From assembly GCA_902596745.1 (NCBI GenBank), contig CACJUZ010000001.1, forward strand, positions 62,001-126,000: DNA of 64,000 bases, in the 5' to 3' direction. A program made the position numbers and the translations under genes. Shown in pieces: positions 1-64,000 of this stretch (its first letter is position 1; every line of letters starts with the position of its first letter). The notes below the pieces were generated by a model. The model made no database searches and was not told the DNA's origin. It was given only the letters and a program-made list of their open reading frames with translations. The stretch comes from an uncultured Pelagibacteraceae bacterium. Its GTDB lineage: Bacteria; Pseudomonadota; Alphaproteobacteria; Pelagibacterales; Pelagibacteraceae.

Positions 1-1311
1 TTCCAATTCATAGAAGAAAAAAACTGGATAAGTGGACTTATAAAATTTAAGCTTGGTATAGATGGCATTTCTATTTTATTTATAGTTTTAACAGCGTTCA
101 TTACCCCGATTTGTATAATTTCTTGTATTATTAGTGTGAAAAAAAGACTCAATGAGTTTTTAATAGCAATTTTAATTCTAGAAACTTTTATGATAGGTGT
201 ATTTTGTTCTTTAGATTTAATTATTTTTTATCTATTTTTTGAAGCAGGACTTATTCCTATGTTTTTAATAATAGGTATTTGGGGAGGCCCTAGAAAGATC
301 TATTCAGCCTATAAATTCTTCTTATTTACTTTACTAGGCTCAGTTTTAATGCTGGCAGCTATTATTTTCATTTATTGGGCTGTTGGAACAACTGATTATA
401 CTGAAATATATAAATTAAAAATAGCTAGAGAATATCAATACTTATTATGGTTGGGTTTTTTTAGTTCTTTTGCTGTTAAAACTCCTATGTGGCCTGTACA
501 TACTTGGTTACCAGATGCTCACGTTGAGGCGCCCACTGCAGGCTCTGTAATTCTAGCAGCTATTCTTTTAAAAATGGCTGGATATGGTTTCTTGAGGTTT
601 TCTTTAGGAATGTTTCCAATTGCTTCAGAATTTTTCACTCCTTTGGTTTTTGCTCTAAGTATTATCGCTATTATATACACTTCATTAGTAGCTTTAATGC
701 AGGATGATATGAAAAAGCTGATCGCTTATTCCTCAGTTGCACATATGGGTTTTGTAACTCTGGGTATATTTACTTTCAATAAACAAGGGATCGAGGGCAG
801 CATGTTTCAAATGATTAGTCACGGAATAATATCTGCCGCATTATTTTTATGCGTAGGTGTTTTATATGATAGAACTGGTTCAAGAATGATTAAGAGTTTT
901 GGTGGGGTAGTTAATTATTTACCAAATTTTTCATTAATATTTATTATTTTTGTGCTTGGAGCATTAGGCTTACCTGGGACAACAGGTTTTATTGGTGAGT
1001 TTCTTGTACTATTGGGCGCGTTCAAAATTAATTATTTGGTTGCAATTCTGGCAAGTACCGGAGTTGTTCTTTGTGCCGCATATATGCTGTGGATGGCTAA
1101 AAGAGTAGTTTTTGGAAATGCTAATAATGCTGTTGTTACAAAATTAAAGGATATCAATTTTTTAGAAGCAACTATCTTAATCGTACTATGTTTGGTAAGT
1201 ATAATTTTCGGGTTTTACCCTGAACCATTACTAAATACTATGGATATTTCGGTAAATGGAATAATCCAAAATCACCAAAACGAGCTAACAGTAAATTTGT
1301 TAAATAAATAA
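1..1311 (+). CDS. nuoM: NADH-quinone oxidoreductase subunit M (5' partial)
   Basis: Proton-pumping membrane subunit of respiratory complex I (antiporter-like ND4 family). The reading frame is open from base 1, so the gene begins outside the window; the GTG at 136 is internal. About 436 residues are visible, against roughly 490-510 for the family, so about 60 N-terminal residues are missing. The visible part is a chain of hydrophobic helices. It carries the conserved Glu segment (YLFFEAGLIPMF), the WPVHTWLPDAHVEAPTAGS block and the LLKMAGYG lysine segment, all diagnostic of NuoM. nuoN follows 2 nt after the stop, so this is the tail of a nuo operon. Confidence 0.97.
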   Translation, partial: FQFIEEKNWISGLIKFKLGIDGISILFIVLTAFITPICIISCIISVKKRLNEFLIAILILETFMIGVFCSLDLIIFYLFFEAGLIPMFLIIGIWGGPRKIYSAYKFFLFTLLGSVLMLAAIIFIYWAVGTTDYTEIYKLKIAREYQYLLWLGFFSSFAVKTPMWPVHTWLPDAHVEAPTAGSVILAAILLKMAGYGFLRFSLGMFPIASEFFTPLVFALSIIAIIYTSLVALMQDDMKKLIAYSSVAHMGFVTLGIFTFNKQGIEGSMFQMISHGIISAALFLCVGVLYDRTGSRMIKSFGGVVNYLPNFSLIFIIFVLGALGLPGTTGFIGEFLVLLGAFKINYLVAILASTGVVLCAAYMLWMAKRVVFGNANNAVVTKLKDINFLEATILIVLCLVSIIFGFYPEPLLNTMDISVNGIIQNHQNELTVNLLNK

Positions 1312-1313
1312 AT

Positions 1314-2723
1314 ATGGAAAATATAAACTTAATAATACCTGAAATTACGCTATTTCTCGGAATCTGCCTAGCTTTGATGGTTGGAGTTTTTTTTAAAAAT
1401 AGTTTTTCTATAGTGATGAAACTTTCAATTATAATTTTGTTAGGAGTAATTTATTTGATCTTGACTAATTGGGGAGGAGAACAAAAAATATTTTTAGACT
1501 CTTTCAAAAACGATAAGTTTTCTGATTATTTTAAGATATTAATTTTAGTATCAAGTATTTTTATTTTTATCTCTGCTGATCAGTTTATAAAAGATAAAAA
1601 ATTAAACAAATTTGAGTACCCGATAATCATAATGTTTTCTATTTTGGGTATGTTTTTTATGTTAAGTGCTAACGACTTAATTTTATTTTATCTAGGATTA
1701 GAACTTCAATCACTTGCCTTATACGTTTTGGCCTCTATCGATAGAGACAACATCATTTCTTCAGAAGCTGGTATAAAGTATTTCGTATTAAGCGCACTTT
1801 CCTCAGGACTGCTTTTATATGGGTGTTCTTTACTTTATGGATTTACTGGTTCTACAAATTTTGATGAAATTGGTGTTAGCTTAATAACTCAGAATACTGG
1901 AGCTATTTTTGCAATGGTGTTCATTTTAGTAGGCTTAGCCTTTAAAGTATCTGCTGTACCTTTTCATATGTGGACGCCAGATGTTTATCAAGGTGCGCCA
2001 ACATCCATAACTAATTTTTTTGCTGTAGTCCCTAAAGCAGTTGGATTAGCAATAATTATCAGATTTATGGATTTACCTTTTAAAAATATTATTGGAGAGT
2101 GGCAAACAATCATAATATTTATATCTATTGCTTCTATGATACTTGGAAGTGTTGCAGCTATAGGTCAAAAAAATATTAAAAGACTTTTAGCTTATAGCTC
2201 TATAAGCCATATGGGTTACGCTTTAGCAGGTGTGGCTACTGGCACAGTATCAGGATACACCTCAACAATTATCTATATAACAATATATATAATTATGAAT
2301 ATGGGTACTTTTGCTTGTCTATATTTAATGAAAACAGATGGTAAATACTCTGAAAAAATTGAAGACCTGTCTGGACTTTCAAAAGAAAGACCAATGTTAG
2401 CTTTTTCTTTTTTAATTCTATTTTTCTCATTAGCTGGAATACCACCATTAGGTGGATTTTTCGCTAAATTTTTTGTTTTTATGTCTGTAATTGAGAGCGA
2501 AATGTATGCTTTAGCAATTATTGGATTGTTAACAACTGTTATCTCAGCTTTCTATTACTTAAAAGTTATTAAAATTATTTATTTTGATGATAACAAGGTT
2601 AAATTTGATGATGTCAGAAATCTAAGTATAAAAGCAACAATTTTTTTGAGTTGTTTATTTTTATCTTTATATTTCATTTCGCCATCGATTATAGGTTCTT
2701 TGTTGAATGAACTATTTATTTAA
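1314..2723 (+). CDS. nuoN: NADH-quinone oxidoreductase subunit N
   Basis: Last proton-pumping membrane subunit of complex I (ND2 family), 469 aa, usual length. It is hydrophobic throughout, with about 14 predicted helices. Recognition blocks are FYLGLELQSLALYVLA (Glu and antiporter helix), KVSAVPFHMWTPDVYQGAP and the FFSLAGIPPLGGFFAKFF segment near residue 370. It starts 2 nt after nuoM, and its stop shares one base with the birA ATG, so complex I genes and the following cofactor genes are probably co-transcribed. Confidence 0.97.
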   Translation: MENINLIIPEITLFLGICLALMVGVFFKNSFSIVMKLSIIILLGVIYLILTNWGGEQKIFLDSFKNDKFSDYFKILILVSSIFIFISADQFIKDKKLNKFEYPIIIMFSILGMFFMLSANDLILFYLGLELQSLALYVLASIDRDNIISSEAGIKYFVLSALSSGLLLYGCSLLYGFTGSTNFDEIGVSLITQNTGAIFAMVFILVGLAFKVSAVPFHMWTPDVYQGAPTSITNFFAVVPKAVGLAIIIRFMDLPFKNIIGEWQTIIIFISIASMILGSVAAIGQKNIKRLLAYSSISHMGYALAGVATGTVSGYTSTIIYITIYIIMNMGTFACLYLMKTDGKYSEKIEDLSGLSKERPMLAFSFLILFFSLAGIPPLGGFFAKFFVFMSVIESEMYALAIIGLLTTVISAFYYLKVIKIIYFDDNKVKFDDVRNLSIKATIFLSCLFLSLYFISPSIIGSLLNELFI

Positions 2724-3235
2724 TGAAAATACAAATTATTAAATTTGAAAGTGTAGATAGTACGAATAATGTAGCTTTAAGAAGAATAAAAAAAGGGAAA
2801 ATTAAACCTACATTAATAATTGCAAAATCTCAGAAAAAGGGCAGAGGTCAGTATGGAAGAAAATGGATTTCGCACAAAGGTAATATTTTTATGACTGTTT
2901 ATTTTTCTTTAAAAAGAAAAATTGAAATTAAAACATTATCAAAAAAAGTTTATAAATTAATAAAAAAAAGTTTAGAAAAATTTGTAAATGAAAAAATAAC
3001 AATTAAGTTACCTAACGATTTATTAATTAAAGGATCAAAAGTTTGTGGCATATTACAAGAGACTGTTAATTATAATAATAATAAATTTTTTATCATAGGA
3101 ATCGGTATAAACCTTGTTAAAGGACCAAAAATCAATAATAAACAGGTTTCTTTTTTACAAAAATATAATAACAATAGAATTAAAAAGAGTGATATTTATA
3201 AAAAAATTAAAAATAATTTTGAAAAATTCATTTAA
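2723..3235 (+). CDS. birA: Biotin--[acetyl-CoA carboxylase] ligase, catalytic domain only
   Basis: Attaches biotin to the carrier domain of biotin-dependent carboxylases. The 170 residues hold the class II biotin/lipoate ligase fold. DSTNN near residue 12 and the biotinyl-AMP loop GRGQYGRKW near residue 42 are present, as are KLPNDLLIKGSKVCGIL and IGIGINL. There is no N-terminal DNA-binding domain, so it cannot be a BirA-type repressor. It also ends before the small C-terminal SH3-like domain of longer homologues, making it minimal. It overlaps the nuoN stop by one base, and coaX starts 4 nt after its own stop. Confidence 0.9.
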   Translation: MKIQIIKFESVDSTNNVALRRIKKGKIKPTLIIAKSQKKGRGQYGRKWISHKGNIFMTVYFSLKRKIEIKTLSKKVYKLIKKSLEKFVNEKITIKLPNDLLIKGSKVCGILQETVNYNNNKFFIIGIGINLVKGPKINNKQVSFLQKYNNNRIKKSDIYKKIKNNFEKFI

Positions 3236-3239
3236 AAAT

Positions 3240-3983
3240 ATGTACTTGATTGGCGATATAGGAAATACAGAAACTAAAATTTGTTTATTTAACGATAAAA
3301 AAAAACTATTAAAAAAAAAGGTATTTGATACTTATGATTTCAAAAATACTAATCTAAGTGAAAAATTCAAATTTTTAAATGCATATAGAAAAAAAATTGA
3401 TAAAACAATGTTTAGCAGTGTAGTTCCTAATGTATTTAAAAATATTAAACGAACAATCAAGAAAAAACTAAGAGTAGAGATCAAAGAGTTAAAACAATTA
3501 AGTTTAAAAAAAATATTAAAAATAGAAGTCAACACTAGACAGGTTGGTTCAGATAGATTAGCTAATGCTATTAGCGCTATAAATAATAAAGATAATTTTA
3601 TTATTTTAGATTTTGGAACTGCTACAACTTTTGATGTAGTTTTAAAGAATAAATACAAAGGTGGTATTATTGCACCAGGTGTAAATCTTTCTTTAAAAAC
3701 TTTAGTAGAAAAGGCAAAATTAATCCCAAATACTAAATTGACTAAAATAAAAAATATTATAGGAAAAAATACTCAAAATGCTGTTAGATCAGGATTTTAT
3801 TGGGGTTATCAAGGTTTAATTGAAAATATGATAAATCTTATTGAAAAAAAATATAAAAAAAATTTTAAGATTATATTTACTGGGGGTCTTTCACATTTAT
3901 TTAAAGATACGATAAAAAAAAAAATTAAAATTGATAGAGATTTGACGATCAAAGGTTTATTACGATTGGTAGATTCAATATGA
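3240..3983 (+). CDS. coaX: Type III pantothenate kinase
   Basis: Phosphorylates pantothenate in the first step of CoA synthesis (247 aa; ASKHA fold). The N-terminal motif DIGNTETKICLF is the phosphate loop. QVGSDRLANA and ILDFGTATTFDVV follow, then GGIIAPGVNLSLKTLVEKA, all matching CoaX. The frame is open upstream to 3114, but that would run 120 nt into birA. The ATG at 3240 places the DIGNT motif at the family's usual position and is chosen as the start. The stop overlaps the RNase J start (ATGA). Confidence 0.93.
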   Translation: MYLIGDIGNTETKICLFNDKKKLLKKKVFDTYDFKNTNLSEKFKFLNAYRKKIDKTMFSSVVPNVFKNIKRTIKKKLRVEIKELKQLSLKKILKIEVNTRQVGSDRLANAISAINNKDNFIILDFGTATTFDVVLKNKYKGGIIAPGVNLSLKTLVEKAKLIPNTKLTKIKNIIGKNTQNAVRSGFYWGYQGLIENMINLIEKKYKKNFKIIFTGGLSHLFKDTIKKKIKIDRDLTIKGLLRLVDSI

Positions 3984-5638
3984 AAGAAAATCTATTATTT
4001 TGTCCTCTCGGAGGTTCTGGTGAAATTGGCATGAATATGAATCTTTATGCCTACGGAACTGAAGAAAATCAAAAATGGATAATTGTAGATATGGGAGTTA
4101 CATTTGCAGACGACACAGTTCCTGGTGTCGATCTTATTTATCCTGATGCAGGTTTTATAATTGAAAAAAAGGATGATCTGTTAGGAATTATTCTTACACA
4201 TGCACATGAGGATCATATAGGCTCTATCTCACATATATGGCCAAATTTAAAATGTAAAATATATGCAACTCCTTTTACAGCAGTTTTAATTCAAGAAAAA
4301 TTTAAAGAAAAAAAAATTGATATTAGTAAATATTTAAAAATTGTAGAACTTAATAGCCAAATTAAATTAGGTCCTTTCGAAATTGATTTTGTAACATTAA
4401 CTCATTCAATTTTAGAGCCGAATGGATTAAGCATTACAACACCTGAAGGAGTGGTTTTACATACAGGAGACTGGAAAGTGGATCCCAACCCGTTAATTGG
4501 GAATAAAGTGGATGAAAAAAAACTTAGATCGATAGGTGAAAAGGGTGTAATAGCAATGATATGTGACTCCACTAACGTCTTTAGTCCAGGAAGAGCTGGA
4601 TCAGAAAAAGACGTAAGGGAAAGTCTACTAAATATTATTTTAAGTCAAAAAAAAAGGGTGCTTGTTACTTCATTTGCTTCAAATGTAGCTCGGATGGAAA
4701 GTATTTTCTATATTGCCAAAGAAACTAAAAGAAATATTTCACTAGTCGGAAGATCAATGAATAGAATCTTCAAAGCAGCAAGACAATGTGGTTATTTACA
4801 AGATATAATAGAGCCGATTGACCCTAGAGATGCTAGTGAAATATCAAAAGACCGAATTATTTTTTTATGTACAGGAAGTCAAGGAGAGCCTATGGGTGCA
4901 TTAAACAGAATAGCAAATGATATACATCCTGATGTGTATATTGAGAGTGGCGACACTGTTATATTTTCATCAAAAATAATTCCTGGAAATGAGAAAAGAC
5001 TTTATGCTTTACAAAATTCAATTGTCAAAAGAAATGTTGAAGTTATTACTGAAGAAAACGCTTTTGTACATGTTTCTGGTCATGCAAACAGAGAAGATCT
5101 TAAAGATATGTATCAATGGGTAAAACCAAAATGTGTAATTCCTGTTCATGGTGAACATAGGCACATGAAAGAACACATTAGCTTTGCTAAAGAAATGCAA
5201 ATACCATTTAATTTAAAGGTTGAAAACGGCAATATTATCAAAATTTCAAGAGATCAAAAACCAGAAATTGTTGATCAAGCACCAACTGGAAAAATTTATT
5301 TAGATGGGAGTGTTGCAGTTAGTCTAGACTCATCTTCAATCAAAGAGCGAAAAAACATCTCTGTTAATGGTTTATTAGAGATAACATTAATAATATCAAA
5401 TAATGGCAAGGTAAAGAAACCAATAATATCATTTAGAGGTATACCAGACGGAGAAACTAATGAAACGTTCAAATTTGATTTAGAGGATGAAATTACTAAA
5501 ACTTGTAAAAGTTTTGCCATAAATAATATTAAACAAGAAAAAAATTTAATAGACACAATTAAGCAAAACTGTAGAAAAATAGTAAAAGAAAAAACTGGTA
5601 AAAGACCTTTTACAAACGTGAATATAGCTAGGGTTTGA
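3980..5638 (+). CDS. rnj: Ribonuclease J
   Basis: Metallo-beta-lactamase/beta-CASP ribonuclease for RNA maturation and decay, 552 aa, full length. The zinc motif LTHAHEDHIGSI lies near residue 74. Further metal ligands lie in LTHSILEPNGLSI and LHTGDWKVDP. The beta-CASP part shows CTGSQGEPMGALNRIA, HVSGHA and IPVHGEHRHM. It overlaps coaX by 4 nt and shares one base with the following small gene (TGATG). The coaX-rnj-DUF1467-proS order is the usual alphaproteobacterial one. Confidence 0.95.
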   Translation: MKENLLFCPLGGSGEIGMNMNLYAYGTEENQKWIIVDMGVTFADDTVPGVDLIYPDAGFIIEKKDDLLGIILTHAHEDHIGSISHIWPNLKCKIYATPFTAVLIQEKFKEKKIDISKYLKIVELNSQIKLGPFEIDFVTLTHSILEPNGLSITTPEGVVLHTGDWKVDPNPLIGNKVDEKKLRSIGEKGVIAMICDSTNVFSPGRAGSEKDVRESLLNIILSQKKRVLVTSFASNVARMESIFYIAKETKRNISLVGRSMNRIFKAARQCGYLQDIIEPIDPRDASEISKDRIIFLCTGSQGEPMGALNRIANDIHPDVYIESGDTVIFSSKIIPGNEKRLYALQNSIVKRNVEVITEENAFVHVSGHANREDLKDMYQWVKPKCVIPVHGEHRHMKEHISFAKEMQIPFNLKVENGNIIKISRDQKPEIVDQAPTGKIYLDGSVAVSLDSSSIKERKNISVNGLLEITLIISNNGKVKKPIISFRGIPDGETNETFKFDLEDEITKTCKSFAINNIKQEKNLIDTIKQNCRKIVKEKTGKRPFTNVNIARV

Positions 5639-5892
5639 TGAGTATAACAGGTTCGATTGTTGTATATGTCATTATCTGGTGGGTAGTTTTTTTTTCAGTT
5701 TTACCAATTGGTATAAAACATAATTCAAAGCCATTTGAGAATAATTTAGAAGGTATTGACCCAGGAGCTCCGAAAAACCCAAATATTTTTAAAAAATTTT
5801 TATACACAACCCTAATTACTACAGTAATTTTTGTTGGAATATATTATATTGTTTATAGTGAACATTTTAATTTAAGAGAATTTATTAAGTAA
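5638..5892 (+). CDS. DUF1467 family small membrane protein
   Basis: A protein of 84 residues with two predicted transmembrane helices (about residues 4-23 and 55-76). A short loop between them contains PIGIKHNSKPFENNLEGIDPGAPKNP cut by proline and glycine. The PxGxKxN...EGxDPGAP pattern and its place between RNase J and proS match the DUF1467 family of alphaproteobacteria, whose function is unknown. A TTG at 5635 is in frame just upstream, but the ATG at 5638, which overlaps the RNase J stop, is the likelier start. Confidence 0.8.
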   Translation: MSITGSIVVYVIIWWVVFFSVLPIGIKHNSKPFENNLEGIDPGAPKNPNIFKKFLYTTLITTVIFVGIYYIVYSEHFNLREFIK

Positions 5893-7205
5893 TGCTTTTA
5901 TCAAAATTATTTTTACCTGTTACAAAAAACCTTCCATCTGATGCAAAGATTAAGTCACATCAATTAATGTTGAGAGCAGGTATGATAAAGCAATCTTCTG
6001 CAGGTATTTATTCTTGGTTGCCATTAGGTCTAAAGATAATGAAAAAAATAGAACAAATAGTAAGAGAGGAACAAAATGAAATAGGAGCACAAGAACTACT
6101 TATGCCTACTGTTCAATCGGCTGACATATGGAAAGAAAGTGGACGATATAATGACTACGGTGAAGAAATGTTAAGAATTAAAGACAGACAAGGAAGAGAA
6201 ATGCTTTATGGACCTACTAATGAAGAGCTAATTACCGATATATTTAGAACTTCAATAAAGTCTTACAAATCTTTACCTCAAATGCTTTATCACATTCAAT
6301 GGAAATTTAGAGATGAAATTAGACCAAGGTTTGGAGTTATGAGATGTAGAGAATTTTTTATGAAAGATGCCTATTCATTTGACATAGATGACGAGAGTGC
6401 AAAAAATTCCTATAACAAAATGTTTTTTTCATATCTCAAAACTTTCAAAAGATTGGGGTTAGAAGCTATCCCAATGGCGGCTGACACTGGACCAATAGGC
6501 GGAGATCTCTCACATGAATTTATAATTTTAGCTGAAACTGGTGAGAGTAAAATTTATACTGATAAAAAGATATTTGAAATTAAATTAAAAAATTATAGCC
6601 TAAATGACACTTCTTTAGAAAAAATGATAAAAGACTTCTCGTCCGTATATGCAGTGACTGATGATAAATTTAAAAAAGATGAATTCGATCAAAAAGTGTC
6701 AAAAGAAAATCAAATGGTAACAAAAGGTATTGAAGTCGGGCACATTTTTTATTTTGGTGACAAATATTCAAAGCCACTGAATTGTTTTGTTGATAGCAAA
6801 GGTGGAAAAAAAACAGCTGTAAAAATGGGGTCTTATGGTATTGGTGTCTCAAGATTGGTAGGGGCAATAATAGAGGCAAAATATAACAATGAGATAATGA
6901 AATGGCCTAGATCAGTTTCTCCATTTGATGTTGTAATAATTCCGAGCTTTAGCAAAAATAATAAAGAAAACCTTACCAAATCGATGAAAATTTATGAGGA
7001 TCTAAAAAAACAAAATATTGACGTATTGTTAGACGATGTTGATGAAAGCATGTCTCAAAAATTTAAAAAACACGATTTAATTGGAATACCATATCAAATT
7101 ATTGTTGGATCAAAATCTACTAGCGATAAATTTGAATTTAAAGAAATCAATTCTGAAAGTTCATTTATTGATTTGAAAGAAATTAAATCAAAACTAATTA
7201 GTTAA
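5892..7205 (+). CDS. proS: Prolyl-tRNA synthetase (short alphaproteobacterial form)
   Basis: Charges tRNA-Pro. At 437 aa it is the compact form that lacks the roughly 180-residue editing insertion found in E. coli ProRS; this is usual in alphaproteobacteria. Class II motifs are visible: motif 1 around QSSAGIYSWLPLG, motif 2 at FRDEIRPRFGVMRCREFFMKD broken into FRDEIRPR and RCREFFMKDAYSF, and motif 3 at GSYGIGVSRLVGA. The C-terminal anticodon-binding domain begins near residue 340 (FDVVIIPSF). It starts on the stop of the DUF1467 gene, and lolC begins 1 nt after its own stop. Confidence 0.96.
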   Translation: MLLSKLFLPVTKNLPSDAKIKSHQLMLRAGMIKQSSAGIYSWLPLGLKIMKKIEQIVREEQNEIGAQELLMPTVQSADIWKESGRYNDYGEEMLRIKDRQGREMLYGPTNEELITDIFRTSIKSYKSLPQMLYHIQWKFRDEIRPRFGVMRCREFFMKDAYSFDIDDESAKNSYNKMFFSYLKTFKRLGLEAIPMAADTGPIGGDLSHEFIILAETGESKIYTDKKIFEIKLKNYSLNDTSLEKMIKDFSSVYAVTDDKFKKDEFDQKVSKENQMVTKGIEVGHIFYFGDKYSKPLNCFVDSKGGKKTAVKMGSYGIGVSRLVGAIIEAKYNNEIMKWPRSVSPFDVVIIPSFSKNNKENLTKSMKIYEDLKKQNIDVLLDDVDESMSQKFKKHDLIGIPYQIIVGSKSTSDKFEFKEINSESSFIDLKEIKSKLIS

Positions 7206-7206
7206 A

Positions 7207-8436
7207 TTGTTTAATCAGACTGAAAGACTAATAGCTATTAGAAATTTAAGACCTAAAAAGAAACAAGGTTTTCTTAAAATCATCTCTTTATTTTCTTTTT
7301 TAGGAATAATGTTAGGTGTAGCTATTTTAATAATTGTAATGTCTGTAATGAATGGATTTCGAGCTGATTTAACTGAAAAAATCATTGGTTTAAACCCACA
7401 TTTAATTATTCAATTAAAAAAAGAAAATGATCCTGAAAGTATTAAAAAAATAGTCTCTCAAAAATATAGAGAGGTTAATATAACTGAAACTATTACAGGA
7501 GAGGGTATCATACTAACTAAAAATAAAGCCAAAGGAATAATTATTAAAGGAATTAGTAATAAAGATAAATCACAATCCTTTTTAAATAAGGAAATTACAA
7601 AAGGAAGTTTGAATGATTTTTCAAAAGGCAATGTAATGATCGGAGGTGAGCTTGCTTATAATTTAAATTTAGAAATTGGAGATAAAATTAATATTGTTTC
7701 TTCGTCTTTTTTAGATACTCCATTTGGTAGTGTGCCTAAGCAAGATAATTTTAAAATTGCCGGTTTTTTTAATAGTGGCTTTTATGAATTTGATCAAAAT
7801 TTAATTTATCTTGAGTTAAATGATAGTAGATCTATTTTTAATTTAGAGGAAGGAAAAGTAGATTTAGAAGTATTTTTAAAAGACCCGTTTTTAGCAGAAA
7901 AATACAAAGAAGAAATTAATAAATTAAATCAAAACATTTTCATTTCAACATGGTCAGATAATAATAAATCATTTTTTAATGCTCTAAAAGTAGAAAGAAA
8001 TGTAATGTTTATTATTCTCACATTAATAATAATTGTGGCCGCATTTAATATTATTTCAGGGTTAACAATTTTAATTAAAAACAAAACTAAAGAAATTGCT
8101 ATTATTAAAAGTCTAGGGTTGTCTGATAGCTCAATAATTAAATCATTTTTTTTAACTGGTTTCACGATTGGTTTTTTTGCGACTATTTTCGGTGTAATTT
8201 TTGGAGTTATTTTTTCAATTTATATCGATGAAATTAGAAATTTTTTATCTATGGTATTTGGTATTAATATTTTTCCTTCAGATGTTTATTATTTAGAAAA
8301 AATGCCAAGCGAGATTAATACAATTTCTATAGGTATTATATTTTTTTTGTCTTTGGTTATTACTTCCTTAGCTTCATATTTTCCTGCTAAAATCATTTCT
8401 AAAATGAAAACTACCGATGCTCTCAAATATGAATAA
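7207..8436 (+). CDS. lolC: Lipoprotein-releasing ABC transporter permease (LolC/LolE family)
   Basis: Inner-membrane permease of the Lol exporter, which extracts lipoproteins for transfer to LolA. It has 409 residues. One helix near residues 25-48 is followed by a periplasmic MacB-like domain of about 200 residues. Three helices of the FtsX permease domain follow, with the first at residues 265-290 and SLVITSLASYFPAKIISKM at the end. The N-terminal RLIAIRNLRPKKKQGF is typical. The start is TTG at 7207, one base after the proS stop; no ATG lies near. The ATPase gene lolD overlaps its end. Confidence 0.93.
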   Translation: MFNQTERLIAIRNLRPKKKQGFLKIISLFSFLGIMLGVAILIIVMSVMNGFRADLTEKIIGLNPHLIIQLKKENDPESIKKIVSQKYREVNITETITGEGIILTKNKAKGIIIKGISNKDKSQSFLNKEITKGSLNDFSKGNVMIGGELAYNLNLEIGDKINIVSSSFLDTPFGSVPKQDNFKIAGFFNSGFYEFDQNLIYLELNDSRSIFNLEEGKVDLEVFLKDPFLAEKYKEEINKLNQNIFISTWSDNNKSFFNALKVERNVMFIILTLIIIVAAFNIISGLTILIKNKTKEIAIIKSLGLSDSSIIKSFFLTGFTIGFFATIFGVIFGVIFSIYIDEIRNFLSMVFGINIFPSDVYYLEKMPSEINTISIGIIFFLSLVITSLASYFPAKIISKMKTTDALKYE

Positions 8437-9117
8437 AATTGTTTTAAATATTAAAAATTTAAAAAAGAATTTTGAACATAAAAATAAAAAAGTTGAAGTT
8501 CTAAAAAACTTAAGTTTTTCTTTGAAACAAGGTGAGCTAATTGCATTGACGGGACCATCTGGATCTGGGAAATCTACATTGTTACATTTAATTGCACTCC
8601 TTGAAAAACCATCCTCTGGAAAAATATCTCTCCTGGGAAAGAATATTAATAATTTAAAAAAGGATGAAGTTAATAAAATTAGAAAATACAATATCTCATT
8701 AATATTTCAAAATCATAATCTCATTTCAGATTTAAATGTAATTGAAAATGTTATGCTTCCACTTTAATAAGGAATGAGGATTATAGGGAAAGTTATAATA
8801 AATCCAAAAAAATTCTTTCAATAGTTAATCTGTCCAATAGATTGGATTTTTTTCCAAACGATTTATCTGGAGGAGAACAACAAAGAGTTGCAATTGCAAG
8901 ATCTTTAATTGCTAAAACAGACTTAATTTTGGCTGACGAACCAACAGGAAATTTGGATTTTAAAACTTCAAAAGAAATATTCAATTATTTTATAAAATTA
9001 AAAAAAATGAATAAAACAATTTTATTTGCAACTCATAATAGAGAACTTGCTAACAAAGCTGATTATAAGTTGAGTATTTCGAATGGTAATATTAAAAGAG
9101 TAAATGGAAAAAAATGA
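8429..9117 (+). pseudogene. lolD: Lipoprotein-releasing ABC transporter ATPase LolD, broken by a 1-base deletion
   Basis: ATPase partner of LolC. The first part (8429-8767) carries Walker A GPSGSGKST and the Q-loop IFQNHNLISD, and stops after NVMLPL. The frame one base earlier continues from about 8764 without a gap (LIRNEDYRESYNKSKK) into the signature LSGGEQQRVAIARSL, Walker B LILADEPTGNLD and switch ATHN, ending at 9117. Inserting one T in the T run at 8763-8765 restores a 229-residue LolD of normal size. Since LolD is normally essential, a sequencing or assembly error is likelier than a real knockout. The ATG at 8417 is an alternative start; 8429 overlaps the lolC stop. Confidence 0.9.
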
Positions 9118-12100
9118 GAGTCACTTTATTAATTTTAAAATACATTCTCAGTACTCTATTTGTGAAGGTGCAGTTAAAATCGATAAATTAGCTGAATATT
9201 GCAAAGATAATAAAATAAAAGCAATAGGTTTATGTGATAGTTTTAACTTATGCGGCGCATTAGAATTTGCAGAGAAAATAAGTAAAGTTGGAACTCAACC
9301 AATTATTGGATCCCAGATAAATTTTAAGATTGAAAATATAATAGGTAAACTACCAGTATTTGCTAGAACAAAAGAGGGTTATAAAAATTTGACAAAATTA
9401 TCCTCCATAAGTTATTTAGAAAGCGAAGCTACATCCGACCCTTACAATAATTTAGAAAATTTATATAAAAATTCAGATGGATTATTGGTTCTTTCAGGAA
9501 CTATATACGACTTAATCGGTAAGTTATTTAAATTAAATAAATTAGAGGTCATCAAAAGCTTATTAAAAAAACTTAATAGTATTTTCCAAAACAATTTTTA
9601 TATTGAAATTCAGAGACATTCAGAGGTCGATGAAAAAAATTTTGAAGATTTTCTAATCTCAATATCATCAGAACTAAAGATACCGCTTATTTCTTCACAG
9701 GAGGTTTTTTATATAAAAGAGGAAATGGCTGAAGCCCATGATGCTTTAATTTGTGTTGGTGAAAAATCATTTGTAGATGATCAAAATAGAAAAAAATTCA
9801 AAAATAATCATTATTTAAGAAGTTCACCTTATCTAAAAAATTTATTTAAAGATATTCCAGAAGCACTGGAAAATAATTATAATTTTCCAAAAAAATTTAG
9901 TTTTAAACCAAAAAAAACTAAACCTATTTTACCAAATCTCACGTTGAGTAAAAATAAAACGCCCGAGGAAGAATTATTAACCCAAGCTAAAATTGGCTTA
10001 GATAATAGACTTAAAAATTTTATATTATTGAAAAATAAAAATAAAGATCCAGATAAATTAAAAAAAGTATATGAGGATAGACTAAGCCATGAAATTAATA
10101 TTATTAATTCAATGAATTATCCAAGTTATTTTTTAATTGTTTCTGATTATATTAGATGGGCAAAAAAAAATTCGATACCAGTAGGTCCTGGAAGAGGCTC
10201 TGGGGCTGGATCTTTAGTAGCTTATAGTCTCGATATTACCGACTTAGATCCTATAGAATTTAATTTAATTTTTGAAAGATTTTTAAATCCAGACAGAATA
10301 TCAATGCCAGATTTTGATATAGATTTTTGCGAGGAAAAAAGAGATAAAGTTTTTGAATATCTTAAACAAAAGTATGGTAATGGCGTAGCACATATTATTA
10401 CATTTGGAAAACTTAAAGCTAGGATGGCTTTAAGAGATATTGGTCGTGTTCTAGGTTTACCTTATGGACATGTTGACAAAATTTGTAAAATGATACCTTT
10501 TGATCCCTCTCGCCCTTTAACTTTACAGGAGTCAATAAATAGGGAGCCAAGATTTCAAGATGAAATTAATCAAAACTTAAAAGTAAAAAAATTAATTGAA
10601 CTTTCATTAAAATTAGAGGGACTAAATAGGAATATGGCCACTCATGCTGCAGGTGTTGTAATTGCAGGAAAAGAACTTTCTGATCAAATACCACTATACA
10701 TAGATCATTCATCAAAACTTCCACTTCCTTCTACTCAATATGACATGTACTCCTCAGAAAATGCTGGTCTTGTAAAATTTGATTTACTTGGTTTAAAAAC
10801 TCTTACCGTAATAGACAAAACTATAAAAATGATTAACAAAAAAAAAGATAATTTAGATATTTCAAAAATCGATTTAAAAGATAAAAAAGTTTTTGACCTT
10901 CTTTCAACAGGTGAAACCACTGGCCTTTTTCAACTAGAGAGCACCGGAATGAGAGAAGCGATAAAACAGATGAAACCGAATAAATTTGACGACATTATTG
11001 CTTTGGTTGCATTGTATAGACCTGGTCCTATGAGCAATATACCAATATACAACGATTGTAAAAATGGCCTAAAAGTTCCTGAATATATACACCCTAGTAT
11101 AAAAAATATATTAGAACCAACATATGGAATAATAATTTATCAAGAACAAGTAATGCAAATTGCCCAAACACTAGCTGGTTTCTCTGCTGGAGAGGCAGAT
11201 ATTTTAAGAAGAGCGATGGGTAAAAAAAAACGAGCAGAGTTAGAGAGACAAAAAGAAAGATTTGTAAACGGGGCAATAAAAAATGGTATTAAAAAAGATC
11301 TCGCAAACTATATTTTTACAAAAATTGAGCCTTTTGCAGAATATGGTTTTAACAAAAGTCATGCTGCAGCTTATGCATTAATCGCATTTCAAACAGCTTT
11401 TTTAAAAACCTATTATAAAGAGGAATTCATTGCTTCTACTATGTCTACAGAAACAACAAATACCAATAAGCTAAGAGAATTTGTTGATGAATTAAAAAGG
11501 CTAAAAGTAAATGTTGTCAGACCGGATATAAATGAATGTTTTACTGATTTTAAAACCTCAGATAAATCAATTTTATATGGTTTAGGCGCTATAAAAAATG
11601 TTGGTAGTGAGGCTGTATCAAATCTTGTTAAAGAGAGAGAAAACAACGGAAAATTTAAATCATTATTTGACTTTATTAAACGGGCCAACCCAAAAGATAT
11701 TAATAAACTACAATTAGAAGGTTTAGTTAAATCAGGAGCATTTGATAAATTGGAAAAAAATAGAAAAGGTATTTTTGATACAATACCGAAAATTATACAA
11801 TTAAACAAAATTTATCATGAAGATAAAATTTCCAAACAAAGCAATCTTTTTGAAGAAGGGGATTCGACTAAAAATGAGAAATTTAAGCTTGATACTGAAG
11901 ATAAATGGACAACTAAAGAACTTTTGAGTGAGGAATTTAAGTCACTTGGCTTCTATATGTCTGATCATCCCTTAAATAATTATAAAAATATTTTTGCACA
12001 ACTAAACATCAAACCATTTAAAGAATTTATTATTGATAAAAAAAATGACGGTTTAATCGCAGGAACATTAATGACTATTCAAGAAAAAAAAAGTTCAAAA

Positions 12101-12514
12101 GGTACTCCATTTGCAATAGCAAAATTTAGTGATAATTTTGGTGAGTATGAATTATTTATTTTTTCTGAAATATTAATTAAAAATAGAGAAATATTAAAAG
12201 AGGGAGAGTCTTTTGTTATAACTTTATTTAAAGACACAGGCGGCGATCAAAAAAGAATAAACGTTAAAAAAATTATTTCTTTAGATAATTTAATAAATCA
12301 CAACTATAAAAAGGTATCTATTGAGATAGATGAACAATTAAATTTCTTAGAATTAAAAAAACTTTTAGAGGAAAAGGGTGAAACTGAAGTCCAACTAGTT
12401 ATTAGACAAAAAGATACAAAATTTACCATAAAACTTGAGAATCCAAGAAAATTCGATCTAAAGTTATTTAATGAGGTAAAAAATAGAGAATACGTAAAAA
12501 AAATAACTTTTTAA
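9104..12514 (+). CDS. dnaE: DNA polymerase III subunit alpha
   Basis: Replicative polymerase catalytic subunit, 1136 aa, normal for DnaE1. The N-terminal PHP domain (residues 6-200) begins FKIHSQYSICEGA. The C-family palm has PVGPGRGSGAGSLVAY and the catalytic aspartates in MPDFDIDFCEEKRD near residue 405. Also seen are the thumb and fingers blocks with RPGPMSNIP and YGIIIYQEQVMQIAQ, a helix-hairpin-helix region around residue 820, and an OB-fold domain near residue 990. The start overlaps the lolD 3' end by 14 nt. It closes the long + strand operon; the next gene has its own promoter. Confidence 0.97.
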   Translation: MEKNESHFINFKIHSQYSICEGAVKIDKLAEYCKDNKIKAIGLCDSFNLCGALEFAEKISKVGTQPIIGSQINFKIENIIGKLPVFARTKEGYKNLTKLSSISYLESEATSDPYNNLENLYKNSDGLLVLSGTIYDLIGKLFKLNKLEVIKSLLKKLNSIFQNNFYIEIQRHSEVDEKNFEDFLISISSELKIPLISSQEVFYIKEEMAEAHDALICVGEKSFVDDQNRKKFKNNHYLRSSPYLKNLFKDIPEALENNYNFPKKFSFKPKKTKPILPNLTLSKNKTPEEELLTQAKIGLDNRLKNFILLKNKNKDPDKLKKVYEDRLSHEINIINSMNYPSYFLIVSDYIRWAKKNSIPVGPGRGSGAGSLVAYSLDITDLDPIEFNLIFERFLNPDRISMPDFDIDFCEEKRDKVFEYLKQKYGNGVAHIITFGKLKARMALRDIGRVLGLPYGHVDKICKMIPFDPSRPLTLQESINREPRFQDEINQNLKVKKLIELSLKLEGLNRNMATHAAGVVIAGKELSDQIPLYIDHSSKLPLPSTQYDMYSSENAGLVKFDLLGLKTLTVIDKTIKMINKKKDNLDISKIDLKDKKVFDLLSTGETTGLFQLESTGMREAIKQMKPNKFDDIIALVALYRPGPMSNIPIYNDCKNGLKVPEYIHPSIKNILEPTYGIIIYQEQVMQIAQTLAGFSAGEADILRRAMGKKKRAELERQKERFVNGAIKNGIKKDLANYIFTKIEPFAEYGFNKSHAAAYALIAFQTAFLKTYYKEEFIASTMSTETTNTNKLREFVDELKRLKVNVVRPDINECFTDFKTSDKSILYGLGAIKNVGSEAVSNLVKERENNGKFKSLFDFIKRANPKDINKLQLEGLVKSGAFDKLEKNRKGIFDTIPKIIQLNKIYHEDKISKQSNLFEEGDSTKNEKFKLDTEDKWTTKELLSEEFKSLGFYMSDHPLNNYKNIFAQLNIKPFKEFIIDKKNDGLIAGTLMTIQEKKSSKGTPFAIAKFSDNFGEYELFIFSEILIKNREILKEGESFVITLFKDTGGDQKRINVKKIISLDNLINHNYKKVSIEIDEQLNFLELKKLLEEKGETEVQLVIRQKDTKFTIKLENPRKFDLKLFNEVKNREYVKKITF

Positions 12515-12518
12515 ATAC

Positions 12519-12545
12519 TTGCTTTTTAGATAAATAAATTATAAT
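12519..12545 (+). promoter_or_regulatory. Candidate sigma-70 promoter for rpsB-tsf-frr
   Basis: A perfect -10 box TATAAT lies at 12540-12545, with a -35-like TTGCTT at 12519-12524 and a 15-base spacer. It is the only strong hexamer pair in the 114-base gap between dnaE and rpsB. It would start transcription near 12552 and give an rpsB leader of about 75 nt. Spacing is slightly short, so confidence is moderate. Confidence 0.6.
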
Positions 12546-12551
12546 AAAACT

Positions 12552-12628
12552 TAATTTCGCACACAACTTTAAGGGTGATTGCCCCCCGGTCCAATTTGGA
12601 GCAGTTGTGGTGGATTAACCGGAAAAAA
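12552..12628 (+). promoter_or_regulatory. Structured rpsB leader RNA (predicted pseudoknot)
   Basis: This is GC-rich, non-coding sequence in an otherwise AT-rich region. CACAACT (12562-12568) can pair with AGTTGTG (12603-12609). CCGGT (12586-12590), inside that loop, can pair with ACCGG (12618-12622), seven bases before the rpsB ATG. The two helices interlock as an H-type pseudoknot. A small hairpin TCCA/TGGA (12590-12600) competes with the second helix. No ordinary Shine-Dalgarno precedes the ATG, so this structure is probably the translational control site for r-protein autoregulation. I recall an rpsB leader motif having been proposed in SAR11 but could not check it. Confidence 0.7.
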
Positions 12629-13417
12629 ATGAAAGTACCTGAAGTAAACATAAAACAACTATTAGAAGCCGGCGTTCATCTCGGCCACAAAACATTAAGA
12701 TGGAATCCAAAAATGAAAAACTATATTTTTGGAGAAAAAAATTCTATTCATATTATTGATTTAACTCAAACGGTTAATTTTCTTAAATCAGCATTAGTTG
12801 AAGTTCATAAATGCATCTCAGCTGGTGGTAAAATATTAATTGTCTCAACAAAAAAACAAGCATCTGAGCAAGTGAGTGCATTGGCTAAAGAAACTTCACA
12901 ATACTTTGTAAATTATAGATGGTTAGGTGGTATGTTAACTAACTGGAACACAATTCAGAATTCAATCAAAAGACTTAAACATCTAGATGACCAACTTTCT
13001 AAAGATAATATGGGGTTTACTAAAAAAGAAATTATAAAGTTTGGAAAAGAGCGTGATAAACTCCAAAGATCTCTAGGTGGTATATCTGAAATGAAAAAAC
13101 TGCCGAATTTAATTTTCATTATTGATACAAATATTGAGTCTCTAGCAGTTAATGAGGCTAAAAAGTTAGGTATACCAATTATTGCAGTTTTAGATACTAA
13201 TTCAGATCCAACGGGTATAGATTTTCCTATACCAGGAAATGATGACGCAAGAAGATCAATTAATTTATATTGTGATTTATTGAATAATACTATTAAAGAC
13301 GCAGAAAAATTTATTGAAAAAAATTTAAATGAAGAAAAAACAACATCAAAAATTCAAGTTAAAAAAGTAAAATCTAAAACAATTAAGCAAGAAAAAAAAA
13401 GTCCTCAAAAAAGATAA
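12629..13417 (+). CDS. rpsB: 30S ribosomal protein S2
   Basis: Small-subunit ribosomal protein, 262 aa. Starting at the ATG at 12629 gives the normal S2 N-terminus ([20 protein letters not shown]). The frame is open upstream to 12575, but those codons fall inside the structured leader. Other S2 blocks are [26 protein letters not shown] and [13 protein letters not shown]. The C-terminus has a lysine-rich tail. tsf follows after 16 nt, the universal rpsB-tsf pair. Confidence 0.97.
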
Positions 13418-13433
13418 TTTAAAATTAAATTAA

Positions 13434-14291
13434 ATGTCAAATAAAGATTTATTAGATAGTGTTAAAAAACTTAGAGAGTTAACAGGTGTAGGTTTTAAAG
13501 ATTGCAAAATTGCAATTGAGGAAAACAATGGAGACATCGAAAAATCTGTTGAGTTTTTGAGAAAAAAAGGAATAGCTAAAGCATCAAAAAAAATGGGTAG
13601 AAATGCGTCAGAAGGTTTGGCACTCGTTTATGATAAAGCAGATGAAGTAGCTATAGTTGAAATTAACAGTGAGACAGATTTTGTAGCAAAAAATAAAGAT
13701 TTTATAAATTTTAGTAAAGAAGTTTCTAAAATAAATTTTGATGTATCGGGTGATATCGAAAAAATAAAATCAACTAGAATGAATAACGGAAAGCCAGTCA
13801 GTGATAATCTAATTGCTCTTATATCGAAAATTGGAGAGAAAATAACAATAAGAAGATCTAAGTTTTTTGACAACAAGGGTGGTAAAAACTATTTTTATAT
13901 ACATTCAGCAGTAGAAAAAAATGTGGGAAAAATTGTTTCTGTTGTAAAAATTTCAAATAATAATGATAAAGAACTAGGTCAGAAAATTGCGATGCATATC
14001 GCTGCTTCAAGCCCGCTAGCATTAGATGAGACAGGACTTAAAAAAGATATTATAGATAAAGAATTAGAAATTATAAAAGCTGAATTGACAAATTCGGGAA
14101 AAAAAGCCGATATCGCAGAAAAAATATCAAAAGGTAAAATCAATAAGTTTATATCTGAAAACACTCTTTTAAATCAAGTTTGGATTATGGACCCCAAAAA
14201 AAAGGTTTCTGATATACTTAAAGAAAATAAAAAAGAAAATGATATTAAAATAATTGATTTTATCAGATTTAAAGTAGGTGAAGGAGTTTAA
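13434..14291 (+). CDS. tsf: Elongation factor Ts
   Basis: Guanine-nucleotide exchange factor for EF-Tu, 285 aa. The N-terminal UBA-like domain (VKKLRELTGVGFKDCKIA) is followed by the core with the EF-Tu-contacting TDFVAKNKDF motif near residue 80. The dimerisation part includes MHIAASSPLAL. In many alphaproteobacteria pyrH comes next. Here frr starts directly after the tsf stop with no gap, so pyrH must lie elsewhere or be absent from this locus. Confidence 0.97.
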   Translation: MSNKDLLDSVKKLRELTGVGFKDCKIAIEENNGDIEKSVEFLRKKGIAKASKKMGRNASEGLALVYDKADEVAIVEINSETDFVAKNKDFINFSKEVSKINFDVSGDIEKIKSTRMNNGKPVSDNLIALISKIGEKITIRRSKFFDNKGGKNYFYIHSAVEKNVGKIVSVVKISNNNDKELGQKIAMHIAASSPLALDETGLKKDIIDKELEIIKAELTNSGKKADIAEKISKGKINKFISENTLLNQVWIMDPKKKVSDILKENKKENDIKIIDFIRFKVGEGV

Positions 14292-14852
14292 ATGAGTTCG
14301 GAGTTTAATGAAAAAAACTATTCCAATAAAATGGATAAAACAATTCAATCATTCAAAAAAGAAATTTCTACGTTAAGAACAGGTAGAGCCAACTCTTCAA
14401 TGTTAGATATGATTAAAGTTGAAGTTTATGGACAAATGACGCCTATCAATCAGCTCTCTACTGTTTCAGTGCCTGAAGCGAGATTAATTACAGTTCAGGT
14501 ATGGGATAAATCAAATGTCAGTTTGATTGACAGTGCTATTCAAAAATCGGACTTAGGCGTTAATCCACAAATAGATGGACAGATAATAAGAATAAGAATT
14601 CCAGATTTAACCGAAGAGAGAAGAAAAGAATTAATTAAAATTCTTAAAGGTATGACAGAAAAAAATAAAGTTTCTATAAGAAATATAAGAAGAGAAGCCA
14701 ACGAAGATTTAAAAAAAAAACTTAAAGAAAAAAAAATTACAGAGGACGAAAACAAGAATTATGAAAAAAGTACTCAAAAGCTTACTGATGACCATATATC
14801 AAAGATAGACAAAATAACTGCAGAAAAAGAAAAAGAAGTTTTACAATTATGA
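14292..14852 (+). CDS. frr: Ribosome recycling factor
   Basis: Splits the post-termination ribosome together with EF-G. It has 186 residues, the standard length. LRTGRANSSMLD near residue 28 and VKVYG-like VEVYGQMTPINQLSTVSVPEAR are typical. The long C-terminal helices include RRKELIKILKGMTEKNKVSIRN broken at ELIKILKGMTE and VSIRNIRREAN. It starts immediately after the tsf stop and overlaps uppS by 4 nt (ATGA-type junction at 14849). Confidence 0.97.
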   Translation: MSSEFNEKNYSNKMDKTIQSFKKEISTLRTGRANSSMLDMIKVEVYGQMTPINQLSTVSVPEARLITVQVWDKSNVSLIDSAIQKSDLGVNPQIDGQIIRIRIPDLTEERRKELIKILKGMTEKNKVSIRNIRREANEDLKKKLKEKKITEDENKNYEKSTQKLTDDHISKIDKITAEKEKEVLQL

Positions 14853-15520
14853 ATAAACTTAACCACGTTGCATTCATTATGGATGGAAATGGGCGATGGG
14901 GGAAGAAAAAAAAAGGAAATAGAAATTCTGGACATTATGCAGGGGTGCAGACAGTAAAAAAAGTTGTTGAGATATCAATAAAACTTAAAATACCCGTAGC
15001 TACATTTTATGTTTTTTCAACTGAAAACTGGAAAAGGCCAAAAACAGAAATTAACTTTTTATTTAATTTAATTAACTCTTATTTCAAATCAGAATTAGAC
15101 AATGTAATTAAGAATGGTATAAAAATAAATATTATTGGAGAGCTGAGTGGATTGCCATCAAAATTAAAATCTATACTTAAAGAAACTGTAAAAAAAACAA
15201 AAAAAAATAAAAAAATTTTAGTAAATCTAGCATTAAATTACGGTTCAAAAAGAGAGCTAATTAGTGCATTCAAAAAGATAAAGTTAAAAAAGATAACTGA
15301 AAAAAACTTAAATAATTACTTATACACTAAAAAAATTCCAGACCCTGATATTTTAATAAGAACTGGAGGAAAAAAAAGATTAAGTAATTTTATGTTATGG
15401 CAATTAGCCTATACTGAATTATATTTTTTAGATAAATTATGGCCTGATTTTAAAGAAAAAGATTTAAAAAAAGTTTTAAATCATTATTTAAAAATAAAGA
15501 GAAATTTTGGGGGTATCTAA
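14849..15520 (+). CDS. uppS: Undecaprenyl diphosphate synthase
   Basis: cis-Prenyltransferase that makes the C55 lipid carrier for peptidoglycan and surface glycans, 223 aa. The catalytic Asp sits in the opening motif FIMDGNGRWGKKK. FSTENWKRP, LNYGSKRELI and DILIRTGGKKRLSNFMLWQ complete the family signature. It is translationally coupled to frr and cdsA by overlap or direct contact. Confidence 0.96.
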   Translation: MNKLNHVAFIMDGNGRWGKKKKGNRNSGHYAGVQTVKKVVEISIKLKIPVATFYVFSTENWKRPKTEINFLFNLINSYFKSELDNVIKNGIKINIIGELSGLPSKLKSILKETVKKTKKNKKILVNLALNYGSKRELISAFKKIKLKKITEKNLNNYLYTKKIPDPDILIRTGGKKRLSNFMLWQLAYTELYFLDKLWPDFKEKDLKKVLNHYLKIKRNFGGI

Positions 15521-16180
15521 TTGAAAACTGAAATTACAACAAGAATAAATACAGGTCTGTTATTAATGTTATTGTTAATTTTAATGTTCATAAGTAAAAT
15601 AGTTTATCTTTTTTTATTTATCATTATTTTTTCATTGTCATTTGTAGAATTTTCTAAATTATCAAAATTAATATTTAAAAAGAATTTATTAAAACTTTTT
15701 TTTATAAATGTAATTTTCACTCTTTATATATTTGCAATTCTTTTAATATTTATTTTCGGACTCAATGACATTCATTTTAAGGTAATTCTATTTATTATTT
15801 TACTAATTTGTATTGCATCCGATATTGGCGGGATCTTATTTGGTAAAATTTTCAAAGGTCCAAAATTAACAAAAATAAGTCCTAATAAAACTATTAGCGG
15901 ATCAATAGGATCATTTTTTCTTTCAATCTGTATGAGCACATTACTAATGAGTTATATTTTCAATACTGAATTAGTCGATAATTTTCTTTTAGGTTTTTTA
16001 ATTTCATTAAGTGTCCAATTGGGAGACCTATTTTTTTCATTCTTAAAAAGAAAAGCTTTTTTGAAAAATACTGGCAATTTTTTACCTGGTCATGGTGGAA
16101 TTCTTGACAGAATAGACGGTATTCTTTTAGGACTTCCAATTGGTCTTATTTATATTTTAATATTGATATTTACAGGATGA
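15521..16180 (+). CDS. cdsA: Phosphatidate cytidylyltransferase
   Basis: Makes CDP-diacylglycerol, the branch point of phospholipid synthesis, in the inner membrane. It has 219 residues, shorter than the usual 260-280, with about six helices. The C-terminal signature is present as LKRKAFLKN followed by LPGHGGILDRIDG. The residue after the second Lys is Asn, where the family pattern has Asp. The start is a TTG directly after the uppS stop, and no in-frame ATG is nearby. It overlaps dxr by 4 nt. Confidence 0.92.
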   Translation: MKTEITTRINTGLLLMLLLILMFISKIVYLFLFIIIFSLSFVEFSKLSKLIFKKNLLKLFFINVIFTLYIFAILLIFIFGLNDIHFKVILFIILLICIASDIGGILFGKIFKGPKLTKISPNKTISGSIGSFFLSICMSTLLMSYIFNTELVDNFLLGFLISLSVQLGDLFFSFLKRKAFLKNTGNFLPGHGGILDRIDGILLGLPIGLIYILILIFTG

Positions 16181-17361
16181 AAAAAAAACTTTCAATTTTC
16201 GGATGCACAGGATCAATTGGTGATACAACATTCAAGTTATTAAGCAACAAAGATAAAAAATATACTTTTTACATATTAACTGGTTTTAAAAATTATAAGA
16301 AAATTAAATATTTAATTAATAATTATAAACCAAAATTTTTTGTAATTTTTGACGACAAAACATACTTTAAAATTAAAAAAGAGTTTAAAAAAAAAAAAAT
16401 TAAAATATTAAACTCAAAAGATTTTTATACCCACAAATTTGAAAAATCAGATGTTTCAATTTTAGCAATTCCAGGCATAGCTGGACTTAAACCAAGTTTA
16501 GATATTATAAAAAAAAGTAAAAAGATTCTTATCGCAAACAAAGAGTCAGTGATTTGTGGTTGGAATTTAATTTATAAAATAGCAAAAAAGCATAAAGTTA
16601 AAATTTTACCAGTTGACTCTGAACATTTTTCGGTAATGAAATTAATGAACACATCAGATAAAAAGAGTATTGAAAAAATTTACCTAACCGCTTCAGGGGG
16701 ACCTTTTCTTAATTATCCCTTAAAAAAAATGGATAATATTAAACCTACTCAAGCAATAAATCATCCGAAGTGGAAAATGGGTAAAAAGATATCAATAGAC
16801 TCTGCAACCCTTTTAAATAAGATATTCGAAGTTATTGAAGCAAATAAACTTTTTGAAATAGATCTTAAAAAAATTGATATTCTAATTCACCCCCAATCAC
16901 TAGTTCACGCAATTGTAAAATTTAAAAATGGTTTATATAAGTTTTTGTATTTTGAGACTGATATGTCTATCCCAATAGGTAATGCGCTATTCGAAAATGA
17001 TTTTGAAATTAAAAAATTTTCAAGTTTAAACAGTAAATTTAAAAAAAATAATCTTATTAAAAACTTAAATTTTTTCAAAGTAGATCAAAAAAAATTTCCA
17101 GCAATAAAGTTAAAACCTATATTGGACAAATATAAATCTATACCTATTATCTTAAATGCAGCTAATGAAATATTTGTTGATCAATTTCTAAAAAAAAATA
17201 TGAGCTTTTGCTCAATTATCAATTATATATTTATACTTTTAAAAGACCCAAAAATGAGAAAATATGCTATAAAAAAACCCTCAAATTTGAAAACTATTTT
17301 AACTATTGATAAATGGACTAGAGACCGAGCTATGAAGATTATAAATAAAAAAACTGAATGA
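16177..17361 (+). CDS. dxr: 1-deoxy-D-xylulose 5-phosphate reductoisomerase
   Basis: Second step of the MEP isoprenoid pathway, NADPH-dependent, 394 aa. The nucleotide-binding motif GCTGSIGDTTFKLL opens the protein. The metal and substrate residues lie in LPVDSEHFSV and TASGGPFLN, with HPKWKMGKKISIDSATL also conserved. It overlaps both neighbours by 4 nt. Many proteobacteria place the site-2 protease gene rseP between dxr and bamA; here bamA follows directly. Confidence 0.96.
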   Translation: MKKKLSIFGCTGSIGDTTFKLLSNKDKKYTFYILTGFKNYKKIKYLINNYKPKFFVIFDDKTYFKIKKEFKKKKIKILNSKDFYTHKFEKSDVSILAIPGIAGLKPSLDIIKKSKKILIANKESVICGWNLIYKIAKKHKVKILPVDSEHFSVMKLMNTSDKKSIEKIYLTASGGPFLNYPLKKMDNIKPTQAINHPKWKMGKKISIDSATLLNKIFEVIEANKLFEIDLKKIDILIHPQSLVHAIVKFKNGLYKFLYFETDMSIPIGNALFENDFEIKKFSSLNSKFKKNNLIKNLNFFKVDQKKFPAIKLKPILDKYKSIPIILNAANEIFVDQFLKKNMSFCSIINYIFILLKDPKMRKYAIKKPSNLKTILTIDKWTRDRAMKIINKKTE

Positions 17362-19586
17362 AAAAATATTTTATTATAACTTTTCTAATATTATTAACTA
17401 ATACTCTATCAGCAGAAATTGTAAAAAAGATAGAGATTACTGGGAATGATAGAGTAAGCGACGAAACTGTTAAAGTTTATGGTGATATAGCAATTAATCA
17501 AAATGTAGACAGTTTAAAAATAAATGAAATTATAAAAAATTTATACTCGACAAATTTCTTCGAAGACATAAATGTTACTGTCTCAAACGGTACGTTATTT
17601 GTTAAATTAATAGAATACCCCGTTATTAATGAGATTATAATAGTTGGTGAAGATGCCAATAAATATAAAGAACAGATTAAGAAATTAATTAAATCAAAAA
17701 AGAATGGACCATTTGTAAAGTCGCTTATATCAGATGATGAAATTACTATAAAAAAATTATATTCATCGTTGGGATTTAATTTTTTAGAAATTAAATCAAA
17801 AGTAGAAACGTTTCCAAAAAAGAGAGTAAATGTTTATTTTGAAATTGAAAAAGGAAAAAAAACAAAAATTTCTAAAATAAACTTTAAAGGTGATAGAAAA
17901 ATTAGAGATAGGAGACTAAGAGATATAATTACATCTCAAGAGTCAAAATTTTGGAAAGTATTGACTAGAAATACAAATTTAAATCAAAATAATATTGAAT
18001 TGGACAAGAGGTTATTAACTAATTACTATAAATCAATAGGATACTATGATGTTAAAGTTTTATCAGAAATAGTAGAATTAAAAGATAATTTTCTAGCTGA
18101 TATAACTTTCAATATTAACGCTGGAACAAGATATAAGATTAGTAAGATAAGCACCAAAGTTGATCCTGTATTAGATAAAGAATTATTTTTACCTTTAAAT
18201 AAAATTTATAGTGAAGTAGTTGGAAGTTATTATTCCCCTTTTACAGTCAAAAGATTATTAGATGAGCTGGATTTAATTATAAGTAATGAGGATCTTCAAT
18301 TTATTGAGCATAATGTTAATGAAATTATTAAAGACAAAACTATTGAGTTAGTAATAAATGTTATCGAGGGTCAAAAAATCATTGTGGAAAAAATCGATAT
18401 ATTAGGTAATTCTGTAACCAATGAAACAGTAATTAGAAGCGGCCTTTTAATTGACGAGGGAGATCCATATAGTAAAGTAAAGGTGGACAAGTCCATATCT
18501 CAAATTAAAAGTAAAAGAATTTTTGCTTCTGTTAAAGAAACAACTTCAGATGGTTCAATACCAAATTCAAAAAAAATAAAGATTGTTGTTGAAGAAATGC
18601 CGACAGGAGAAATAAGCGCAGGAGCAGGTATAGGAACAGATGGAGGCTCATTTGCTTTTAGTGTTACAGAAAACAATTGGTTAGGAAAGGGAGTTGAAGT
18701 ATCTGCTGCAGCTGAAGTCAGCACAGACTCTGTCAGAGGTTCATTATCTTTTACAGATCCAAATTATAATTTTTCTGGTAAAGAATTATCTTATTATGTC
18801 AAAAACGTGAAGAATGATAAATCTGAACTTGGGTATGAAAATAGAGTGTTTGGAACCGGTATAGGACTATCATATGAAAGATTTAAAGACATTTATTTTT
18901 CTCCAGGAATAGGTTTAACATATGATGACATAACTACTGATAGTTCAGCATCTGAACTTTTACAAAAACAATCTGGAAATGCTGTAGATCTTATGTTTGA
19001 TTACGCATTTACTACCGATAAAAGAGATAGAAAATTTATGCCTACAGCAGGACACTTGACATCATTTTTTCAAGAACTCCCAATTTATTCAGATCAAGCG
19101 CACATCAAAAATAGTTTTACAACTAATCATTACAAAGAATTTAGCGAGGACTTAATTGGAGCTTTAAAATTTGGAGCATCGGCAGCTAATGGTATTAATG
19201 ATGAAGATGTTAGAATAAGTCAGAGACTCGATTTAAGCACAAGAAAATTAAGAGGTTTTGAGTCAGGAAAAATTGGACCAAAAGATGGAGATGATTTCAT
19301 AGGAGGTAATTACTCAACATACTTAAATTTAGAGGCAAATTTTCCTAATTTTTTCCCTGAAAAAAGTAATGCTGAAGTAGGTCTTTTTCTTGATGCTGGA
19401 AATGTATGGGGCGTTGATTACAGCGATGCAATTGATGACTCAAATGAATTGAGATCCACGCTAGGAATTAATACGAGCTGGCTATCGCCAGCAGGCCCAT
19501 TATCTTTTATTTTTTCAAAAAATATAACTAAGGCATCAACCGACGTAGATCAAACTTTCAACTTTAGACTAGGAACAACATTCTAA
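17358..19586 (+). CDS. bamA: Outer membrane protein assembly factor BamA
   Basis: Central beta-barrel of the BAM machine that inserts outer-membrane proteins, 742 aa. A signal peptide (residues 1-19, ending LSA-EIV) is followed by POTRA repeats to about residue 420 (first KKIEITGNDRVSDETV; last VEKIDILGNSVTNETVIRSG). The C-terminal 16-strand barrel has RKLRGFESGKIGP, the RGF lid motif, and ends in Phe as expected for a BAM substrate. The skp gene follows with a 1-nt overlap. Confidence 0.97.
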   Translation: MKKYFIITFLILLTNTLSAEIVKKIEITGNDRVSDETVKVYGDIAINQNVDSLKINEIIKNLYSTNFFEDINVTVSNGTLFVKLIEYPVINEIIIVGEDANKYKEQIKKLIKSKKNGPFVKSLISDDEITIKKLYSSLGFNFLEIKSKVETFPKKRVNVYFEIEKGKKTKISKINFKGDRKIRDRRLRDIITSQESKFWKVLTRNTNLNQNNIELDKRLLTNYYKSIGYYDVKVLSEIVELKDNFLADITFNINAGTRYKISKISTKVDPVLDKELFLPLNKIYSEVVGSYYSPFTVKRLLDELDLIISNEDLQFIEHNVNEIIKDKTIELVINVIEGQKIIVEKIDILGNSVTNETVIRSGLLIDEGDPYSKVKVDKSISQIKSKRIFASVKETTSDGSIPNSKKIKIVVEEMPTGEISAGAGIGTDGGSFAFSVTENNWLGKGVEVSAAAEVSTDSVRGSLSFTDPNYNFSGKELSYYVKNVKNDKSELGYENRVFGTGIGLSYERFKDIYFSPGIGLTYDDITTDSSASELLQKQSGNAVDLMFDYAFTTDKRDRKFMPTAGHLTSFFQELPIYSDQAHIKNSFTTNHYKEFSEDLIGALKFGASAANGINDEDVRISQRLDLSTRKLRGFESGKIGPKDGDDFIGGNYSTYLNLEANFPNFFPEKSNAEVGLFLDAGNVWGVDYSDAIDDSNELRSTLGINTSWLSPAGPLSFIFSKNITKASTDVDQTFNFRLGTTF

Positions 19587-20113
19587 TGAAAAATTTAATT
19601 TATATATTTACTTTTATTTTAATACTTTTTTTTTCTGTCCAAAAAAATCTTTTAGCAAGCGATATATATTTTATAGATTATTCTAAAGTAATGAATGAGA
19701 GTATTGCAGGAAAAAAAGCTCAAGATAATTTGAAAAAACTTTTAACTAATTCAAATAAAAAATTTAATGAAACAGCTAAAAAATTAAAAGAGGAAGAAAA
19801 TAAAATTATTAGTCAAAAAAATGCTCTTTCCAAAGAAGAATATAAAAAAAAGGCAGACGCTTTAAGGAAAAAAGTATTTGAACTTAATAAACAAAGAGAA
19901 CAATCTATAAAAGAAGTAGCTTCTAAAAGAAAAAAAGCAGGTGATGAAATGTTAAAAAACCTCAACCCGATATTAGGAAATTATATGAAAGATAATAATA
20001 TTGCAGTGGTGATTGATAAAAAAAATGTTTTAATGGGAGACAAAAAATTTGAAATCACATCTCAAATTATTGAAATTTTAAATAAGGAATTTAAATCAAT
20101 TAATTTAAATTAA
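19586..20113 (+). CDS. skp: Periplasmic chaperone Skp/OmpH
   Basis: Chaperone that holds unfolded outer-membrane proteins in the periplasm, 175 aa. A signal peptide ends near residue 23 (LLASDIYFIDYSKVM follows). The middle is a long charged coiled coil (residues 45-125) forming the jellyfish tentacles, and the C-terminal strand segment returns to the trimer body. Position between bamA and lpxD is the standard one. Confidence 0.9.
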   Translation: MKNLIYIFTFILILFFSVQKNLLASDIYFIDYSKVMNESIAGKKAQDNLKKLLTNSNKKFNETAKKLKEEENKIISQKNALSKEEYKKKADALRKKVFELNKQREQSIKEVASKRKKAGDEMLKNLNPILGNYMKDNNIAVVIDKKNVLMGDKKFEITSQIIEILNKEFKSINLN

Positions 20114-21072
20114 TGTCAAAAAACATTTTTTTTGAAAGAAAAGGACCTTTTAAATCAAATGTACTATTTCCTAAACATTCAAATTCTAAAATAAGTATTA
20201 AAGATATTAAGTCTTTAGATAAAGCAGAAAAATTTGATTTAACTTTTTTTGACTCATTAAATTATAAAGATTTAGCAGAAAAAACAAAAGCGAGTTGCTG
20301 TATAACGAAAGAAAACCTCAAAAAATATTTACCTTTATCTTGTGAAGCTATATGTGTAAAAAGCGTATTATTTGAACTAGCAAGAGTCGTTTCAAAATTT
20401 TACCCCTATGCTGATTTAGATTATCCCGATAATACACTTAAAAAACCAAATAAATCGAAATTTCTTGGAGTAAAATTTGGTAACAATGTTTTAATTGGAA
20501 AAAACGTAAAAATTGGTAAATCAACACTAGTCGGAAGTAATACAATTATTGAAAAAAATGTTTCTATAGGAAAAAATTGTACAATAGGTTCAGGAATTAT
20601 GATTAAAAATTCTATTTTAGGGAATAATGTTGTTGTCCAAGATGGATCAAAAATTGGTTTAAAAGGTTTTGGATTTATTCCTCTTAAAGAAAAAAACTTA
20701 AGAATTGCACACATTGGAAAAGTTGTCGTAGAAGATAATGTTGAGATAGGCTCTTCATGTACAATTGATAGAGGATCAATTGGTGATACCATAATAGGAA
20801 AAAATACTTTCTTAGATAATCAAGTTCACATAGCGCATAATGTAAAAATTGGAAAAAATTGTATGATAGCCGGTCAAGTTGGATTTGCAGGAAGTTCTAC
20901 ATTGGGAGACAATGTTTCAATAGGAGGGCAGGCTGGAGTCTCAGGGCACTTAAAAATAGGAAATAATGTAAAAATTGGTGGAGGCAGCGGCGTTGTTAAA
21001 GATATTCCTAATAATACTATTGTGATGGGATATCCAGCAGTACCGCTTAAAGAATTTTTAAAAAAAAAATAA
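20113..21072 (+). CDS. lpxD: UDP-3-O-(3-hydroxyacyl)glucosamine N-acyltransferase
   Basis: Third step of lipid A synthesis, 319 aa. An N-terminal uridine-binding domain (residues 1-100) precedes a left-handed beta helix. The helix is seen as many hexapeptide repeats (IGKNVKIGKSTLVGSNTII and onward). The catalytic His lies in NQVHIAHNVKIGKNC. It starts on the last base of skp, and fabZ follows after 1 nt, so lipid A and fatty-acid steps are co-expressed. Confidence 0.95.
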   Translation: MSKNIFFERKGPFKSNVLFPKHSNSKISIKDIKSLDKAEKFDLTFFDSLNYKDLAEKTKASCCITKENLKKYLPLSCEAICVKSVLFELARVVSKFYPYADLDYPDNTLKKPNKSKFLGVKFGNNVLIGKNVKIGKSTLVGSNTIIEKNVSIGKNCTIGSGIMIKNSILGNNVVVQDGSKIGLKGFGFIPLKEKNLRIAHIGKVVVEDNVEIGSSCTIDRGSIGDTIIGKNTFLDNQVHIAHNVKIGKNCMIAGQVGFAGSSTLGDNVSIGGQAGVSGHLKIGNNVKIGGGSGVVKDIPNNTIVMGYPAVPLKEFLKKK

Positions 21073-21073
21073 T

Positions 21074-21529
21074 ATGATTAAAAAAGATACAATTGATAGA
21101 AAAGAAATTGAAAAGCTGCTACCTCATCGAGCTCCAATGTTACTTATAGATAAGCTTACTAAAATTGTTCACCTAAAATCTGCTACAGCAATTATGAACG
21201 TGAAAAAAGATGAATTTTATGTTCAAGGACATTTTCCAGGACAACCAGTTATGCCGGGAGTTCTAATAGTTGAGGCATTTGGCCAAGCAGCAGCAGCGTT
21301 AACAGCATGCGGCATTGATCCTAAAGAGTACGATAATAAATTAGTTTACTTAATGAGCGTAGAGAAAGCTAAATTTAGAAATCCAGTTTTACCTGACTGT
21401 GAACTTCATTTAGAAATTGAAGCCATTAGATCTCATGGAAGGGTTTGGAAATATAAAGGAACAGCTAAAGTAGAAGGAAAAAGAATGGCAGACGCGGAAT
21501 GGTCAGCAACAATAGTTGATAGGAAATAA
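21074..21529 (+). CDS. fabZ: 3-hydroxyacyl-[acyl-carrier-protein] dehydratase FabZ
   Basis: Hot-dog fold dehydratase of fatty-acid elongation, 151 aa. LLPHRAPMLLIDK is the N-terminal block. The catalytic His is in GHFPGQPVMPGVLIVEAFGQ, with the second catalytic acid at VEAF. Its product pool is shared with the LpxA/LpxD acyl donors, matching its place between those genes. Confidence 0.96.
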   Translation: MIKKDTIDRKEIEKLLPHRAPMLLIDKLTKIVHLKSATAIMNVKKDEFYVQGHFPGQPVMPGVLIVEAFGQAAAALTACGIDPKEYDNKLVYLMSVEKAKFRNPVLPDCELHLEIEAIRSHGRVWKYKGTAKVEGKRMADAEWSATIVDRK

Positions 21530-21530
21530 A

Positions 21531-22313
21531 ATGATACATAGTTCTAGCGTAATAGATAAAAAAGCAAAAATAGGAAATAATGTTAAAATAGGTCCCTTTT
21601 GTTATATTGGACCCAACGTAGAGCTTCAACAAGACGTAGAATTAATTTCTAATGTGCACATAGAAGGAAATACTAAAATAGGCAAAGGTACAAAAATTTT
21701 CCCATTTGCAAGTATAGGAACCAATCCACAGGATTTAAAGTTTGAAGGAGAAACAAATAGTGTTTCAATCGGTGAGAACAACATTATTAGAGAATATGTA
21801 ACAATAAATCCAGGCACAAAAGGAGGAGGAGGCAAAACTAAAATTGGAAACAATTGTCTATTCATGATCTCCTCACACATAGCTCATGATTGTAAAGTTG
21901 GTAATAATGTTGTTATAGCTAACAACGTTCCATTAGGAGGACATGTTACATTGGAAGATTCAGTTGTTATTGGAGGAAATTCAGCAGTACAGCAATTTAC
22001 AAGAATAGGAAGATTGGCAATGATAGGAGGTATGACCGGAGTACTTAAAGATGTTATTCCATTCGGACTATCATTTGGTAATAGAAATTACTTGCAGGGT
22101 ATAAACTTAATTGGGCTAAGAAGAAAAAAATATGAAAACAAAAAAATTTTAGAATTAGATACAGCTTATAAAAAAATCTTCTCGTCAGATAAACTTCACG
22201 AAAATTTAGCTAAAATAAACGGTGAATTTAAGACAAATGATTTAGTTAAAGAAGTTATAGATTTTATAGCAAAGGATAAAAAAAGACCTATTTGCACACC
22301 ATTATCTAAATAA
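21531..22313 (+). CDS. lpxA: UDP-N-acetylglucosamine O-acyltransferase
   Basis: First step of lipid A synthesis, 260 aa. The ATG at 21531, one base after the fabZ stop, gives the usual start (IHSSSVIDKKAKIGNNVKIG). The frame is open to 21516 but inside fabZ. Hexapeptide repeats build the beta helix. The catalytic His lies in ISSHIAHDCKVGNNV, and a helical C-terminal domain follows from about residue 190. It overlaps lpxI by one base. Confidence 0.96.
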   Translation: MIHSSSVIDKKAKIGNNVKIGPFCYIGPNVELQQDVELISNVHIEGNTKIGKGTKIFPFASIGTNPQDLKFEGETNSVSIGENNIIREYVTINPGTKGGGGKTKIGNNCLFMISSHIAHDCKVGNNVVIANNVPLGGHVTLEDSVVIGGNSAVQQFTRIGRLAMIGGMTGVLKDVIPFGLSFGNRNYLQGINLIGLRRKKYENKKILELDTAYKKIFSSDKLHENLAKINGEFKTNDLVKEVIDFIAKDKKRPICTPLSK

Positions 22314-23107
22314 TGATTGGACTAATTTTCGGAGATACTGATTTTCCAAAAGAAATACTAAAAAAAATTAAAAGAAAAAAATTAAAATATTTAATTATAG
22401 ATTTAAGTAAAAAAAGGACATTTAAAAAAGATAAAAACTCTAGAAAAGTATCTATTGGTCAATTCGGAAAAATTATAAATTTACTCAAAGAAAATAGATG
22501 CAAAAAGGTACTCTTTGCAGGAAAAGTAACAAAACCCAATTTTTTTAAATTAAGACTAGACTTTAAGGGTGTTTATTACATTCCACGAATTATAAAAAGC
22601 TCTAGGATAGGTGATGCAGCTATTTTAAAAGAAATAATTGAAATCTTTAAAAGAGAAAAGATTATTACCATAAGTTCTTTGTTTTTTAGTCCAGAACTAA
22701 CTTTAAAAAAAGGTATCTATACAAAAATTAAACCAAACAAAGTTGATAATGCTGATATTAATAAGGCTATTTTGATATTAAATAAATTGAATAAATATAA
22801 CTTCAGCCAAGGCACAGTAGTCAGAAATAATAAACTTATAGCTATTGAAGGAAGAGGAGGCACTCAAAATTTGTTAAAAAGATCAATAAATAAAAAATTT
22901 AAAAATAATGGAGTGCTAGTCAAATTTCCCAAAAAAAAACAAGACTTAAGAGTTGATTTACCAACTATTGGATTGAAAACTTTAAAACAATGTAAGTTAG
23001 CAGGCTTAAAAGGTATTGTTGTAAAGAATAAGCAAAATATTTTTTTAGAGAGAAAAAAATGTATTAATTTTGCAAATAAAAACAAAATGTTTATTTTATC
23101 AAAATGA
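22313..23107 (+). CDS. lpxI: UDP-2,3-diacylglucosamine diphosphatase LpxI
   Basis: Hydrolyses UDP-diacylglucosamine to lipid X; LpxI is the alphaproteobacterial replacement for LpxH. It has 264 residues. The C-terminal catalytic half has the conserved KPNKVDNADINKA, FSQGTVVRNNKLIAIEG and GLKTLKQCKLAGLKGIVVK blocks. Its place between lpxA and lpxB supports the call. It overlaps the next gene by 4 nt. Confidence 0.92.
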   Translation: MIGLIFGDTDFPKEILKKIKRKKLKYLIIDLSKKRTFKKDKNSRKVSIGQFGKIINLLKENRCKKVLFAGKVTKPNFFKLRLDFKGVYYIPRIIKSSRIGDAAILKEIIEIFKREKIITISSLFFSPELTLKKGIYTKIKPNKVDNADINKAILILNKLNKYNFSQGTVVRNNKLIAIEGRGGTQNLLKRSINKKFKNNGVLVKFPKKKQDLRVDLPTIGLKTLKQCKLAGLKGIVVKNKQNIFLERKKCINFANKNKMFILSK

Positions 23108-24165
23108 AAAAAACGTTCTTATCACTTTTAATATATTTCACCTTTTCCTACTCATTTTCATCAGAAATAAAACTTATCAAAATATTCGATGGGTTGAACA
23201 AACCATGGAGTTTATCTTTCATTGATGAAACTAATATTTTAATTACAGAAAAACCTGGAAATCTTTTAGTTGTAAATTTAAAAGATAAAACAAAATCGGT
23301 CATTAAACATAATTTATCCGTATTAGAAGATGGACAAGGTGGTTTGTTAGATGTTTTATTTCATGATGAATATGTTTATGTTTCATATTCTGAAAATAGA
23401 GGTAATTGGCATTCTAGCACGTCTGTTGCAAGAGGAGTATTCAACAATAAAAATATAAGTTTTAAAAATATTTTTAGAGCTGAACCCCCTATTAATTCTG
23501 GATACCATTTTGGTTCACGATTAGTTATAAAAAAAGACAAACTTTTTATTACAGCTGGGGAAAGAGGTGAAGGAATGATTGCCCAGGATCCTCAAAAGCA
23601 TCCTGGCAGTATTATTAGAATAAATTTAGATGGGTCTATCCCAAAAGATAATCCAAAGTTTAAAAATAAAAATAATTGGTTACCTGAAATTTACCAGATA
23701 GGTGTAAGAAATCCTCAAGGAATGGCTTTATCACCTTTTGATGATAAAATTTATTTAAGTAATCATGGCGCAAAGGGAGGTGACTGGTTTGGTACAGCAA
23801 ACTATGGTGAAAATTATGGTTGGAAAATATTAGGATGGGGTGGGACTAATTATAGTGGAACAAAAATTGGTCCAAAATGGAAGCCAGGATTTACCAAGGC
23901 TATAAAATACTGGGTACCATCTATAGCAGTAAGTGCAATTGCGATTTACAAAGGGGAAGAATTTAAGGAATGGAACGGAGATGCACTTGTTACAGCGTTA
24001 AAAGATCAGTCATTAAGAAAAATTAGTTATAAAGACTCATTTGTTGTTGAACAAATAATATTTAAGGGAAATATTGGAAGAATAAGAGATATTAAAATTC
24101 ATAAAAAAACAGGAGAAATTTACTTAATTTCTGATAACGGCAGTATTTGGAGAATGTTTAAATGA
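23104..24165 (+). CDS. Secreted PQQ-dependent sugar dehydrogenase-like beta-propeller
   Basis: Soluble glucose/sorbosone dehydrogenase (GSDH) family, 353 aa. A signal peptide covers about residues 1-20 (FSYSFSS). Family blocks are DGLNKPWSLSFID, EDGQGGLLDVLFH, PGSIIRINLDGSIPKDNP, IGVRNPQGMALSP and GTNYSGTKIG. Such proteins are periplasmic propellers that can bind PQQ and Ca2+ and oxidise sugars. The true substrate cannot be read from sequence. It sits between lpxI and lpxB with 4-nt overlaps on both sides, an unexpected place for an oxidase. Confidence 0.85.
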   Translation: MKKTFLSLLIYFTFSYSFSSEIKLIKIFDGLNKPWSLSFIDETNILITEKPGNLLVVNLKDKTKSVIKHNLSVLEDGQGGLLDVLFHDEYVYVSYSENRGNWHSSTSVARGVFNNKNISFKNIFRAEPPINSGYHFGSRLVIKKDKLFITAGERGEGMIAQDPQKHPGSIIRINLDGSIPKDNPKFKNKNNWLPEIYQIGVRNPQGMALSPFDDKIYLSNHGAKGGDWFGTANYGENYGWKILGWGGTNYSGTKIGPKWKPGFTKAIKYWVPSIAVSAIAIYKGEEFKEWNGDALVTALKDQSLRKISYKDSFVVEQIIFKGNIGRIRDIKIHKKTGEIYLISDNGSIWRMFK

Positions 24166-25292
24166 AGAAAATCTTTATTTTAACAGGTGAACCCTCAGGA
24201 GATAAATTAGCTGCTAAAGTTATCTCTAAACTAAAAATTAAAGATCCAAGCATCACCTATCTTTGTTTGGGTGGAGAAGAACTTAAATCTTTAGGAATAA
24301 ATTCAATCTCAAAACTTAGCGAGGTAACATACTTAGGTTTTACTCGGGTATTATTAAACTTATTTACAATTAAGAGAAAAATAAATGAAACTTCTCGAAA
24401 AATATTAGAGTTTAAACCAGATATTTTGTTTTCAGTAGACAGTCCAGATTTCACATTACGAGTTGCTGAAAAGGTAAAAAATAATTCACCAAATATAAAA
24501 ACAATACATTTTGTAGCCCCACAGGTTTGGGTGTGGAGAGAGGGAAGAGTAAAGAAAATTAAAAAATTTATCGATCATATTTTGCTTTTATTTAAATTTG
24601 AAAAAAAATATTGGGAAAAGGAAAATGTAAGTTGTGAGTTTATTGGTCATCCACTTTTAGAAAACAGCAAGGAAGACAAGATTGAACTTAATCAAGTTAT
24701 CAAAAAAAATAAAGCAATTATATCTGTTTTTCCAGGAAGTAGAGATAGCGAAGTTAAAAAACTTACTCCAATATTATTAGACTTTATTAAACTCATGAAT
24801 GAAAAGTACGAAGATTTTTTATATGTTTTTCATTCGACAAAAGCACAAAGATCTAATTTAGAAAATATAATTAATAAAAGCCAAATTAATAATATTGAAA
24901 TTATTTCTGATGATAAGATTAAAGATCATATACTAAAAAAATCAATTTTTGCTGTTTCAAAATCTGGCACTATTTCACTTGAAATAAGTAAAAGAAAAAT
25001 ACCTTCAATAATTATTTACAAGATGAATTTTATAAACTTTTTAATTGTAAAAATGTTAGTAAAAATTAAATATGCGAATATATTAAATATTGCTGCAGGA
25101 CAGATGATTATTCCTGAATTATTACAATCAAAGTGTAACCCTAAAGAAATTTATAAATTAGTTTCTAGTTTTTTAGAAGATCAAAATAAAATAAAAAAAC
25201 AAATTTCTAATACTGAAAAAGTTTTAGAAAGCTTTAGAACCAAAAACCTCCCAACTGATTTAGCTGCGGACTCAATTATGAAAAGTTTGTAA
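24162..25292 (+). CDS. lpxB: Lipid-A-disaccharide synthase
   Basis: GT19 glycosyltransferase that condenses lipid X with UDP-diacylglucosamine, 376 aa. FILTGEPSGDKLAAK opens the protein. FVAPQVWVWREGRVKKI, FIGHPLLEN, SVFPGSRDSEVKKL and SKSGTISLEI are diagnostic. It is the last gene of the + strand lipid A operon. Its end overlaps by 21 nt the end of a nuclease gene on the other strand, with no obvious terminator hairpin between them. Confidence 0.95.
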   Translation: MKKIFILTGEPSGDKLAAKVISKLKIKDPSITYLCLGGEELKSLGINSISKLSEVTYLGFTRVLLNLFTIKRKINETSRKILEFKPDILFSVDSPDFTLRVAEKVKNNSPNIKTIHFVAPQVWVWREGRVKKIKKFIDHILLLFKFEKKYWEKENVSCEFIGHPLLENSKEDKIELNQVIKKNKAIISVFPGSRDSEVKKLTPILLDFIKLMNEKYEDFLYVFHSTKAQRSNLENIINKSQINNIEIISDDKIKDHILKKSIFAVSKSGTISLEISKRKIPSIIIYKMNFINFLIVKMLVKIKYANILNIAAGQMIIPELLQSKCNPKEIYKLVSSFLEDQNKIKKQISNTEKVLESFRTKNLPTDLAADSIMKSL

Positions 25293-25934
25293 TTTTAAAT
25301 TACAAAGACTACATTCGTTATTTAAAGCTGGGATATCACCTTCTAAAAAATCGATTACTTCAGTTATAAATTTTAAGTATAAATCATCATTTCTTTTAAT
25401 TTCAAAATATTGTACAGACATTTCAAGTGCTGGTGTATTTTTTAATACTAAATTTTCTGGCTCAAAACAAAAAATTCCCAGGTTTTTTACTGGATCTAAT
25501 TTTAAATAGTTTTGATCTGGTTTTTCAAACATAATTGCATAACTATTTAATTGTGTCATGTATGTTAATGATTTTTTTTCATTTATGTTTGTAACCTTAA
25601 AATCTATTATTGAAAAAAAATCTTTATGATCAATATAAGCGTCGATTTTACCTCTTAATTGAAATGCTCTATCTTTATGGTCATAAAGGACTTCAGATTT
25701 ATGTAGCTTGGCGTAATCTGTTTTTATTATTCCCTCAGGCACTTTATTAGAATTCAAAAATTTTGAGGGTTTATTGTGATAAAATTTTTTTTGAATTGAA
25801 TCTATCTTTGAAAATATAGACGGGAAACCAAAATTTATTCTTACATCGTTTACCTTTAGATCGTAGTAACATCTTTTGCAACCTGAGTATCCAAATGCAA
25901 ATTCACTTGGACTAAATAAATATGGTTTCGACAT
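25272..25934 (-). CDS. Stand-alone Cas4/RecB-like PD-(D/E)XK nuclease with four cysteines
   Basis: A protein of 220 residues with the signs of a RecB-type nuclease core. GKID (Asp98), SIIDFKVT (Asp111, Lys113) and QLNSYAIM (Gln128, Tyr132) match the GxxD, D-x-K and QxxxY motifs. A cysteine pair at 19/22 (CKRC) and another at 208/211 (CSLC) bracket the core, the arrangement of Fe-S-cluster nucleases such as Cas4 and AddB. No cas gene or CRISPR array lies in the window, so a DNA repair or processing role is more likely. It starts 1 nt from gltX and shares its direction with gltX and lexA. Confidence 0.7.
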   Translation of the reverse strand: MSKPYLFSPSEFAFGYSGCKRCYYDLKVNDVRINFGFPSIFSKIDSIQKKFYHNKPSKFLNSNKVPEGIIKTDYAKLHKSEVLYDHKDRAFQLRGKIDAYIDHKDFFSIIDFKVTNINEKKSLTYMTQLNSYAIMFEKPDQNYLKLDPVKNLGIFCFEPENLVLKNTPALEMSVQYFEIKRNDDLYLKFITEVIDFLEGDIPALNNECSLCNLKLQTFHN

Positions 25935-27325
25935 TAGACTAATTTTTTTAACCTGTTTATTACAGTAGCTTTATCTAAAGATAAAATAGTGTCATAAATA
26001 CCAGGCCCAAATTTTGTACCAACTAAGCCAATTCTTAATGGTTGTCCAACACCTTTAAAGTTAGTTTTGTGTTTATTGATTAAATTTTTAATAATTGGCT
26101 CTAAGCTTGTTTTATTTAAATCTTTTAATGCCTCAAAGTCTTCTATGAAATTTTTGATAATATCTTTAGATTTTTTATCAATCAAAGATTTGTCCTCACT
26201 TGATATCTTTAAGTTATCATTAAGTATATAGCCTGAGTTATTATAGATATCTTCAAGTGTTTTTGCTTTATTTTTTAAAAAATTTAATGACTTTAAGATT
26301 ATGCTTTCTTTAGATTTATCAATATTTATTTTGAATTTATTAGAAAATTCTAACAATTTATCGAACAATTTTTTTTCGTTCATAGATTTTATATAAGTTT
26401 CATTCATTGATAAAATTCTAGACATATCTAATTTAGAGGGTGATTTACCTATCCCCTCAAAATTAAATAACTCTATACTTTCTTTAAGTGAAAAAATTTC
26501 TTTATCTTTGTAAGACCAACCTAATCTTAATAAATAATTTCTTAAAGCCTCTGGTATGATACCAATTTTAATATAATCATTTATTGTTGAGGCATTATCT
26601 CTCTTGGAAAGTTTTTTACCTTTCTCACTATGAATTAAAGGTATATGAGCAAATTTGGGAACTTCCCATCCCATTGCATCATAAATTTGTTTTTGCTTAA
26701 AAGAATTAATCATATGATCATCACCTCTTATCACATGAGTAATTTTCATCTCATGGTCATCTACAGTTGCTGATAGCTGATAGGTAGGAGATTTATCTTT
26801 TCTTAATATGACAAAATCTTCAATAGTAGAATTTGAGATATTTCTTTCTCCTTGAACTAAATCTTTTATAATCGAATTTCCAGATATTTTACTTTTAAAT
26901 CTTATTACTGGTTTAACATCTTTTGGTATTTTTAAATCTTTAGCGTCTCTCCATTTTCTATTATATACGTATGGTATTCCTTGTTTTTTACATTTTTCTT
27001 TTTGTTCATTTATTTCTTCCTCTGAGCAATAACATGCGTATGCAAAACCTTTTTTTATAAGATCTTCTGCTACAGTCACATGTTTAGAAATATTTTTTGA
27101 TTGAATATATTCTTCGCCCTCATGTTCAATACCTAACCACGCTAATGATGAAATAATTTGTTTTTTAAATTCTTCCTTAGATCTTTCTTTATCAGTATCT
27201 TCTATTCTCAAAAAATATTTTCCTTTATTTTTCTTAGCCAACAACCAATTAAATAAAGCTGTTCTGACACCTCCGATATGAAGTGGACCGGTAGGGGATG
27301 GAGCAAACCTACAATTAAAAGACAT
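25934..27325 (-). CDS. gltX: Glutamyl-tRNA synthetase
   Basis: Class I synthetase charging tRNA-Glu, 463 aa. The HIGH motif appears as PSPTGPLHIGG near residue 10, and the KMSKS motif as KKLSKRD near residue 240. The helical anticodon-binding domain fills residues 310-463. Alphaproteobacteria often carry two GltX copies, so tRNA-Gln mischarging cannot be excluded. lexA lies upstream with a 19-base gap, and the nuclease gene follows directly. Confidence 0.95.
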   Translation of the reverse strand: MSFNCRFAPSPTGPLHIGGVRTALFNWLLAKKNKGKYFLRIEDTDKERSKEEFKKQIISSLAWLGIEHEGEEYIQSKNISKHVTVAEDLIKKGFAYACYCSEEEINEQKEKCKKQGIPYVYNRKWRDAKDLKIPKDVKPVIRFKSKISGNSIIKDLVQGERNISNSTIEDFVILRKDKSPTYQLSATVDDHEMKITHVIRGDDHMINSFKQKQIYDAMGWEVPKFAHIPLIHSEKGKKLSKRDNASTINDYIKIGIIPEALRNYLLRLGWSYKDKEIFSLKESIELFNFEGIGKSPSKLDMSRILSMNETYIKSMNEKKLFDKLLEFSNKFKINIDKSKESIILKSLNFLKNKAKTLEDIYNNSGYILNDNLKISSEDKSLIDKKSKDIIKNFIEDFEALKDLNKTSLEPIIKNLINKHKTNFKGVGQPLRIGLVGTKFGPGIYDTILSLDKATVINRLKKLV

Positions 27326-27344
27326 TCAGTATTTTTAGACTATT

Positions 27345-28019
27345 TTAGTGAAAGTTTCTATATAAAGAAATTAATCTTCCTTGGATTTTTACTCTATTAG
27401 AAGCATATATTTTAGTATCGTAATTTTTGTTAGCGGCTTCCAAAGCAATTGTGTTACCTTTTTTTCTTATTCTCTTCAGGGTAGCTTCTTGTTCATCAAT
27501 TAGCACTACAGCAATTTGCCCTGTGTCAGCAGTAGAAGTTTTTTTTATAATTACTGTGTCGCCATCATTTATTCCAGCTTCAATCATAGAGTCGCCTTTA
27601 ACTTTTAAACCAAAATATTCGCCATTTTTTTGCAAATCTTCTGGTAAAGCAACTTTATCAACTTCATGTTGTATAGCTTCTATTGGAGTACCAGCTGCAA
27701 TACTTCCCAAGACAGAAACTTTAGAAGAGTTGCTTTTAGATTTATCTAAACCACCCTTAATTACGCTTGGTGTGAAAGAATTAAAGATATCATTAGCACT
27801 TGCATTTTCTGGGAGCTTGACCACTTCCAAAGCTCTTGCTTTGTGAGCCAATCTTTTAACAAAGCCCCTTTCTTCTAGAGCACTAATTAATCTGTGAATA
27901 CCAGATTTCGACTTCAGGTTGAGTGAATTTTTCATCTCCTCATAAGATGGTGAAATTCCAGAAGATCTAATTTTTTTATTAATAAATATTAATAAGTTTT
28001 TTTGTTTTTTTGTAAGCAT
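27345..28019 (-). CDS. lexA: LexA SOS repressor
   Basis: Repressor of the SOS regulon that self-cleaves when RecA is activated. Starting at the ATG at 28019 gives MLTKKQKNLLIFI, the standard LexA N-terminus, and 224 residues; an ATG at 28037 is in frame but lies near the operator. A winged-helix domain (residues 1-70) is followed by the S24 peptidase domain. It shows the Ala-Gly cleavage site in GSIAAGTPIEA, the Ser in KGDSMIEAGI, and the Lys region near VVLIDEQEATLKR. A LexA box overlaps its promoter, so it should be autoregulated. Confidence 0.95.
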   Translation of the reverse strand: MLTKKQKNLLIFINKKIRSSGISPSYEEMKNSLNLKSKSGIHRLISALEERGFVKRLAHKARALEVVKLPENASANDIFNSFTPSVIKGGLDKSKSNSSKVSVLGSIAAGTPIEAIQHEVDKVALPEDLQKNGEYFGLKVKGDSMIEAGINDGDTVIIKKTSTADTGQIAVVLIDEQEATLKRIRKKGNTIALEAANKNYDTKIYASNRVKIQGRLISLYRNFH

Positions 28020-28041
28020 AGAACAAACCTCGTACATCTAT

Positions 28042-28076
28042 GTTCTATAAAAGTTCTTTTTAAATTACAACTTCAA
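28042..28076 (-). promoter_or_regulatory. lexA promoter with LexA operator (SOS box)
   Basis: GTTC (28042-28045) and GTTC (28053-28056) are separated by exactly 7 bases, the GTTC-N7-GTTC box of alphaproteobacterial LexA. On the lexA strand a -35 TTGAAG (complement of 28071-28076) and a -10 TTTTAT (complement of 28047-28052) are 18 bases apart. The -10 lies inside the operator, so bound LexA would block polymerase directly. The start codon is 23 bases beyond the box. Confidence 0.85.
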
Positions 28077-28089
28077 ATAAGCCTTAGAT

Positions 28090-28881
28090 TTATTGAGTTA
28101 TTTGAATTAATCTTTTCATTAATTCACCAGGTTTGTCGGATTTAAGAAGTGATTCTCCAATCAGAAAATTTTTAATACCTGTTTTTTCGTAAATGTATTT
28201 TGCGTCATTCTCATCCTTAATTCCGCTTTCAGATAATAGAGGCCCTTTATGTGCTTTAACAACTTCAAAAATTGAAATCGTATTATTAATAGAAACATCT
28301 AAATTTTTCAAATTTCTATTATTTATTCCAATTAATGCTTGATCGTATTTTAAAGCTATCTCAGCCTCTTTAAGATCATGCACTTCTACTATAACAGATA
28401 AATTATACTTTAAAGCCTCTGAATATATTTCATCAGCTTGACTACCATTTAAAGCAGCAATAATGATTAATATACAATCACTTCCATAACTTTTGGCTAA
28501 AGCTATTTGATAAGGATCAATGAAAAAGTCTTTTGCAAGAATAGGTATTTTAAATTTTTTTTTTATATCTTGAATATACTCTAATTTACCTAAAAAATGC
28601 TTTTCTTCCGTTAATACTGAAAGACAAGTAGCGCCGTTTTCAACATACATTTTTGCTATCTCCAAATGATTGAAATTATCAATAAGAATGCCAGCGGACG
28701 GACTTGATTTTTTAATCTCAGATATTATGGAAATACCATTATTTTTTTGAATTGCTTCCTTGAAATTAAAAAAATTTTGATTTTTTATATTTTTTTCTAG
28801 CGCATCTAAAGACTTATCTTTTTTGATTAATTCTAAAGATTGTTTTTTATCATTTATAATTTTTTCTAATATATTTTTCAT
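28090..28881 (-). CDS. trpC: Indole-3-glycerol phosphate synthase
   Basis: Fourth step of tryptophan synthesis, TIM barrel, 263 aa. ISEIKKSSPSAGIL, ILAKDFFIDPYQI, IGINNRNLKNLDVSI and LLSESGIKDENDA are the substrate-binding blocks. It is the last gene of the - strand trpEGDC run and overlaps trpD by 4 nt. No trpF fusion is present. Confidence 0.96.
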   Translation of the reverse strand: MKNILEKIINDKKQSLELIKKDKSLDALEKNIKNQNFFNFKEAIQKNNGISIISEIKKSSPSAGILIDNFNHLEIAKMYVENGATCLSVLTEEKHFLGKLEYIQDIKKKFKIPILAKDFFIDPYQIALAKSYGSDCILIIIAALNGSQADEIYSEALKYNLSVIVEVHDLKEAEIALKYDQALIGINNRNLKNLDVSINNTISIFEVVKAHKGPLLSESGIKDENDAKYIYEKTGIKNFLIGESLLKSDKPGELMKRLIQITQ

Positions 28882-29876
28882 TGGTTAGATTGAATTTTAG
28901 TTAAATGTTGAAACACTTTACCTGAATTCAAATGTTCTGTAGCATTTTTAAAAGATGTTTTAAAATCATTTTCTTTACCAGAAACAATTAAACCCGCAGC
29001 AACATTTAAAGCTACAGCTTGAGAAAATTCATTTTTTTTTCCTTGGTAGATTTCAATAATTTTTTCAGAATTATATTCAGCATTTCTTCCTTTTAAATTT
29101 TCTTTGTTAGTAGAATTTAAGCCAAGACTTTTTGGATCTATTGAAAATTGATTTATACTATTACCCTTTAGTTCTACCACATTTGTTTTTTCAAATGGTG
29201 AGATTTCATCCATTCCATCATCACTATGCACAATATATGCATGGACAACACCATTTTCTTTTAAAGCTTCTGCAAATGGTTTCATCCATTTTTTATTAAA
29301 TACTCCAATCACTTGTCTTTTGACCTGCGCAGGACTACTTAAAGGTCCAATTAAATTAAAAATCGTTTTCTTTCCCATTTTTTTTCTAGCAGGCCCAACA
29401 TATTTCATTGCAGAATGATAATTTGGGGCAAACATAAAAGCAAAATTAAATTTTTTAATATTTTCCTCGGCTTCTTTAGGACTCAAATTAATATTAATTT
29501 TTAAAGCCTCAAGTACGTCTGCAGAACCACAATTTGATGAGACGGCTTTATTACCGTGCTTAGCAACTTTTACACCCATACTAGCTAAGACTATAGCTGC
29601 AGCAGTAGAAATATTAAGCGAGTTTTGACCGTCACCACCAGTGCCGCATGTATCTATAGTATTTTTATCTGTATTTACTTTGCTCGCTTTTTCTCTGAGT
29701 ATGTAGATACCACCTGCAAGCTCATCTTTTGTTTCACCTTTTGCTAAAAGATTTTCTAGTATATCTATAATTGAACTCTCGTTATGTTTCCCTTCCATAA
29801 GCTCTGAAAAAAGAATTTTACTTTCTTCAAAAGAAAGGTTTTGACCTTTTTTTAACTTTTCTTTGATATTTGACAT
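28878..29876 (-). CDS. trpD: Anthranilate phosphoribosyltransferase
   Basis: Second step of tryptophan synthesis, 332 aa. The PRPP-binding motif DTCGTGGDGQNSLNIST, the KHGNKAVSSNCGSADVLEAL block and FMFAPNYHSAMKYVGPAR are all conserved. It starts 1 nt after trpG and overlaps trpC, indicating one transcript. Confidence 0.97.
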   Translation of the reverse strand: MSNIKEKLKKGQNLSFEESKILFSELMEGKHNESSIIDILENLLAKGETKDELAGGIYILREKASKVNTDKNTIDTCGTGGDGQNSLNISTAAAIVLASMGVKVAKHGNKAVSSNCGSADVLEALKININLSPKEAEENIKKFNFAFMFAPNYHSAMKYVGPARKKMGKKTIFNLIGPLSSPAQVKRQVIGVFNKKWMKPFAEALKENGVVHAYIVHSDDGMDEISPFEKTNVVELKGNSINQFSIDPKSLGLNSTNKENLKGRNAEYNSEKIIEIYQGKKNEFSQAVALNVAAGLIVSGKENDFKTSFKNATEHLNSGKVFQHLTKIQSNQ

Positions 29877-29877
29877 T

Positions 29878-30444
29878 TTAATTTTTTATAAAGTTTTCAA
29901 TTAATTTCATTCCTACTTTAGTACTAATACTCTCAGGATGAAATTGAAAGCCATGAATATTATAGTTTTTATGCATTAGGCCCATAATAGTCTTGTTTTT
30001 TGTCTCTGCAGTAATTATTAGGTTGTTTGACAGTCTTTTACGATCAACAACCAAACTATGATATCTAGTGGCTACAAAATTATTTCTTATATTTTTGAAC
30101 AAACCTTTTCTTATGTGTTTAATTTTACTTGTTTTTCCATGCATCAAATTACTTGCACTCACTATCTTTCCACCAAAAGCTTGCCCGATAACTTGATGAC
30201 CCAGACAGACACCTAGAATAGGAATTTTTTTATAAACATCTTTTACGATTTTAAGACAATTTCCAGCTTGATTTGGATTTCCAGGGCCTGGCGATATAAC
30301 TATTTTTTTATATTTTTTTTTTAAAATTATTTTACTGTTTATTTTATCATTTCTAATTACGTCTACATCTTTATTAAATTTAGAAATATAATGATACAAA
30401 TTATAAGTAAAACTATCGTAATTATCTATTAATAAAACTTTCAT
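29878..30444 (-). CDS. trpG: Anthranilate synthase component II (glutamine amidotransferase)
   Basis: Class I amidotransferase that delivers ammonia to TrpE, 188 aa. LLIDNYDSFTYNLYHY opens the protein. The catalytic Cys is in GVCLGHQVIGQAFGG, and the His/Glu pair is in GFQFHPESIST. It lies directly between trpE and trpD. The same subunit may also serve p-aminobenzoate synthesis, since no separate pabA is seen here. Confidence 0.96.
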   Translation of the reverse strand: MKVLLIDNYDSFTYNLYHYISKFNKDVDVIRNDKINSKIILKKKYKKIVISPGPGNPNQAGNCLKIVKDVYKKIPILGVCLGHQVIGQAFGGKIVSASNLMHGKTSKIKHIRKGLFKNIRNNFVATRYHSLVVDRKRLSNNLIITAETKNKTIMGLMHKNYNIHGFQFHPESISTKVGMKLIENFIKN

Positions 30445-31902
30445 TTAATCAACAGCTTTCATTAACGCTTTTGCTTTATTTATAGTTTCAGAAAATTCTT
30501 TATCGGGTCGACTATCAGCAACTATTCCTGCTCCAGCTTGGACATAAAACTTATTATTTTTTATTAAAGCCGTTCGTAGAGCTATGCAAGTGTCAAACTC
30601 GTTGTTAGGTGTAAAATATCCAATTCCACCAGCATATAAATTTCTTCTATTTTTTTCTAATTCATCTATTATTTCCATAGCCCTTATTTTAGGCGCTCCA
30701 CTAACTGTTCCAGCCGGAAAGCCTGCAAGTAAAGCTTCAAAAATTGAAACTTTTTTATTAAATTTACCTACAACATTCGAAACAATATGCATAACATGTG
30801 AATATTTTTCTACCTTGAAACTTTCAGTAACTTTTACTGTATTTATCTTTGATACCTTTCCTACATCATTTCTTCCTAAATCTAACAACATAAGATGTTC
30901 TGCTAATTCTTTTTTATCTTTTAAAAGCTCATTTTTAAACTTGTTATCTTGTTTCTTGTTTTTACCCCTAGGCCTTGTACCAGCTATAGGTCTTACAGTA
31001 ATTTGATTATTTCTTAGTCTAACTAAAATTTCAGGACTGCTTCCCAGAATTTTAAAATCCTTAAAGTTAAAATAAAACATAAAAGGAGATGGATTTGATC
31101 TTCTTAAATAATTATAAATTTCAATAGGTTTTTTTTCAAATTTTCGCTCAAATCTTTGACTTAATACTACTTGAAAAATATCTCCTTTTTTTATGTAGTT
31201 TTTTGCTTTTAAAACTTTATTTTTAAATTGTTTTTTTGTCAGATTAGATTTTATTTTATTAGTGTTATTTTTAAACGTAAATTTTTTTGGAAAATTTATT
31301 TCCTCATAAAAATTAAGTAAATTAAATTCATTTAAAATTTTGTTATATTCATCTAAATGATTTAAAATTTTACTATCTGAAAATGTATTGTTAAGATAAA
31401 AAACCTTCTTTTTTAAATTATCGTATATTATCAAATTTCTTGGCCTGAGTATTCTTACATCAGGTATCTTTAGATCATCAACACATGTATCGGAAATTTT
31501 TTCTATATATCTTATAATATCATAGGAAAAGTATCCTACCAACATTGACGACATTGAAGGTATTTTTCTAGGTAGTTTTAACTTAAAATTTTTTATTAAA
31601 TTATTAATGTATTTTAAGGGATCAACTATTTGCTTCTTTAACTTGTTATCAAAATATATATTTAGATTGTTTTTTTTAAAATCCCATACTTTATCTGGAT
31701 TATATCCAATGATGGTATATCTACCTCTTACTTTTCCTCTTTCGACAGATTCAAAAATAAAACTATTTTTTTTTGATAAAATAAAATTAAATAAATTTTC
31801 AATCTTTTTGTAGTCTAAACACTTTTTTTCAACAAAAAGAACTTGACTATGCTTTTTTAAATGATTCTTTTTAAAATTTTGAAAACTGATATTTATCTTC
31901 AT
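30445..31902 (-). CDS. trpE: Anthranilate synthase component I
   Basis: Converts chorismate to anthranilate with TrpG, 485 aa. ILGSSPEILVRLRNN, RPIAGTRPRGKNKKQD, LMLLDLGRNDVGKVS and AGTVSGAPKIRAMEII form the chorismate-binding core. The ATG at 31902 overlaps the ppiD stop by one base (TGATG) and is preferred over the TTG one codon upstream. No trp leader peptide or attenuator is visible, as the gene is fused head to tail with ppiD. Confidence 0.95.
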   Translation of the reverse strand: MKINISFQNFKKNHLKKHSQVLFVEKKCLDYKKIENLFNFILSKKNSFIFESVERGKVRGRYTIIGYNPDKVWDFKKNNLNIYFDNKLKKQIVDPLKYINNLIKNFKLKLPRKIPSMSSMLVGYFSYDIIRYIEKISDTCVDDLKIPDVRILRPRNLIIYDNLKKKVFYLNNTFSDSKILNHLDEYNKILNEFNLLNFYEEINFPKKFTFKNNTNKIKSNLTKKQFKNKVLKAKNYIKKGDIFQVVLSQRFERKFEKKPIEIYNYLRRSNPSPFMFYFNFKDFKILGSSPEILVRLRNNQITVRPIAGTRPRGKNKKQDNKFKNELLKDKKELAEHLMLLDLGRNDVGKVSKINTVKVTESFKVEKYSHVMHIVSNVVGKFNKKVSIFEALLAGFPAGTVSGAPKIRAMEIIDELEKNRRNLYAGGIGYFTPNNEFDTCIALRTALIKNNKFYVQAGAGIVADSRPDKEFSETINKAKALMKAVD

Positions 31903-33335
31903 CAAAATGAATTTTTAATACGGTTTAAAGTTTTGTTGTTAATTTCAACATTGTACTTTCTATTTAGACTAAGGTCATAAATATTGTAAATATTATTAGC
32001 AAGTCTTAATTTTGCCTTTAATTTAAAACTTTCATAATTTTCATTTTGTTTATTTATTTTTGGTAATTTTGTTTCTTTAATATAAATTATAAAATTATCT
32101 TTGAGCATATTATCAGTTATTAAATTTAAGCTTTTGTCATCAGTCTCGAATATTCTTTTAATAACACCAGGACTGAAAATATTACTGTCTTTAATATTAG
32201 TTAAAGTTGCCGATTGGACTTCGAGATTATTTTCCTTGGCGAAGATATCCATTTGAGATCTAGAAAACTTTTTATTTGTTATTTCTTTAGCTAACTTACT
32301 ATTTTCTGAAATTTTATTTTCTATAATAATTTGAGCAACAATCGACTCCCTTACATTTTTGTCATTCTTATCTTTTTGAATTTTAGAAGACTTTGTAATT
32401 TCAACTAAATAGTATTTTTTATTTATATTTAAAAATTCAAGTGAATTTTTGTTTTTTATTTTAAAAAAGCCTTCTAGTAGTTTTTTATCCGATATTTTAT
32501 TGTTATTGTTTTTTTTAATCAATCCCGTATTTTCTATATCTAAATTATACTCTAATGCTAAATCATTAATACTTTTACTATCTAAAACTTTATTTTCAAT
32601 TTCATTTAATTTACTAAAGAAATTTTCATTATACTCATTACTACCAATTATATTTGTTGGAGTTAATTCGGCGTATTTAAAATCTTTAACTTCTTCGGAA
32701 TAAAAGTCTTTATTTTTATTGTATATCTCATTTATTTTTTTTTCTGAAATAGGTTTTGAATAATATTTTTCCAAATTTATAAATTCTATTTTTTTTGATT
32801 GATTTTCTTTATTATATTCGTGTTGCACAAGAAAATTTGGAATTTCAATACCTCCAGACAAGTAATCCAATAACTGCCTTTTCTTTTCTTGTTCGGCTAT
32901 ATTTGTTTCAAACAGAGGAGCACTTAAACTATTAGAAATTAAAAACTTTTCATATTCTGTTCTTGAAAACTTATTATCTTTAAAAAATGTTTTATCATTA
33001 ATTATTATGTCCTTTAAAGAAGAGTCTTCGAGATTTACATTTAAATCTTGTAATTCTAAAATAAGAACTTTTTTTCCGATATAATCGGATAAAATTTTAT
33101 CAATTAAATTTGTTTTAGGTAAATCTTTTCGATCTTGTTCACTTAAATCTAAGATATTTAGGTAATTTACAAAATCTCGAGTACTGATCTTTTCAGAGTC
33201 AATTTTAGCTACGACATTTTGGCTTCCACCGCTAAAAACATCACCCATACCCCAAAATAAAAAAGGCAATATAATTATTCCCACAAGTACTTTGAATAGA
33301 AAGGTCTTTGAATATTTTTTTATTGAATTTAGCAT
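31902..33335 (-). CDS. ppiD: PpiD-like membrane-anchored peptidyl-prolyl isomerase/chaperone
   Basis: SurA/PpiD-type folding factor, 477 aa. One N-terminal helix (residues 13-32, FKVLVGIIILPFLFWGMGDVF) anchors it to the inner membrane, with the rest in the periplasm. The SurA_N-type segment VVAKIDSEKISTRDFVNYL follows, then a parvulin-like region with weak conservation (FKYAEL to YYLVEI) and a helical C-terminus. The gene lies upstream of trpE in alphaproteobacteria, which supports the call. It is divergent from tpiA across 64 bases. Confidence 0.85.
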   Translation of the reverse strand: MLNSIKKYSKTFLFKVLVGIIILPFLFWGMGDVFSGGSQNVVAKIDSEKISTRDFVNYLNILDLSEQDRKDLPKTNLIDKILSDYIGKKVLILELQDLNVNLEDSSLKDIIINDKTFFKDNKFSRTEYEKFLISNSLSAPLFETNIAEQEKKRQLLDYLSGGIEIPNFLVQHEYNKENQSKKIEFINLEKYYSKPISEKKINEIYNKNKDFYSEEVKDFKYAELTPTNIIGSNEYNENFFSKLNEIENKVLDSKSINDLALEYNLDIENTGLIKKNNNNKISDKKLLEGFFKIKNKNSLEFLNINKKYYLVEITKSSKIQKDKNDKNVRESIVAQIIIENKISENSKLAKEITNKKFSRSQMDIFAKENNLEVQSATLTNIKDSNIFSPGVIKRIFETDDKSLNLITDNMLKDNFIIYIKETKLPKINKQNENYESFKLKAKLRLANNIYNIYDLSLNRKYNVEINNKTLNRIKNSF

Positions 33336-33387
33336 TTTATTATTTTAAATAATTAATAAATTATTAATTCAAATAGATCAAACTCAT

Positions 33388-33399
33388 TATAAAAATAAC
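33388..33399 (+). promoter_or_regulatory. Candidate -10 box of a leaderless tpiA transcript
   Basis: TATAAA at 33388-33393 ends 6 bases before the tpiA ATG. A -35 is less clear (TTAATT at 33364-33369 with an 18-base spacer). The 64-base gap to the divergent ppiD gene holds no Shine-Dalgarno. The same -10 to ATG distance recurs in the island genes of this window. Confidence 0.4.
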
Positions 33400-34139
33400 A
33401 TGAAATATTTTATTGGAAATTGGAAAATGTTCGGAATTCCTAAGTCAATCAATATAATTAAAAGTATAAATACCTTTTATTCGAAGGATAAAAATAGAAA
33501 AAAATATAAGGTTGTTATTACCCCTCCTTATACCCTTATAGAGAATTTTTCTAAATATTTTAAAAAAAAAAATATTTTAATTGGCTCACAAAACTGTTAC
33601 CAAAAAGATAATTTTTCATCTAATACTGGTGCAATTAGTCCTTATATGCTGAAAAAGATCGGGACCAGATATACTTTAGTTGGTCATTCAGATAACAGAG
33701 GTGAAGGTGATACCGATAAAATGCTAAAGGCAAAAGTCAAATTTGCCTTAAAGAATAATTTAAAAGTAGTTTTTTGTATAGGAGAGAATAAAACACAGAA
33801 AAATAGAAAAAAACTTTCAACGTTTTAAAGAAACAGATTATTAAAGTCTTAGAAAAAAAATTTAATCAAAAAGATATTATTATTGCTTATGAACCCATAT
33901 GGTCAATAGGAACTGGTAAAACCCCAACAGAATATGAGCTTCAGAATACACTTTTTCAAATTAAAAAAGTTTTAAAAAGTATTTTTAAAAAAAGTCCAGC
34001 AGTGCTATATGGAGGTTCTGTGGACGGAAACAGTGTTAAGATGCTTAAAAAAATTAAAGAAATAGATGGTTTTCTTATAGGTGGAGCTTCAAAATCTTCA
34101 AAGAAATTTATTGATATAATAAAGAATTACTATAGATAA
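33400..34139 (+). pseudogene. tpiA: Triosephosphate isomerase, broken by a 1-base deletion
   Basis: Interconverts dihydroxyacetone phosphate and glyceraldehyde 3-phosphate. The first part (33400-33828) has the opening IGNWKMFG, GAISPYMLKKIGTRYTLVGHSDNR with the electrophilic His, and VFCIGEN. It then stops. The next frame continues from the A run at 33807-33813 through the catalytic AYEPIWSIGTGKTP, VLYGGSVDGNSVKML and DGFLIGGAS, ending at 34139. Eight rather than seven A residues would restore a 246-residue enzyme. As in lolD the lesion is a homopolymer deletion in an essential gene, so a read or assembly error is likely. Confidence 0.92.
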
Positions 34140-34144
34140 GCATC

Positions 34145-34447
34145 ATGGAAAATATAATTGTTATTGTAAATATTATACTTGCGATCATATTAGTTGTAGT
34201 TGTTTTGTTGCAAAGATCTGAGGGTGGAGCATTAGGCCTAGGTGTTTCACAAGATAATTTCACGTCATCTAGATCAGTGAGTACTTTTTTAACAAAATTA
34301 ACAGCAATTATTGCTTCTTTATTTATAATTTGCAGCATCATTTTAGTGGCTATCAACAGGGATGAGATTCGAAAAACCCAATCAGTTTTAGAACTAGAGG
34401 AAGAGCAGAACTCTGACTTGCCTCAAATACCAGACTCTAATAAATAA
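34145..34447 (+). CDS. secG: Protein-export membrane protein SecG
   Basis: Small subunit of the SecYEG translocon, 100 aa. Two hydrophobic helices (residues 2-22 and 50-68) flank the SecG loop RSEGGALGLGVSQDNFTSSR, which is characteristic. A short acidic C-terminal tail follows. It lies between tpiA and pyrG, the standard alphaproteobacterial order. Confidence 0.93.
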   Translation: MENIIVIVNIILAIILVVVVLLQRSEGGALGLGVSQDNFTSSRSVSTFLTKLTAIIASLFIICSIILVAINRDEIRKTQSVLELEEEQNSDLPQIPDSNK

Positions 34448-34487
34448 AACTTTTTTTTAACACAATTTTAAAGTATAACATACTTCC

Positions 34488-36110
34488 ATGGCGCGATATA
34501 TATTCGTTACTGGCGGCGTGGTTTCATCTCTAGGAAAAGGATTATCATCTGCATCTCTTGCGTATTTGTTGCAATCTAGAGGATACAAGGTCAGAATTAG
34601 AAAATTAGACCCATATTTAAATGTGGATCCAGGAACTATGAGTCCTTTCCAACATGGTGAAGTCTTTGTTACAGATGATGGAGCAGAAACTGATTTAGAC
34701 TTAGGTCACTACGAGAGATTTTCAGGCATATCCGCAAAAAAATCTGATAATATTACAACAGGAAAAATTTATAATGATGTTTTAAAAAGAGAGCGTCAGG
34801 GTAAATACTTAGGTAAAACAGTTCAAGTTATTCCTCACGTTACAAATAGAATTAAAGAATTTATAAATAATGAGGTCGAAACTGAAGACTTTGTAATATG
34901 TGAAATAGGTGGAACAGTTGGTGATATTGAAAGCCTTCCATTTTTAGAGGCTATTAGACAGTTTTCAAATGAAATAGGAAGAAAAAATACTTTATTTATT
35001 CATTTAACTTTAGTTCCATATATGAAGGCCTCAGATGAAATAAAAACAAAGCCTACACAACATTCTGTGAAAGAACTAAGAAGTATCGGTATTCAACCAG
35101 ATATAATAATTTGTAGGTCAGAAAGAACTATTCCATTAGATCAGAGAAAGAAAATTTCTTTATTTTGTAATGTTACAATAGAGGACGTAATTGAAACTGT
35201 TGATGTAAAAACAATTTATGAGGCACCAATTAGTTTCAATAAAGAAAAATTAGACGAAAGAGTTTTAAGGTTTTTTAAAATCAAATCTAAAAAAAAGGTA
35301 AATCTCAATCCATGGAAAAAAATTACCAAACTTGTTCTTAACACAAAAAATTCGGTCAATATTGCAATTATTGGAAAATATGTTGAGTTAAAAGACGCAT
35401 ATAAATCTTTGGATGAAGCTCTAACTCATGGAGGAATTAGCAATAATTTAAAAGTTAATTTAATAAGAATAGAGTCTGATAAATTAAAACCAAGTGATGT
35501 AAAAGTTAAATTAAGAAATGTGTCAGGTGTCCTAATTCCTGGAGGTTTTGGAAAAAGAGGGACCGAGGGGAAAATAGCAGCGATTAACTTTGCTAGAAAA
35601 AATAAAATTCCTTTTTTGGGTATTTGCTTTGGTATGCAAATGGCTGTGATTGAATTTGCAAGGAACAAACTAAATATTAAAGATGCAACATCAAGCGAAT
35701 TTGGACCATCTAAAGCATCAGTTGTTGGACTTATGAGCGAGTGGACTAAAGATGGTAAATTGATGAAAGGAACCGACAAAGATTTAGGCGGAACAATGCG
35801 TTTGGGCAGCTATGAAGCTAGACTTAAAAAAGACACAAAAGTAGGCAAAATATACAAATCATTAAAAATAAATGAAAGACACAGACACAGATATGAGGTC
35901 AACATTAATTATAAAAAGGATTTTGAAGATAAAGGTATGATCTTTTCAGGTTTGTCCCCAGATAATAAATTGCCAGAAATAATAGAGTTGAAGGATCATC
36001 CTTGGTTTATTGGTGTTCAATTTCACCCTGAATTTAAATCTAGACCTTTATCACCGCATCCTTTATTCTCATCTTTTATTCAAGCTGCAAAACTTTATTC
36101 GAAAAAATGA
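34488..36110 (+). CDS. pyrG: CTP synthase
   Basis: Makes CTP from UTP and glutamine, 540 aa, full length. The synthetase domain (residues 1-265) opens with [20 protein letters not shown] and has [18 protein letters not shown]. The glutaminase domain shows [17 protein letters not shown] with the catalytic Cys and [13 protein letters not shown] with His/Glu. It overlaps kdsA by 4 nt. Confidence 0.97.
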
Positions 36111-36928
36111 AAAATTTTAAGGTAAAATGTTCTAATTTTGAAATTGCTAATAATAATCCATTTACTTTAATTGCCGGTCCTTGTCAGTTAGAAAGCGAAG
36201 AACACGCAATTAAAATATCATCTGAATTAAAAAAAATAACTCATGAGCTTGGAATAAACCTTATATACAAGACTTCCTTTGATAAAGCTAATAGAACTAG
36301 TTTAAAGGGTAAAAGGGGCCTAGGATTAAATAAATCTTTACCAATTTTTGATAAAATAAGAAAAGAAATTGGTGTGCCTGTTTTAACTGATGTACATACT
36401 GTTGAACAATGTTCAGAGGTTGCTGACCATGTTGACGTTTTACAAATTCCAGCTTTTTTGTGTCGTCAAACAGATTTATTAGTTGCAGCAGCAAAAACGG
36501 GTAAAATTATAAATGTAAAAAAAGGACAATTTTTAGCACCTTGGGATATGACAAATGTAATTAAAAAAATAGAAGACTCTGGAAATAAGAATATTCTTCT
36601 AACGGAAAGAGGAGCAAGTTTTGGATATAATACTCTTGTCTCAGATATGAGAGCATTACCTATAATGTCAAAATTTGGATTTCCTATAGTATTTGATGCA
36701 ACACATTCAGTTCAGCAACCAGGAGGAATGGGAGAGAAGAGCGGTGGACAAAGAGAATTTGTTCCATATCTTGCAAGAGCAGCGATTGCCGTTGGAGTCG
36801 GTGGAATTTTTATTGAAACTCACGAAGACCCAGATAATGCACCATCTGATGGACCAAATATGTTGCCACTAAAAGATTTAAAAGATTTATTAAAAAAATT
36901 AACCGAAATCGACAAATTAGTTAAATAA
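36107..36928 (+). CDS. kdsA: 3-deoxy-8-phosphooctulonate synthase
   Basis: Joins PEP and arabinose 5-phosphate to give Kdo 8-phosphate for the lipopolysaccharide core, 273 aa. [14 protein letters not shown] carries a Cys at the position that marks the metal-dependent KdsA class. [21 protein letters not shown] and [12 protein letters not shown] are the other active-site blocks. With the lpx genes upstream this shows that the cell makes a Kdo-containing lipid A. Confidence 0.96.
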
Positions 36929-36929
36929 A

Positions 36930-38147
36930 ATGTCAATTATTAAAAGTGTGAAAGGCAGACAGGTCTTTGATAGTAGAGGCAACCCAACGGTTGAAGCAGA
37001 GGTAGTTTTACAAGATGGTACAATTGGGAAATCAATAGTCCCCTCTGGAGCCTCTACAGGTCGCTACGAAGCTCATGAACTTAGAGATAAAAATAAAGAT
37101 TATTTAAATAAAAGTGTTTTTGATGCAGTAAACAATATAAACAATAAGATTTCAAAAATATTAATTAATAAGAGCTCACTTAATCAAAGTGAAATTGACA
37201 ATATATTAATAAATTTGGATGGAACTGAAAACAAGTCAAATTTAGGTGCAAACTCAATTTTATCGGTCTCAGTAGCAAATTTAAAAGCTGCTGCAAAATT
37301 TTCAAAAAAAGAAATTTATGAATTCATAAACAACGAAAAAAAACCCAAATGTATGCCTTATCCTTTAATGAATATTATCAATGGAGGAGCACATGCCAAT
37401 AATTCATTGGAAATACAAGAATTTATGATTAGGCCTGATGGAGCAAAAAATTTTAAAGAATGTATGCAAATGTCTTTTTTAGTTATTCAAAATTTAAAAA
37501 AGAATTTAGAAAATAAAAAAATTTCAACGAGTGTGGGGGATGAGGGTGGATTTGCGCCCTCACTAGGCTCTGACGAGGAAGCCATAGAAGTTATTATAAA
37601 TTCGATATCAGCATCAGGTTTTAATCCAGGAAAAGATATTTCTATTTGTTTAGATGTAGCAGCAAATGAGCTTAAAAATCCTAAAAATATTGAATATTTC
37701 TTAGAACTCGTCAAAAAATATCCAATAAGTTCTATCGAGGATCCTTTTTCTGAGGATGAATGGGACAATTGGAGGGATTTAACTCAAAAAATTAAGGTTC
37801 AAATTGTTGGGGATGATTTGTTTGTTACAAATAAAAAAAGACTTAAAAAAGGAATTAAAGAAAAGTCTGCAAATTCAATTTTAATAAAACCAAATCAAAT
37901 AGGAACTGTAAGCGAGACTCTTGAAACAATAAAACTAGCTAAAGAAAATAATTTTAAGACTATCATCTCCCATAGATCTGGCGACTCAGAAGATACTTTT
38001 ATTGCTGATTTAGCTGTTGCAACTAATTCTTCTCAAATTAAAACAGGTTCTTTGGCTAGATCGGAGAGAGTAGCTAAATATAATAGGCTTTTAAGAATTG
38101 AAGAGAAGCTTGGAAATCTTTCAAAAATGGCTAAAATTCAAACATGA
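36930..38147 (+). CDS. eno: Enolase
   Basis: Dehydrates 2-phosphoglycerate to PEP, 405 aa; slightly shorter than the usual 420-430. GRQVFDSRGNPTVEAEV and PSGASTGRYEAHELRD open the protein. Metal and catalytic residues lie in VGDEGGFAPSL, SIEDPFSEDEWDNW, LIKPNQIGTVSETLE and SHRSGDSEDTFIAD. It begins 1 nt after kdsA and overlaps ftsB by 4 nt. Confidence 0.97.
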   Translation: MSIIKSVKGRQVFDSRGNPTVEAEVVLQDGTIGKSIVPSGASTGRYEAHELRDKNKDYLNKSVFDAVNNINNKISKILINKSSLNQSEIDNILINLDGTENKSNLGANSILSVSVANLKAAAKFSKKEIYEFINNEKKPKCMPYPLMNIINGGAHANNSLEIQEFMIRPDGAKNFKECMQMSFLVIQNLKKNLENKKISTSVGDEGGFAPSLGSDEEAIEVIINSISASGFNPGKDISICLDVAANELKNPKNIEYFLELVKKYPISSIEDPFSEDEWDNWRDLTQKIKVQIVGDDLFVTNKKRLKKGIKEKSANSILIKPNQIGTVSETLETIKLAKENNFKTIISHRSGDSEDTFIADLAVATNSSQIKTGSLARSERVAKYNRLLRIEEKLGNLSKMAKIQT

Positions 38148-38440
38148 GACTTTTTAACTTTTTCATAAAAAAGAAATTACTGCTATTAAACATCTTATTA
38201 ACACTTTATATAGCAACTAATATGATAGGCGGTGAAAGAGGTTTGATTTCGTATTACGAAAAAGAAAAAAAACAAAATAATTTAATCGAAAAAGAAAAAT
38301 TATTAACATTAAAAATCAATGAATTTGAAAAAAAAAATAAACTTTTATCGACTAATTTAAATTTTGACTATGTTGATATGATTTATAGAGAAAAATTAAA
38401 ATTTGGAAAAAAAGACGAAATAATTATTAAATTAAAATGA
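38144..38440 (+). CDS. ftsB: FtsB/DivIC-type septum formation initiator
   Basis: Small bitopic division protein, 98 aa. An N-terminal cytoplasmic KKK patch is followed by one helix (residues 12-28) and a charged coiled coil (residues 35-70), then a short C-terminal domain ([23 protein letters not shown]). The [12 protein letters not shown] segment after the helix is typical of alphaproteobacterial FtsB. In many relatives pdhA follows eno-ftsB; here lipA follows directly with a 4-nt overlap. Confidence 0.85.
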
Positions 38441-39384
38441 TTGATAGAGATAAAAGACATCCAGAAAAAATTAATAAACCCATTAATCCTATTAAAAAAA
38501 AACCTGAATGGATTAGGTCTAAGATGGTTGACTCCCAAGTTTTTTTTCAAACAAAAAAAATTGTTAATCAAAATAATTTGGTTACAGTGTGCCAGGAAGC
38601 CAACTGTCCCAATATAACAGAATGTTGGAGCAAAAGGCATGCAACCTTTATGATAATGGGAGATACATGCACTAGAGCGTGTGCGTTTTGCGATGTAAAA
38701 ACTGGAAAACCAAAAGCGCTTGATATTTTTGAGCCTATAAAAATAGCAAAGGCTGTAAATAATTTAAATTTAAAACATGTTGTAATAACATCTGTTGATA
38801 GAGATGATTTAGAAGATGGAGGATCAGAACATTTTTTTAAAGTTGTTAAAGCTACACGTCTTAAAAATCCCCAAACATCAATAGAGGTTTTGACCCCAGA
38901 TTTCTTGAGAAAAGGTGACTCATACAAAAAAATTTTAGAGGCAGATTTAGATGTTTTTAACCATAATATTGAAACTGTGCCAAGACTTTATACTGCAGTA
39001 AGGCCAGGAGCTCGTTATTTTGCATCATTAGAATTGTTAAAAAATGCAAAGAAATTTAACAAAAAAGTTTTTACTAAATCTGGAATAATGGTTGGCTTAG
39101 GTGAAAATAAAGACGAGATAATTCAGGTTATGGATGATTTAAGATCTGCTGAAGTAGACTTTATTACAATTGGTCAATATCTACAACCTTCACCGAAACA
39201 TCACCCTCTGTTTAAATATTATACTCCGGAAGAATTCAAGGAGTTTGAGATAATAGCAAAGACGAAAGGTTTTTTATTAGTATCATCATCACCATTAACT
39301 AGGTCTTCTTACCACGCTGATGAAGATTTTAAAAAACTACAGGACGCAAGAAATAGACAGCTTGAATGTCATCCGCATCAATAA
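38437..39384 (+). CDS. lipA: Lipoyl synthase
   Basis: Radical SAM enzyme that inserts two sulfurs into octanoyl groups on lipoyl domains, 315 aa. Both cluster motifs are visible: [12 protein letters not shown] (auxiliary cluster) and CTRACAFC (radical SAM). [29 protein letters not shown] and [11 protein letters not shown] follow. Its end overlaps the next gene by 19 nt. Confidence 0.97.
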
Positions 39385-39809
39385 AAAAGATTATTCCTTG
39401 TAAAAAAAATCAACTAATTGAAATGGTTCTTGATATTGATAAATATCCCGAGTTTGTACCTTGGTGTTTAGGTGGTAAAGTTCATACAAGAAAAGAGAGT
39501 AGTGATTTAGTTGAGATAAAAGCTGATTTAAAAGTTGGAAAAAGTATAATTAATGAAACTTACACAAGCTTAGTTCATTATTATAAAGAAAAAGACAAAA
39601 TTTTAGTTACTAATATTGAAGGACCACTTTCTCATTTAAAAAACGAATGGAAATTTAAAGAAATTAACAATTCTACACAACTTGAATTTGATATTGATTT
39701 TGAACTAAAAAATAATTTGTTAAATGCGATAATGAAAAGATCCTTTAATTTTGGTTTGAACAAAATTGCAGATGCTTTTGAAAAAAGAGCTTTAGAATTA
39801 TATAAATAA
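39366..39809 (+). CDS. Coenzyme Q-binding COQ10/RatA-type START-like protein
   Basis: A polyketide cyclase/START-like fold of 147 residues, family COQ10/Rat[29 protein letters not shown] and the [12 protein letters not shown] strand pair are typical. In alphaproteobacteria this gene sits next to lipA and is thought to bind ubiquinone, though E. coli RatA was described as a ribosome-association toxin. Sequence alone does not separate these. It overlaps lipA by 19 nt and touches the following gene by one base. Confidence 0.85.
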
Positions 39810-40102
39810 TGATTGGCACTATATCTTTGATAATAATTTTTTTAGTTTTTTGGTGGTATTTAGTTGAGTATATAAAATATTTCAACACAGGCGATCCTAA
39901 TGAAACTGATACGAATTACTGGAAATTTTCTTACGATTTTAAACCAAATAAAAAAGAAGATTTTAGCCCCGATAAACCAAATGTTCTAAGAAGAAGAAGA
40001 TTCAGAAATAGATTAGTTTTTTTACTTTATATCGATGTATTTATTATCTTCTTTTTAGTGAATATTTTAGCGGCCCAACTATTAGAGAAGATTATGCATT
40101 AA
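39809..40102 (+). CDS. Small membrane protein of unknown function
   Basis: Ninety-seven residues with two predicted helices (about 3-20 and 69-88) joined by a polar loop. The loop contains YIKYFNTGDPNETDTNYWKF and an arginine-rich patch RRRRFRNR just before the second helix. I do not recognise the family. It starts on the last base of the COQ10-like gene, so it is probably translated with lipA and that gene. Its 3' end overlaps convergent pncC by 21 nt. Confidence 0.75.
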   Translation: MIGTISLIIIFLVFWWYLVEYIKYFNTGDPNETDTNYWKFSYDFKPNKKEDFSPDKPNVLRRRRFRNRLVFLLYIDVFIIFFLVNILAAQLLEKIMH

Positions 40103-40549
40103 TTTTAAAGCCTTATTTACGGTAGCTTTTTGAATGTAATTTCTTCCTCGATTTTTAAACATATATTTATTTATTTTAACAATTTTATCTATTTTAATTC
40201 CAATATAAACTAAACCTACTGGCTTTTGTTTTGACCCTCCTTTAGGACCAGCAATACCAGTCACAGAAATACAAAGTTTATTTTTACTAATTTTGCTTAA
40301 ATTATTAACCATGGACAAACAACATTGAACGCTTACTGCGCCGTGTTTTTGAATAATTTTTTTGGGTACTTTTAAGATATTTATTTTAGCATGATCAGAG
40401 TAAGTAACAAAACCCATTACAAATACTTTTGAAGCGCCACTAACAGAAGTAATTGAACTTGAAAGTAGACCGCCAGTACAAGACTCAGCTATAGCTAACT
40501 TAAGTTTTTTCTTTTTAAGAATTGAAACTATTTTTTTATTTAAATTCAT
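40082..40549 (-). CDS. pncC: CinA C-terminal domain protein (nicotinamide-nucleotide amidase)
   Basis: Single-domain CinA/PncC protein, 155 aa, which deamidates NMN in pyridine-nucleotide recycling. LAIAESCTGGLLSSSITSVSG has the catalytic Ser region. FVTYSDHAKINILKVP, HGAVSVQ and SVTGIAGPKGGSKQKPVG are family blocks. The N-terminal MoeA-like domain of long CinA is missing, as is usual for PncC. It overlaps pgpA by 4 nt on the same strand. Confidence 0.92.
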   Translation of the reverse strand: MNLNKKIVSILKKKKLKLAIAESCTGGLLSSSITSVSGASKVFVMGFVTYSDHAKINILKVPKKIIQKHGAVSVQCCLSMVNNLSKISKNKLCISVTGIAGPKGGSKQKPVGLVYIGIKIDKIVKINKYMFKNRGRNYIQKATVNKALKLMHNLL

Positions 40550-41052
40550 GTAAAAAGGTTTGATTTGATAATCATAAAAACAATTAAGGTTAAAACAACA
40601 TATAATCCTGCAATAACATCATCAATAATTACACCAAAACTATTTTTATAATTTTTATCAAAAATATTGACTGGAAATGGTTTTTTAATGTCAAAAAATC
40701 TAAACAATACAAAAATATAAATATAAAAAAGTATTGCTTCCTGAAAGTTTTTTTCTGAACCATGCGCTATCTCAAATAAATAAATTGGAATAGATTGGCC
40801 TATAACCTCATCTATAACAACTTCTCTAGGATCTTTATTTTCATTTTCTTTTATATAATCAGCTACAGCGTAAAAAGAATATAAAAAAACCAAAATGAGG
40901 AATAATAGAATTACATTAGTAGAGAAATTTAAAATGTGAAATAAACTAAAAAGTAAAACAGTTGTAATTAAAGAAGTAATTGTTCCAGGAGCAAATCTTA
41001 TTGTTCCTATTCCAAAAAAAGTAACAAATAAATAATTAAAAGTTCTAATCAT
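40546..41052 (-). CDS. pgpA: Phosphatidylglycerophosphatase A
   Basis: Dephosphorylates phosphatidylglycerol phosphate in the inner membrane, 168 aa with about four helices. GTIRFAPGTITSL near the start and VVIDEVIGQSIPIYLF, holding the conserved acidic pair, mark the family. The C-terminal DDVIAGLYVVL is also typical. The order ispDF-pgpA-pncC on one strand matches other alphaproteobacteria. Confidence 0.92.
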   Translation of the reverse strand: MIRTFNYLFVTFFGIGTIRFAPGTITSLITTVLLFSLFHILNFSTNVILLFLILVFLYSFYAVADYIKENENKDPREVVIDEVIGQSIPIYLFEIAHGSEKNFQEAILFYIYIFVLFRFFDIKKPFPVNIFDKNYKNSFGVIIDDVIAGLYVVLTLIVFMIIKSNLFT

Positions 41053-42190
41053 ATTTTACTACTGACGCTATGACTTCACATGCTATAGCTTTTTCTTCTC
41101 CGATAATACCTAATTTTTCAGTGGTTTTACCTTTAATGTTTATTTGGTTTTTGGAAATCTCACAGAGCTTAGCAATATTTCCAATCATTTTATTTTTTAA
41201 ATTTTTGATTTTAGGTGTTTGAGTAATTATATTTGTATCTATATTATTTATAAAATAACCTTTTGTTTTTATTTTTTCTATTACTTTTTGAAGCAATATT
41301 GTAGATCTAATATTTTTAAATTTCTTACTTTTATCAGAAAACAATTGACCGATATCTCCCATCTGGCATGCACCTAAGATAGCATCAGTAATTGAATGAA
41401 GAACAGGATCTCCATCTGAATGACCAAGTGTCCCAAGTTTTGATTTAATTTTAAGTCCTGCTAAATAAAGTTTTCTTTTAGGAACAAGTCTATGAACATC
41501 AAAGCCTATGCCCACACTTTGTTTAGATTTATAAATATTCTTTAAATTTTGAAAGTCTGATTGATCTGTAATCTTAAAATTGGTTGTTTCTCCTTCAATA
41601 AACTTAATATTATTTAAATTCATATATAATGAGACATCATCATCTCTATACTTAGCAGCATTGGTTTTGTGTAGATGATAAATTTCTTTAAGATTAAAGG
41701 CTTGAGGAGTTTGTGTTAAAAATAGATTGTCTCTATTTTTACCTATAATATATTCGTTTTGGCTCGAGTCTATTTTTTGTTTAACAGCATCAGGAATATT
41801 AATTGTTGGAACTACAGCTTTAGAATTTCTCATATTTCTAATTATTGAGCTAAATAATTTTAATGAAAAATTAGGTCTTGCTACATCATGTATTAAAACT
41901 TTTGAGATGCCTTTATTTTTGATTAAATATTTCAATGCGTTAAAAGCAGATTGCTGTCTATTTTTTCCACCTAAAACCAATTTAATATTCCTTAGTTTGA
42001 GAGATTTGACTCTTTGGCCGTCTTTTTTATTATAGACAAGGACTATCTTTTTAATCGCTTTACTTTTTCTTGCTTTATCTATGTTTATCTCTATCAATGA
42101 TTTACCAGCAATTTTTTGGTATGGTTTGCCTACATTAGACCTAAATCTACGGCTATTACCTCCAGCAAGAATGATAAAAGAGAAACTCAT
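41045..42190 (-). CDS. ispDF: Bifunctional IspD/IspF isoprenoid enzyme
   Basis: Fusion of two MEP-pathway enzymes, 381 aa. The N-terminal cytidylyltransferase (residues 1-225) has ILAGGNSRRFRSN and VLIHDVARPNF. The C-terminal MEcPP synthase (from about residue 228) has GIGFDVHRLVP, LGHSDGDPVLHSITDAILGA and the metal-binding Asp and His residues. IspE, the intervening step, is not in the window. The gene is divergent from ntrY with a 38-base gap. Confidence 0.96.
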   Translation of the reverse strand: MSFSFIILAGGNSRRFRSNVGKPYQKIAGKSLIEINIDKARKSKAIKKIVLVYNKKDGQRVKSLKLRNIKLVLGGKNRQQSAFNALKYLIKNKGISKVLIHDVARPNFSLKLFSSIIRNMRNSKAVVPTINIPDAVKQKIDSSQNEYIIGKNRDNLFLTQTPQAFNLKEIYHLHKTNAAKYRDDDVSLYMNLNNIKFIEGETTNFKITDQSDFQNLKNIYKSKQSVGIGFDVHRLVPKRKLYLAGLKIKSKLGTLGHSDGDPVLHSITDAILGACQMGDIGQLFSDKSKKFKNIRSTILLQKVIEKIKTKGYFINNIDTNIITQTPKIKNLKNKMIGNIAKLCEISKNQINIKGKTTEKLGIIGEEKAIACEVIASVVKYD

Positions 42191-42228
42191 TGTAAAGTTA
42201 TATTATATTTATATAAATAATTAACTAT

Positions 42229-43995
42229 ATGTTTAAGATAATTAAAAATTTTAATTGGATAATATTGTCCTCTTTTACCTGCATTTTTCTAGGTATTTTA
42301 ACTTTTCTTACTTTTATAAATGAAGGATTTATACCTTTAACAGAGAGCAATATTTTTGTACTACTTTCTTTAGATATAATTCTACTTCTAATTTTCTTTT
42401 ATTTGATATTTAGAAACTTTTTCCGGTTTTATAATGCTGGAAAAAAAAATAAATCTGGTTCTCAAACAAACTTAAAATATGTTTCACTATTTTCTATATT
42501 TACTTTAATACCCTCACTAATTGTTGCAATTTTTTCTTTATTCATTTTTAACTTTGGTCTACAAAAATATTTTGATGATCAAATAACTCAAGCCGTTAAC
42601 AATTCAAATGATGTCGCTAAAAATTATTTAGAAGAAAGCAAAAAAAATGTAAAATCTGACATTATATTAATGAGTGTTGGCCTCAATAGAGCTTCAAATT
42701 TTTATTATTCAAATCCAAAACAATTTATAAGAGTGGTTGGAGCTGAAAAAATTTTAAGAAAAATTGATGATATTTACTTAATAGATAGTGCCGGAAATAT
42801 TTTACTATCTGAAACAGGAATAACATCCAGTGACTTTTCTCCACCAGGTGAAGAAACTTTTGATGAAGCTTTAAAAGGTGTGCCGGTAATTATTTCAGAT
42901 AATTTTGAAAATAAAACTTCAGCAATGATTAAACTAAATTCTTTTATTGACACATATCTCTATATATCAAGAGATATTGATCCTGATATACTTAAATATC
43001 TTAATGAAACTGAAAAGGCTGTTGATTTTTATTACTCAGTAGAAAATAGTCAAACAGGTATAAAAATAACTTTTGCAATTATTTATATAATAGTAGTCAC
43101 ATTATTATTATTTTTATCAACATCACTTGCGATAACCTTTGCTAGAAGATTAACTAAACCTATTATAAATTTAATTAGTGCATCAGAAAATATCAGTAAA
43201 GGTGATCTTAATGCTAAAGTACCTGAAATAGAAGCAGATGATGAATTTAAAAAGTTGAACACAAACTTTAACAACATGATAACAAGGTTAAAAAGACAGC
43301 AAGATAAACTCTTGGTTACCGAAAGGTATGAAGCTTGGGAGGTTGTAGCTAGAAAACTTGCTCATGAAATTAAAAATCCACTAACACCGATACAACTATC
43401 TTTAGATCGACTTAAAGAAAAATATTCATCAAGAATGAAAGAAGATCAGCATCAATTTAATGATTATTTACTTACTATTAATCGTCAGATTAAAGATATT
43501 GAAAAACTTGTTAATGAATTTTCTAATTTTGCAAGAATGCCAAGACCGGTAATAAAAAAAATTAACTTAAACGATATAATTCTCCGCTCTGTAAATTTTT
43601 TCAAAATTTCCTCAAAGAGTAAAATTACGTTTCATAAAAACAAAAATCCAAACTTTATAATGGGTGATGAAGATCAACTTTATAGAGTTTTTATCAACAT
43701 TATAAAAAATGCGGAAGAATCTATTATTGAAATTTTAAGTAAAAAGCCTAAATTTGAGGGTAAAATTGACATAGATATTTTCAAAAATAATGATTATATA
43801 GTCACTGTTTTAAAAGATAATGGCGAAGGAATTTCAGATACTAAAAAAGTAATGACCCCTTATTTTACAACTAAAAAAAAGGGAACAGGCTTAGGTCTGC
43901 CAATTGTTAATAAAATTATTAATGAACACTCTGGTGAATTTATTATTAAAAGTGGCAAGGGTACAAAAATAGAAATTTGGTTACCTAGTATTTAG
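42229..43995 (+). CDS. ntrY: Sensor histidine kinase NtrY
   Basis: Membrane sensor kinase of the NtrYX pair, 588 aa. Three N-terminal helices (to residue 110) and a periplasmic stretch of about 165 residues precede a further helix (280-305). HAMP follows (KPIINLISASENISKGDLNAK within residues 310-360). The H-box is ARKLAHEIKNPLTPIQ near residue 380, and the ATP-binding N and G boxes are NIIKNAEES, DNGEGIS and GTGLGLPIVNK. HAMP runs straight into the H-box, so the PAS domain of typical NtrY seems to be missing. ntrX follows after 3 nt. Confidence 0.93.
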   Translation: MFKIIKNFNWIILSSFTCIFLGILTFLTFINEGFIPLTESNIFVLLSLDIILLLIFFYLIFRNFFRFYNAGKKNKSGSQTNLKYVSLFSIFTLIPSLIVAIFSLFIFNFGLQKYFDDQITQAVNNSNDVAKNYLEESKKNVKSDIILMSVGLNRASNFYYSNPKQFIRVVGAEKILRKIDDIYLIDSAGNILLSETGITSSDFSPPGEETFDEALKGVPVIISDNFENKTSAMIKLNSFIDTYLYISRDIDPDILKYLNETEKAVDFYYSVENSQTGIKITFAIIYIIVVTLLLFLSTSLAITFARRLTKPIINLISASENISKGDLNAKVPEIEADDEFKKLNTNFNNMITRLKRQQDKLLVTERYEAWEVVARKLAHEIKNPLTPIQLSLDRLKEKYSSRMKEDQHQFNDYLLTINRQIKDIEKLVNEFSNFARMPRPVIKKINLNDIILRSVNFFKISSKSKITFHKNKNPNFIMGDEDQLYRVFINIIKNAEESIIEILSKKPKFEGKIDIDIFKNNDYIVTVLKDNGEGISDTKKVMTPYFTTKKKGTGLGLPIVNKIINEHSGEFIIKSGKGTKIEIWLPSI

Positions 43996-43998
43996 CTT

Positions 43999-45369
43999 AT
44001 GAATAAAGAAGTTTTAGTTATAGACGACAATCCAGATATTAGATTTTTAATATGCAATATATTAAAAGAAAAAAACTTTAGCATAAGATCTGCAGCAAAC
44101 TTTGATCAAGCAGTATTAGAAATAAATAAAAAATTACCTGATTTAGCTATTATAGATATTAAGCTCGATAGAGCTGAAAAAGATGGGATAGATTTACTAA
44201 AATTAATTATGAAAAAGAATAATGCAATTCCCGTAATAATGATTTCAGGCCATGCTACTGTCCAGATAGCGCTTGAATCAATTAGACTTGGCGCTTACGA
44301 ATTTATTGAAAAAGGAGCTTCTTTTTCAACTGATAAGTTATTGAATTATGTTTATAGAGGCTTAGAAACAGCAAATTTAAAAGAAGAAAAAGCTATAATA
44401 GAAGACAAACTATTTCACTCCTTCGAACTCATAGGTAAAAGCGCATCAATAGTAAAAGTAAAAAAAATTATTGAAAAATTATCTAACACAGAAAGTAGAG
44501 TTTTAATAACTGGACCAACTGGATCAGGCAAAGAACTAGTAGCAAGAAAAATCCATAAACTTTCTTCAAGAAATAAGAAACCTTTCGTCGTTATTAATGC
44601 TGCTTCATTGAAAGAAGCAACATATGAGAAAGAGTTGTTTGGTCAAGAATTTGGAGATGGCACAATGTCATTTGGTGTTTTTGATAGAGCAAATAAAGGC
44701 ACTTTGTTAATAGATGAAGTTACTGAAATACCAATTCAAACCCAAGCAAATATTTTACGGGTTTTAATAGATCAAAAATTTAAAAGAGTTAATGGAAAAA
44801 AAGATATTAATGTAAATATTAGAATTATATCTTCATCATCTAAAAATCTGTCAGAAGAAGTTGTATCAGGTAGATTTAGAGAAGATTTATTTCACAGACT
44901 AAATGTTGTTCCTATTGAACTTAGCCCTTTAATATCAAGGACCGAGGATATTCCTGAGTTAATAAATTACTTCAAAAAAAAGATTTCAGAAATAAATGGC
45001 GTTCAAGAAATTGAAATTAATACTAAAAATGACCAATTATATACTTACAATTGGCCTGGAAATGTCAGAGAGCTTAGAAATTTAGTTGAGAGAATTACTA
45101 TAGTTTCAGCTAATGAAAGCAAAGAGAACGTTGATAAATCTATAAGCGATATACTTAATAACAAAAAACCTATTGACACTAATGTAGGTTTTAAAGATAC
45201 ATTTGCGTCTCCACTAAAGGAGGCAAGAGAGAAATTTGAAAAAGAATATTTAACTATTCAATTAAAAAAAAACCACGGAAATATTTCAAAAACAGCTGAT
45301 TTTATTGGCATGGAGAGATCAGCTCTTCACAGAAAATTAAAACAATTAGGTATTAAGGGTATTAATTAA
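43999..45369 (+). CDS. ntrX: Response regulator NtrX lacking the GAFTGA loop
   Basis: Receiver, AAA+ and DNA-binding regulator paired with NtrY, 456 aa. The receiver has the phosphoacceptor Asp in LAIIDIKLD (near residue 54) and the acidic pair VIDDNPD. The AAA+ domain has Walker A TGPTGSGKELVAR and Walker B TLLIDEVTE. Where sigma-54 activators carry GAFTGA, this protein reads GDGTMSFGVFDRANKG, so contact with sigma-54 is unlikely. A Fis-type helix-turn-helix ends the protein (GNISKTADFIGMERSALHRK). It may act with sigma-70, as known for some NtrX proteins. Confidence 0.93.
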   Translation: MNKEVLVIDDNPDIRFLICNILKEKNFSIRSAANFDQAVLEINKKLPDLAIIDIKLDRAEKDGIDLLKLIMKKNNAIPVIMISGHATVQIALESIRLGAYEFIEKGASFSTDKLLNYVYRGLETANLKEEKAIIEDKLFHSFELIGKSASIVKVKKIIEKLSNTESRVLITGPTGSGKELVARKIHKLSSRNKKPFVVINAASLKEATYEKELFGQEFGDGTMSFGVFDRANKGTLLIDEVTEIPIQTQANILRVLIDQKFKRVNGKKDINVNIRIISSSSKNLSEEVVSGRFREDLFHRLNVVPIELSPLISRTEDIPELINYFKKKISEINGVQEIEINTKNDQLYTYNWPGNVRELRNLVERITIVSANESKENVDKSISDILNNKKPIDTNVGFKDTFASPLKEAREKFEKEYLTIQLKKNHGNISKTADFIGMERSALHRKLKQLGIKGIN

Positions 45370-45372
45370 AAA

Positions 45373-46740
45373 ATGAATATAATTATTTGCGGTGCTGGAA
45401 AAGTCGGCTTTTCTATAAGTAAGCAGTTATCTTCCCAAGGACATTCAGTTACTGTTATTGACCAATCTTCAGAAGATATTAAAAAAATAAATGATACCCA
45501 AGACGCAAAGGGTATAGTTGGTAGAGCTTCATTACCATCAGTTTTGGAAAATGCAGGGGCTGAAAATACCGATATGATTATAGCTGTAACTAGAAACGAC
45601 GAAACTAATATGGTGGTTTGTCAATTAGCAAGTTCTTTATTTAATATACAAAAAAAAATAGCGAGAATAAGAACAAAAGATTTTTTAGAGGGTAAATGGA
45701 GTAAACTTTACAACAAATCAAATATTCCTATTGATGTAATTATTTCTCCAGAAAAAGAAGTAGCAAAATCTTTATTTAGAAGACTAGAGGCACCTGGAGC
45801 ACTCGATAATGTACCATTCGCAGGTAATAAAGTAAAAATGCTCGAAATCGCGATTGAAAAATCTTGTCCAATTATCAATATGCCATTAAAAAAATTAACG
45901 GAAAAATTTCCAAATTTTAAAGCTAATATAGTCGGTTTGGTAAGAAATGGAAAATTTCAGTTTTTGAAGAAAGACGATAAGTTAATAGAAGGGGACAATG
46001 TATATGTTGTCGTTAGCAGTGATCAATTAAACGAAATTTTAAAAGCTTTTGGACATGAAGAGAAAACTTCTAAAAAAATTTTAATTATCGGGGGAGGAAA
46101 TATTGGTCTTCATTTAGCAAAAATGGTTGAGGAAAATTTTGAAGGCGCAAGAATTAAAATTATAGAAAAGAATAAAACTAGAGCGGAGGAAATAGCCGCA
46201 GAGCTAACCTCCTCAATTGTAATTAATGGAGATGCTCTTGATGAAGAAATATTGAAAGAGGCAAATCTTGAAGAGTCCGAAACAGTTCTTGCTCTAACAA
46301 ATGATGATGAAAATAATATTATGGCATGCGTATTAGCAGAAAAAGCTGGTCAAACAAAGAGAACTATAGCAATAGTAAATAAATCGAATTACAGTTTGTT
46401 ACAAAGCTCTCTAAATATTGATGATTTAGTAGACCCTCGAATGACTACAGTTTCCAGAATAATGGAACATGTTCATAGAGGTACTATAGCAACGGTTTAT
46501 TCTTTACTTGACGGTGATTATGAATTTATTGAAGCAAAAGTTCTTGAAAAATCAGAACTTTTAAATAAATCAATTAAAGAAAGTAACCTTCCAGATAACA
46601 CTAGGATAGGTGCAGTTGTAAGAGGAAAGCAAGTTTTAATCCCCAGAAGTGACTTTGTATTTGAAAAAGACGATCTGGTAGTCCTACTAGTGAGCAGGGA
46701 TCAACTAAAAGAAATTGAAAATCTATTTAGTATAATTTAG
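45373..46740 (+). CDS. trkA: Trk system potassium uptake regulator TrkA
   Basis: Cytoplasmic gating subunit of TrkH-type K+ channels, 455 aa. Two RCK halves are visible: IIICGAGKVGFSISKQLSSQ at the N-terminus and ILIIGGGNIGLHLAKMVEE from residue 236. Each has a Rossmann NAD site and is followed by a TrkA_C segment. ntrYX-trkA is a common alphaproteobacterial order; hfq and hflX, which often follow, are replaced here by a polysaccharide locus on the other strand. It overlaps the end of galE by 18 nt. Confidence 0.95.
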   Translation: MNIIICGAGKVGFSISKQLSSQGHSVTVIDQSSEDIKKINDTQDAKGIVGRASLPSVLENAGAENTDMIIAVTRNDETNMVVCQLASSLFNIQKKIARIRTKDFLEGKWSKLYNKSNIPIDVIISPEKEVAKSLFRRLEAPGALDNVPFAGNKVKMLEIAIEKSCPIINMPLKKLTEKFPNFKANIVGLVRNGKFQFLKKDDKLIEGDNVYVVVSSDQLNEILKAFGHEEKTSKKILIIGGGNIGLHLAKMVEENFEGARIKIIEKNKTRAEEIAAELTSSIVINGDALDEEILKEANLEESETVLALTNDDENNIMACVLAEKAGQTKRTIAIVNKSNYSLLQSSLNIDDLVDPRMTTVSRIMEHVHRGTIATVYSLLDGDYEFIEAKVLEKSELLNKSIKESNLPDNTRIGAVVRGKQVLIPRSDFVFEKDDLVVLLVSRDQLKEIENLFSII

Positions 46741-47700
46741 TTTTCTCTCCCAATTAATACAACTTTTCACAATTAAATTTAGACTGTTTTTTTTTGGTTT
46801 CCAATTAATAAATTTTTTTATTTTGGATATATTTGCAACAATCTGTTCCATATCACCTTTTCTTTTTTTTTTAATATAAATATTAAATCTCTTTTTTGAT
46901 TGTTTTTGAAATTCTTTTATAGCCTCTAAAACTGATATGCCTCTTCCATACCCACAATTTAAAGTTATAGACTTTTTATCTTTATTAATCTTATTTAAAA
47001 CTAGTATATGGATTTTTGCAATATCAGAAACATGTATATAGTCTCTAATACAGGTTTTATCTTTGGTACGATAATCATTTCCATAAATATTTATTTTCGG
47101 GTTTTTTTTTAATGAAGCAATCGATAAATTTTTGAATAATTGATCCCCTCTTGATATTTGCCCAATTTTTTTACTTTTACTTGCACCAGCTACATTAAAA
47201 TATCTTAAAATTGCATAATTAATTTTATTCTTAAATGTTGTTTGAATTAATTTTTCGCCTGAAAATTTAGTCTTTCCGTAAATACTTTTAGGTTGCACTT
47301 TTGAATTTTCATTAACTAATTTTAACTTATCTTTATACACAGCGCATGTAGAAGAAAAAATTAGATTTTTAACTTTATTTTTCTTACAACACTGAACAAT
47401 ATTTTTCGTTCCCAAAACATTGTTTAAATAGTATTTTTTTGGTTTTTTTTGACTCTCACCTACACTTAAGCACGCAGCCAAATGTATTACTGAAGATATT
47501 TTATTTTTAATAAATATTTTATTAAGTTTTTTTAAATTTTTAATATCACAAAGAAAAAATTTAGCCTTTTTATGTAATAATTTTCTATAACCTGTAGAGA
47601 GATTATCAACAACTATTACTTTTTTTTTCATAACTAAAAGTTGTTCAACAATATGACTTCCAATATAGCCTGCACCACCTGTTACCAAAATATTTCCCAT
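46723..47700 (-). CDS. galE: UDP-glucose 4-epimerase
   Basis: Extended short-chain dehydrogenase that interconverts UDP-glucose and UDP-galactose, 325 aa. NAD motif GGAGYIGSHIVEQLL at the N-terminus, IHLAACLSVGES, and the catalytic pair in YGKTKFSGE are visible. TCIRDYIHVSDIAKIH is diagnostic of GalE. The neighbouring glf gene uses UDP-galactopyranose, so the pair should feed galactofuranose synthesis. Confidence 0.92.
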   Translation of the reverse strand: MGNILVTGGAGYIGSHIVEQLLVMKKKVIVVDNLSTGYRKLLHKKAKFFLCDIKNLKKLNKIFIKNKISSVIHLAACLSVGESQKKPKKYYLNNVLGTKNIVQCCKKNKVKNLIFSSTCAVYKDKLKLVNENSKVQPKSIYGKTKFSGEKLIQTTFKNKINYAILRYFNVAGASKSKKIGQISRGDQLFKNLSIASLKKNPKINIYGNDYRTKDKTCIRDYIHVSDIAKIHILVLNKINKDKKSITLNCGYGRGISVLEAIKEFQKQSKKRFNIYIKKKRKGDMEQIVANISKIKKFINWKPKKNSLNLIVKSCINWERKLNYTK

Positions 47701-47703
47701 TTA

Positions 47704-48840
47704 CTAACCGTATTTTATTTTAAGTCTTTTGAATAAATTAAGGGCTGCCTCAATTACTTCATCCATATTTAAATATCTGTAACTTGCCAATCTTCCCTCA
47801 AAATAAATATTTTCTTTCTCTAATTTGCCTATTAATTTTTTATATTTCTTAAATAAATTCGTATTTTTTTTGTTATTAATAGGGTAGTAAGGATCACCTT
47901 TAGATTTTGGAAATTCATATGAAATAGTAGAAAATTTAGATTTTTGCTTAGTAACATGTTTAATTTCAACTTTTCTAGTAAATTTATTTTCATTTGGGAA
48001 ATTTATTTGTACGCACTCTTGAACTTTTTCTTTTTTATAAGTTTTGAATTTGAAATCTAAAGATCTCCAGTCTAGTCGACCATATTTAAAGTTAAAAAAA
48101 ACATCTGGCGGACCAGTGTAAATAGTTGCTAAATTTGGTTTGATATTTTTTTTTATTTTTTCATATGAGGTATCAAGCAATATTTCTATTTTTTTATCTT
48201 TAGTCATATTTTTAAAAAGATTTGTATAACCTTTTTTTGGCATGACTTTAAGCTTTTGGTTTACATAATATGGATTTCGATTAAATCGAATTGGCAATCT
48301 ACCCACCACACTTTTATTTAGATTTCTTGGATGAATGCCCCATTGTTTTATCGTATAATTTTTGTAAAAATTTTCATAAATTTCTTTTCCTAATTTTGAT
48401 AAAATATAATCTTCACTATTTTTAATTTTTTTCTTTTTAATTTTCAAAGTTTCAATAAATTTTCTTGCTTGATTTTTATTTTGAAATTTTTTATTAAAAA
48501 ATTTTTCAATAGTATTTAAATTTATAGGTATCGGGTATAATTGTCCTTTTACATAAGATTTTACGATGTAATTTCCTTTAATCCATTTTGTAAATTTACT
48601 AACATAATTAAAAATTCGCTTTTTTTTAAATCTCATATAATGTGGCCCATATTTATGTATTCTTAAACCTTTCTTATTTATTTCATCGTAACAGTTACCT
48701 GCAATATGATTTCTTTTTTCTACAATTAACGAAGACCATTTTTTTATTTTTGCTGCCCTTTCAGCAATTACGCATCCTACAGGTCCAGCACCAACAATTA
48801 ACAAATCTGGATTTTTATTTTTTATTTTTTTTAATTTCAT
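47704..48840 (-). CDS. glf: UDP-galactopyranose mutase
   Basis: Flavoenzyme that converts UDP-galactopyranose to UDP-galactofuranose, 378 aa. FAD motif LLIVGAGPVGCVIAERAA, then HIAGNCYDEINKKGLRIHKYGPHY, and a C-terminal YEGRLASYRYLNMDEVIEAA-like block (FEGRLASYRYLNMD) are conserved. It lies 3 nt from galE and overlaps the membrane glycosyltransferase gene by 4 nt. It points to a galactofuranose-containing surface glycan. Confidence 0.93.
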   Translation of the reverse strand: MKLKKIKNKNPDLLIVGAGPVGCVIAERAAKIKKWSSLIVEKRNHIAGNCYDEINKKGLRIHKYGPHYMRFKKKRIFNYVSKFTKWIKGNYIVKSYVKGQLYPIPINLNTIEKFFNKKFQNKNQARKFIETLKIKKKKIKNSEDYILSKLGKEIYENFYKNYTIKQWGIHPRNLNKSVVGRLPIRFNRNPYYVNQKLKVMPKKGYTNLFKNMTKDKKIEILLDTSYEKIKKNIKPNLATIYTGPPDVFFNFKYGRLDWRSLDFKFKTYKKEKVQECVQINFPNENKFTRKVEIKHVTKQKSKFSTISYEFPKSKGDPYYPINNKKNTNLFKKYKKLIGKLEKENIYFEGRLASYRYLNMDEVIEAALNLFKRLKIKYG

Positions 48841-50393
48841 TTATTTTTCTTTATAGCTGATAAAACCAAACCATTTCTTTTTACTTCAGCAACATTTTCA
48901 AAATTAAATTCATCATAACAATTTGAAATACTTTTATTTTTCTCAGAATACAACGTCCTATTTGTCATAATAAGATAATTAGCGGTGTTAATATCCACAT
49001 ATTCAACATTTTTGTACCTTTGTTTCATATAAAATTTTGCTACGTATGAATTTACTCCACAAACAGAAAAAAATATTTTTTCATCTTTTAAATTTGAAGA
49101 AAGTATTAATTCCTTTAAACTTACTGACCAATAATCATTCTCAAATTTTTGATATCTTTTTTCAACACTTCCCGAAAAATAATTCAAAAATGTATAATGG
49201 TAGGGAGTAATTTTAATAAAATTTAGAAGATGAAAAGCAAATAACCCGAACAAAATAAATTTTAGTGATTTATTAATTAAATTTTTTTCATTCATTATAG
49301 AATAAAAAGTAATAGCAGGAATAATTACTAAATAAGGTGTTGACCACAAAAAAAGCCTAAGTCCATCATAAATAGGATAAATAATAAAAACTAAAATAAG
49401 ATTTGGAAATACTAATACTAAAATCAGTAAAAAAATTTTTAATAAAAATTTATCGAATTCTTTGTTTAATTTTTTAAATTTAAAAATAATTATAGGACAA
49501 GACACGATATATAAAAAAATAATAAATTCCGGCAATTTATAGAGATAATTTATTAATAAATATAAATTAGATACATCACCCGAAAATGTATAATTTCCAT
49601 TTGTCAAATTAAAAGGCCAGCCAACATCTAATGAAAAAGTATCTAATAAAAATTTAAAGGGGAGTATGAAAATATCATTATGAGTATCAACCCAAAATAA
49701 TACTAAAATTAAATAAAAAAAAATGATGAATATCGTAAAATCGATAACTAACTCGTGAATTTTTCTATTTTTGAAATAAATAAGACAAAATAAAAATATA
49801 ATTAAAGCAGGTATTAAGGAACCTAGAAATAAAAGTTGGATACCTGTGCCGGTTGCAGACAAAATTGAAATTTTTAATAAAATTATTACTCTATTTCGAA
49901 AATCAAAGTTTTTTTTTAAATATTTTATTAAGTAATAAATAATCCATATATGGGAAAATGTAATAATTATATCTTTATTGTTTATAGCTAAATGTCCAAA
50001 AAAAAAGGGAACAAAAAATAAAAATACAGCTGAAGTTTTTGCTATAAACTTATTAAATATTTTTTTTGTAATTTGATAAAGACCGACTAAAACCATCAAT
50101 CCAAAGAATGAATTAATAATATGATTTATTTCTACACTAAATTTTTCAGGCACAACTTGACTTAACAAACTTGATAAAGACCAGTAAATTGTAGAAAATC
50201 TAAATTTTTGATCAAAATTTTCCTCGATAGATCCGAAAGATAAAAGATAATTTAAATTAATCTCTCCAATCTTATGATAGTACTTTTCATCCCAAGACAT
50301 ACCAATAACCACTGCACAATAAAGAACATAAGTTAATAATAAGATTTTGATATAAATTTCATTCTTAGATAAAAATTTGGAAAATTTATTCAA
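48837..50393 (-). CDS. GT-C fold membrane glycosyltransferase-like protein
   Basis: A 518-residue protein with about ten or more hydrophobic helices. The first periplasmic loop has MSWDEKYYH near residue 33, the acidic pair placed as in GT-C enzymes (GT39/GT83 type) that use polyprenyl-phosphate sugars. A soluble C-terminal stretch of about 100 residues follows the last helix (residues 385-400). Overlap with glf suggests it adds a sugar to the same glycan. The exact substrate cannot be read. Confidence 0.7.
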   Translation of the reverse strand: MNKFSKFLSKNEIYIKILLLTYVLYCAVVIGMSWDEKYYHKIGEINLNYLLSFGSIEENFDQKFRFSTIYWSLSSLLSQVVPEKFSVEINHIINSFFGLMVLVGLYQITKKIFNKFIAKTSAVFLFFVPFFFGHLAINNKDIIITFSHIWIIYYLIKYLKKNFDFRNRVIILLKISILSATGTGIQLLFLGSLIPALIIFLFCLIYFKNRKIHELVIDFTIFIIFFYLILVLFWVDTHNDIFILPFKFLLDTFSLDVGWPFNLTNGNYTFSGDVSNLYLLINYLYKLPEFIIFLYIVSCPIIIFKFKKLNKEFDKFLLKIFLLILVLVFPNLILVFIIYPIYDGLRLFLWSTPYLVIIPAITFYSIMNEKNLINKSLKFILFGLFAFHLLNFIKITPYHYTFLNYFSGSVEKRYQKFENDYWSVSLKELILSSNLKDEKIFFSVCGVNSYVAKFYMKQRYKNVEYVDINTANYLIMTNRTLYSEKNKSISNCYDEFNFENVAEVKRNGLVLSAIKKNK

Positions 50394-50402
50394 TGTAAAA
50401 TC

Positions 50403-50681
50403 TTAATTCAATTCAGATGAAATTTTTTCGATAAATTTTTTAATAAGTAAAGCGTCCTCTTCAGATAGAATTTTGTCTTTTTCTAACCCACTTTTAAGTT
50501 CCGATCTGACTTTATCTTTAATCATTTCAGCAGTCTCTCTATCTAAACTTGATAGCTTATTTAAAAAATCTAATTTATCTGACAAAAAAACGTTATAAAA
50601 AACATTAATAATAATAATAATAGAAAAAGTAATTGCAATTAATTTGACAAAGAATATTTTTAAATTGCTTTCAGACTTCAT
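50403..50681 (-). CDS. Small single-helix membrane protein, unknown
   Basis: Using the ATG at 50681 gives 92 residues; a TTG at 50705 is in frame but would put the start within 11 bases of the divergent gene. One hydrophobic helix (residues 9-28) is followed by a charged, helix-rich region (LSSLDRETAEMIKDKVRSEL and onward). I do not recognise the family. It sits 9 nt upstream of the GT-C gene on the same strand, so it may be an accessory protein. Confidence 0.6.
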   Translation of the reverse strand: MKSESNLKIFFVKLIAITFSIIIIINVFYNVFLSDKLDFLNKLSSLDRETAEMIKDKVRSELKSGLEKDKILSEEDALLIKKFIEKISSELN

Positions 50682-50715
50682 GATCTTATAATTATACTGA
50701 TACAATTAAAATTCA

Positions 50716-51471
50716 ATGAAAAATTTACCTAATATAGATATAATTATACCAAATTATAATAAAGGCAATTATTTAAAAGAGTGTTTAGACTCAGTTTTAA
50801 ACCAAACATATAAAAATTGGAGAGTATTTTTGATAGACGACTGTTCTACCGATACCTCTAAACATATTTTAGAAGAATATAAAAAAATTGAAAAAATTAA
50901 AGTTATACTTTTGAGCAAAAACTTTGGCCCGTCTTATTGTAGAAACTATGGCATTAAAAATTCTAATGGTGAATATATTGCATTTTTAGACTCAGATGAT
51001 TTTTGGCCTCCAAATAAATTAGAAGTACAAATTAAAGAGATGTTAAATAATAACTATGATTTTTCCTACACCGACTTTAAATATTTTTTTAACAACAATA
51101 AAAATAATATAAAGGTTACAAATTTACCGAAAATTTATGACTATAAAAAATTTATTTACAAATCTACAATGAGCACATCCTCAGTTTTGATTAAAAGATC
51201 GATAATTAATGAAATTTATTTTAAAGAAGTTGCTCATGAAGACTTTCTATTTAAATGTGAATTACTAAAAAATGAAAATCTGTCATTTAAAACTTTTAAC
51301 ACATTTGTTTATTATCGAATAAACAAAAACAACAGATCATCAAATAAAATTTCAAATATAATAAATTTATGGAAAATAAATAAAACACATAATAACTTGA
51401 ATACATTAGAAAACTTAAAATCAGTCGTATCAATTATTTTAAATTCATTAATAATTTATGGATGGAAATAA
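50716..51471 (+). CDS. Family 2 glycosyltransferase
   Basis: GT-A fold glycosyltransferase of 251 residues. DIIIPNYNKGNYLKECLDSVL opens with the nucleotide-binding strand (split as IIIPNYNKG and ECLDSVLNQTY). FLIDDCSTDTS and the DXD-type metal site FLDSDDFW near residue 95 follow. An acceptor-site Glu/Asp is present in EVAHEDFLFKCEL-like KEVAHEDFLFKC. It is divergent from the - strand glycan genes. The donor sugar is unknown. Confidence 0.88.
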   Translation: MKNLPNIDIIIPNYNKGNYLKECLDSVLNQTYKNWRVFLIDDCSTDTSKHILEEYKKIEKIKVILLSKNFGPSYCRNYGIKNSNGEYIAFLDSDDFWPPNKLEVQIKEMLNNNYDFSYTDFKYFFNNNKNNIKVTNLPKIYDYKKFIYKSTMSTSSVLIKRSIINEIYFKEVAHEDFLFKCELLKNENLSFKTFNTFVYYRINKNNRSSNKISNIINLWKINKTHNNLNTLENLKSVVSIILNSLIIYGWK

Positions 51472-52567
51472 AAATAAAATGCATGCAAAAAACAAAAAAA
51501 TTATATTAAAAAAAAAAACAAAAATTTATATACTTGCACCCGCTAATACATTTACTGGAGGACCTGAATGTTTGCACCAATTAGCCTATTATATACGTAA
51601 AATTTATAAAGTTAATACTCTTATTTACTATTTACCAAACGATATAAAAAATCCAGTACATAAAAATTTTAAACATTATAAAATTAATTATGCAAATTTT
51701 ATCGAAGATCAAAAAGAAAATATATTAATTATGCCTGAACATTTTATGTATCTAAGATATGGTTTAAAATATAATAATATTCAAAAAATAATTTGGTGGT
51801 TGAGTATAGATAATTACTTTGGTTACAAATTTCGTTATGAAAACAACAAAGTTTTAAGATCACTTATTAAAATCCCGTTTAATATCATAAATAATTTTAA
51901 TAAATTAACAAATTATTATTTTGGAGTGTTTACATATCAAGATTATTTAAAAATTTTTTATACATTTTTTAATTTAAATCAACAGAAGGAAATAAATCAA
52001 GCATCTTCACATCTGATGCAATCTTATTATGCATATGATTACTTAAAAGATAAAATTAAAAAAAATTTATTTTTTTTATTTGATTTCCAAAATAAAAAAA
52101 TTCTAAAAAATTATAAGAATAAAAAAAAAAAAGAAGATTTAATCTGTTTTTCACATAAAAGTAATGAATTTATTCAAATATTAAAAAAAAATTCAAATAA
52201 AAAATTTATCGAATTAAAAGGCTTAACCTCTAATCAATTGATTAAAATTATGAGCAAAACAAAAGTTTATATTGATTTTGGTTATCATCCTGGAAAAGAT
52301 AAGATGCCTAGAGAAGCTACTCTTTTTGACAATTGTATCCTAACTAATTTTAAAGGAAGTGCTAAAAATAAATACGATATTCCAATAAATAAAAAATTTA
52401 AATTTAATCAAAAATATAGTGAATTAAATAAAATTAATATTACAATTTCAAATTTATTAAAAAATTATAATAATGAAATAAAAAAATTTTCTAGATACAA
52501 AAGAAAAATTTTAAATGAGGAAAGGGTATTTAAAAAACAATTGTTAAAAATATTTCGATTGTCATAA
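51458..52567 (+). CDS. Probable GT-B type glycosyltransferase
   Basis: A 369-residue protein. The glycine-rich start YILAPANTFTGGPECLHQLA resembles the N-terminal loop of GT4-like enzymes, and a C-terminal GYHPGKDKMPREATLFDNC segment holds an acidic site where GT4 enzymes bind the nucleotide sugar. Overall similarity is weak. It overlaps the GT2 gene by 14 nt; an internal ATG at 51479 would remove the overlap. It is the last polysaccharide gene before the island boundary. Confidence 0.6.
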   Translation: MDGNKNKMHAKNKKIILKKKTKIYILAPANTFTGGPECLHQLAYYIRKIYKVNTLIYYLPNDIKNPVHKNFKHYKINYANFIEDQKENILIMPEHFMYLRYGLKYNNIQKIIWWLSIDNYFGYKFRYENNKVLRSLIKIPFNIINNFNKLTNYYFGVFTYQDYLKIFYTFFNLNQQKEINQASSHLMQSYYAYDYLKDKIKKNLFFLFDFQNKKILKNYKNKKKKEDLICFSHKSNEFIQILKKNSNKKFIELKGLTSNQLIKIMSKTKVYIDFGYHPGKDKMPREATLFDNCILTNFKGSAKNKYDIPINKKFKFNQKYSELNKINITISNLLKNYNNEIKKFSRYKRKILNEERVFKKQLLKIFRLS

Positions 52568-52572
52568 TTTTT

Positions 52573-52620
52573 TGGTGCTCTCACACGGACTCGAACTGCT
52601 AACCTATTGATTACAAATCT
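52573..52620 (-). other. 3' remnant of a tRNA-Thr (UGU), possible attachment site
   Basis: On the - strand this reads as the 3' part of a tRNA: anticodon loop TTTGTAA (anticodon TGT), GGTTAGCAG, T-loop TTCGAGT, then acceptor strand and CCA. No matching 5' acceptor (GCTCTCA) or D-arm lies in the following bases, and the T-stem has a mismatch. It is therefore a decayed fragment and not a working tRNA. Such 3' fragments are commonly left where islands integrate at tRNA genes, and it lies exactly between the glycan genes and the repeat-rich island. Confidence 0.6.
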
Positions 52621-52655
52621 TCAAGTAAGGTACATTATTCTTTCTATTATCATTG

Positions 52656-52742
52656 ATAATAAAGGATGATGGAGTCATCGGTCAAGAAGTTTAATCTCGG
52701 ACACCACATAGACACCACAAAGAATTTATTTATAATAGTGAG
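52656..52742 (+). repeat. R1 repeat, copy 1: promoter module of the exported family
   Basis: This 87-base element matches 53977-54063 at 84 positions with no gaps. It contains a direct repeat of GACACCAC (52700-52707 and 52711-52718, 11-base period). A -35 TAGACA (52709-52714) and a -10 TATAAT (52731-52736) are separated by 16 bases, and the ATG of the next gene lies 6 bases after the -10. That layout predicts a leaderless mRNA. Confidence 0.8.
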
Positions 52743-53345
52743 ATGAAAAAACTTTTAGTTATTATAATTCTTAGCTTATTTTTTTCTTCATCCCAAGCAG
52801 ATGATGTTAGAGACTTTCAGATAGGTAATTTTTCATTAAATGAAAGTCTATTAGACAATTTTACAAAAGAGAAATTAATTAGTAATTGGGAATATCAAAA
52901 AAAAACATATACTTTTAATAGCAACAAGTATTACAAGATAGTTTTTAATGATAAAAAAAAGTACAAACCATACGACCAAATAATTTTATATACTCTTAGA
53001 TCAGATGAGTTATTTAAAATAAAATCAATAACAGGCATTAGATCATCAATGGATATACAAAAATGTCGTAAAGAAAAAATATCTATTTCAGATGATTTTA
53101 CTAAATTATTTCCTAATTCTTCCAAACAAACATATGGTCCAATAAAAAAAACAAGTGACCCAACAGGAAAGAGTTTTGAAGATGGTATTTACTTTGTTTT
53201 AAATAATGGCGACCAAGCAGGTATATCCTGTATAGATTACGGAAAAGAATTTTTAAAAAAATATTCTTATTCCAGCGACCATATGCAAATATTTTTAGAT
53301 ACAAAAAAATATGCTACATGGCTACAAACAGAAGCGTGGAAGTAA
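52743..53345 (+). CDS. Exported small protein, island paralogue family, member A
   Basis: Member of an unrecognised family with at least seven copies in this window. It has 200 residues; the signal peptide is residues 1-19, cut after SSQA before DDVRDFQIG. Family marks are a DxRDFQI start of the mature protein, Cys in DIQKCRKEK, a TGKS segment and a second Cys in ISCIDYGK. Two conserved cysteines suggest one disulfide in the periplasm. The signal-peptide DNA is more diverged here than in copies B, C, E and G. Expressed from an R1 module. Function unknown. Confidence 0.8.
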   Translation: MKKLLVIIILSLFFSSSQADDVRDFQIGNFSLNESLLDNFTKEKLISNWEYQKKTYTFNSNKYYKIVFNDKKKYKPYDQIILYTLRSDELFKIKSITGIRSSMDIQKCRKEKISISDDFTKLFPNSSKQTYGPIKKTSDPTGKSFEDGIYFVLNNGDQAGISCIDYGKEFLKKYSYSSDHMQIFLDTKKYATWLQTEAWK

Positions 53346-53392
53346 ATGTATTTAACTTATCAAACATTAATAAAATCTTATAACTTTATAAT

Positions 53393-53980
53393 ATGAAAAA
53401 ACTTTTAGCTATCATCATTTTAAGTTTATGCTTCATGAGCCCATCCCAGGCAGAAGATATTAAAGACTTTGAAATTGATGGAATGAGTGTGAATGTCAGT
53501 TTACTAGAATATTTTGATAAAAGTTATATTAAAAAAAATAAAATATTTTACGAACAGGCAAAAGGTAATAAGGAGTATGCTAAACTTGAGTTAGTAAAAT
53601 CCTCAATTTATGAAGAAGCTGTGATAACTTTTAAAAATGATCAAACATTCAAAATTGTAGCTGTTGAAGGTTTCATTTTATATGAGAATGATATTAAATC
53701 CTGTTTATCTAGAAGAGAGAAGGTGATTAAAGAATTATCTGAAATGTTTAAAAATAAAATGCAGTGGGATTTTGGTAAGGAAAAACATTTTGCAGATAAT
53801 AATTCATATACTTATACTTATGTTATAGGGTTTGGGAGTAAGGCTGAATTATCCACGCGATACTATGATGCAATTACAATTTCATGTTACGATTGGTCGA
53901 AAAAACTTCCATATGATGACTCATTTAGATTATCAATCAGGACTAAAGAACTTAATCAATGGTTGTATAGATTAAAATAA
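53393..53980 (+). CDS. Exported small protein, island paralogue family, member B
   Basis: A family member of 195 residues with a signal peptide (residues 1-20, ending PSQA) and mature start EDIKDFEIDGMS. The conserved cysteines lie in KSCLSRREK and ISCYDWSKK. The DKSGKS-like segment is not preserved (FADNNS instead). It lacks an R1 or R2 module; the likely -10 is TATAAC at 53379-53384, 8 bases before the ATG. Its stop codon lies inside the second R1 copy, so A and B together are flanked by R1 repeats. Confidence 0.78.
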   Translation: MKKLLAIIILSLCFMSPSQAEDIKDFEIDGMSVNVSLLEYFDKSYIKKNKIFYEQAKGNKEYAKLELVKSSIYEEAVITFKNDQTFKIVAVEGFILYENDIKSCLSRREKVIKELSEMFKNKMQWDFGKEKHFADNNSYTYTYVIGFGSKAELSTRYYDAITISCYDWSKKLPYDDSFRLSIRTKELNQWLYRLK

Positions 53981-54063
53981 TAAAGGATGATGGAGTCATC
54001 GGTCAAGAAGTTTAATCTCAGACACTACATAGACACCACAATGAATTTATTTATAATAGTGAG
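53977..54063 (+). repeat. R1 repeat, copy 2: promoter module
   Basis: Second full R1 copy, offset by exactly 1321 bases from the first and differing at three positions. The -35 TAGACA is at 54030-54035, the -10 TATAAT at 54052-54057, and the ATG at 54064. The left end overlaps the stop codon of member B, so the repeat junction falls inside a gene end. Confidence 0.8.
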
Positions 54064-54645
54064 ATGAAAAAACTTTTAGCGATCATCATTTTAAGCTTAT
54101 GCTTCATAACCCCATCCAAGGCGGATGATATAAGGGACTTTCAGATTAGTGGGATCAGCTTAGGTGATAGTTTGCTAAGTTTTTTTAGCAAAGAATTTAT
54201 TCAACAAACTCTTAAAGATAAAACAAAATCTTATTACTATAAGGACAAAAAATATGCCGATCTTATTTTATCTACTTTAAAAAAAGAGGAACCATATGAT
54301 TTTTTACAAATAACAATTAAACCGAGTGAAAAACTTTTTTATGTTCATAGTATTGCTGGTCAGATAAATTTCCAAGACAATATGCTTAAATGTCAAAAAG
54401 AAAAAGAAATTATTGTTTCAGACATAAAAAATTTATTTCCAAAAAAAAATTTTGAAACTTTTTTTAAACCGCATGCAATAGATAAGTCTGGTAAGTCAAA
54501 AGTAGATCAATCAAATTTATTATTAGCTAATGGAATTATACAAGTTGAATGTTATGATTGGTCAAAAAAATTTCCATATTCAGACAAACTAATAGTTTCA
54601 ATAAAAAACCTTAAGTTTAGAGATTTTCTTATGAACGCATATTGA
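54064..54645 (+). CDS. Exported small protein, island paralogue family, member C
   Basis: A 193-residue family member. The signal peptide ends at PSKA and the mature part starts DDIRDFQISGISLGDSLL. Cysteines lie in LKCQKEKEI and VECYDWSKK, with the AIDKSGKS segment between. Its first 80 coding bases match member E at all but one position, although the DNA upstream of the ATG is a different module (R1 here, R2 in E). The mature domain is then strongly diverged. Function unknown. Confidence 0.8.
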   Translation: MKKLLAIIILSLCFITPSKADDIRDFQISGISLGDSLLSFFSKEFIQQTLKDKTKSYYYKDKKYADLILSTLKKEEPYDFLQITIKPSEKLFYVHSIAGQINFQDNMLKCQKEKEIIVSDIKNLFPKKNFETFFKPHAIDKSGKSKVDQSNLLLANGIIQVECYDWSKKFPYSDKLIVSIKNLKFRDFLMNAY

Positions 54646-54657
54646 ATCAAAATGATG

Positions 54658-54683
54658 GAAGGGGCGTTCTGTTGCCAGGTGCC
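54658..54683 (+). repeat. R3 repeat, copy 1
   Basis: A GC-rich element of about 25 bases, running from AAGGGGCGTTCTG to GCCAGGTGCC, identical at 55303-55327 and 63819-63843. It can fold as GGGC / CTG-TTGC-CAG / GCCC. This copy lies between the 3' ends of members C and D. Confidence 0.8.
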
Positions 54684-54715
54684 CATATCTTATAAAATTA
54701 TTCAACATTCTCATA

Positions 54716-55294
54716 CTAACGATATGCTTCATTGTTTGCGAATTTACGAAATTCATTTGATTCTATTCCCACCATTAGTTTATCACCAATATTTTTTTCT
54801 ATTTTTTTACTCCAATCCATACAATCTATCGTAGCATTGCCACCATCTTTTAATTTAAAAGTTGTATGCCATACCAAACTTTTTCCTGATTTATCGTAAG
54901 CATGTTTTTCTTTTTCATATCTTTTTATTGATGCTGATGGGAAAACTTTAGAAATTTCTTTTTCAATTTCTTTCCTTTTAATTAAACAATCATCAATATT
55001 ATTCACATAAAAAATTCTACCAGCTATATAATGAATAGTATATTTATCATCATTGCTCTTATAGACAAGTTGAACATCATCATAGTTGGAACTTTTCTTT
55101 TCTTTTAAAACTATACCTTTATACTTTCCTTTATAATCAAATTTTTTTATTTTTTTTATTTCTTTTTCTGACATAAAATTTAATAGACTATCTCCAATGC
55201 TCATCCCCTCTATCTGAAAGTCTCTAATATCATCCGCCTGGGATGGTAGCATGAAGCATAAGCTCAGAATTAATATTTGTAGTATTTTTTTCAT
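54716..55294 (-). CDS. Exported small protein, island paralogue family, member D (inverted)
   Basis: A 192-residue family member on the opposite strand from the other copies. The signal peptide ends at PSQA (residue 20); the mature protein starts DDIRDFQIEGMSIGDSLL. Cys103 (DDCLIKRKE) and Cys158 (IDCMDWSKK) are the conserved pair, with DKSGKS at 134-139. Direct R3 copies flank the gene, giving a 644-base unit. Neither R1 nor R2 lies upstream; an R3 copy sits 9 bases before its ATG, so it may be silent or use another promoter. Confidence 0.78.
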   Translation of the reverse strand: MKKILQILILSLCFMLPSQADDIRDFQIEGMSIGDSLLNFMSEKEIKKIKKFDYKGKYKGIVLKEKKSSNYDDVQLVYKSNDDKYTIHYIAGRIFYVNNIDDCLIKRKEIEKEISKVFPSASIKRYEKEKHAYDKSGKSLVWHTTFKLKDGGNATIDCMDWSKKIEKNIGDKLMVGIESNEFRKFANNEAYR

Positions 55295-55302
55295 ATTTTT
55301 TT

Positions 55303-55327
55303 AAGGGGCGTTCTGTTGCCAGGTGCC
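55303..55327 (+). repeat. R3 repeat, copy 2
   Basis: Same 25 bases as 54659-54683. It lies between the divergent starts of members D (9 bases away) and E (118 bases away). Here the stem can extend, since GCCC follows in full. The bases that follow (TTATACGA region) loosely resemble those after copy 3, so the repeated unit may be longer than 25 bases. Confidence 0.8.
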
Positions 55328-55395
55328 CTGAACCTCATTTCGTTAGTCCTTGTTATACGATAATTATTTTACAACCTAAACCCTTTATTTTTTTA

Positions 55396-55445
55396 GCCAG
55401 TGTGACCGTATTGAGTCCGCCAGTGAGTCCAGATATGATGCGTCC
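55396..55445 (+). repeat. R2 repeat, copy 1: alternative promoter module
   Basis: Element shared with 63901-63950. It carries several GTCC units spaced about 11-15 bases apart. A -35 TTGAGT (55411-55416) and a -10 TATGAT (55434-55439) are 17 bases apart, and the ATG follows 6 bases after the -10. It is unrelated in sequence to R1 but has the same promoter-to-ATG geometry. Confidence 0.75.
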
Positions 55446-56012
55446 ATGAAAAAACTTTTAGCGATCATCATTTTAAGCTTATGCTTCATAACCCCATCCC
55501 AGGCGGATGATATAAGGGACTTTCAAATAGATGGTATAAGTATAGGAGATAGTTTGTTAGATTATTTTGATAAAAAAAAGATTAGTTCAAGAAAAAAAAC
55601 TTTTTATAATGATGATAATTTTTATAAAATAAATTTTAACAGTAACAAGAGCGTCTATAAATTAATCAACTTTCATTTAAAAAAAAATGATAATAAATTC
55701 ATAGTATATTCCATGGGAGGAAGAAATATCATAGAATTTAATAAATGTTTAGAAGAAAAAAAACTTGCTATAAAAGAAGTTAAAGATGTTTTAGGAGTAC
55801 AAAGTCAAAATGATTATATAAGTGATTATAGAAAACAATACGGCAAGAGCTTTGCTAACGTAACTGATCTAAAAATTGAGAATGGTTCTGTAAGAATTTA
55901 TTGTGATAATTGGACCGATAAATATGAGAAAGAGAATAAATGGAAAGATAGTTTCAATATTTCTATTTCTTCTCAAGAATTTTTAGATTGGCTTAATACT
56001 AAAGCTTATTAA
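55446..56012 (+). CDS. Exported small protein, island paralogue family, member E
   Basis: A 188-residue family member; signal peptide ends PSQA and the mature part starts DDIRDFQIDGISIGDSLL. Cysteines are in NKCLEEKKL and IYCDNWTDK, with YGKSF standing in for the DKSGKS segment. The 5' coding DNA is almost identical to member C and to the visible start of member G, while the rest diverges. It is driven by an R2 module. It ends 12 bases before the convergent lipoprotein gene. Confidence 0.8.
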   Translation: MKKLLAIIILSLCFITPSQADDIRDFQIDGISIGDSLLDYFDKKKISSRKKTFYNDDNFYKINFNSNKSVYKLINFHLKKNDNKFIVYSMGGRNIIEFNKCLEEKKLAIKEVKDVLGVQSQNDYISDYRKQYGKSFANVTDLKIENGSVRIYCDNWTDKYEKENKWKDSFNISISSQEFLDWLNTKAY

Positions 56013-56024
56013 ATAAATTAAATT

Positions 56025-56993
56025 TTATGGGCTATATGTGTTTGCAGCATCAACTAATTCTTTATAAGCTTCTGTATTTTTTAAAGCAGCAAGTTTAGTA
56101 GTTACGTTTGTGCCTTTATTAATCTCTTCAAGATAATTTTTGTAAGTTAAAGAAATTGGGTATTCTACTAGAATATAAGTCCTATATCCTCCATTAGCTC
56201 TAGGAGCCATTTTAGTTTTCACTACTTTATAACCAGAAATTGAAACATTTTTAATTACAATATTCGCAGCCCTTTCGATGTTTGTCTTTAAAGTTAAATC
56301 TTCTCCAATACCAGCTTCTTTAATCATTTGTTTATTTTTAGAATCTAATCTATTTTGCATTTTCTTGGCTAAAGCTAAAAGAGCTGCATTAACTGCTTTA
56401 TCCTCTGAAAATTGTAAATCGCTTGAAACTGCTGTTCCTCTAGCATACATTATCAATTCAGTGCCAACGGGCATTTCTTGATACCAGTCTGGTATCGCTT
56501 CTCTTATCTTTTTCTCTTCCTCTTCTTTTTGCTTTTTAGATTCTTCAAATTGTTTTTTTAAAGCAACTAAATATTTATCTTCATTTTCAACTTCAAACTC
56601 TAACAATGGTGTTTCACCTAAAATTATTATTTCACTTTTATATTTTTGAATAGCATTTTTACGGTTCTCTTCTTTTTTTTCTTTTTCAAGTTTTGCTTTT
56701 TGATCTTTTTGTTCCTGTTCTTTAGCAGCCTTATCTTTTTCTTTATCTGATTTTAAGTCAGATAATTGTTTTTTTAGCGCTACAATATACTTGTCTTTAT
56801 TTAACTTGCCTTGGTATTTAGCTTGATCTTCAGTTATTGGTGTAGCACCTAATTCTTCTATTTGATTTTGTATTTGAACTATCAGGTCATCCCTAACTTC
56901 TTTTTTCGGGTTGATAGCTCCAGGTTGAGGACACCCAGTAAGCAATGGAGCAATTATTGCTAGAGTAATAAAAATTTTTAATTTTTTAAACAT
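56025..56993 (-). CDS. Lipoprotein with coiled coil and LPP20-like domain
   Basis: A 322-residue lipoprotein: the lipobox is LLTGC (Cys20). Two copies of a helical unit follow (LGATPITEDQAKYQGKLNKD near 33-50 and LGETPLLEFEVENEDKYLVA near 127-146), each ending in a YxVALKKQ motif and separated by a charged coiled coil. From about residue 165 (IPDWYQEMP) the C-terminal domain resembles LPP20/FlgP-type lipoproteins. It is the last gene of the - strand arm and sits directly after the DUF4384-like gene. Likely outer-membrane anchored. Confidence 0.7.
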   Translation of the reverse strand: MFKKLKIFITLAIIAPLLTGCPQPGAINPKKEVRDDLIVQIQNQIEELGATPITEDQAKYQGKLNKDKYIVALKKQLSDLKSDKEKDKAAKEQEQKDQKAKLEKEKKEENRKNAIQKYKSEIIILGETPLLEFEVENEDKYLVALKKQFEESKKQKEEEEKKIREAIPDWYQEMPVGTELIMYARGTAVSSDLQFSEDKAVNAALLALAKKMQNRLDSKNKQMIKEAGIGEDLTLKTNIERAANIVIKNVSISGYKVVKTKMAPRANGGYRTYILVEYPISLTYKNYLEEINKGTNVTTKLAALKNTEAYKELVDAANTYSP

Positions 56994-57808
56994 TATTTAA
57001 TAATAGTATATGTTTTTTGCTCTTTTCTAACAATGTTATTTTTTCCTATTTCTATTAACCTTTTATTTAAATCTTCCATAGAAAAATAACTATTTAACAA
57101 TTTAATATTTTTTTTCGAGGCTATAAAAATTAAATGCTCATCAACTCTTTCCATCTTAACTTCTTTAGGAAACTCAACTATATAATCAATTTTTAAACTT
57201 GAATTCTTCGGTACAGTAGGTAGTAAAAAATTGATATTTTTAAAAAAATTTGTTTTTTCAACTTCATTAGGAAATAATTTAATAATTTGCTCATTATTTC
57301 TATAAGGGAAAAATTGAAAGACATTAAGATACAGGGGTTCGCTGACCACAAATTTAAGCTTTAATTTGTCACCATTTCTAAAATTCATTTCATTTAGTTT
57401 GACTTGAAATTCAAAATTTTTATCTTCCTTAAACGCAGATTGAACCTCTGCTTTAATAGTTATTTTACAATAATATACTTTAGGATCTATTGTTTCATCC
57501 AGTCCTTCTTCTTTATTTAAAATTTTAACTTGAGTTATTTCACCATTTAATGAAAGTATAGAAGTTTGATTATCTTCGCATCTATCTTGTCCATCTGTTC
57601 CTTTACAAACTTGTGTTTCCTCTAAAGAAACTTTTAATCCCAAAGCTTCCTTAACTGCTTTTTCTTTAGCTCTTTTTTCAGCAAGCTTGCAAGCTCTTTT
57701 TTGAGAAATATCTCCAATGTGTTTGAATACTCCCTCAGTTGTAATTATTTCCGCACTACTTTGTGAAAAAAAAAATAAAAAAAAGAAAATTTTAAAAAAT
57801 ATTTTCAT
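56993..57808 (-). CDS. Periplasmic FlgT/LPP20-like plus DUF4384-like protein
   Basis: A 271-residue exported protein with signal peptide (residues 1-19, SSAEIIT). The first half has ACKLAEKRAKEKAVKEALG and a Cys pair in VCKGTDGQDRCED, like FlgT/LPP20 N-terminal domains. The second half (GDKLKLKFVVSEPLYLNVFQFFP) resembles DUF4384, a domain often found next to or fused with caspase-like proteases, which fits the caspase gene in the opposite arm. It shares a base with the lipoprotein gene and with the protease gene. Domain calls are by pattern only. Confidence 0.65.
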   Translation of the reverse strand: MKIFFKIFFFLFFFSQSSAEIITTEGVFKHIGDISQKRACKLAEKRAKEKAVKEALGLKVSLEETQVCKGTDGQDRCEDNQTSILSLNGEITQVKILNKEEGLDETIDPKVYYCKITIKAEVQSAFKEDKNFEFQVKLNEMNFRNGDKLKLKFVVSEPLYLNVFQFFPYRNNEQIIKLFPNEVEKTNFFKNINFLLPTVPKNSSLKIDYIVEFPKEVKMERVDEHLIFIASKKNIKLLNSYFSMEDLNKRLIEIGKNNIVRKEQKTYTIIK

Positions 57809-59349
57809 TAATTTTTAATTTTACTTTTAGGATCTGCCTCTACAGCAATAAAAACTACCATAGGAAGCATTTTTTCATAAATTTTTGATTTATTATACTT
57901 AATATTTCTAACTGGAATAGTTTTTTTGTATTTAAATACCTCTTTTAACATATTGCTTTTTATACCAATGCCCATTGATGTTGGAATATTACCTGTTTCC
58001 TCCATTATCTTTTTTTTATCTAATGTTGCCACACTAATTCCTACCAAGTTACCATCAAGATTAAAAATTGGTCCACCACTGTTGCCTGAATTAATGTCTG
58101 TGGTTGTTAAAAATATTCCCAGATTATCTGGATATACTTTGCTTATAATACCTTGAGTAATTACTGGTAAATCATTTCCAAAATAACCTGTCATAGGGTA
58201 GCCAATACTTATTACGTCCTGACCAACAACAGGATCTTCAAAATTTTTAGGTTTTAAATATTTTTTAAATGGCTTTTTCATTTTTAAAATTGCTAAATCA
58301 TAACTTTTTGATTGAGCAACAACTTTAGCAGGAGAAATTTTTCCAAGGCCATTTCTTACAGCAATTTTATTAGCACCTTGTATCACATGACTATTAGTAA
58401 TAACATATTTTCCATTTTGCACAATAAAACCACTTCCTGTAAAATTGTATGCAAAATCAAATTTTTCAAATTGAGTTTCTTTTTTTCTTCTGTCATATTT
58501 TTCAACTTCTTCTTTTTGAATTTCTTCTTCATCTTTACGTTTAATTTTTTTTACCTTCTTCTTTTTAAAAAATTCTGGATCGATTGATAATATCCATTCT
58601 TTAGTCTCTTTAAGTTTATTTTTATTTTTATTAAATTCATGATATTTATAAACCTTAGATTTTAACTCTAAAGCTTTATCCTTATTTCCTTCGATCCAAT
58701 ATAGATTTCCTAATTCATCCATAACTCTAATACTAGTTGGAAATCTTTTTAAAAATTTATCCAAAATATCTATAGATTTTTTATTATTTTCGAATGTTGA
58801 ATAATATCCAGCTATAGCCAAATTTACCTCTGAATTATTTTTATAACTAATGTATAATTTTTCTAATAGTTCTATAGCTTCACCTTTTTGACCATTTCTT
58901 GTAAGCGCAATAGCTAAAACTATTTTATTTTTTAATGCATCTCCATCAAGATTAATTGACCTTTTTGCATGGTTTATTGCTTTATCAAGATTGCCTTTTC
59001 TTAAGTAAGCTTCTGACAAGCCTAGCTCGGACAAGCTTTCAACTTTATTATCTGATGTCATAAAAGCTTTTTCGTAATATTCAATAGCTTTGAGTGGCTT
59101 ATTAATTTTCAAGTATATATCACCAAAAAGTAAATCGACCTTTTCCTGTTCGCTCTCATTTCCAATTTTCAACTCACCTAATAATTGCAAAGCTTCTTTT
59201 ATTTCGTCTCTGTTTATTTCGGCCCTTATTTCTCTGATCTTTTGATCAAATTCTTTAGCTAAAACTGAAAAACTTAAATTCAAAAAGATGAAAAAATTGA
59301 TTAAAATGAACGTTATAATTTTTTTGATTTTATAATTGATTTGATACAT
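57808..59349 (-). CDS. Exported TPR protein with trypsin-like (S1C) protease domain
   Basis: About 513 residues from the ATG at 59349; the frame is open to 59388, but the later start gives a proper signal peptide ending VLA-KEF. TPR-like helical pairs fill the N-terminal 230 residues (KAIEYYEKAF, KAINHAKRSI). A charged linker leads to a DegP-like protease: GSGFIVQNGKYVITNSHVI with the His, SYDLAILKM with the Asp and DINSGNSGGPIF with the Ser. All three catalytic residues are kept. No PDZ domain is seen. First gene of the - strand arm. Confidence 0.82.
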   Translation of the reverse strand: MYQINYKIKKIITFILINFFIFLNLSFSVLAKEFDQKIREIRAEINRDEIKEALQLLGELKIGNESEQEKVDLLFGDIYLKINKPLKAIEYYEKAFMTSDNKVESLSELGLSEAYLRKGNLDKAINHAKRSINLDGDALKNKIVLAIALTRNGQKGEAIELLEKLYISYKNNSEVNLAIAGYYSTFENNKKSIDILDKFLKRFPTSIRVMDELGNLYWIEGNKDKALELKSKVYKYHEFNKNKNKLKETKEWILSIDPEFFKKKKVKKIKRKDEEEIQKEEVEKYDRRKKETQFEKFDFAYNFTGSGFIVQNGKYVITNSHVIQGANKIAVRNGLGKISPAKVVAQSKSYDLAILKMKKPFKKYLKPKNFEDPVVGQDVISIGYPMTGYFGNDLPVITQGIISKVYPDNLGIFLTTTDINSGNSGGPIFNLDGNLVGISVATLDKKKIMEETGNIPTSMGIGIKSNMLKEVFKYKKTIPVRNIKYNKSKIYEKMLPMVVFIAVEADPKSKIKN

Positions 59350-59462
59350 TTTATAACTATGAGTTTTAAAAATAAATATTTTAACCATATAATTTTTATA
59401 GAAAAGATTCCAATATTTCTTAGCCTTTAAAATATGAGATTTTTGGAAAAAAATTAAATATT

Positions 59463-59996
59463 ATGAAAAAAAAACTTTATTATTTATCTATCTTAATGAT
59501 GCTTTCAGGCTGTTTTGCCTCAAACGTAAAATTGATTGAAAATAATAAAATATACCCCGGTATGAGCAAAATACAAATTAACTCGGTGTTTGCTTATCAA
59601 TCAATTTTGGAAAATCCATTACTACCACTGTCTTATAAAGAATATTTTCAGAAGGAGAACAAGGAAATTTTATCTGATGATAATGATAGAAACGTTTATT
59701 ATGTTTTTAGAAATGTTTATAAACCCGTATCTTGTAACTGGCTGTACTGTAACTTTGGAGATGGTGTTTTAGAATCGACTTTTTATAGTTATAATGCGGC
59801 TGTAAATTTTATAAAAAAAACAGAGAAAAAAAAATATATACAAAAAAAAACTGTTAAAATTGAGCAAAATGGAAAAGTACAAGAGATTTCTTCAAACCAA
59901 GACCTTGAAGGTCTAAAAAAAATATCTAAAGATTATAAAGATGGAAAAATTACTGAACAAGAATTTGAGCAAAAAAAAGCTGAGATATTAAAATGA
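59463..59996 (+). CDS. Lipoprotein with C-terminal SHOCT-like hairpin
   Basis: A 177-residue lipoprotein with lipobox MLSGC (Cys17). The central part (NNKIYPGMSKIQINSVFAYQ) resembles small outer-membrane lipoproteins with a KxGMxxxxV motif, and contains WLYCNFGDG. The C-terminus is a SHOCT-like helical hairpin (LKKISKDYKDGKITEQEFEQ), a motif usually found at protein ends and linked to oligomerisation. It is divergent from the protease gene with a promoter-sized gap and overlaps the caspase-like gene by 4 nt. Confidence 0.7.
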   Translation: MKKKLYYLSILMMLSGCFASNVKLIENNKIYPGMSKIQINSVFAYQSILENPLLPLSYKEYFQKENKEILSDDNDRNVYYVFRNVYKPVSCNWLYCNFGDGVLESTFYSYNAAVNFIKKTEKKKYIQKKTVKIEQNGKVQEISSNQDLEGLKKISKDYKDGKITEQEFEQKKAEILK

Positions 59997-62443
59997 AAAA
60001 AACCCTTTTAATTATAAACTTTATTTTTATTTCCTCATTATTTTCTTTTACAAACTCTTATGCTTACATAACAAAAAAATCAGGTGATATACTTTGTGTT
60101 TCAAAAAGCTTCAATGCGAATTACAGACTCTCTAAATGGAAATGTACTGATGATGAAAGAGAAATTCCTAAAGGAACTGCTGAATATAACGAGGGGTTAG
60201 AATTTTTAAAAATAAGTGATTTAGTTGTTGGTAATAACAGTAAGGCTCCAGCTGTTTTAAAAAATAACAGTTTACAAAAAAAATTAGTTAACAAAAGTAA
60301 TTATAACAGTCAAAAAATAATTGTTTACCCAAAATTTTGCGAGGCAAAAAAAGGATGGAAATATATATCGATGACTGTGAGAGAAAAATGCTACGATAAC
60401 TATAAAGATATAACTTCAATAAAATTAAATACTATGCACTCATCAGATATTTATTGTTTGAAGCCTAACACTGGAGTTTTATATAAACCTTACTCTCGTA
60501 ATTTTGAAACTTGTGAAAATACCATGGGTGTCAAATTGGAAAATGATGGAAAAAATTGGTATTACAATAGTAATTCAAATTTTCCTGTTAGATATGTTAG
60601 TACATCAAAATATATAACAAAAAAGAAATCAAATAATACTAAAGCTATTGAAGAAATTGAAGATTTATATGCTAATGGTTTTTTAAGTAAAAAAGAATGT
60701 GTTAGAGCAAAAGTTAAAATTTTAAAACTACCAAACACATCATCAAGTTTATGTGACAATGTTAAAGTAAAGGTGGTTCATAAAGATGATAAACCTGTGA
60801 CACAAAACAATTACATTACTAAAAAAGAGAAAGAAAAAAGAAAGTCTTATATTAAGAAAAAAAGTAAAGAAGTTGAAAAGAAGCAAAACATTAAAAAAAA
60901 GTTTTATTCATCTTTAAAAGATTTACCTAGTGGTTCCGCTTACTTTTTTGCAATAGATAAAAAAAACAATCAAACCATGATCGGTTATGTTAATCCAGAT
61001 CCAAAATCAAAAATGATTAAATTAAATAACAGATCGTTTAGAAAAGAAAATTTAGGTTATCTTTATAAAAAAGGTGGAATGATTTGTGACGTGTTGTCTG
61101 TTCTGGAAAATTCAAGATCAGGTAGAATTTATTCAGGCACAATCGACGTTAATTGCCCTAATGGATTTTATATTGGAAACTGGGTGCAAAATGGTAATAG
61201 GGGTAGCGGTAATGCGATCGATGAAAGGGGCAATGAAATAAACTACTGGTTTTTTATTAATAGAAACGATGCTATTGCGAAACTTAGAGAAGAACAGCAA
61301 GAAACAAGAATTGTAAAAAAACCTAAACAAATGCAAAAACAAAATATTTTTGAGCCAAAAAAATCTGTAATTGATAAAGAAGCTCCAAAAATCAAAACAA
61401 AATTAAAAATTATCTCAAAAACTCCTAATTTTGTAATTGAAGGAGTAATTGAAGATAACAAAAAACATAAAAAAGGACCTTTCTTAGAAATTGCAGATGA
61501 AAATGTTGAATTTAATAAGGCAACAGGAAAATTTTCAAAAAAACTTTATAGTCCATTTTCCACTGAGATTACCTTAGCTGCAACCGATATTTTTGGAAAT
61601 AGAGAAGAAATCGTCGTGCAAGTAGTGATAAAAGAAACTAAAACTCAATTAGCTGAAAAGTTAGAACCATTAAATCCTTCAAAAGTTAGAAGTAATGTTA
61701 ATCCAAATACCGTTGCTGTAGTGATTGGTATAGAAAAATACGAGAAAGTTGTTAGCTCACCTTATTCTAATTTAGATGCTAAATATTTTTCTCAATATGC
61801 AAAGAAAATAGCTAAATCAAATAATATTATTACATTAGTGGATGAGAAAGCTACTCGTAATGAGAGTATTGCTGCATTGGTTAAACACTTAAAATCAAAA
61901 GTTAAGAAGGGTGAAACAGATGTTTACATATTTTTCTCTGGCCATGGTTTAGCGGCAAATGAAAAAGACCTTTATCTTATGGCTAAAGACAGTGACTCAG
62001 ACCTGTTAGAGTATACTGCTTTAAATAGAAAAGAAATTATTAAACTAGTAGCTGGTTTTAAACCAAAATCAGTAACAATGTTTTTAGACACTTGTTACAG
62101 TGGAGTTTCAAGAAAAGGCGAACAATTAGTTGCTTCTGCAAGACCAATAAGAGTTAAAGTTACTGAAGATTTAGATATTCCAAATAATTTTAATATCTTC
62201 TCAGCCTCACAAGCATCTCAAATTTCCTCAAGCATGGACAAAGCCAAGCAAGGTATTTTCAGCTATTACTTGATGAAAGGTTTAGAGGGAAATGCTGACA
62301 ATAATAGAGACCGATATATTACAAATCAAGAAATGTTTGCTTATCTAAAGGAAAATGTAAGCCAAAAGGCATTAGAAATTTATAGTAGAGATCAATTTCC
62401 TGGTTTTACCGGGTCGCCAGAAAAAATCTTATGGAAATATTAA
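59993..62443 (+). CDS. Exported caspase-like (C14) protease with SHOCT-like and extracytoplasmic domains
   Basis: An 816-residue protein with signal peptide (residues 1-24, TNSYA-YIT). Residues 25-210 are Cys-containing repeats of unknown type. A SHOCT-like hairpin (IEEIEDLYANGFLSKKECVR) lies near residue 220 and a basic linker follows. A beta-rich middle domain covers 300-430. The C-terminal caspase fold starts at VAVVIGIEKYE (about 572), with the catalytic His651 in FSGHG and Cys701 in DTCYSG. Both catalytic residues are present, so it is likely active. Export means it is an envelope protease and not an intracellular death effector. Confidence 0.82.
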   Translation: MKKTLLIINFIFISSLFSFTNSYAYITKKSGDILCVSKSFNANYRLSKWKCTDDEREIPKGTAEYNEGLEFLKISDLVVGNNSKAPAVLKNNSLQKKLVNKSNYNSQKIIVYPKFCEAKKGWKYISMTVREKCYDNYKDITSIKLNTMHSSDIYCLKPNTGVLYKPYSRNFETCENTMGVKLENDGKNWYYNSNSNFPVRYVSTSKYITKKKSNNTKAIEEIEDLYANGFLSKKECVRAKVKILKLPNTSSSLCDNVKVKVVHKDDKPVTQNNYITKKEKEKRKSYIKKKSKEVEKKQNIKKKFYSSLKDLPSGSAYFFAIDKKNNQTMIGYVNPDPKSKMIKLNNRSFRKENLGYLYKKGGMICDVLSVLENSRSGRIYSGTIDVNCPNGFYIGNWVQNGNRGSGNAIDERGNEINYWFFINRNDAIAKLREEQQETRIVKKPKQMQKQNIFEPKKSVIDKEAPKIKTKLKIISKTPNFVIEGVIEDNKKHKKGPFLEIADENVEFNKATGKFSKKLYSPFSTEITLAATDIFGNREEIVVQVVIKETKTQLAEKLEPLNPSKVRSNVNPNTVAVVIGIEKYEKVVSSPYSNLDAKYFSQYAKKIAKSNNIITLVDEKATRNESIAALVKHLKSKVKKGETDVYIFFSGHGLAANEKDLYLMAKDSDSDLLEYTALNRKEIIKLVAGFKPKSVTMFLDTCYSGVSRKGEQLVASARPIRVKVTEDLDIPNNFNIFSASQASQISSSMDKAKQGIFSYYLMKGLEGNADNNRDRYITNQEMFAYLKENVSQKALEIYSRDQFPGFTGSPEKILWKY

Positions 62444-63051
62444 TCTTAAATTTAAAAAGAAAAATAACCAAGTCTTTTAGAGTAATATTAATAACATCAT
62501 TTTTTTTTCATTTGAATCATGTAAATGCTGGTTATGGTAGTGGCGAACTTAATATTTCAGGTCAAGCGTTAGATTGGTTTATTCAATATATTCAAAATCC
62601 CGGAGGAGTAAAAAACCCCAATAAATCCCCGATGAAATTTTCAGTAAGTTTAGATGGAAGAAATGGATGGTATTATTATTGTCAGGCTATGAACGCATCC
62701 AGATGTCAATCTGTTAGTGATAAAGAATTAAATAAACAATGTGAAAGGAAAAACAAAGTGTCAAAATGTGAAGTTTTTGCTGTTGGAAGAAGTATTAAAT
62801 GGAGAAACGGAATTGTTGAAAATGATAAAATTAAATTACGAAAATCTGACTCTAGAGAAGAACTAATTGCTAAATTAAAACAATTAGGATTTATTAAAAA
62901 TGAAAACACAAAAATTAAATCAATAAAAACGAGTAAGTCTAAAGAAAAAGATCTTTCTACACAATTAGTGGAAATCACAGAACTTTATAAATCAGGTTCA
63001 ATAACAAAAGATGAATATACAAAAGCAAAAAATAAACTTTTAGATAAATAA
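62431..63051 (+). CDS. Exported protein with SHOCT-like C-terminus, unknown
   Basis: A 206-residue protein that overlaps the caspase-like gene by 13 nt. A hydrophobic segment (about residues 18-32, ending HVNA) looks like a signal peptide after an unusually long basic start; a later start is possible. The mature part has a conserved-looking aromatic/Cys region (GWYYYCQAMNASRCQSV, KCEVFAVGR). The C-terminus repeats the SHOCT-like hairpin (ITELYKSGSITKDEYTKAKN). No known family recognised. It ends the + strand arm. Confidence 0.65.
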   Translation: MEILILNLKRKITKSFRVILITSFFFHLNHVNAGYGSGELNISGQALDWFIQYIQNPGGVKNPNKSPMKFSVSLDGRNGWYYYCQAMNASRCQSVSDKELNKQCERKNKVSKCEVFAVGRSIKWRNGIVENDKIKLRKSDSREELIAKLKQLGFIKNENTKIKSIKTSKSKEKDLSTQLVEITELYKSGSITKDEYTKAKNKLLDK

Positions 63052-63086
63052 AATGAAAATTTTACTCATATTATTTCTCACTCTTT

Positions 63087-63134
63087 CTCGGATACCACAT
63101 AGACACCACTAATTTTTTTTTCTATAATAATTTT
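63087..63134 (+). repeat. R1 repeat, partial copy 3: promoter module
   Basis: The core of R1 recurs here (CTCGGATACCACATAGACAC and onward). The -35 TAGACA (63100-63105) and -10 TATAAT (63123-63128) are 17 bases apart, and the ATG of member F follows 6 bases later. The left part of the full R1 element is absent, which narrows the conserved unit to the promoter region. Confidence 0.7.
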
Positions 63135-63725
63135 ATGAAAAAATTTTTAACAATTATCATCCTTAACTTATGTTTTATATCATCAGTTCAAGCAGATGAT
63201 ATTAGAGACTTTCAGATTGAAGGGATGAGTATTGGAGATAGTCTATTAGATTTTATGTCAGAAAAAGAAATAAAAGACTATAGGAGAAACTATTTAAAAG
63301 GAAAAAGAGAATATTATGTTGTAGCTAGGATAGATAATTTAGAAACTTATGAAGTTGTAGATTTGTATTTAAAAACTGGAGATCAAAAATATTTAATCAG
63401 AACCATTGGTGGATTTATTTTTCATGATAAAAATATGTGTTTCCCTAAAAAAAAACAAATTGTGTTTGAATTAGAAAAAATGTTTCCCAATATTAAAAAA
63501 GAAGAAGGTGAAAGGGCTCATGATTTTGATAAGTCAAAAAAATCTAGACAACATCAAACAACTTTTTTCTTAAAAAAAACAAAGAAAAAAAACGACCCAC
63601 ATATCAGGGTTGAGTGCACTGTATGGTCAGAAAAAATTAAAAAAAAAAATAATTTTGATGATAGTTTAAATGTTGTTGCCATGACAACAGAAATTCTTAA
63701 TTGGATTTATAACGGTTACAAATAA
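63135..63725 (+). CDS. Exported small protein, island paralogue family, member F
   Basis: A 196-residue family member beyond the protease cluster. The signal peptide ends SVQA; the mature start DDIRDFQIEGMSIGDSLLDF is close to member D at protein level. Cysteines lie in NMCFPKKKQ and VECTVWSEK, and HDFDKSKKS matches the DKSGKS segment. It shows that the family brackets the six-gene protease cluster on both sides. Function unknown. Confidence 0.8.
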   Translation: MKKFLTIIILNLCFISSVQADDIRDFQIEGMSIGDSLLDFMSEKEIKDYRRNYLKGKREYYVVARIDNLETYEVVDLYLKTGDQKYLIRTIGGFIFHDKNMCFPKKKQIVFELEKMFPNIKKEEGERAHDFDKSKKSRQHQTTFFLKKTKKKNDPHIRVECTVWSEKIKKKNNFDDSLNVVAMTTEILNWIYNGYK

Positions 63726-63732
63726 TTCCCCC

Positions 63733-63772
63733 TCACACTAAAATTTCTTTTCTCACTGTGACACTAGTGTGA
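63733..63772 (+). terminator. Inverted repeat after member F, possible terminator
   Basis: TCACACTA (63733-63740) and TAGTGTGA (63765-63772) are perfectly complementary over 8 bases with a 24-base loop that contains a second small palindrome. Only a short T-rich stretch follows, so a terminator is possible but not certain. Confidence 0.4.
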
Positions 63773-63818
63773 AGACCTTTTTCAAAATTATTATTTAACA
63801 GAGGTTTCGATTCTTTTG

Positions 63819-63843
63819 AAGGGGCGTTCTGTTGCCAGGTGCC
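63819..63843 (+). repeat. R3 repeat, copy 3
   Basis: Third identical R3 copy, in the same orientation, 107 bases before the ATG of member G. R3 followed by R2 and a family gene is the same order as at member E, about 8.5 kb away. Confidence 0.8.
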
Positions 63844-63900
63844 GTTAACCTTTTAACATTATACAACAATTCTAGATCATAAAAAACGGCTATTTCTTTG

Positions 63901-63950
63901 CTAGGTGAGTCCGTATTGTGTCCGCTAGTAAGTCCGGATATGATGAGTCC
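63901..63950 (+). repeat. R2 repeat, copy 2: promoter module of member G
   Basis: GTCC units lie at 63909, 63920, 63932 and 63947. The -35 TTGTGT (63916-63921) and -10 TATGAT (63939-63944) have a 17-base spacer, with 6 bases to the ATG. The layout and most bases match the module at 55396-55445. Confidence 0.75.
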
Positions 63951-64000
63951 ATGAAAAAACTTTTAGCTATCATCATCCTAAGCTTATGCTTCATAACCTC
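63951..64000 (+). CDS. Exported small protein, island paralogue family, member G (3' partial)
   Basis: Only the first 50 bases are inside the window. They encode a signal peptide start (MKKLLAIIILSLCFIT), nearly the same as members B, C and E at DNA level. The array therefore continues beyond the right edge. Confidence 0.75.
   Translation, partial: MKKLLAIIILSLCFIT

Follow-up and report, generated by a model that had tools for sequence, protein, structure and literature searches.

A set of three genes, coding for a trypsin-like protease with TPRs (S1C), a DUF4384-type protein and an LPP20-domain lipoprotein (hereafter, the trio), recurs beside genes for exported caspase-like proteases in SAR11 and in distant proteobacteria, and the trio and the caspase very probably form a functional unit. 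The recurrence of this core together with caspases whose sensor-like domains differ hints at a device for monitoring or defence, so far undescribed, that works outside the cytoplasm. The core was studied in a 64,000-nucleotide stretch of DNA (the window) that belongs to a SAR11-type (Pelagibacteraceae) genome of 1.02 Mb. SAR11 ranks among the most abundant bacteria of the ocean. If true, a conserved and apparently exported trypsin-caspase core with exchangeable, sensor-like ectodomains would mean that proteolytic cascades reach into the periplasm, and this in SAR11. The initial annotation of the window had proposed a divergent cluster of six envelope genes, including two active proteases. That reading was supported in part: the linkage of the two arms and the catalytic residues stood, whereas the divergent layout and the six-gene unit did not.

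Organization of the window locus

The six open reading frames on which the proposal was built are all present and intact in the ORF list. Three core genes lie on the reverse strand. They code for the LPP20-domain lipoprotein (322 aa, 56025..56993, -), which has a lipobox-like LLTGC and a repeated N-terminal part, for the exported DUF4384-type protein (271 aa, 56993..57808, -), whose conserved cysteines Cys68, Cys77 and Cys114 are invariant in a 36-row alignment, and for the exported TPR and trypsin-like protease (526 aa, 57808..59388, -). A gap of 74 bp (59389..59462), presumably a promoter region, separates their divergent start from that of the forward arm. The latter comprises a SHOCT-like-tagged lipoprotein (177 aa, 59463..59996, +) with a lipobox-like LSGC, an exported orthocaspase (816 aa, 59993..62443, +), the start of which is overlapped by the preceding gene, and a secreted protein of 206 aa (62431..63051, +). 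In both small proteins the SHOCT-like tag is C-terminal. The overlaps between adjacent genes measure 1, 1, 4 and 13 bases, and 74 bases lie between the divergent starts; therefore, two operons are likely. Signal peptides and lipoboxes, judged by eye here and throughout, agree with the earlier prediction that all six products are exported or lipid-anchored.

The domain names given to these proteins were upheld, with Pfam matches that are strong for the two proteases and below cut-off for the rest. Peptidase_C14 was found above cut-off in the orthocaspase (E 1.9e-13). Trypsin_2 was found in the S1C protein (E 1.2e-27), together with TPRs and with no PDZ match. SHOCT was below cut-off in the forward-arm lipoprotein (E 1.4e-4) and in the 206-residue protein (E 3e-4), as were LPP20 (E 4.1e-5, 24.4 bits for a cut-off of 25.9) and DUF4384 (E 5.4e-6, 26.8 bits for a cut-off of 27). 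The last two names are thus putative family assignments made by profile likeness, short of membership by cut-off. Searches by sequence for solved relatives of the DUF4384 and LPP20 proteins returned none that was convincing.

The divergent layout holds at the window locus and at some of its relatives. However, it is not conserved and is not a defining feature: the two arms converge in genome G231, and the genes are all on one strand at the betaproteobacterial loci L113, L121, L189 and L191. The view of the six genes as a unit was not supported either, the two SHOCT genes being accessory.

Linkage of the core genes to the caspase

The gene array is beyond chance, since its core genes are met as a group in further genomes. 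The window caspase matched 12 of 397 family genomes. In four of them (G000, G009, G169 and G231), a close caspase type is found in one block with the LPP20, DUF4384 and TPR-trypsin genes. It had been set beforehand that independent occurrence of the two arms would count against their association. The search returned the opposite: full-length relatives of the LPP20 protein occur in 4/397 family genomes, exactly the four with the close caspase type, and 15 further genomes of the 397 gave weak LPP20 domain matches only (24-45 bits). The other eight caspase genomes of the family set show a second architecture with a different caspase type. There, a trypsin-like gene lies directly downstream of the caspase in 8/8 loci, and its product aligns with the window protease over the protease part only.

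Named genomes were then scanned with a caspase profile. Of the 110 relatives found, the best 80 were kept, corresponding to 71 loci. Among these best 80 of 110, caspase loci belong to Pelagibacteraceae, SAR116, Comamonadaceae, Oxalobacteraceae, Paramagnetospirillum caucaseum and a few others; three of the loci (L089, L094 and L104) appear to be G009, G169 and G231 again. Loci were grouped by genome label, L099 being counted with SAR11, L119 with the betaproteobacteria and L146 and L147 with SAR116. In DNA that was often ended by the contig, the full trio was seen beside the caspase at 24/71 loci (SAR11, 17/32; beta-type, 2/17; SAR116-type, 5/18; others, 0/4), with one to three caspase ORFs each, pieces included. 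In the DNA around 29 loci of the same scan that have DUF4384, the S1C gene was not seen at five (L101, L109, L135, L136 and L141).

The gene order S1C-DUF4384-LPP20 is kept at 16/17 SAR11 trio loci (L108 differs) and at 5/5 SAR116-type trio loci. This order, and the occurrence of the same genes with a caspase in distant proteobacteria, bear on a simple explanation in which the two enzymes are ordinary accessory proteases for degradation or quality control, co-located in variable islands with no joint mechanism. Such an explanation would fit with both proteases coming from large families and with both cassette types sharing some chromosomal settings. Given the kept order and the wide recurrence, we consider it very improbable, and a functional unit of trio and caspase is the reading that we retain.

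At the genome level, relatives of DUF4384 were detected in 41 of 50 caspase genomes, taken from 53 told apart and chosen by likeness to the window caspase, as compared to 3 of 385 class-sample genomes, the window genome included (raw counts, uncorrected for kinship). The positive genomes were 21/24 for SAR11, 10/14 for the SAR116 type and 2/3 for the others; DUF4384 was not found in the remaining 9 of the 50. The beta-type group shows the trio at so few of its 17 caspase loci, yet DUF4384 is present somewhere in 8/9 such genomes. In the class sample, the DUF4384-bearing genome G480 has an operon with a caspase scoring 289 bits. Weaker caspase relatives were found in 14/78 class genomes without DUF4384 (20-139 bits), none of them near the value of G480. 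Genome G524 (class sample, 99% complete) carries a broken-looking trio, in which the S1C and LPP20 genes are split, and a caspase search of this genome gave no match despite the trio.

Outside SAR11, other genes join the core. With a local profile, a GNA1162-like lipoprotein gene was found at 12/20 non-SAR11 loci with core genes and at none of the SAR11 loci searched. Pfam analysis of four of these GNA1162-like/TPR lipoproteins placed two above the GNA1162-like cut-off and one below it, and showed TPRs only in the fourth. An exported-looking protein of about 155 residues was detected in the same analysis at 6 loci.

Catalytic residues of the two proteases

The window caspase has a C14 domain at residues 574-807 with the His-Cys dyad of an orthocaspase p20 domain. 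His651 and Cys701, which the initial annotation had named as the catalytic pair, were confirmed. Loss of catalytic residues in homologues was the second outcome looked for as evidence against the proposal, and no such loss was seen. The predicted dyad is kept in 108/108 distinct caspase ORFs, and the predicted His, Asp, Ser triad in 33/33 trypsin-like proteins (His334, Asp364 and Ser437 in the window protease). When both types from the family genomes were aligned, the 13 caspases and the 12 trypsin-like proteins all had their catalytic residues. The seed patterns of the named-genome scan included neither the caspase dyad nor Asp699 nor the residues of the EF loop.

Two further features are conserved. 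The acidic residue two positions before the catalytic Cys (Asp699 in the window caspase), which we take to line the specificity pocket, is Asp in 106 of the 108 caspases, the other 2 having Glu. A 12-residue EF-hand-like loop (769-780 in the window caspase) has Asp at position 1 in 104, Asn or Asp at position 3 in 102, Asp at position 5 in 103, a conserved position 8 in 102 and Glu at position 12 in 99 of the 108. Orthocaspases are described as cutting after positively charged residues (PMC6426788).

Ectodomains and SHOCT-like segments

By sequence, the caspases carry exchangeable ectodomains, a few of which are related to solute-binding proteins of transport. Over the 105 pairs formed by 15 SAR11 caspases, the median identity (identity x coverage) was 0.60 for the caspase domain and 0.12 for the ectodomain. 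These 15 caspases were picked by their first residues, and their shared signal peptide (median identity 0.68) is therefore by construction. After trimming of the ends, 79 ectodomains fell into 23 similarity groups, the largest having 44 members. In two Pfam analyses, of 41 and 49 caspases, MORN repeats were found in 2 and 20 proteins and the Ig-like Glucodextran_B domain in 11 and 13, respectively. SBP_bac_8, OpuAC, SurA_N, PDZ, WG and Sel1 domains were rarer, with one or two cases each, and some TPRs were seen. Where positions were shown, the SBP, OpuAC, SurA and MORN matches precede the caspase domain. Many ectodomains gave no Pfam match. The ectodomain of the window caspase comprises SHOCT-like and [YW]ITKK segments and has no solute-binding fusion; some of its stretches match MORN and Ig-like parts of relatives and have no Pfam match of their own.

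The solute-binding part of the L083 caspase shares 67% identity with a free SBP that is encoded in the same genome, in an ABC operon (by eye); a free relative in the genome of L082 is 43% identical to the same L083 query. For the OpuAC part of the L086 caspase, a free protein with 66% identity was found in another genome, and a free copy was not found in the genome of L086 itself. Fused solute-binding domains keep most aromatic residues. The closeness of these fused domains to free proteins (66-67% identity), their aromatic residues and the SurA- and PDZ-type domains of some caspases are what would be expected of ligand-gated envelope signalling or regulated proteolysis with no immune role, in which SBP-, SurA- and MORN-type ectodomains read nutrients or the state of the envelope and proteolysis remodels the envelope. 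However, housekeeping signalling would not usually be distributed so patchily or lie in several chromosomal settings, nor would its loci often have two or more diversified caspases, and the many ectodomains with no Pfam match also speak against it. We hold this account to be possible, on the unlikely side.

The SHOCT-like segment links the caspases to small neighbouring proteins. Iterative profiles were seeded with the two window SHOCT genes and with a gene of 428 residues in G009. They draw in each other and also recruit several caspases and small secreted neighbours, and the part that these members have in common is, by eye, the SHOCT-like segment, which might serve as a docking tag. As for the two window proteins, the Pfam SHOCT match of the L082 caspase is below cut-off. 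Relatives of the window SHOCT lipoprotein lie directly upstream of the caspase at L096, L098, L102 and L111, as in the window. Relatives of the 206-residue SHOCT protein were found at L050, L080, L081, L096, L098, L110, L111 and L195. A [YW]I[TKQ]K[KR]-like motif, with Phe also allowed first, was considered as a universal autoprocessing site and rejected; it occurs in 10/51 SAR11 caspases, 0/57 others and 5/347 background ORFs and is a subtype feature only.

An array of DIRDF-family secreted proteins

In the window, the cassette sits within an array of paralogous secreted proteins that extends on both sides of it (52743-56012 and from 63135) and that the initial annotation of the cluster had left unmentioned. 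We named this family DIRDF, for a motif just after the signal peptide. Using the profile of alignment A9, members of 200 aa (52743..53345, +), 195 aa (53393..53980, +), 193 aa (54064..54645, +), 192 aa (54716..55294, -) and 188 aa (55446..56012, +) were located, the last one adjoining the LPP20 gene. A sixth member (196 aa, 63135..63725, +) comes next after the second SHOCT gene, and four more are found in the next stretch (L035), the first of which starts at the end of the window. An alignment of 20 members shows one invariant cysteine and a second that is almost invariant, with bodies that diverge.

DIRDF genes were found in 44/397 family genomes, including all 12 matched by the window caspase, and within the stretch read at 11/12 caspase loci, all but that of G231. 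With both caspase types counted, 19/44 DIRDF genomes have a caspase, as compared to 0/36 chosen negatives. When at most eight matches per genome were scored, a caspase was present in 17/19 genomes having at least five DIRDF matches (G308 is broken) and in 2/25 having one to three. These associations favour a maturation or surface-diversification machine, in which the proteases would act on secreted paralogues, the DIRDF family among them, to process them. The named-genome scan gives a different picture, with DIRDF genes at 0/39 non-SAR11 loci and only 9/32 SAR11 loci; moreover, genomes G066 and G170 have many DIRDF matches and gave no caspase match. Because DIRDF genes are missing at most loci and these two genomes are without a caspase match, DIRDF processing cannot be the general function, and we judge the maturation account improbable. 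DIRDF as a core part of the cassette was also rejected, on its absence from 39/39 non-SAR11 and 23/32 SAR11 loci of the scan.

Comparison with known systems

The initial annotation had matched the cluster to no system, which is consistent with the literature searched and with two scans, against PADLOC and against NCBIfam, that covered ten proteins each. PADLOC returned only protease- or caspase-domain matches and no system with partner genes, and NCBIfam no system-level match. A published description of the cassette was not found in a limited literature search, which covered part of the texts on DUF4384 and caspases. The association of trypsin, caspase and DUF4384 does have precedent; for an exported operon whose ectodomains are exchangeable, no description was found in the literature searched.

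The precedent is that of the alphaproteobacterial trypsin-p20-DUF4384 pseudo-orthocaspases, which have a Gln-Cys dyad and unite a trypsin-like domain, a caspase p20 domain and DUF4384 on a single polypeptide (PMC6426788). In contrast, the window genes are separate, the His-Cys dyad is intact, the products are apparently exported, and lipoproteins and exchangeable ectodomains are added. The window system is therefore not a pseudo-orthocaspase of this type.

Canu, a caspase-nuclease defence system with a gated nuclease as output, also combines a protease of the caspase family with TPR and Ig-like folds in a locus of several genes (PMC12799240). The window proteins differ in carrying export signals (by eye), and no nuclease is seen beside the caspase: Pfam and PADLOC gave no nuclease match in the genes directly beside the window caspase, the other loci being read by eye only. 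The trypsin-activated nuclease pairs of Hachiman and AVAST (PMC12799240) similarly pair a trypsin-like protease by gene order with a second enzyme; here, however, the partner is a caspase and not an MBL-type nuclease.

Each protease domain also has more distant relatives. The window serine-protease domain aligns with DegP and DegS, whereas the protein has N-terminal TPRs and scores far below the NCBIfam cut-offs of HtrA/Deg proteases. With the triad and no PDZ domain, it does not belong to the HtrA/Deg type, defined by both. A 20-row caspase profile gave MORN, metacaspase and MALT1 matches by sequence. The C14 domain matches the solved chains of metacaspases and of the MALT1 paracaspase and, as in these, an Ig-like domain stands beside the caspase domain in some relatives of the window caspase. 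The window type differs by export (by eye), by the EF-hand-like loop, by exchangeable ectodomains and by an operon with lipoproteins.

A possible mechanism

From the linkage, the active sites, the acidic residue, the EF-hand-like loop and the modularity of the ectodomains, all of them read in the sequences, we infer a platform, its triggering, a mutual activation and an output. The best account, which stands at about even chances, is an extracytoplasmic two-protease module with a sensor-to-protease cascade. The core (TPR-trypsin, DUF4384 and LPP20 proteins and, outside SAR11, often a GNA1162-like/TPR lipoprotein) would most likely be a platform under the outer membrane, serving a single exported orthocaspase or several of them, the ectodomains of which are exchangeable; family names are the guide to this platform and to its assembly. 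A ligand, a damaged envelope or an attacker would engage an ectodomain or a SHOCT-tagged partner, the caspases would gather on the platform, and the trypsin-like and caspase activities may switch each other on by limited cleavage. The active caspase, probably Arg/Lys-cutting and calcium-dependent, would cut envelope proteins. In part of SAR11, DIRDF proteins would be candidate substrates or effectors.

A role of this two-protease module in anti-phage or anti-predator defence in particular is a tentative proposal, with the chances rather against it. An extracytoplasmic innate-immune-like system is doubtful; in such a system, the relatives of the cell's own envelope proteins on some caspases (SBPs, SurA, PDZ) would be integrated baits, attack on them at the envelope would trigger the trypsin/caspase cascade outside the cytoplasm, and the DIRDF arrays in part of SAR11 would be diversified effectors or baits. 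Protease-gated bacterial immunity, through trypsin- or caspase-activated nucleases, has already been reported (PMC12799240). The swapped ectodomains offer direct hypotheses on what is sensed, and the operon of Paramagnetospirillum caucaseum SO-1 (L184) is a possible bench entry.

Chromosomal settings

Viral or plasmid carriage of the cassette was not supported, within the collections and sensitivities searched. The full caspase and the DIRDF profile found no relative in viral_contigs, in which the caspase profile found two weak relatives (26% and 31% identity). The caspase domain and one DIRDF protein gave nothing against phages, and two DUF4384 proteins gave nothing against plasmids.

On chromosomes, the same surroundings were met several times. 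The interval between ETF-QO and etfA/etfB (by eye) holds the first cassette type in G009, the second type occupies it in G093 and G266, and the cassette borders ETF-QO at one end in G169 and G162 (by eye). Both types also occur within several kb of purC/purB-like genes (G232 and G140; L109 and L194). It seems that a small number of variable chromosomal spots have been used repeatedly. In the window, the array that holds the cassette is flanked on the left by glycosyltransferase-like genes and on the right by rlmB- and tuf-like genes (by eye).

Secreted paralogues flanking the cassette

The protease cassette is flanked by an array of DIRDF-family paralogues, small proteins judged by eye to be secreted and named after the motif just past their signal peptide. 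This array occupies positions 52743-56012 and 63135-63725 of the window and runs on into the stretch continuing it (L035). The signal peptides of its members are alike and their bodies divergent. The window's genome contains 11 DIRDF matches, one of them on a different contig. When two DIRDF proteins were scanned with Pfam, nothing was found above the cut-off.

Variant caspase loci

In the second type of cassette, the trypsin-like gene directly downstream of the caspase aligns to the window's trypsin-like protein over the protease part only. The C-termini of these trypsin-like proteins (for example L053:11334-12611) carry tandem Asp/Asn-rich D-x-N-x-D-G-like repeats, which by eye look calcium-binding. 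Near the second-type cassette of genome G162, genes resembling type I restriction subunits by eye were observed (L054:1-4819). The second-type caspase of genome G308 (L215; G308:C5:18661-20109) has six internal stop codons and is apparently broken.

Caspases fused to a solute-binding protein or to SurA were found in the named-genome scan (L082:7055-10804, L083:8450-10804, L086:8645-10804, L097:8270-10807). At L108, from the same scan, a caspase has an N-terminus resembling that of the LPP20 protein of genome G231. The pattern, concerning ORFs L108:9095-10804 and L108:12623-13792, is as if an inversion had exchanged two N-termini; an assembly error is a possible alternative source.

Core genes of L099, on a contig titled Crocinitomicaceae, are identical in size and order to those of L093, on a Pelagibacteraceae contig; L099 is probably a wrongly binned record. 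The caspase ORFs of L118 and L119, titled Oxalobacteraceae and Sphingomonadales, are equal in size, and the binning of these records looks unreliable. Those of L116 and L117 are likewise equal-sized, and in both pairs the duplicates were left out of the 108-caspase residue count.
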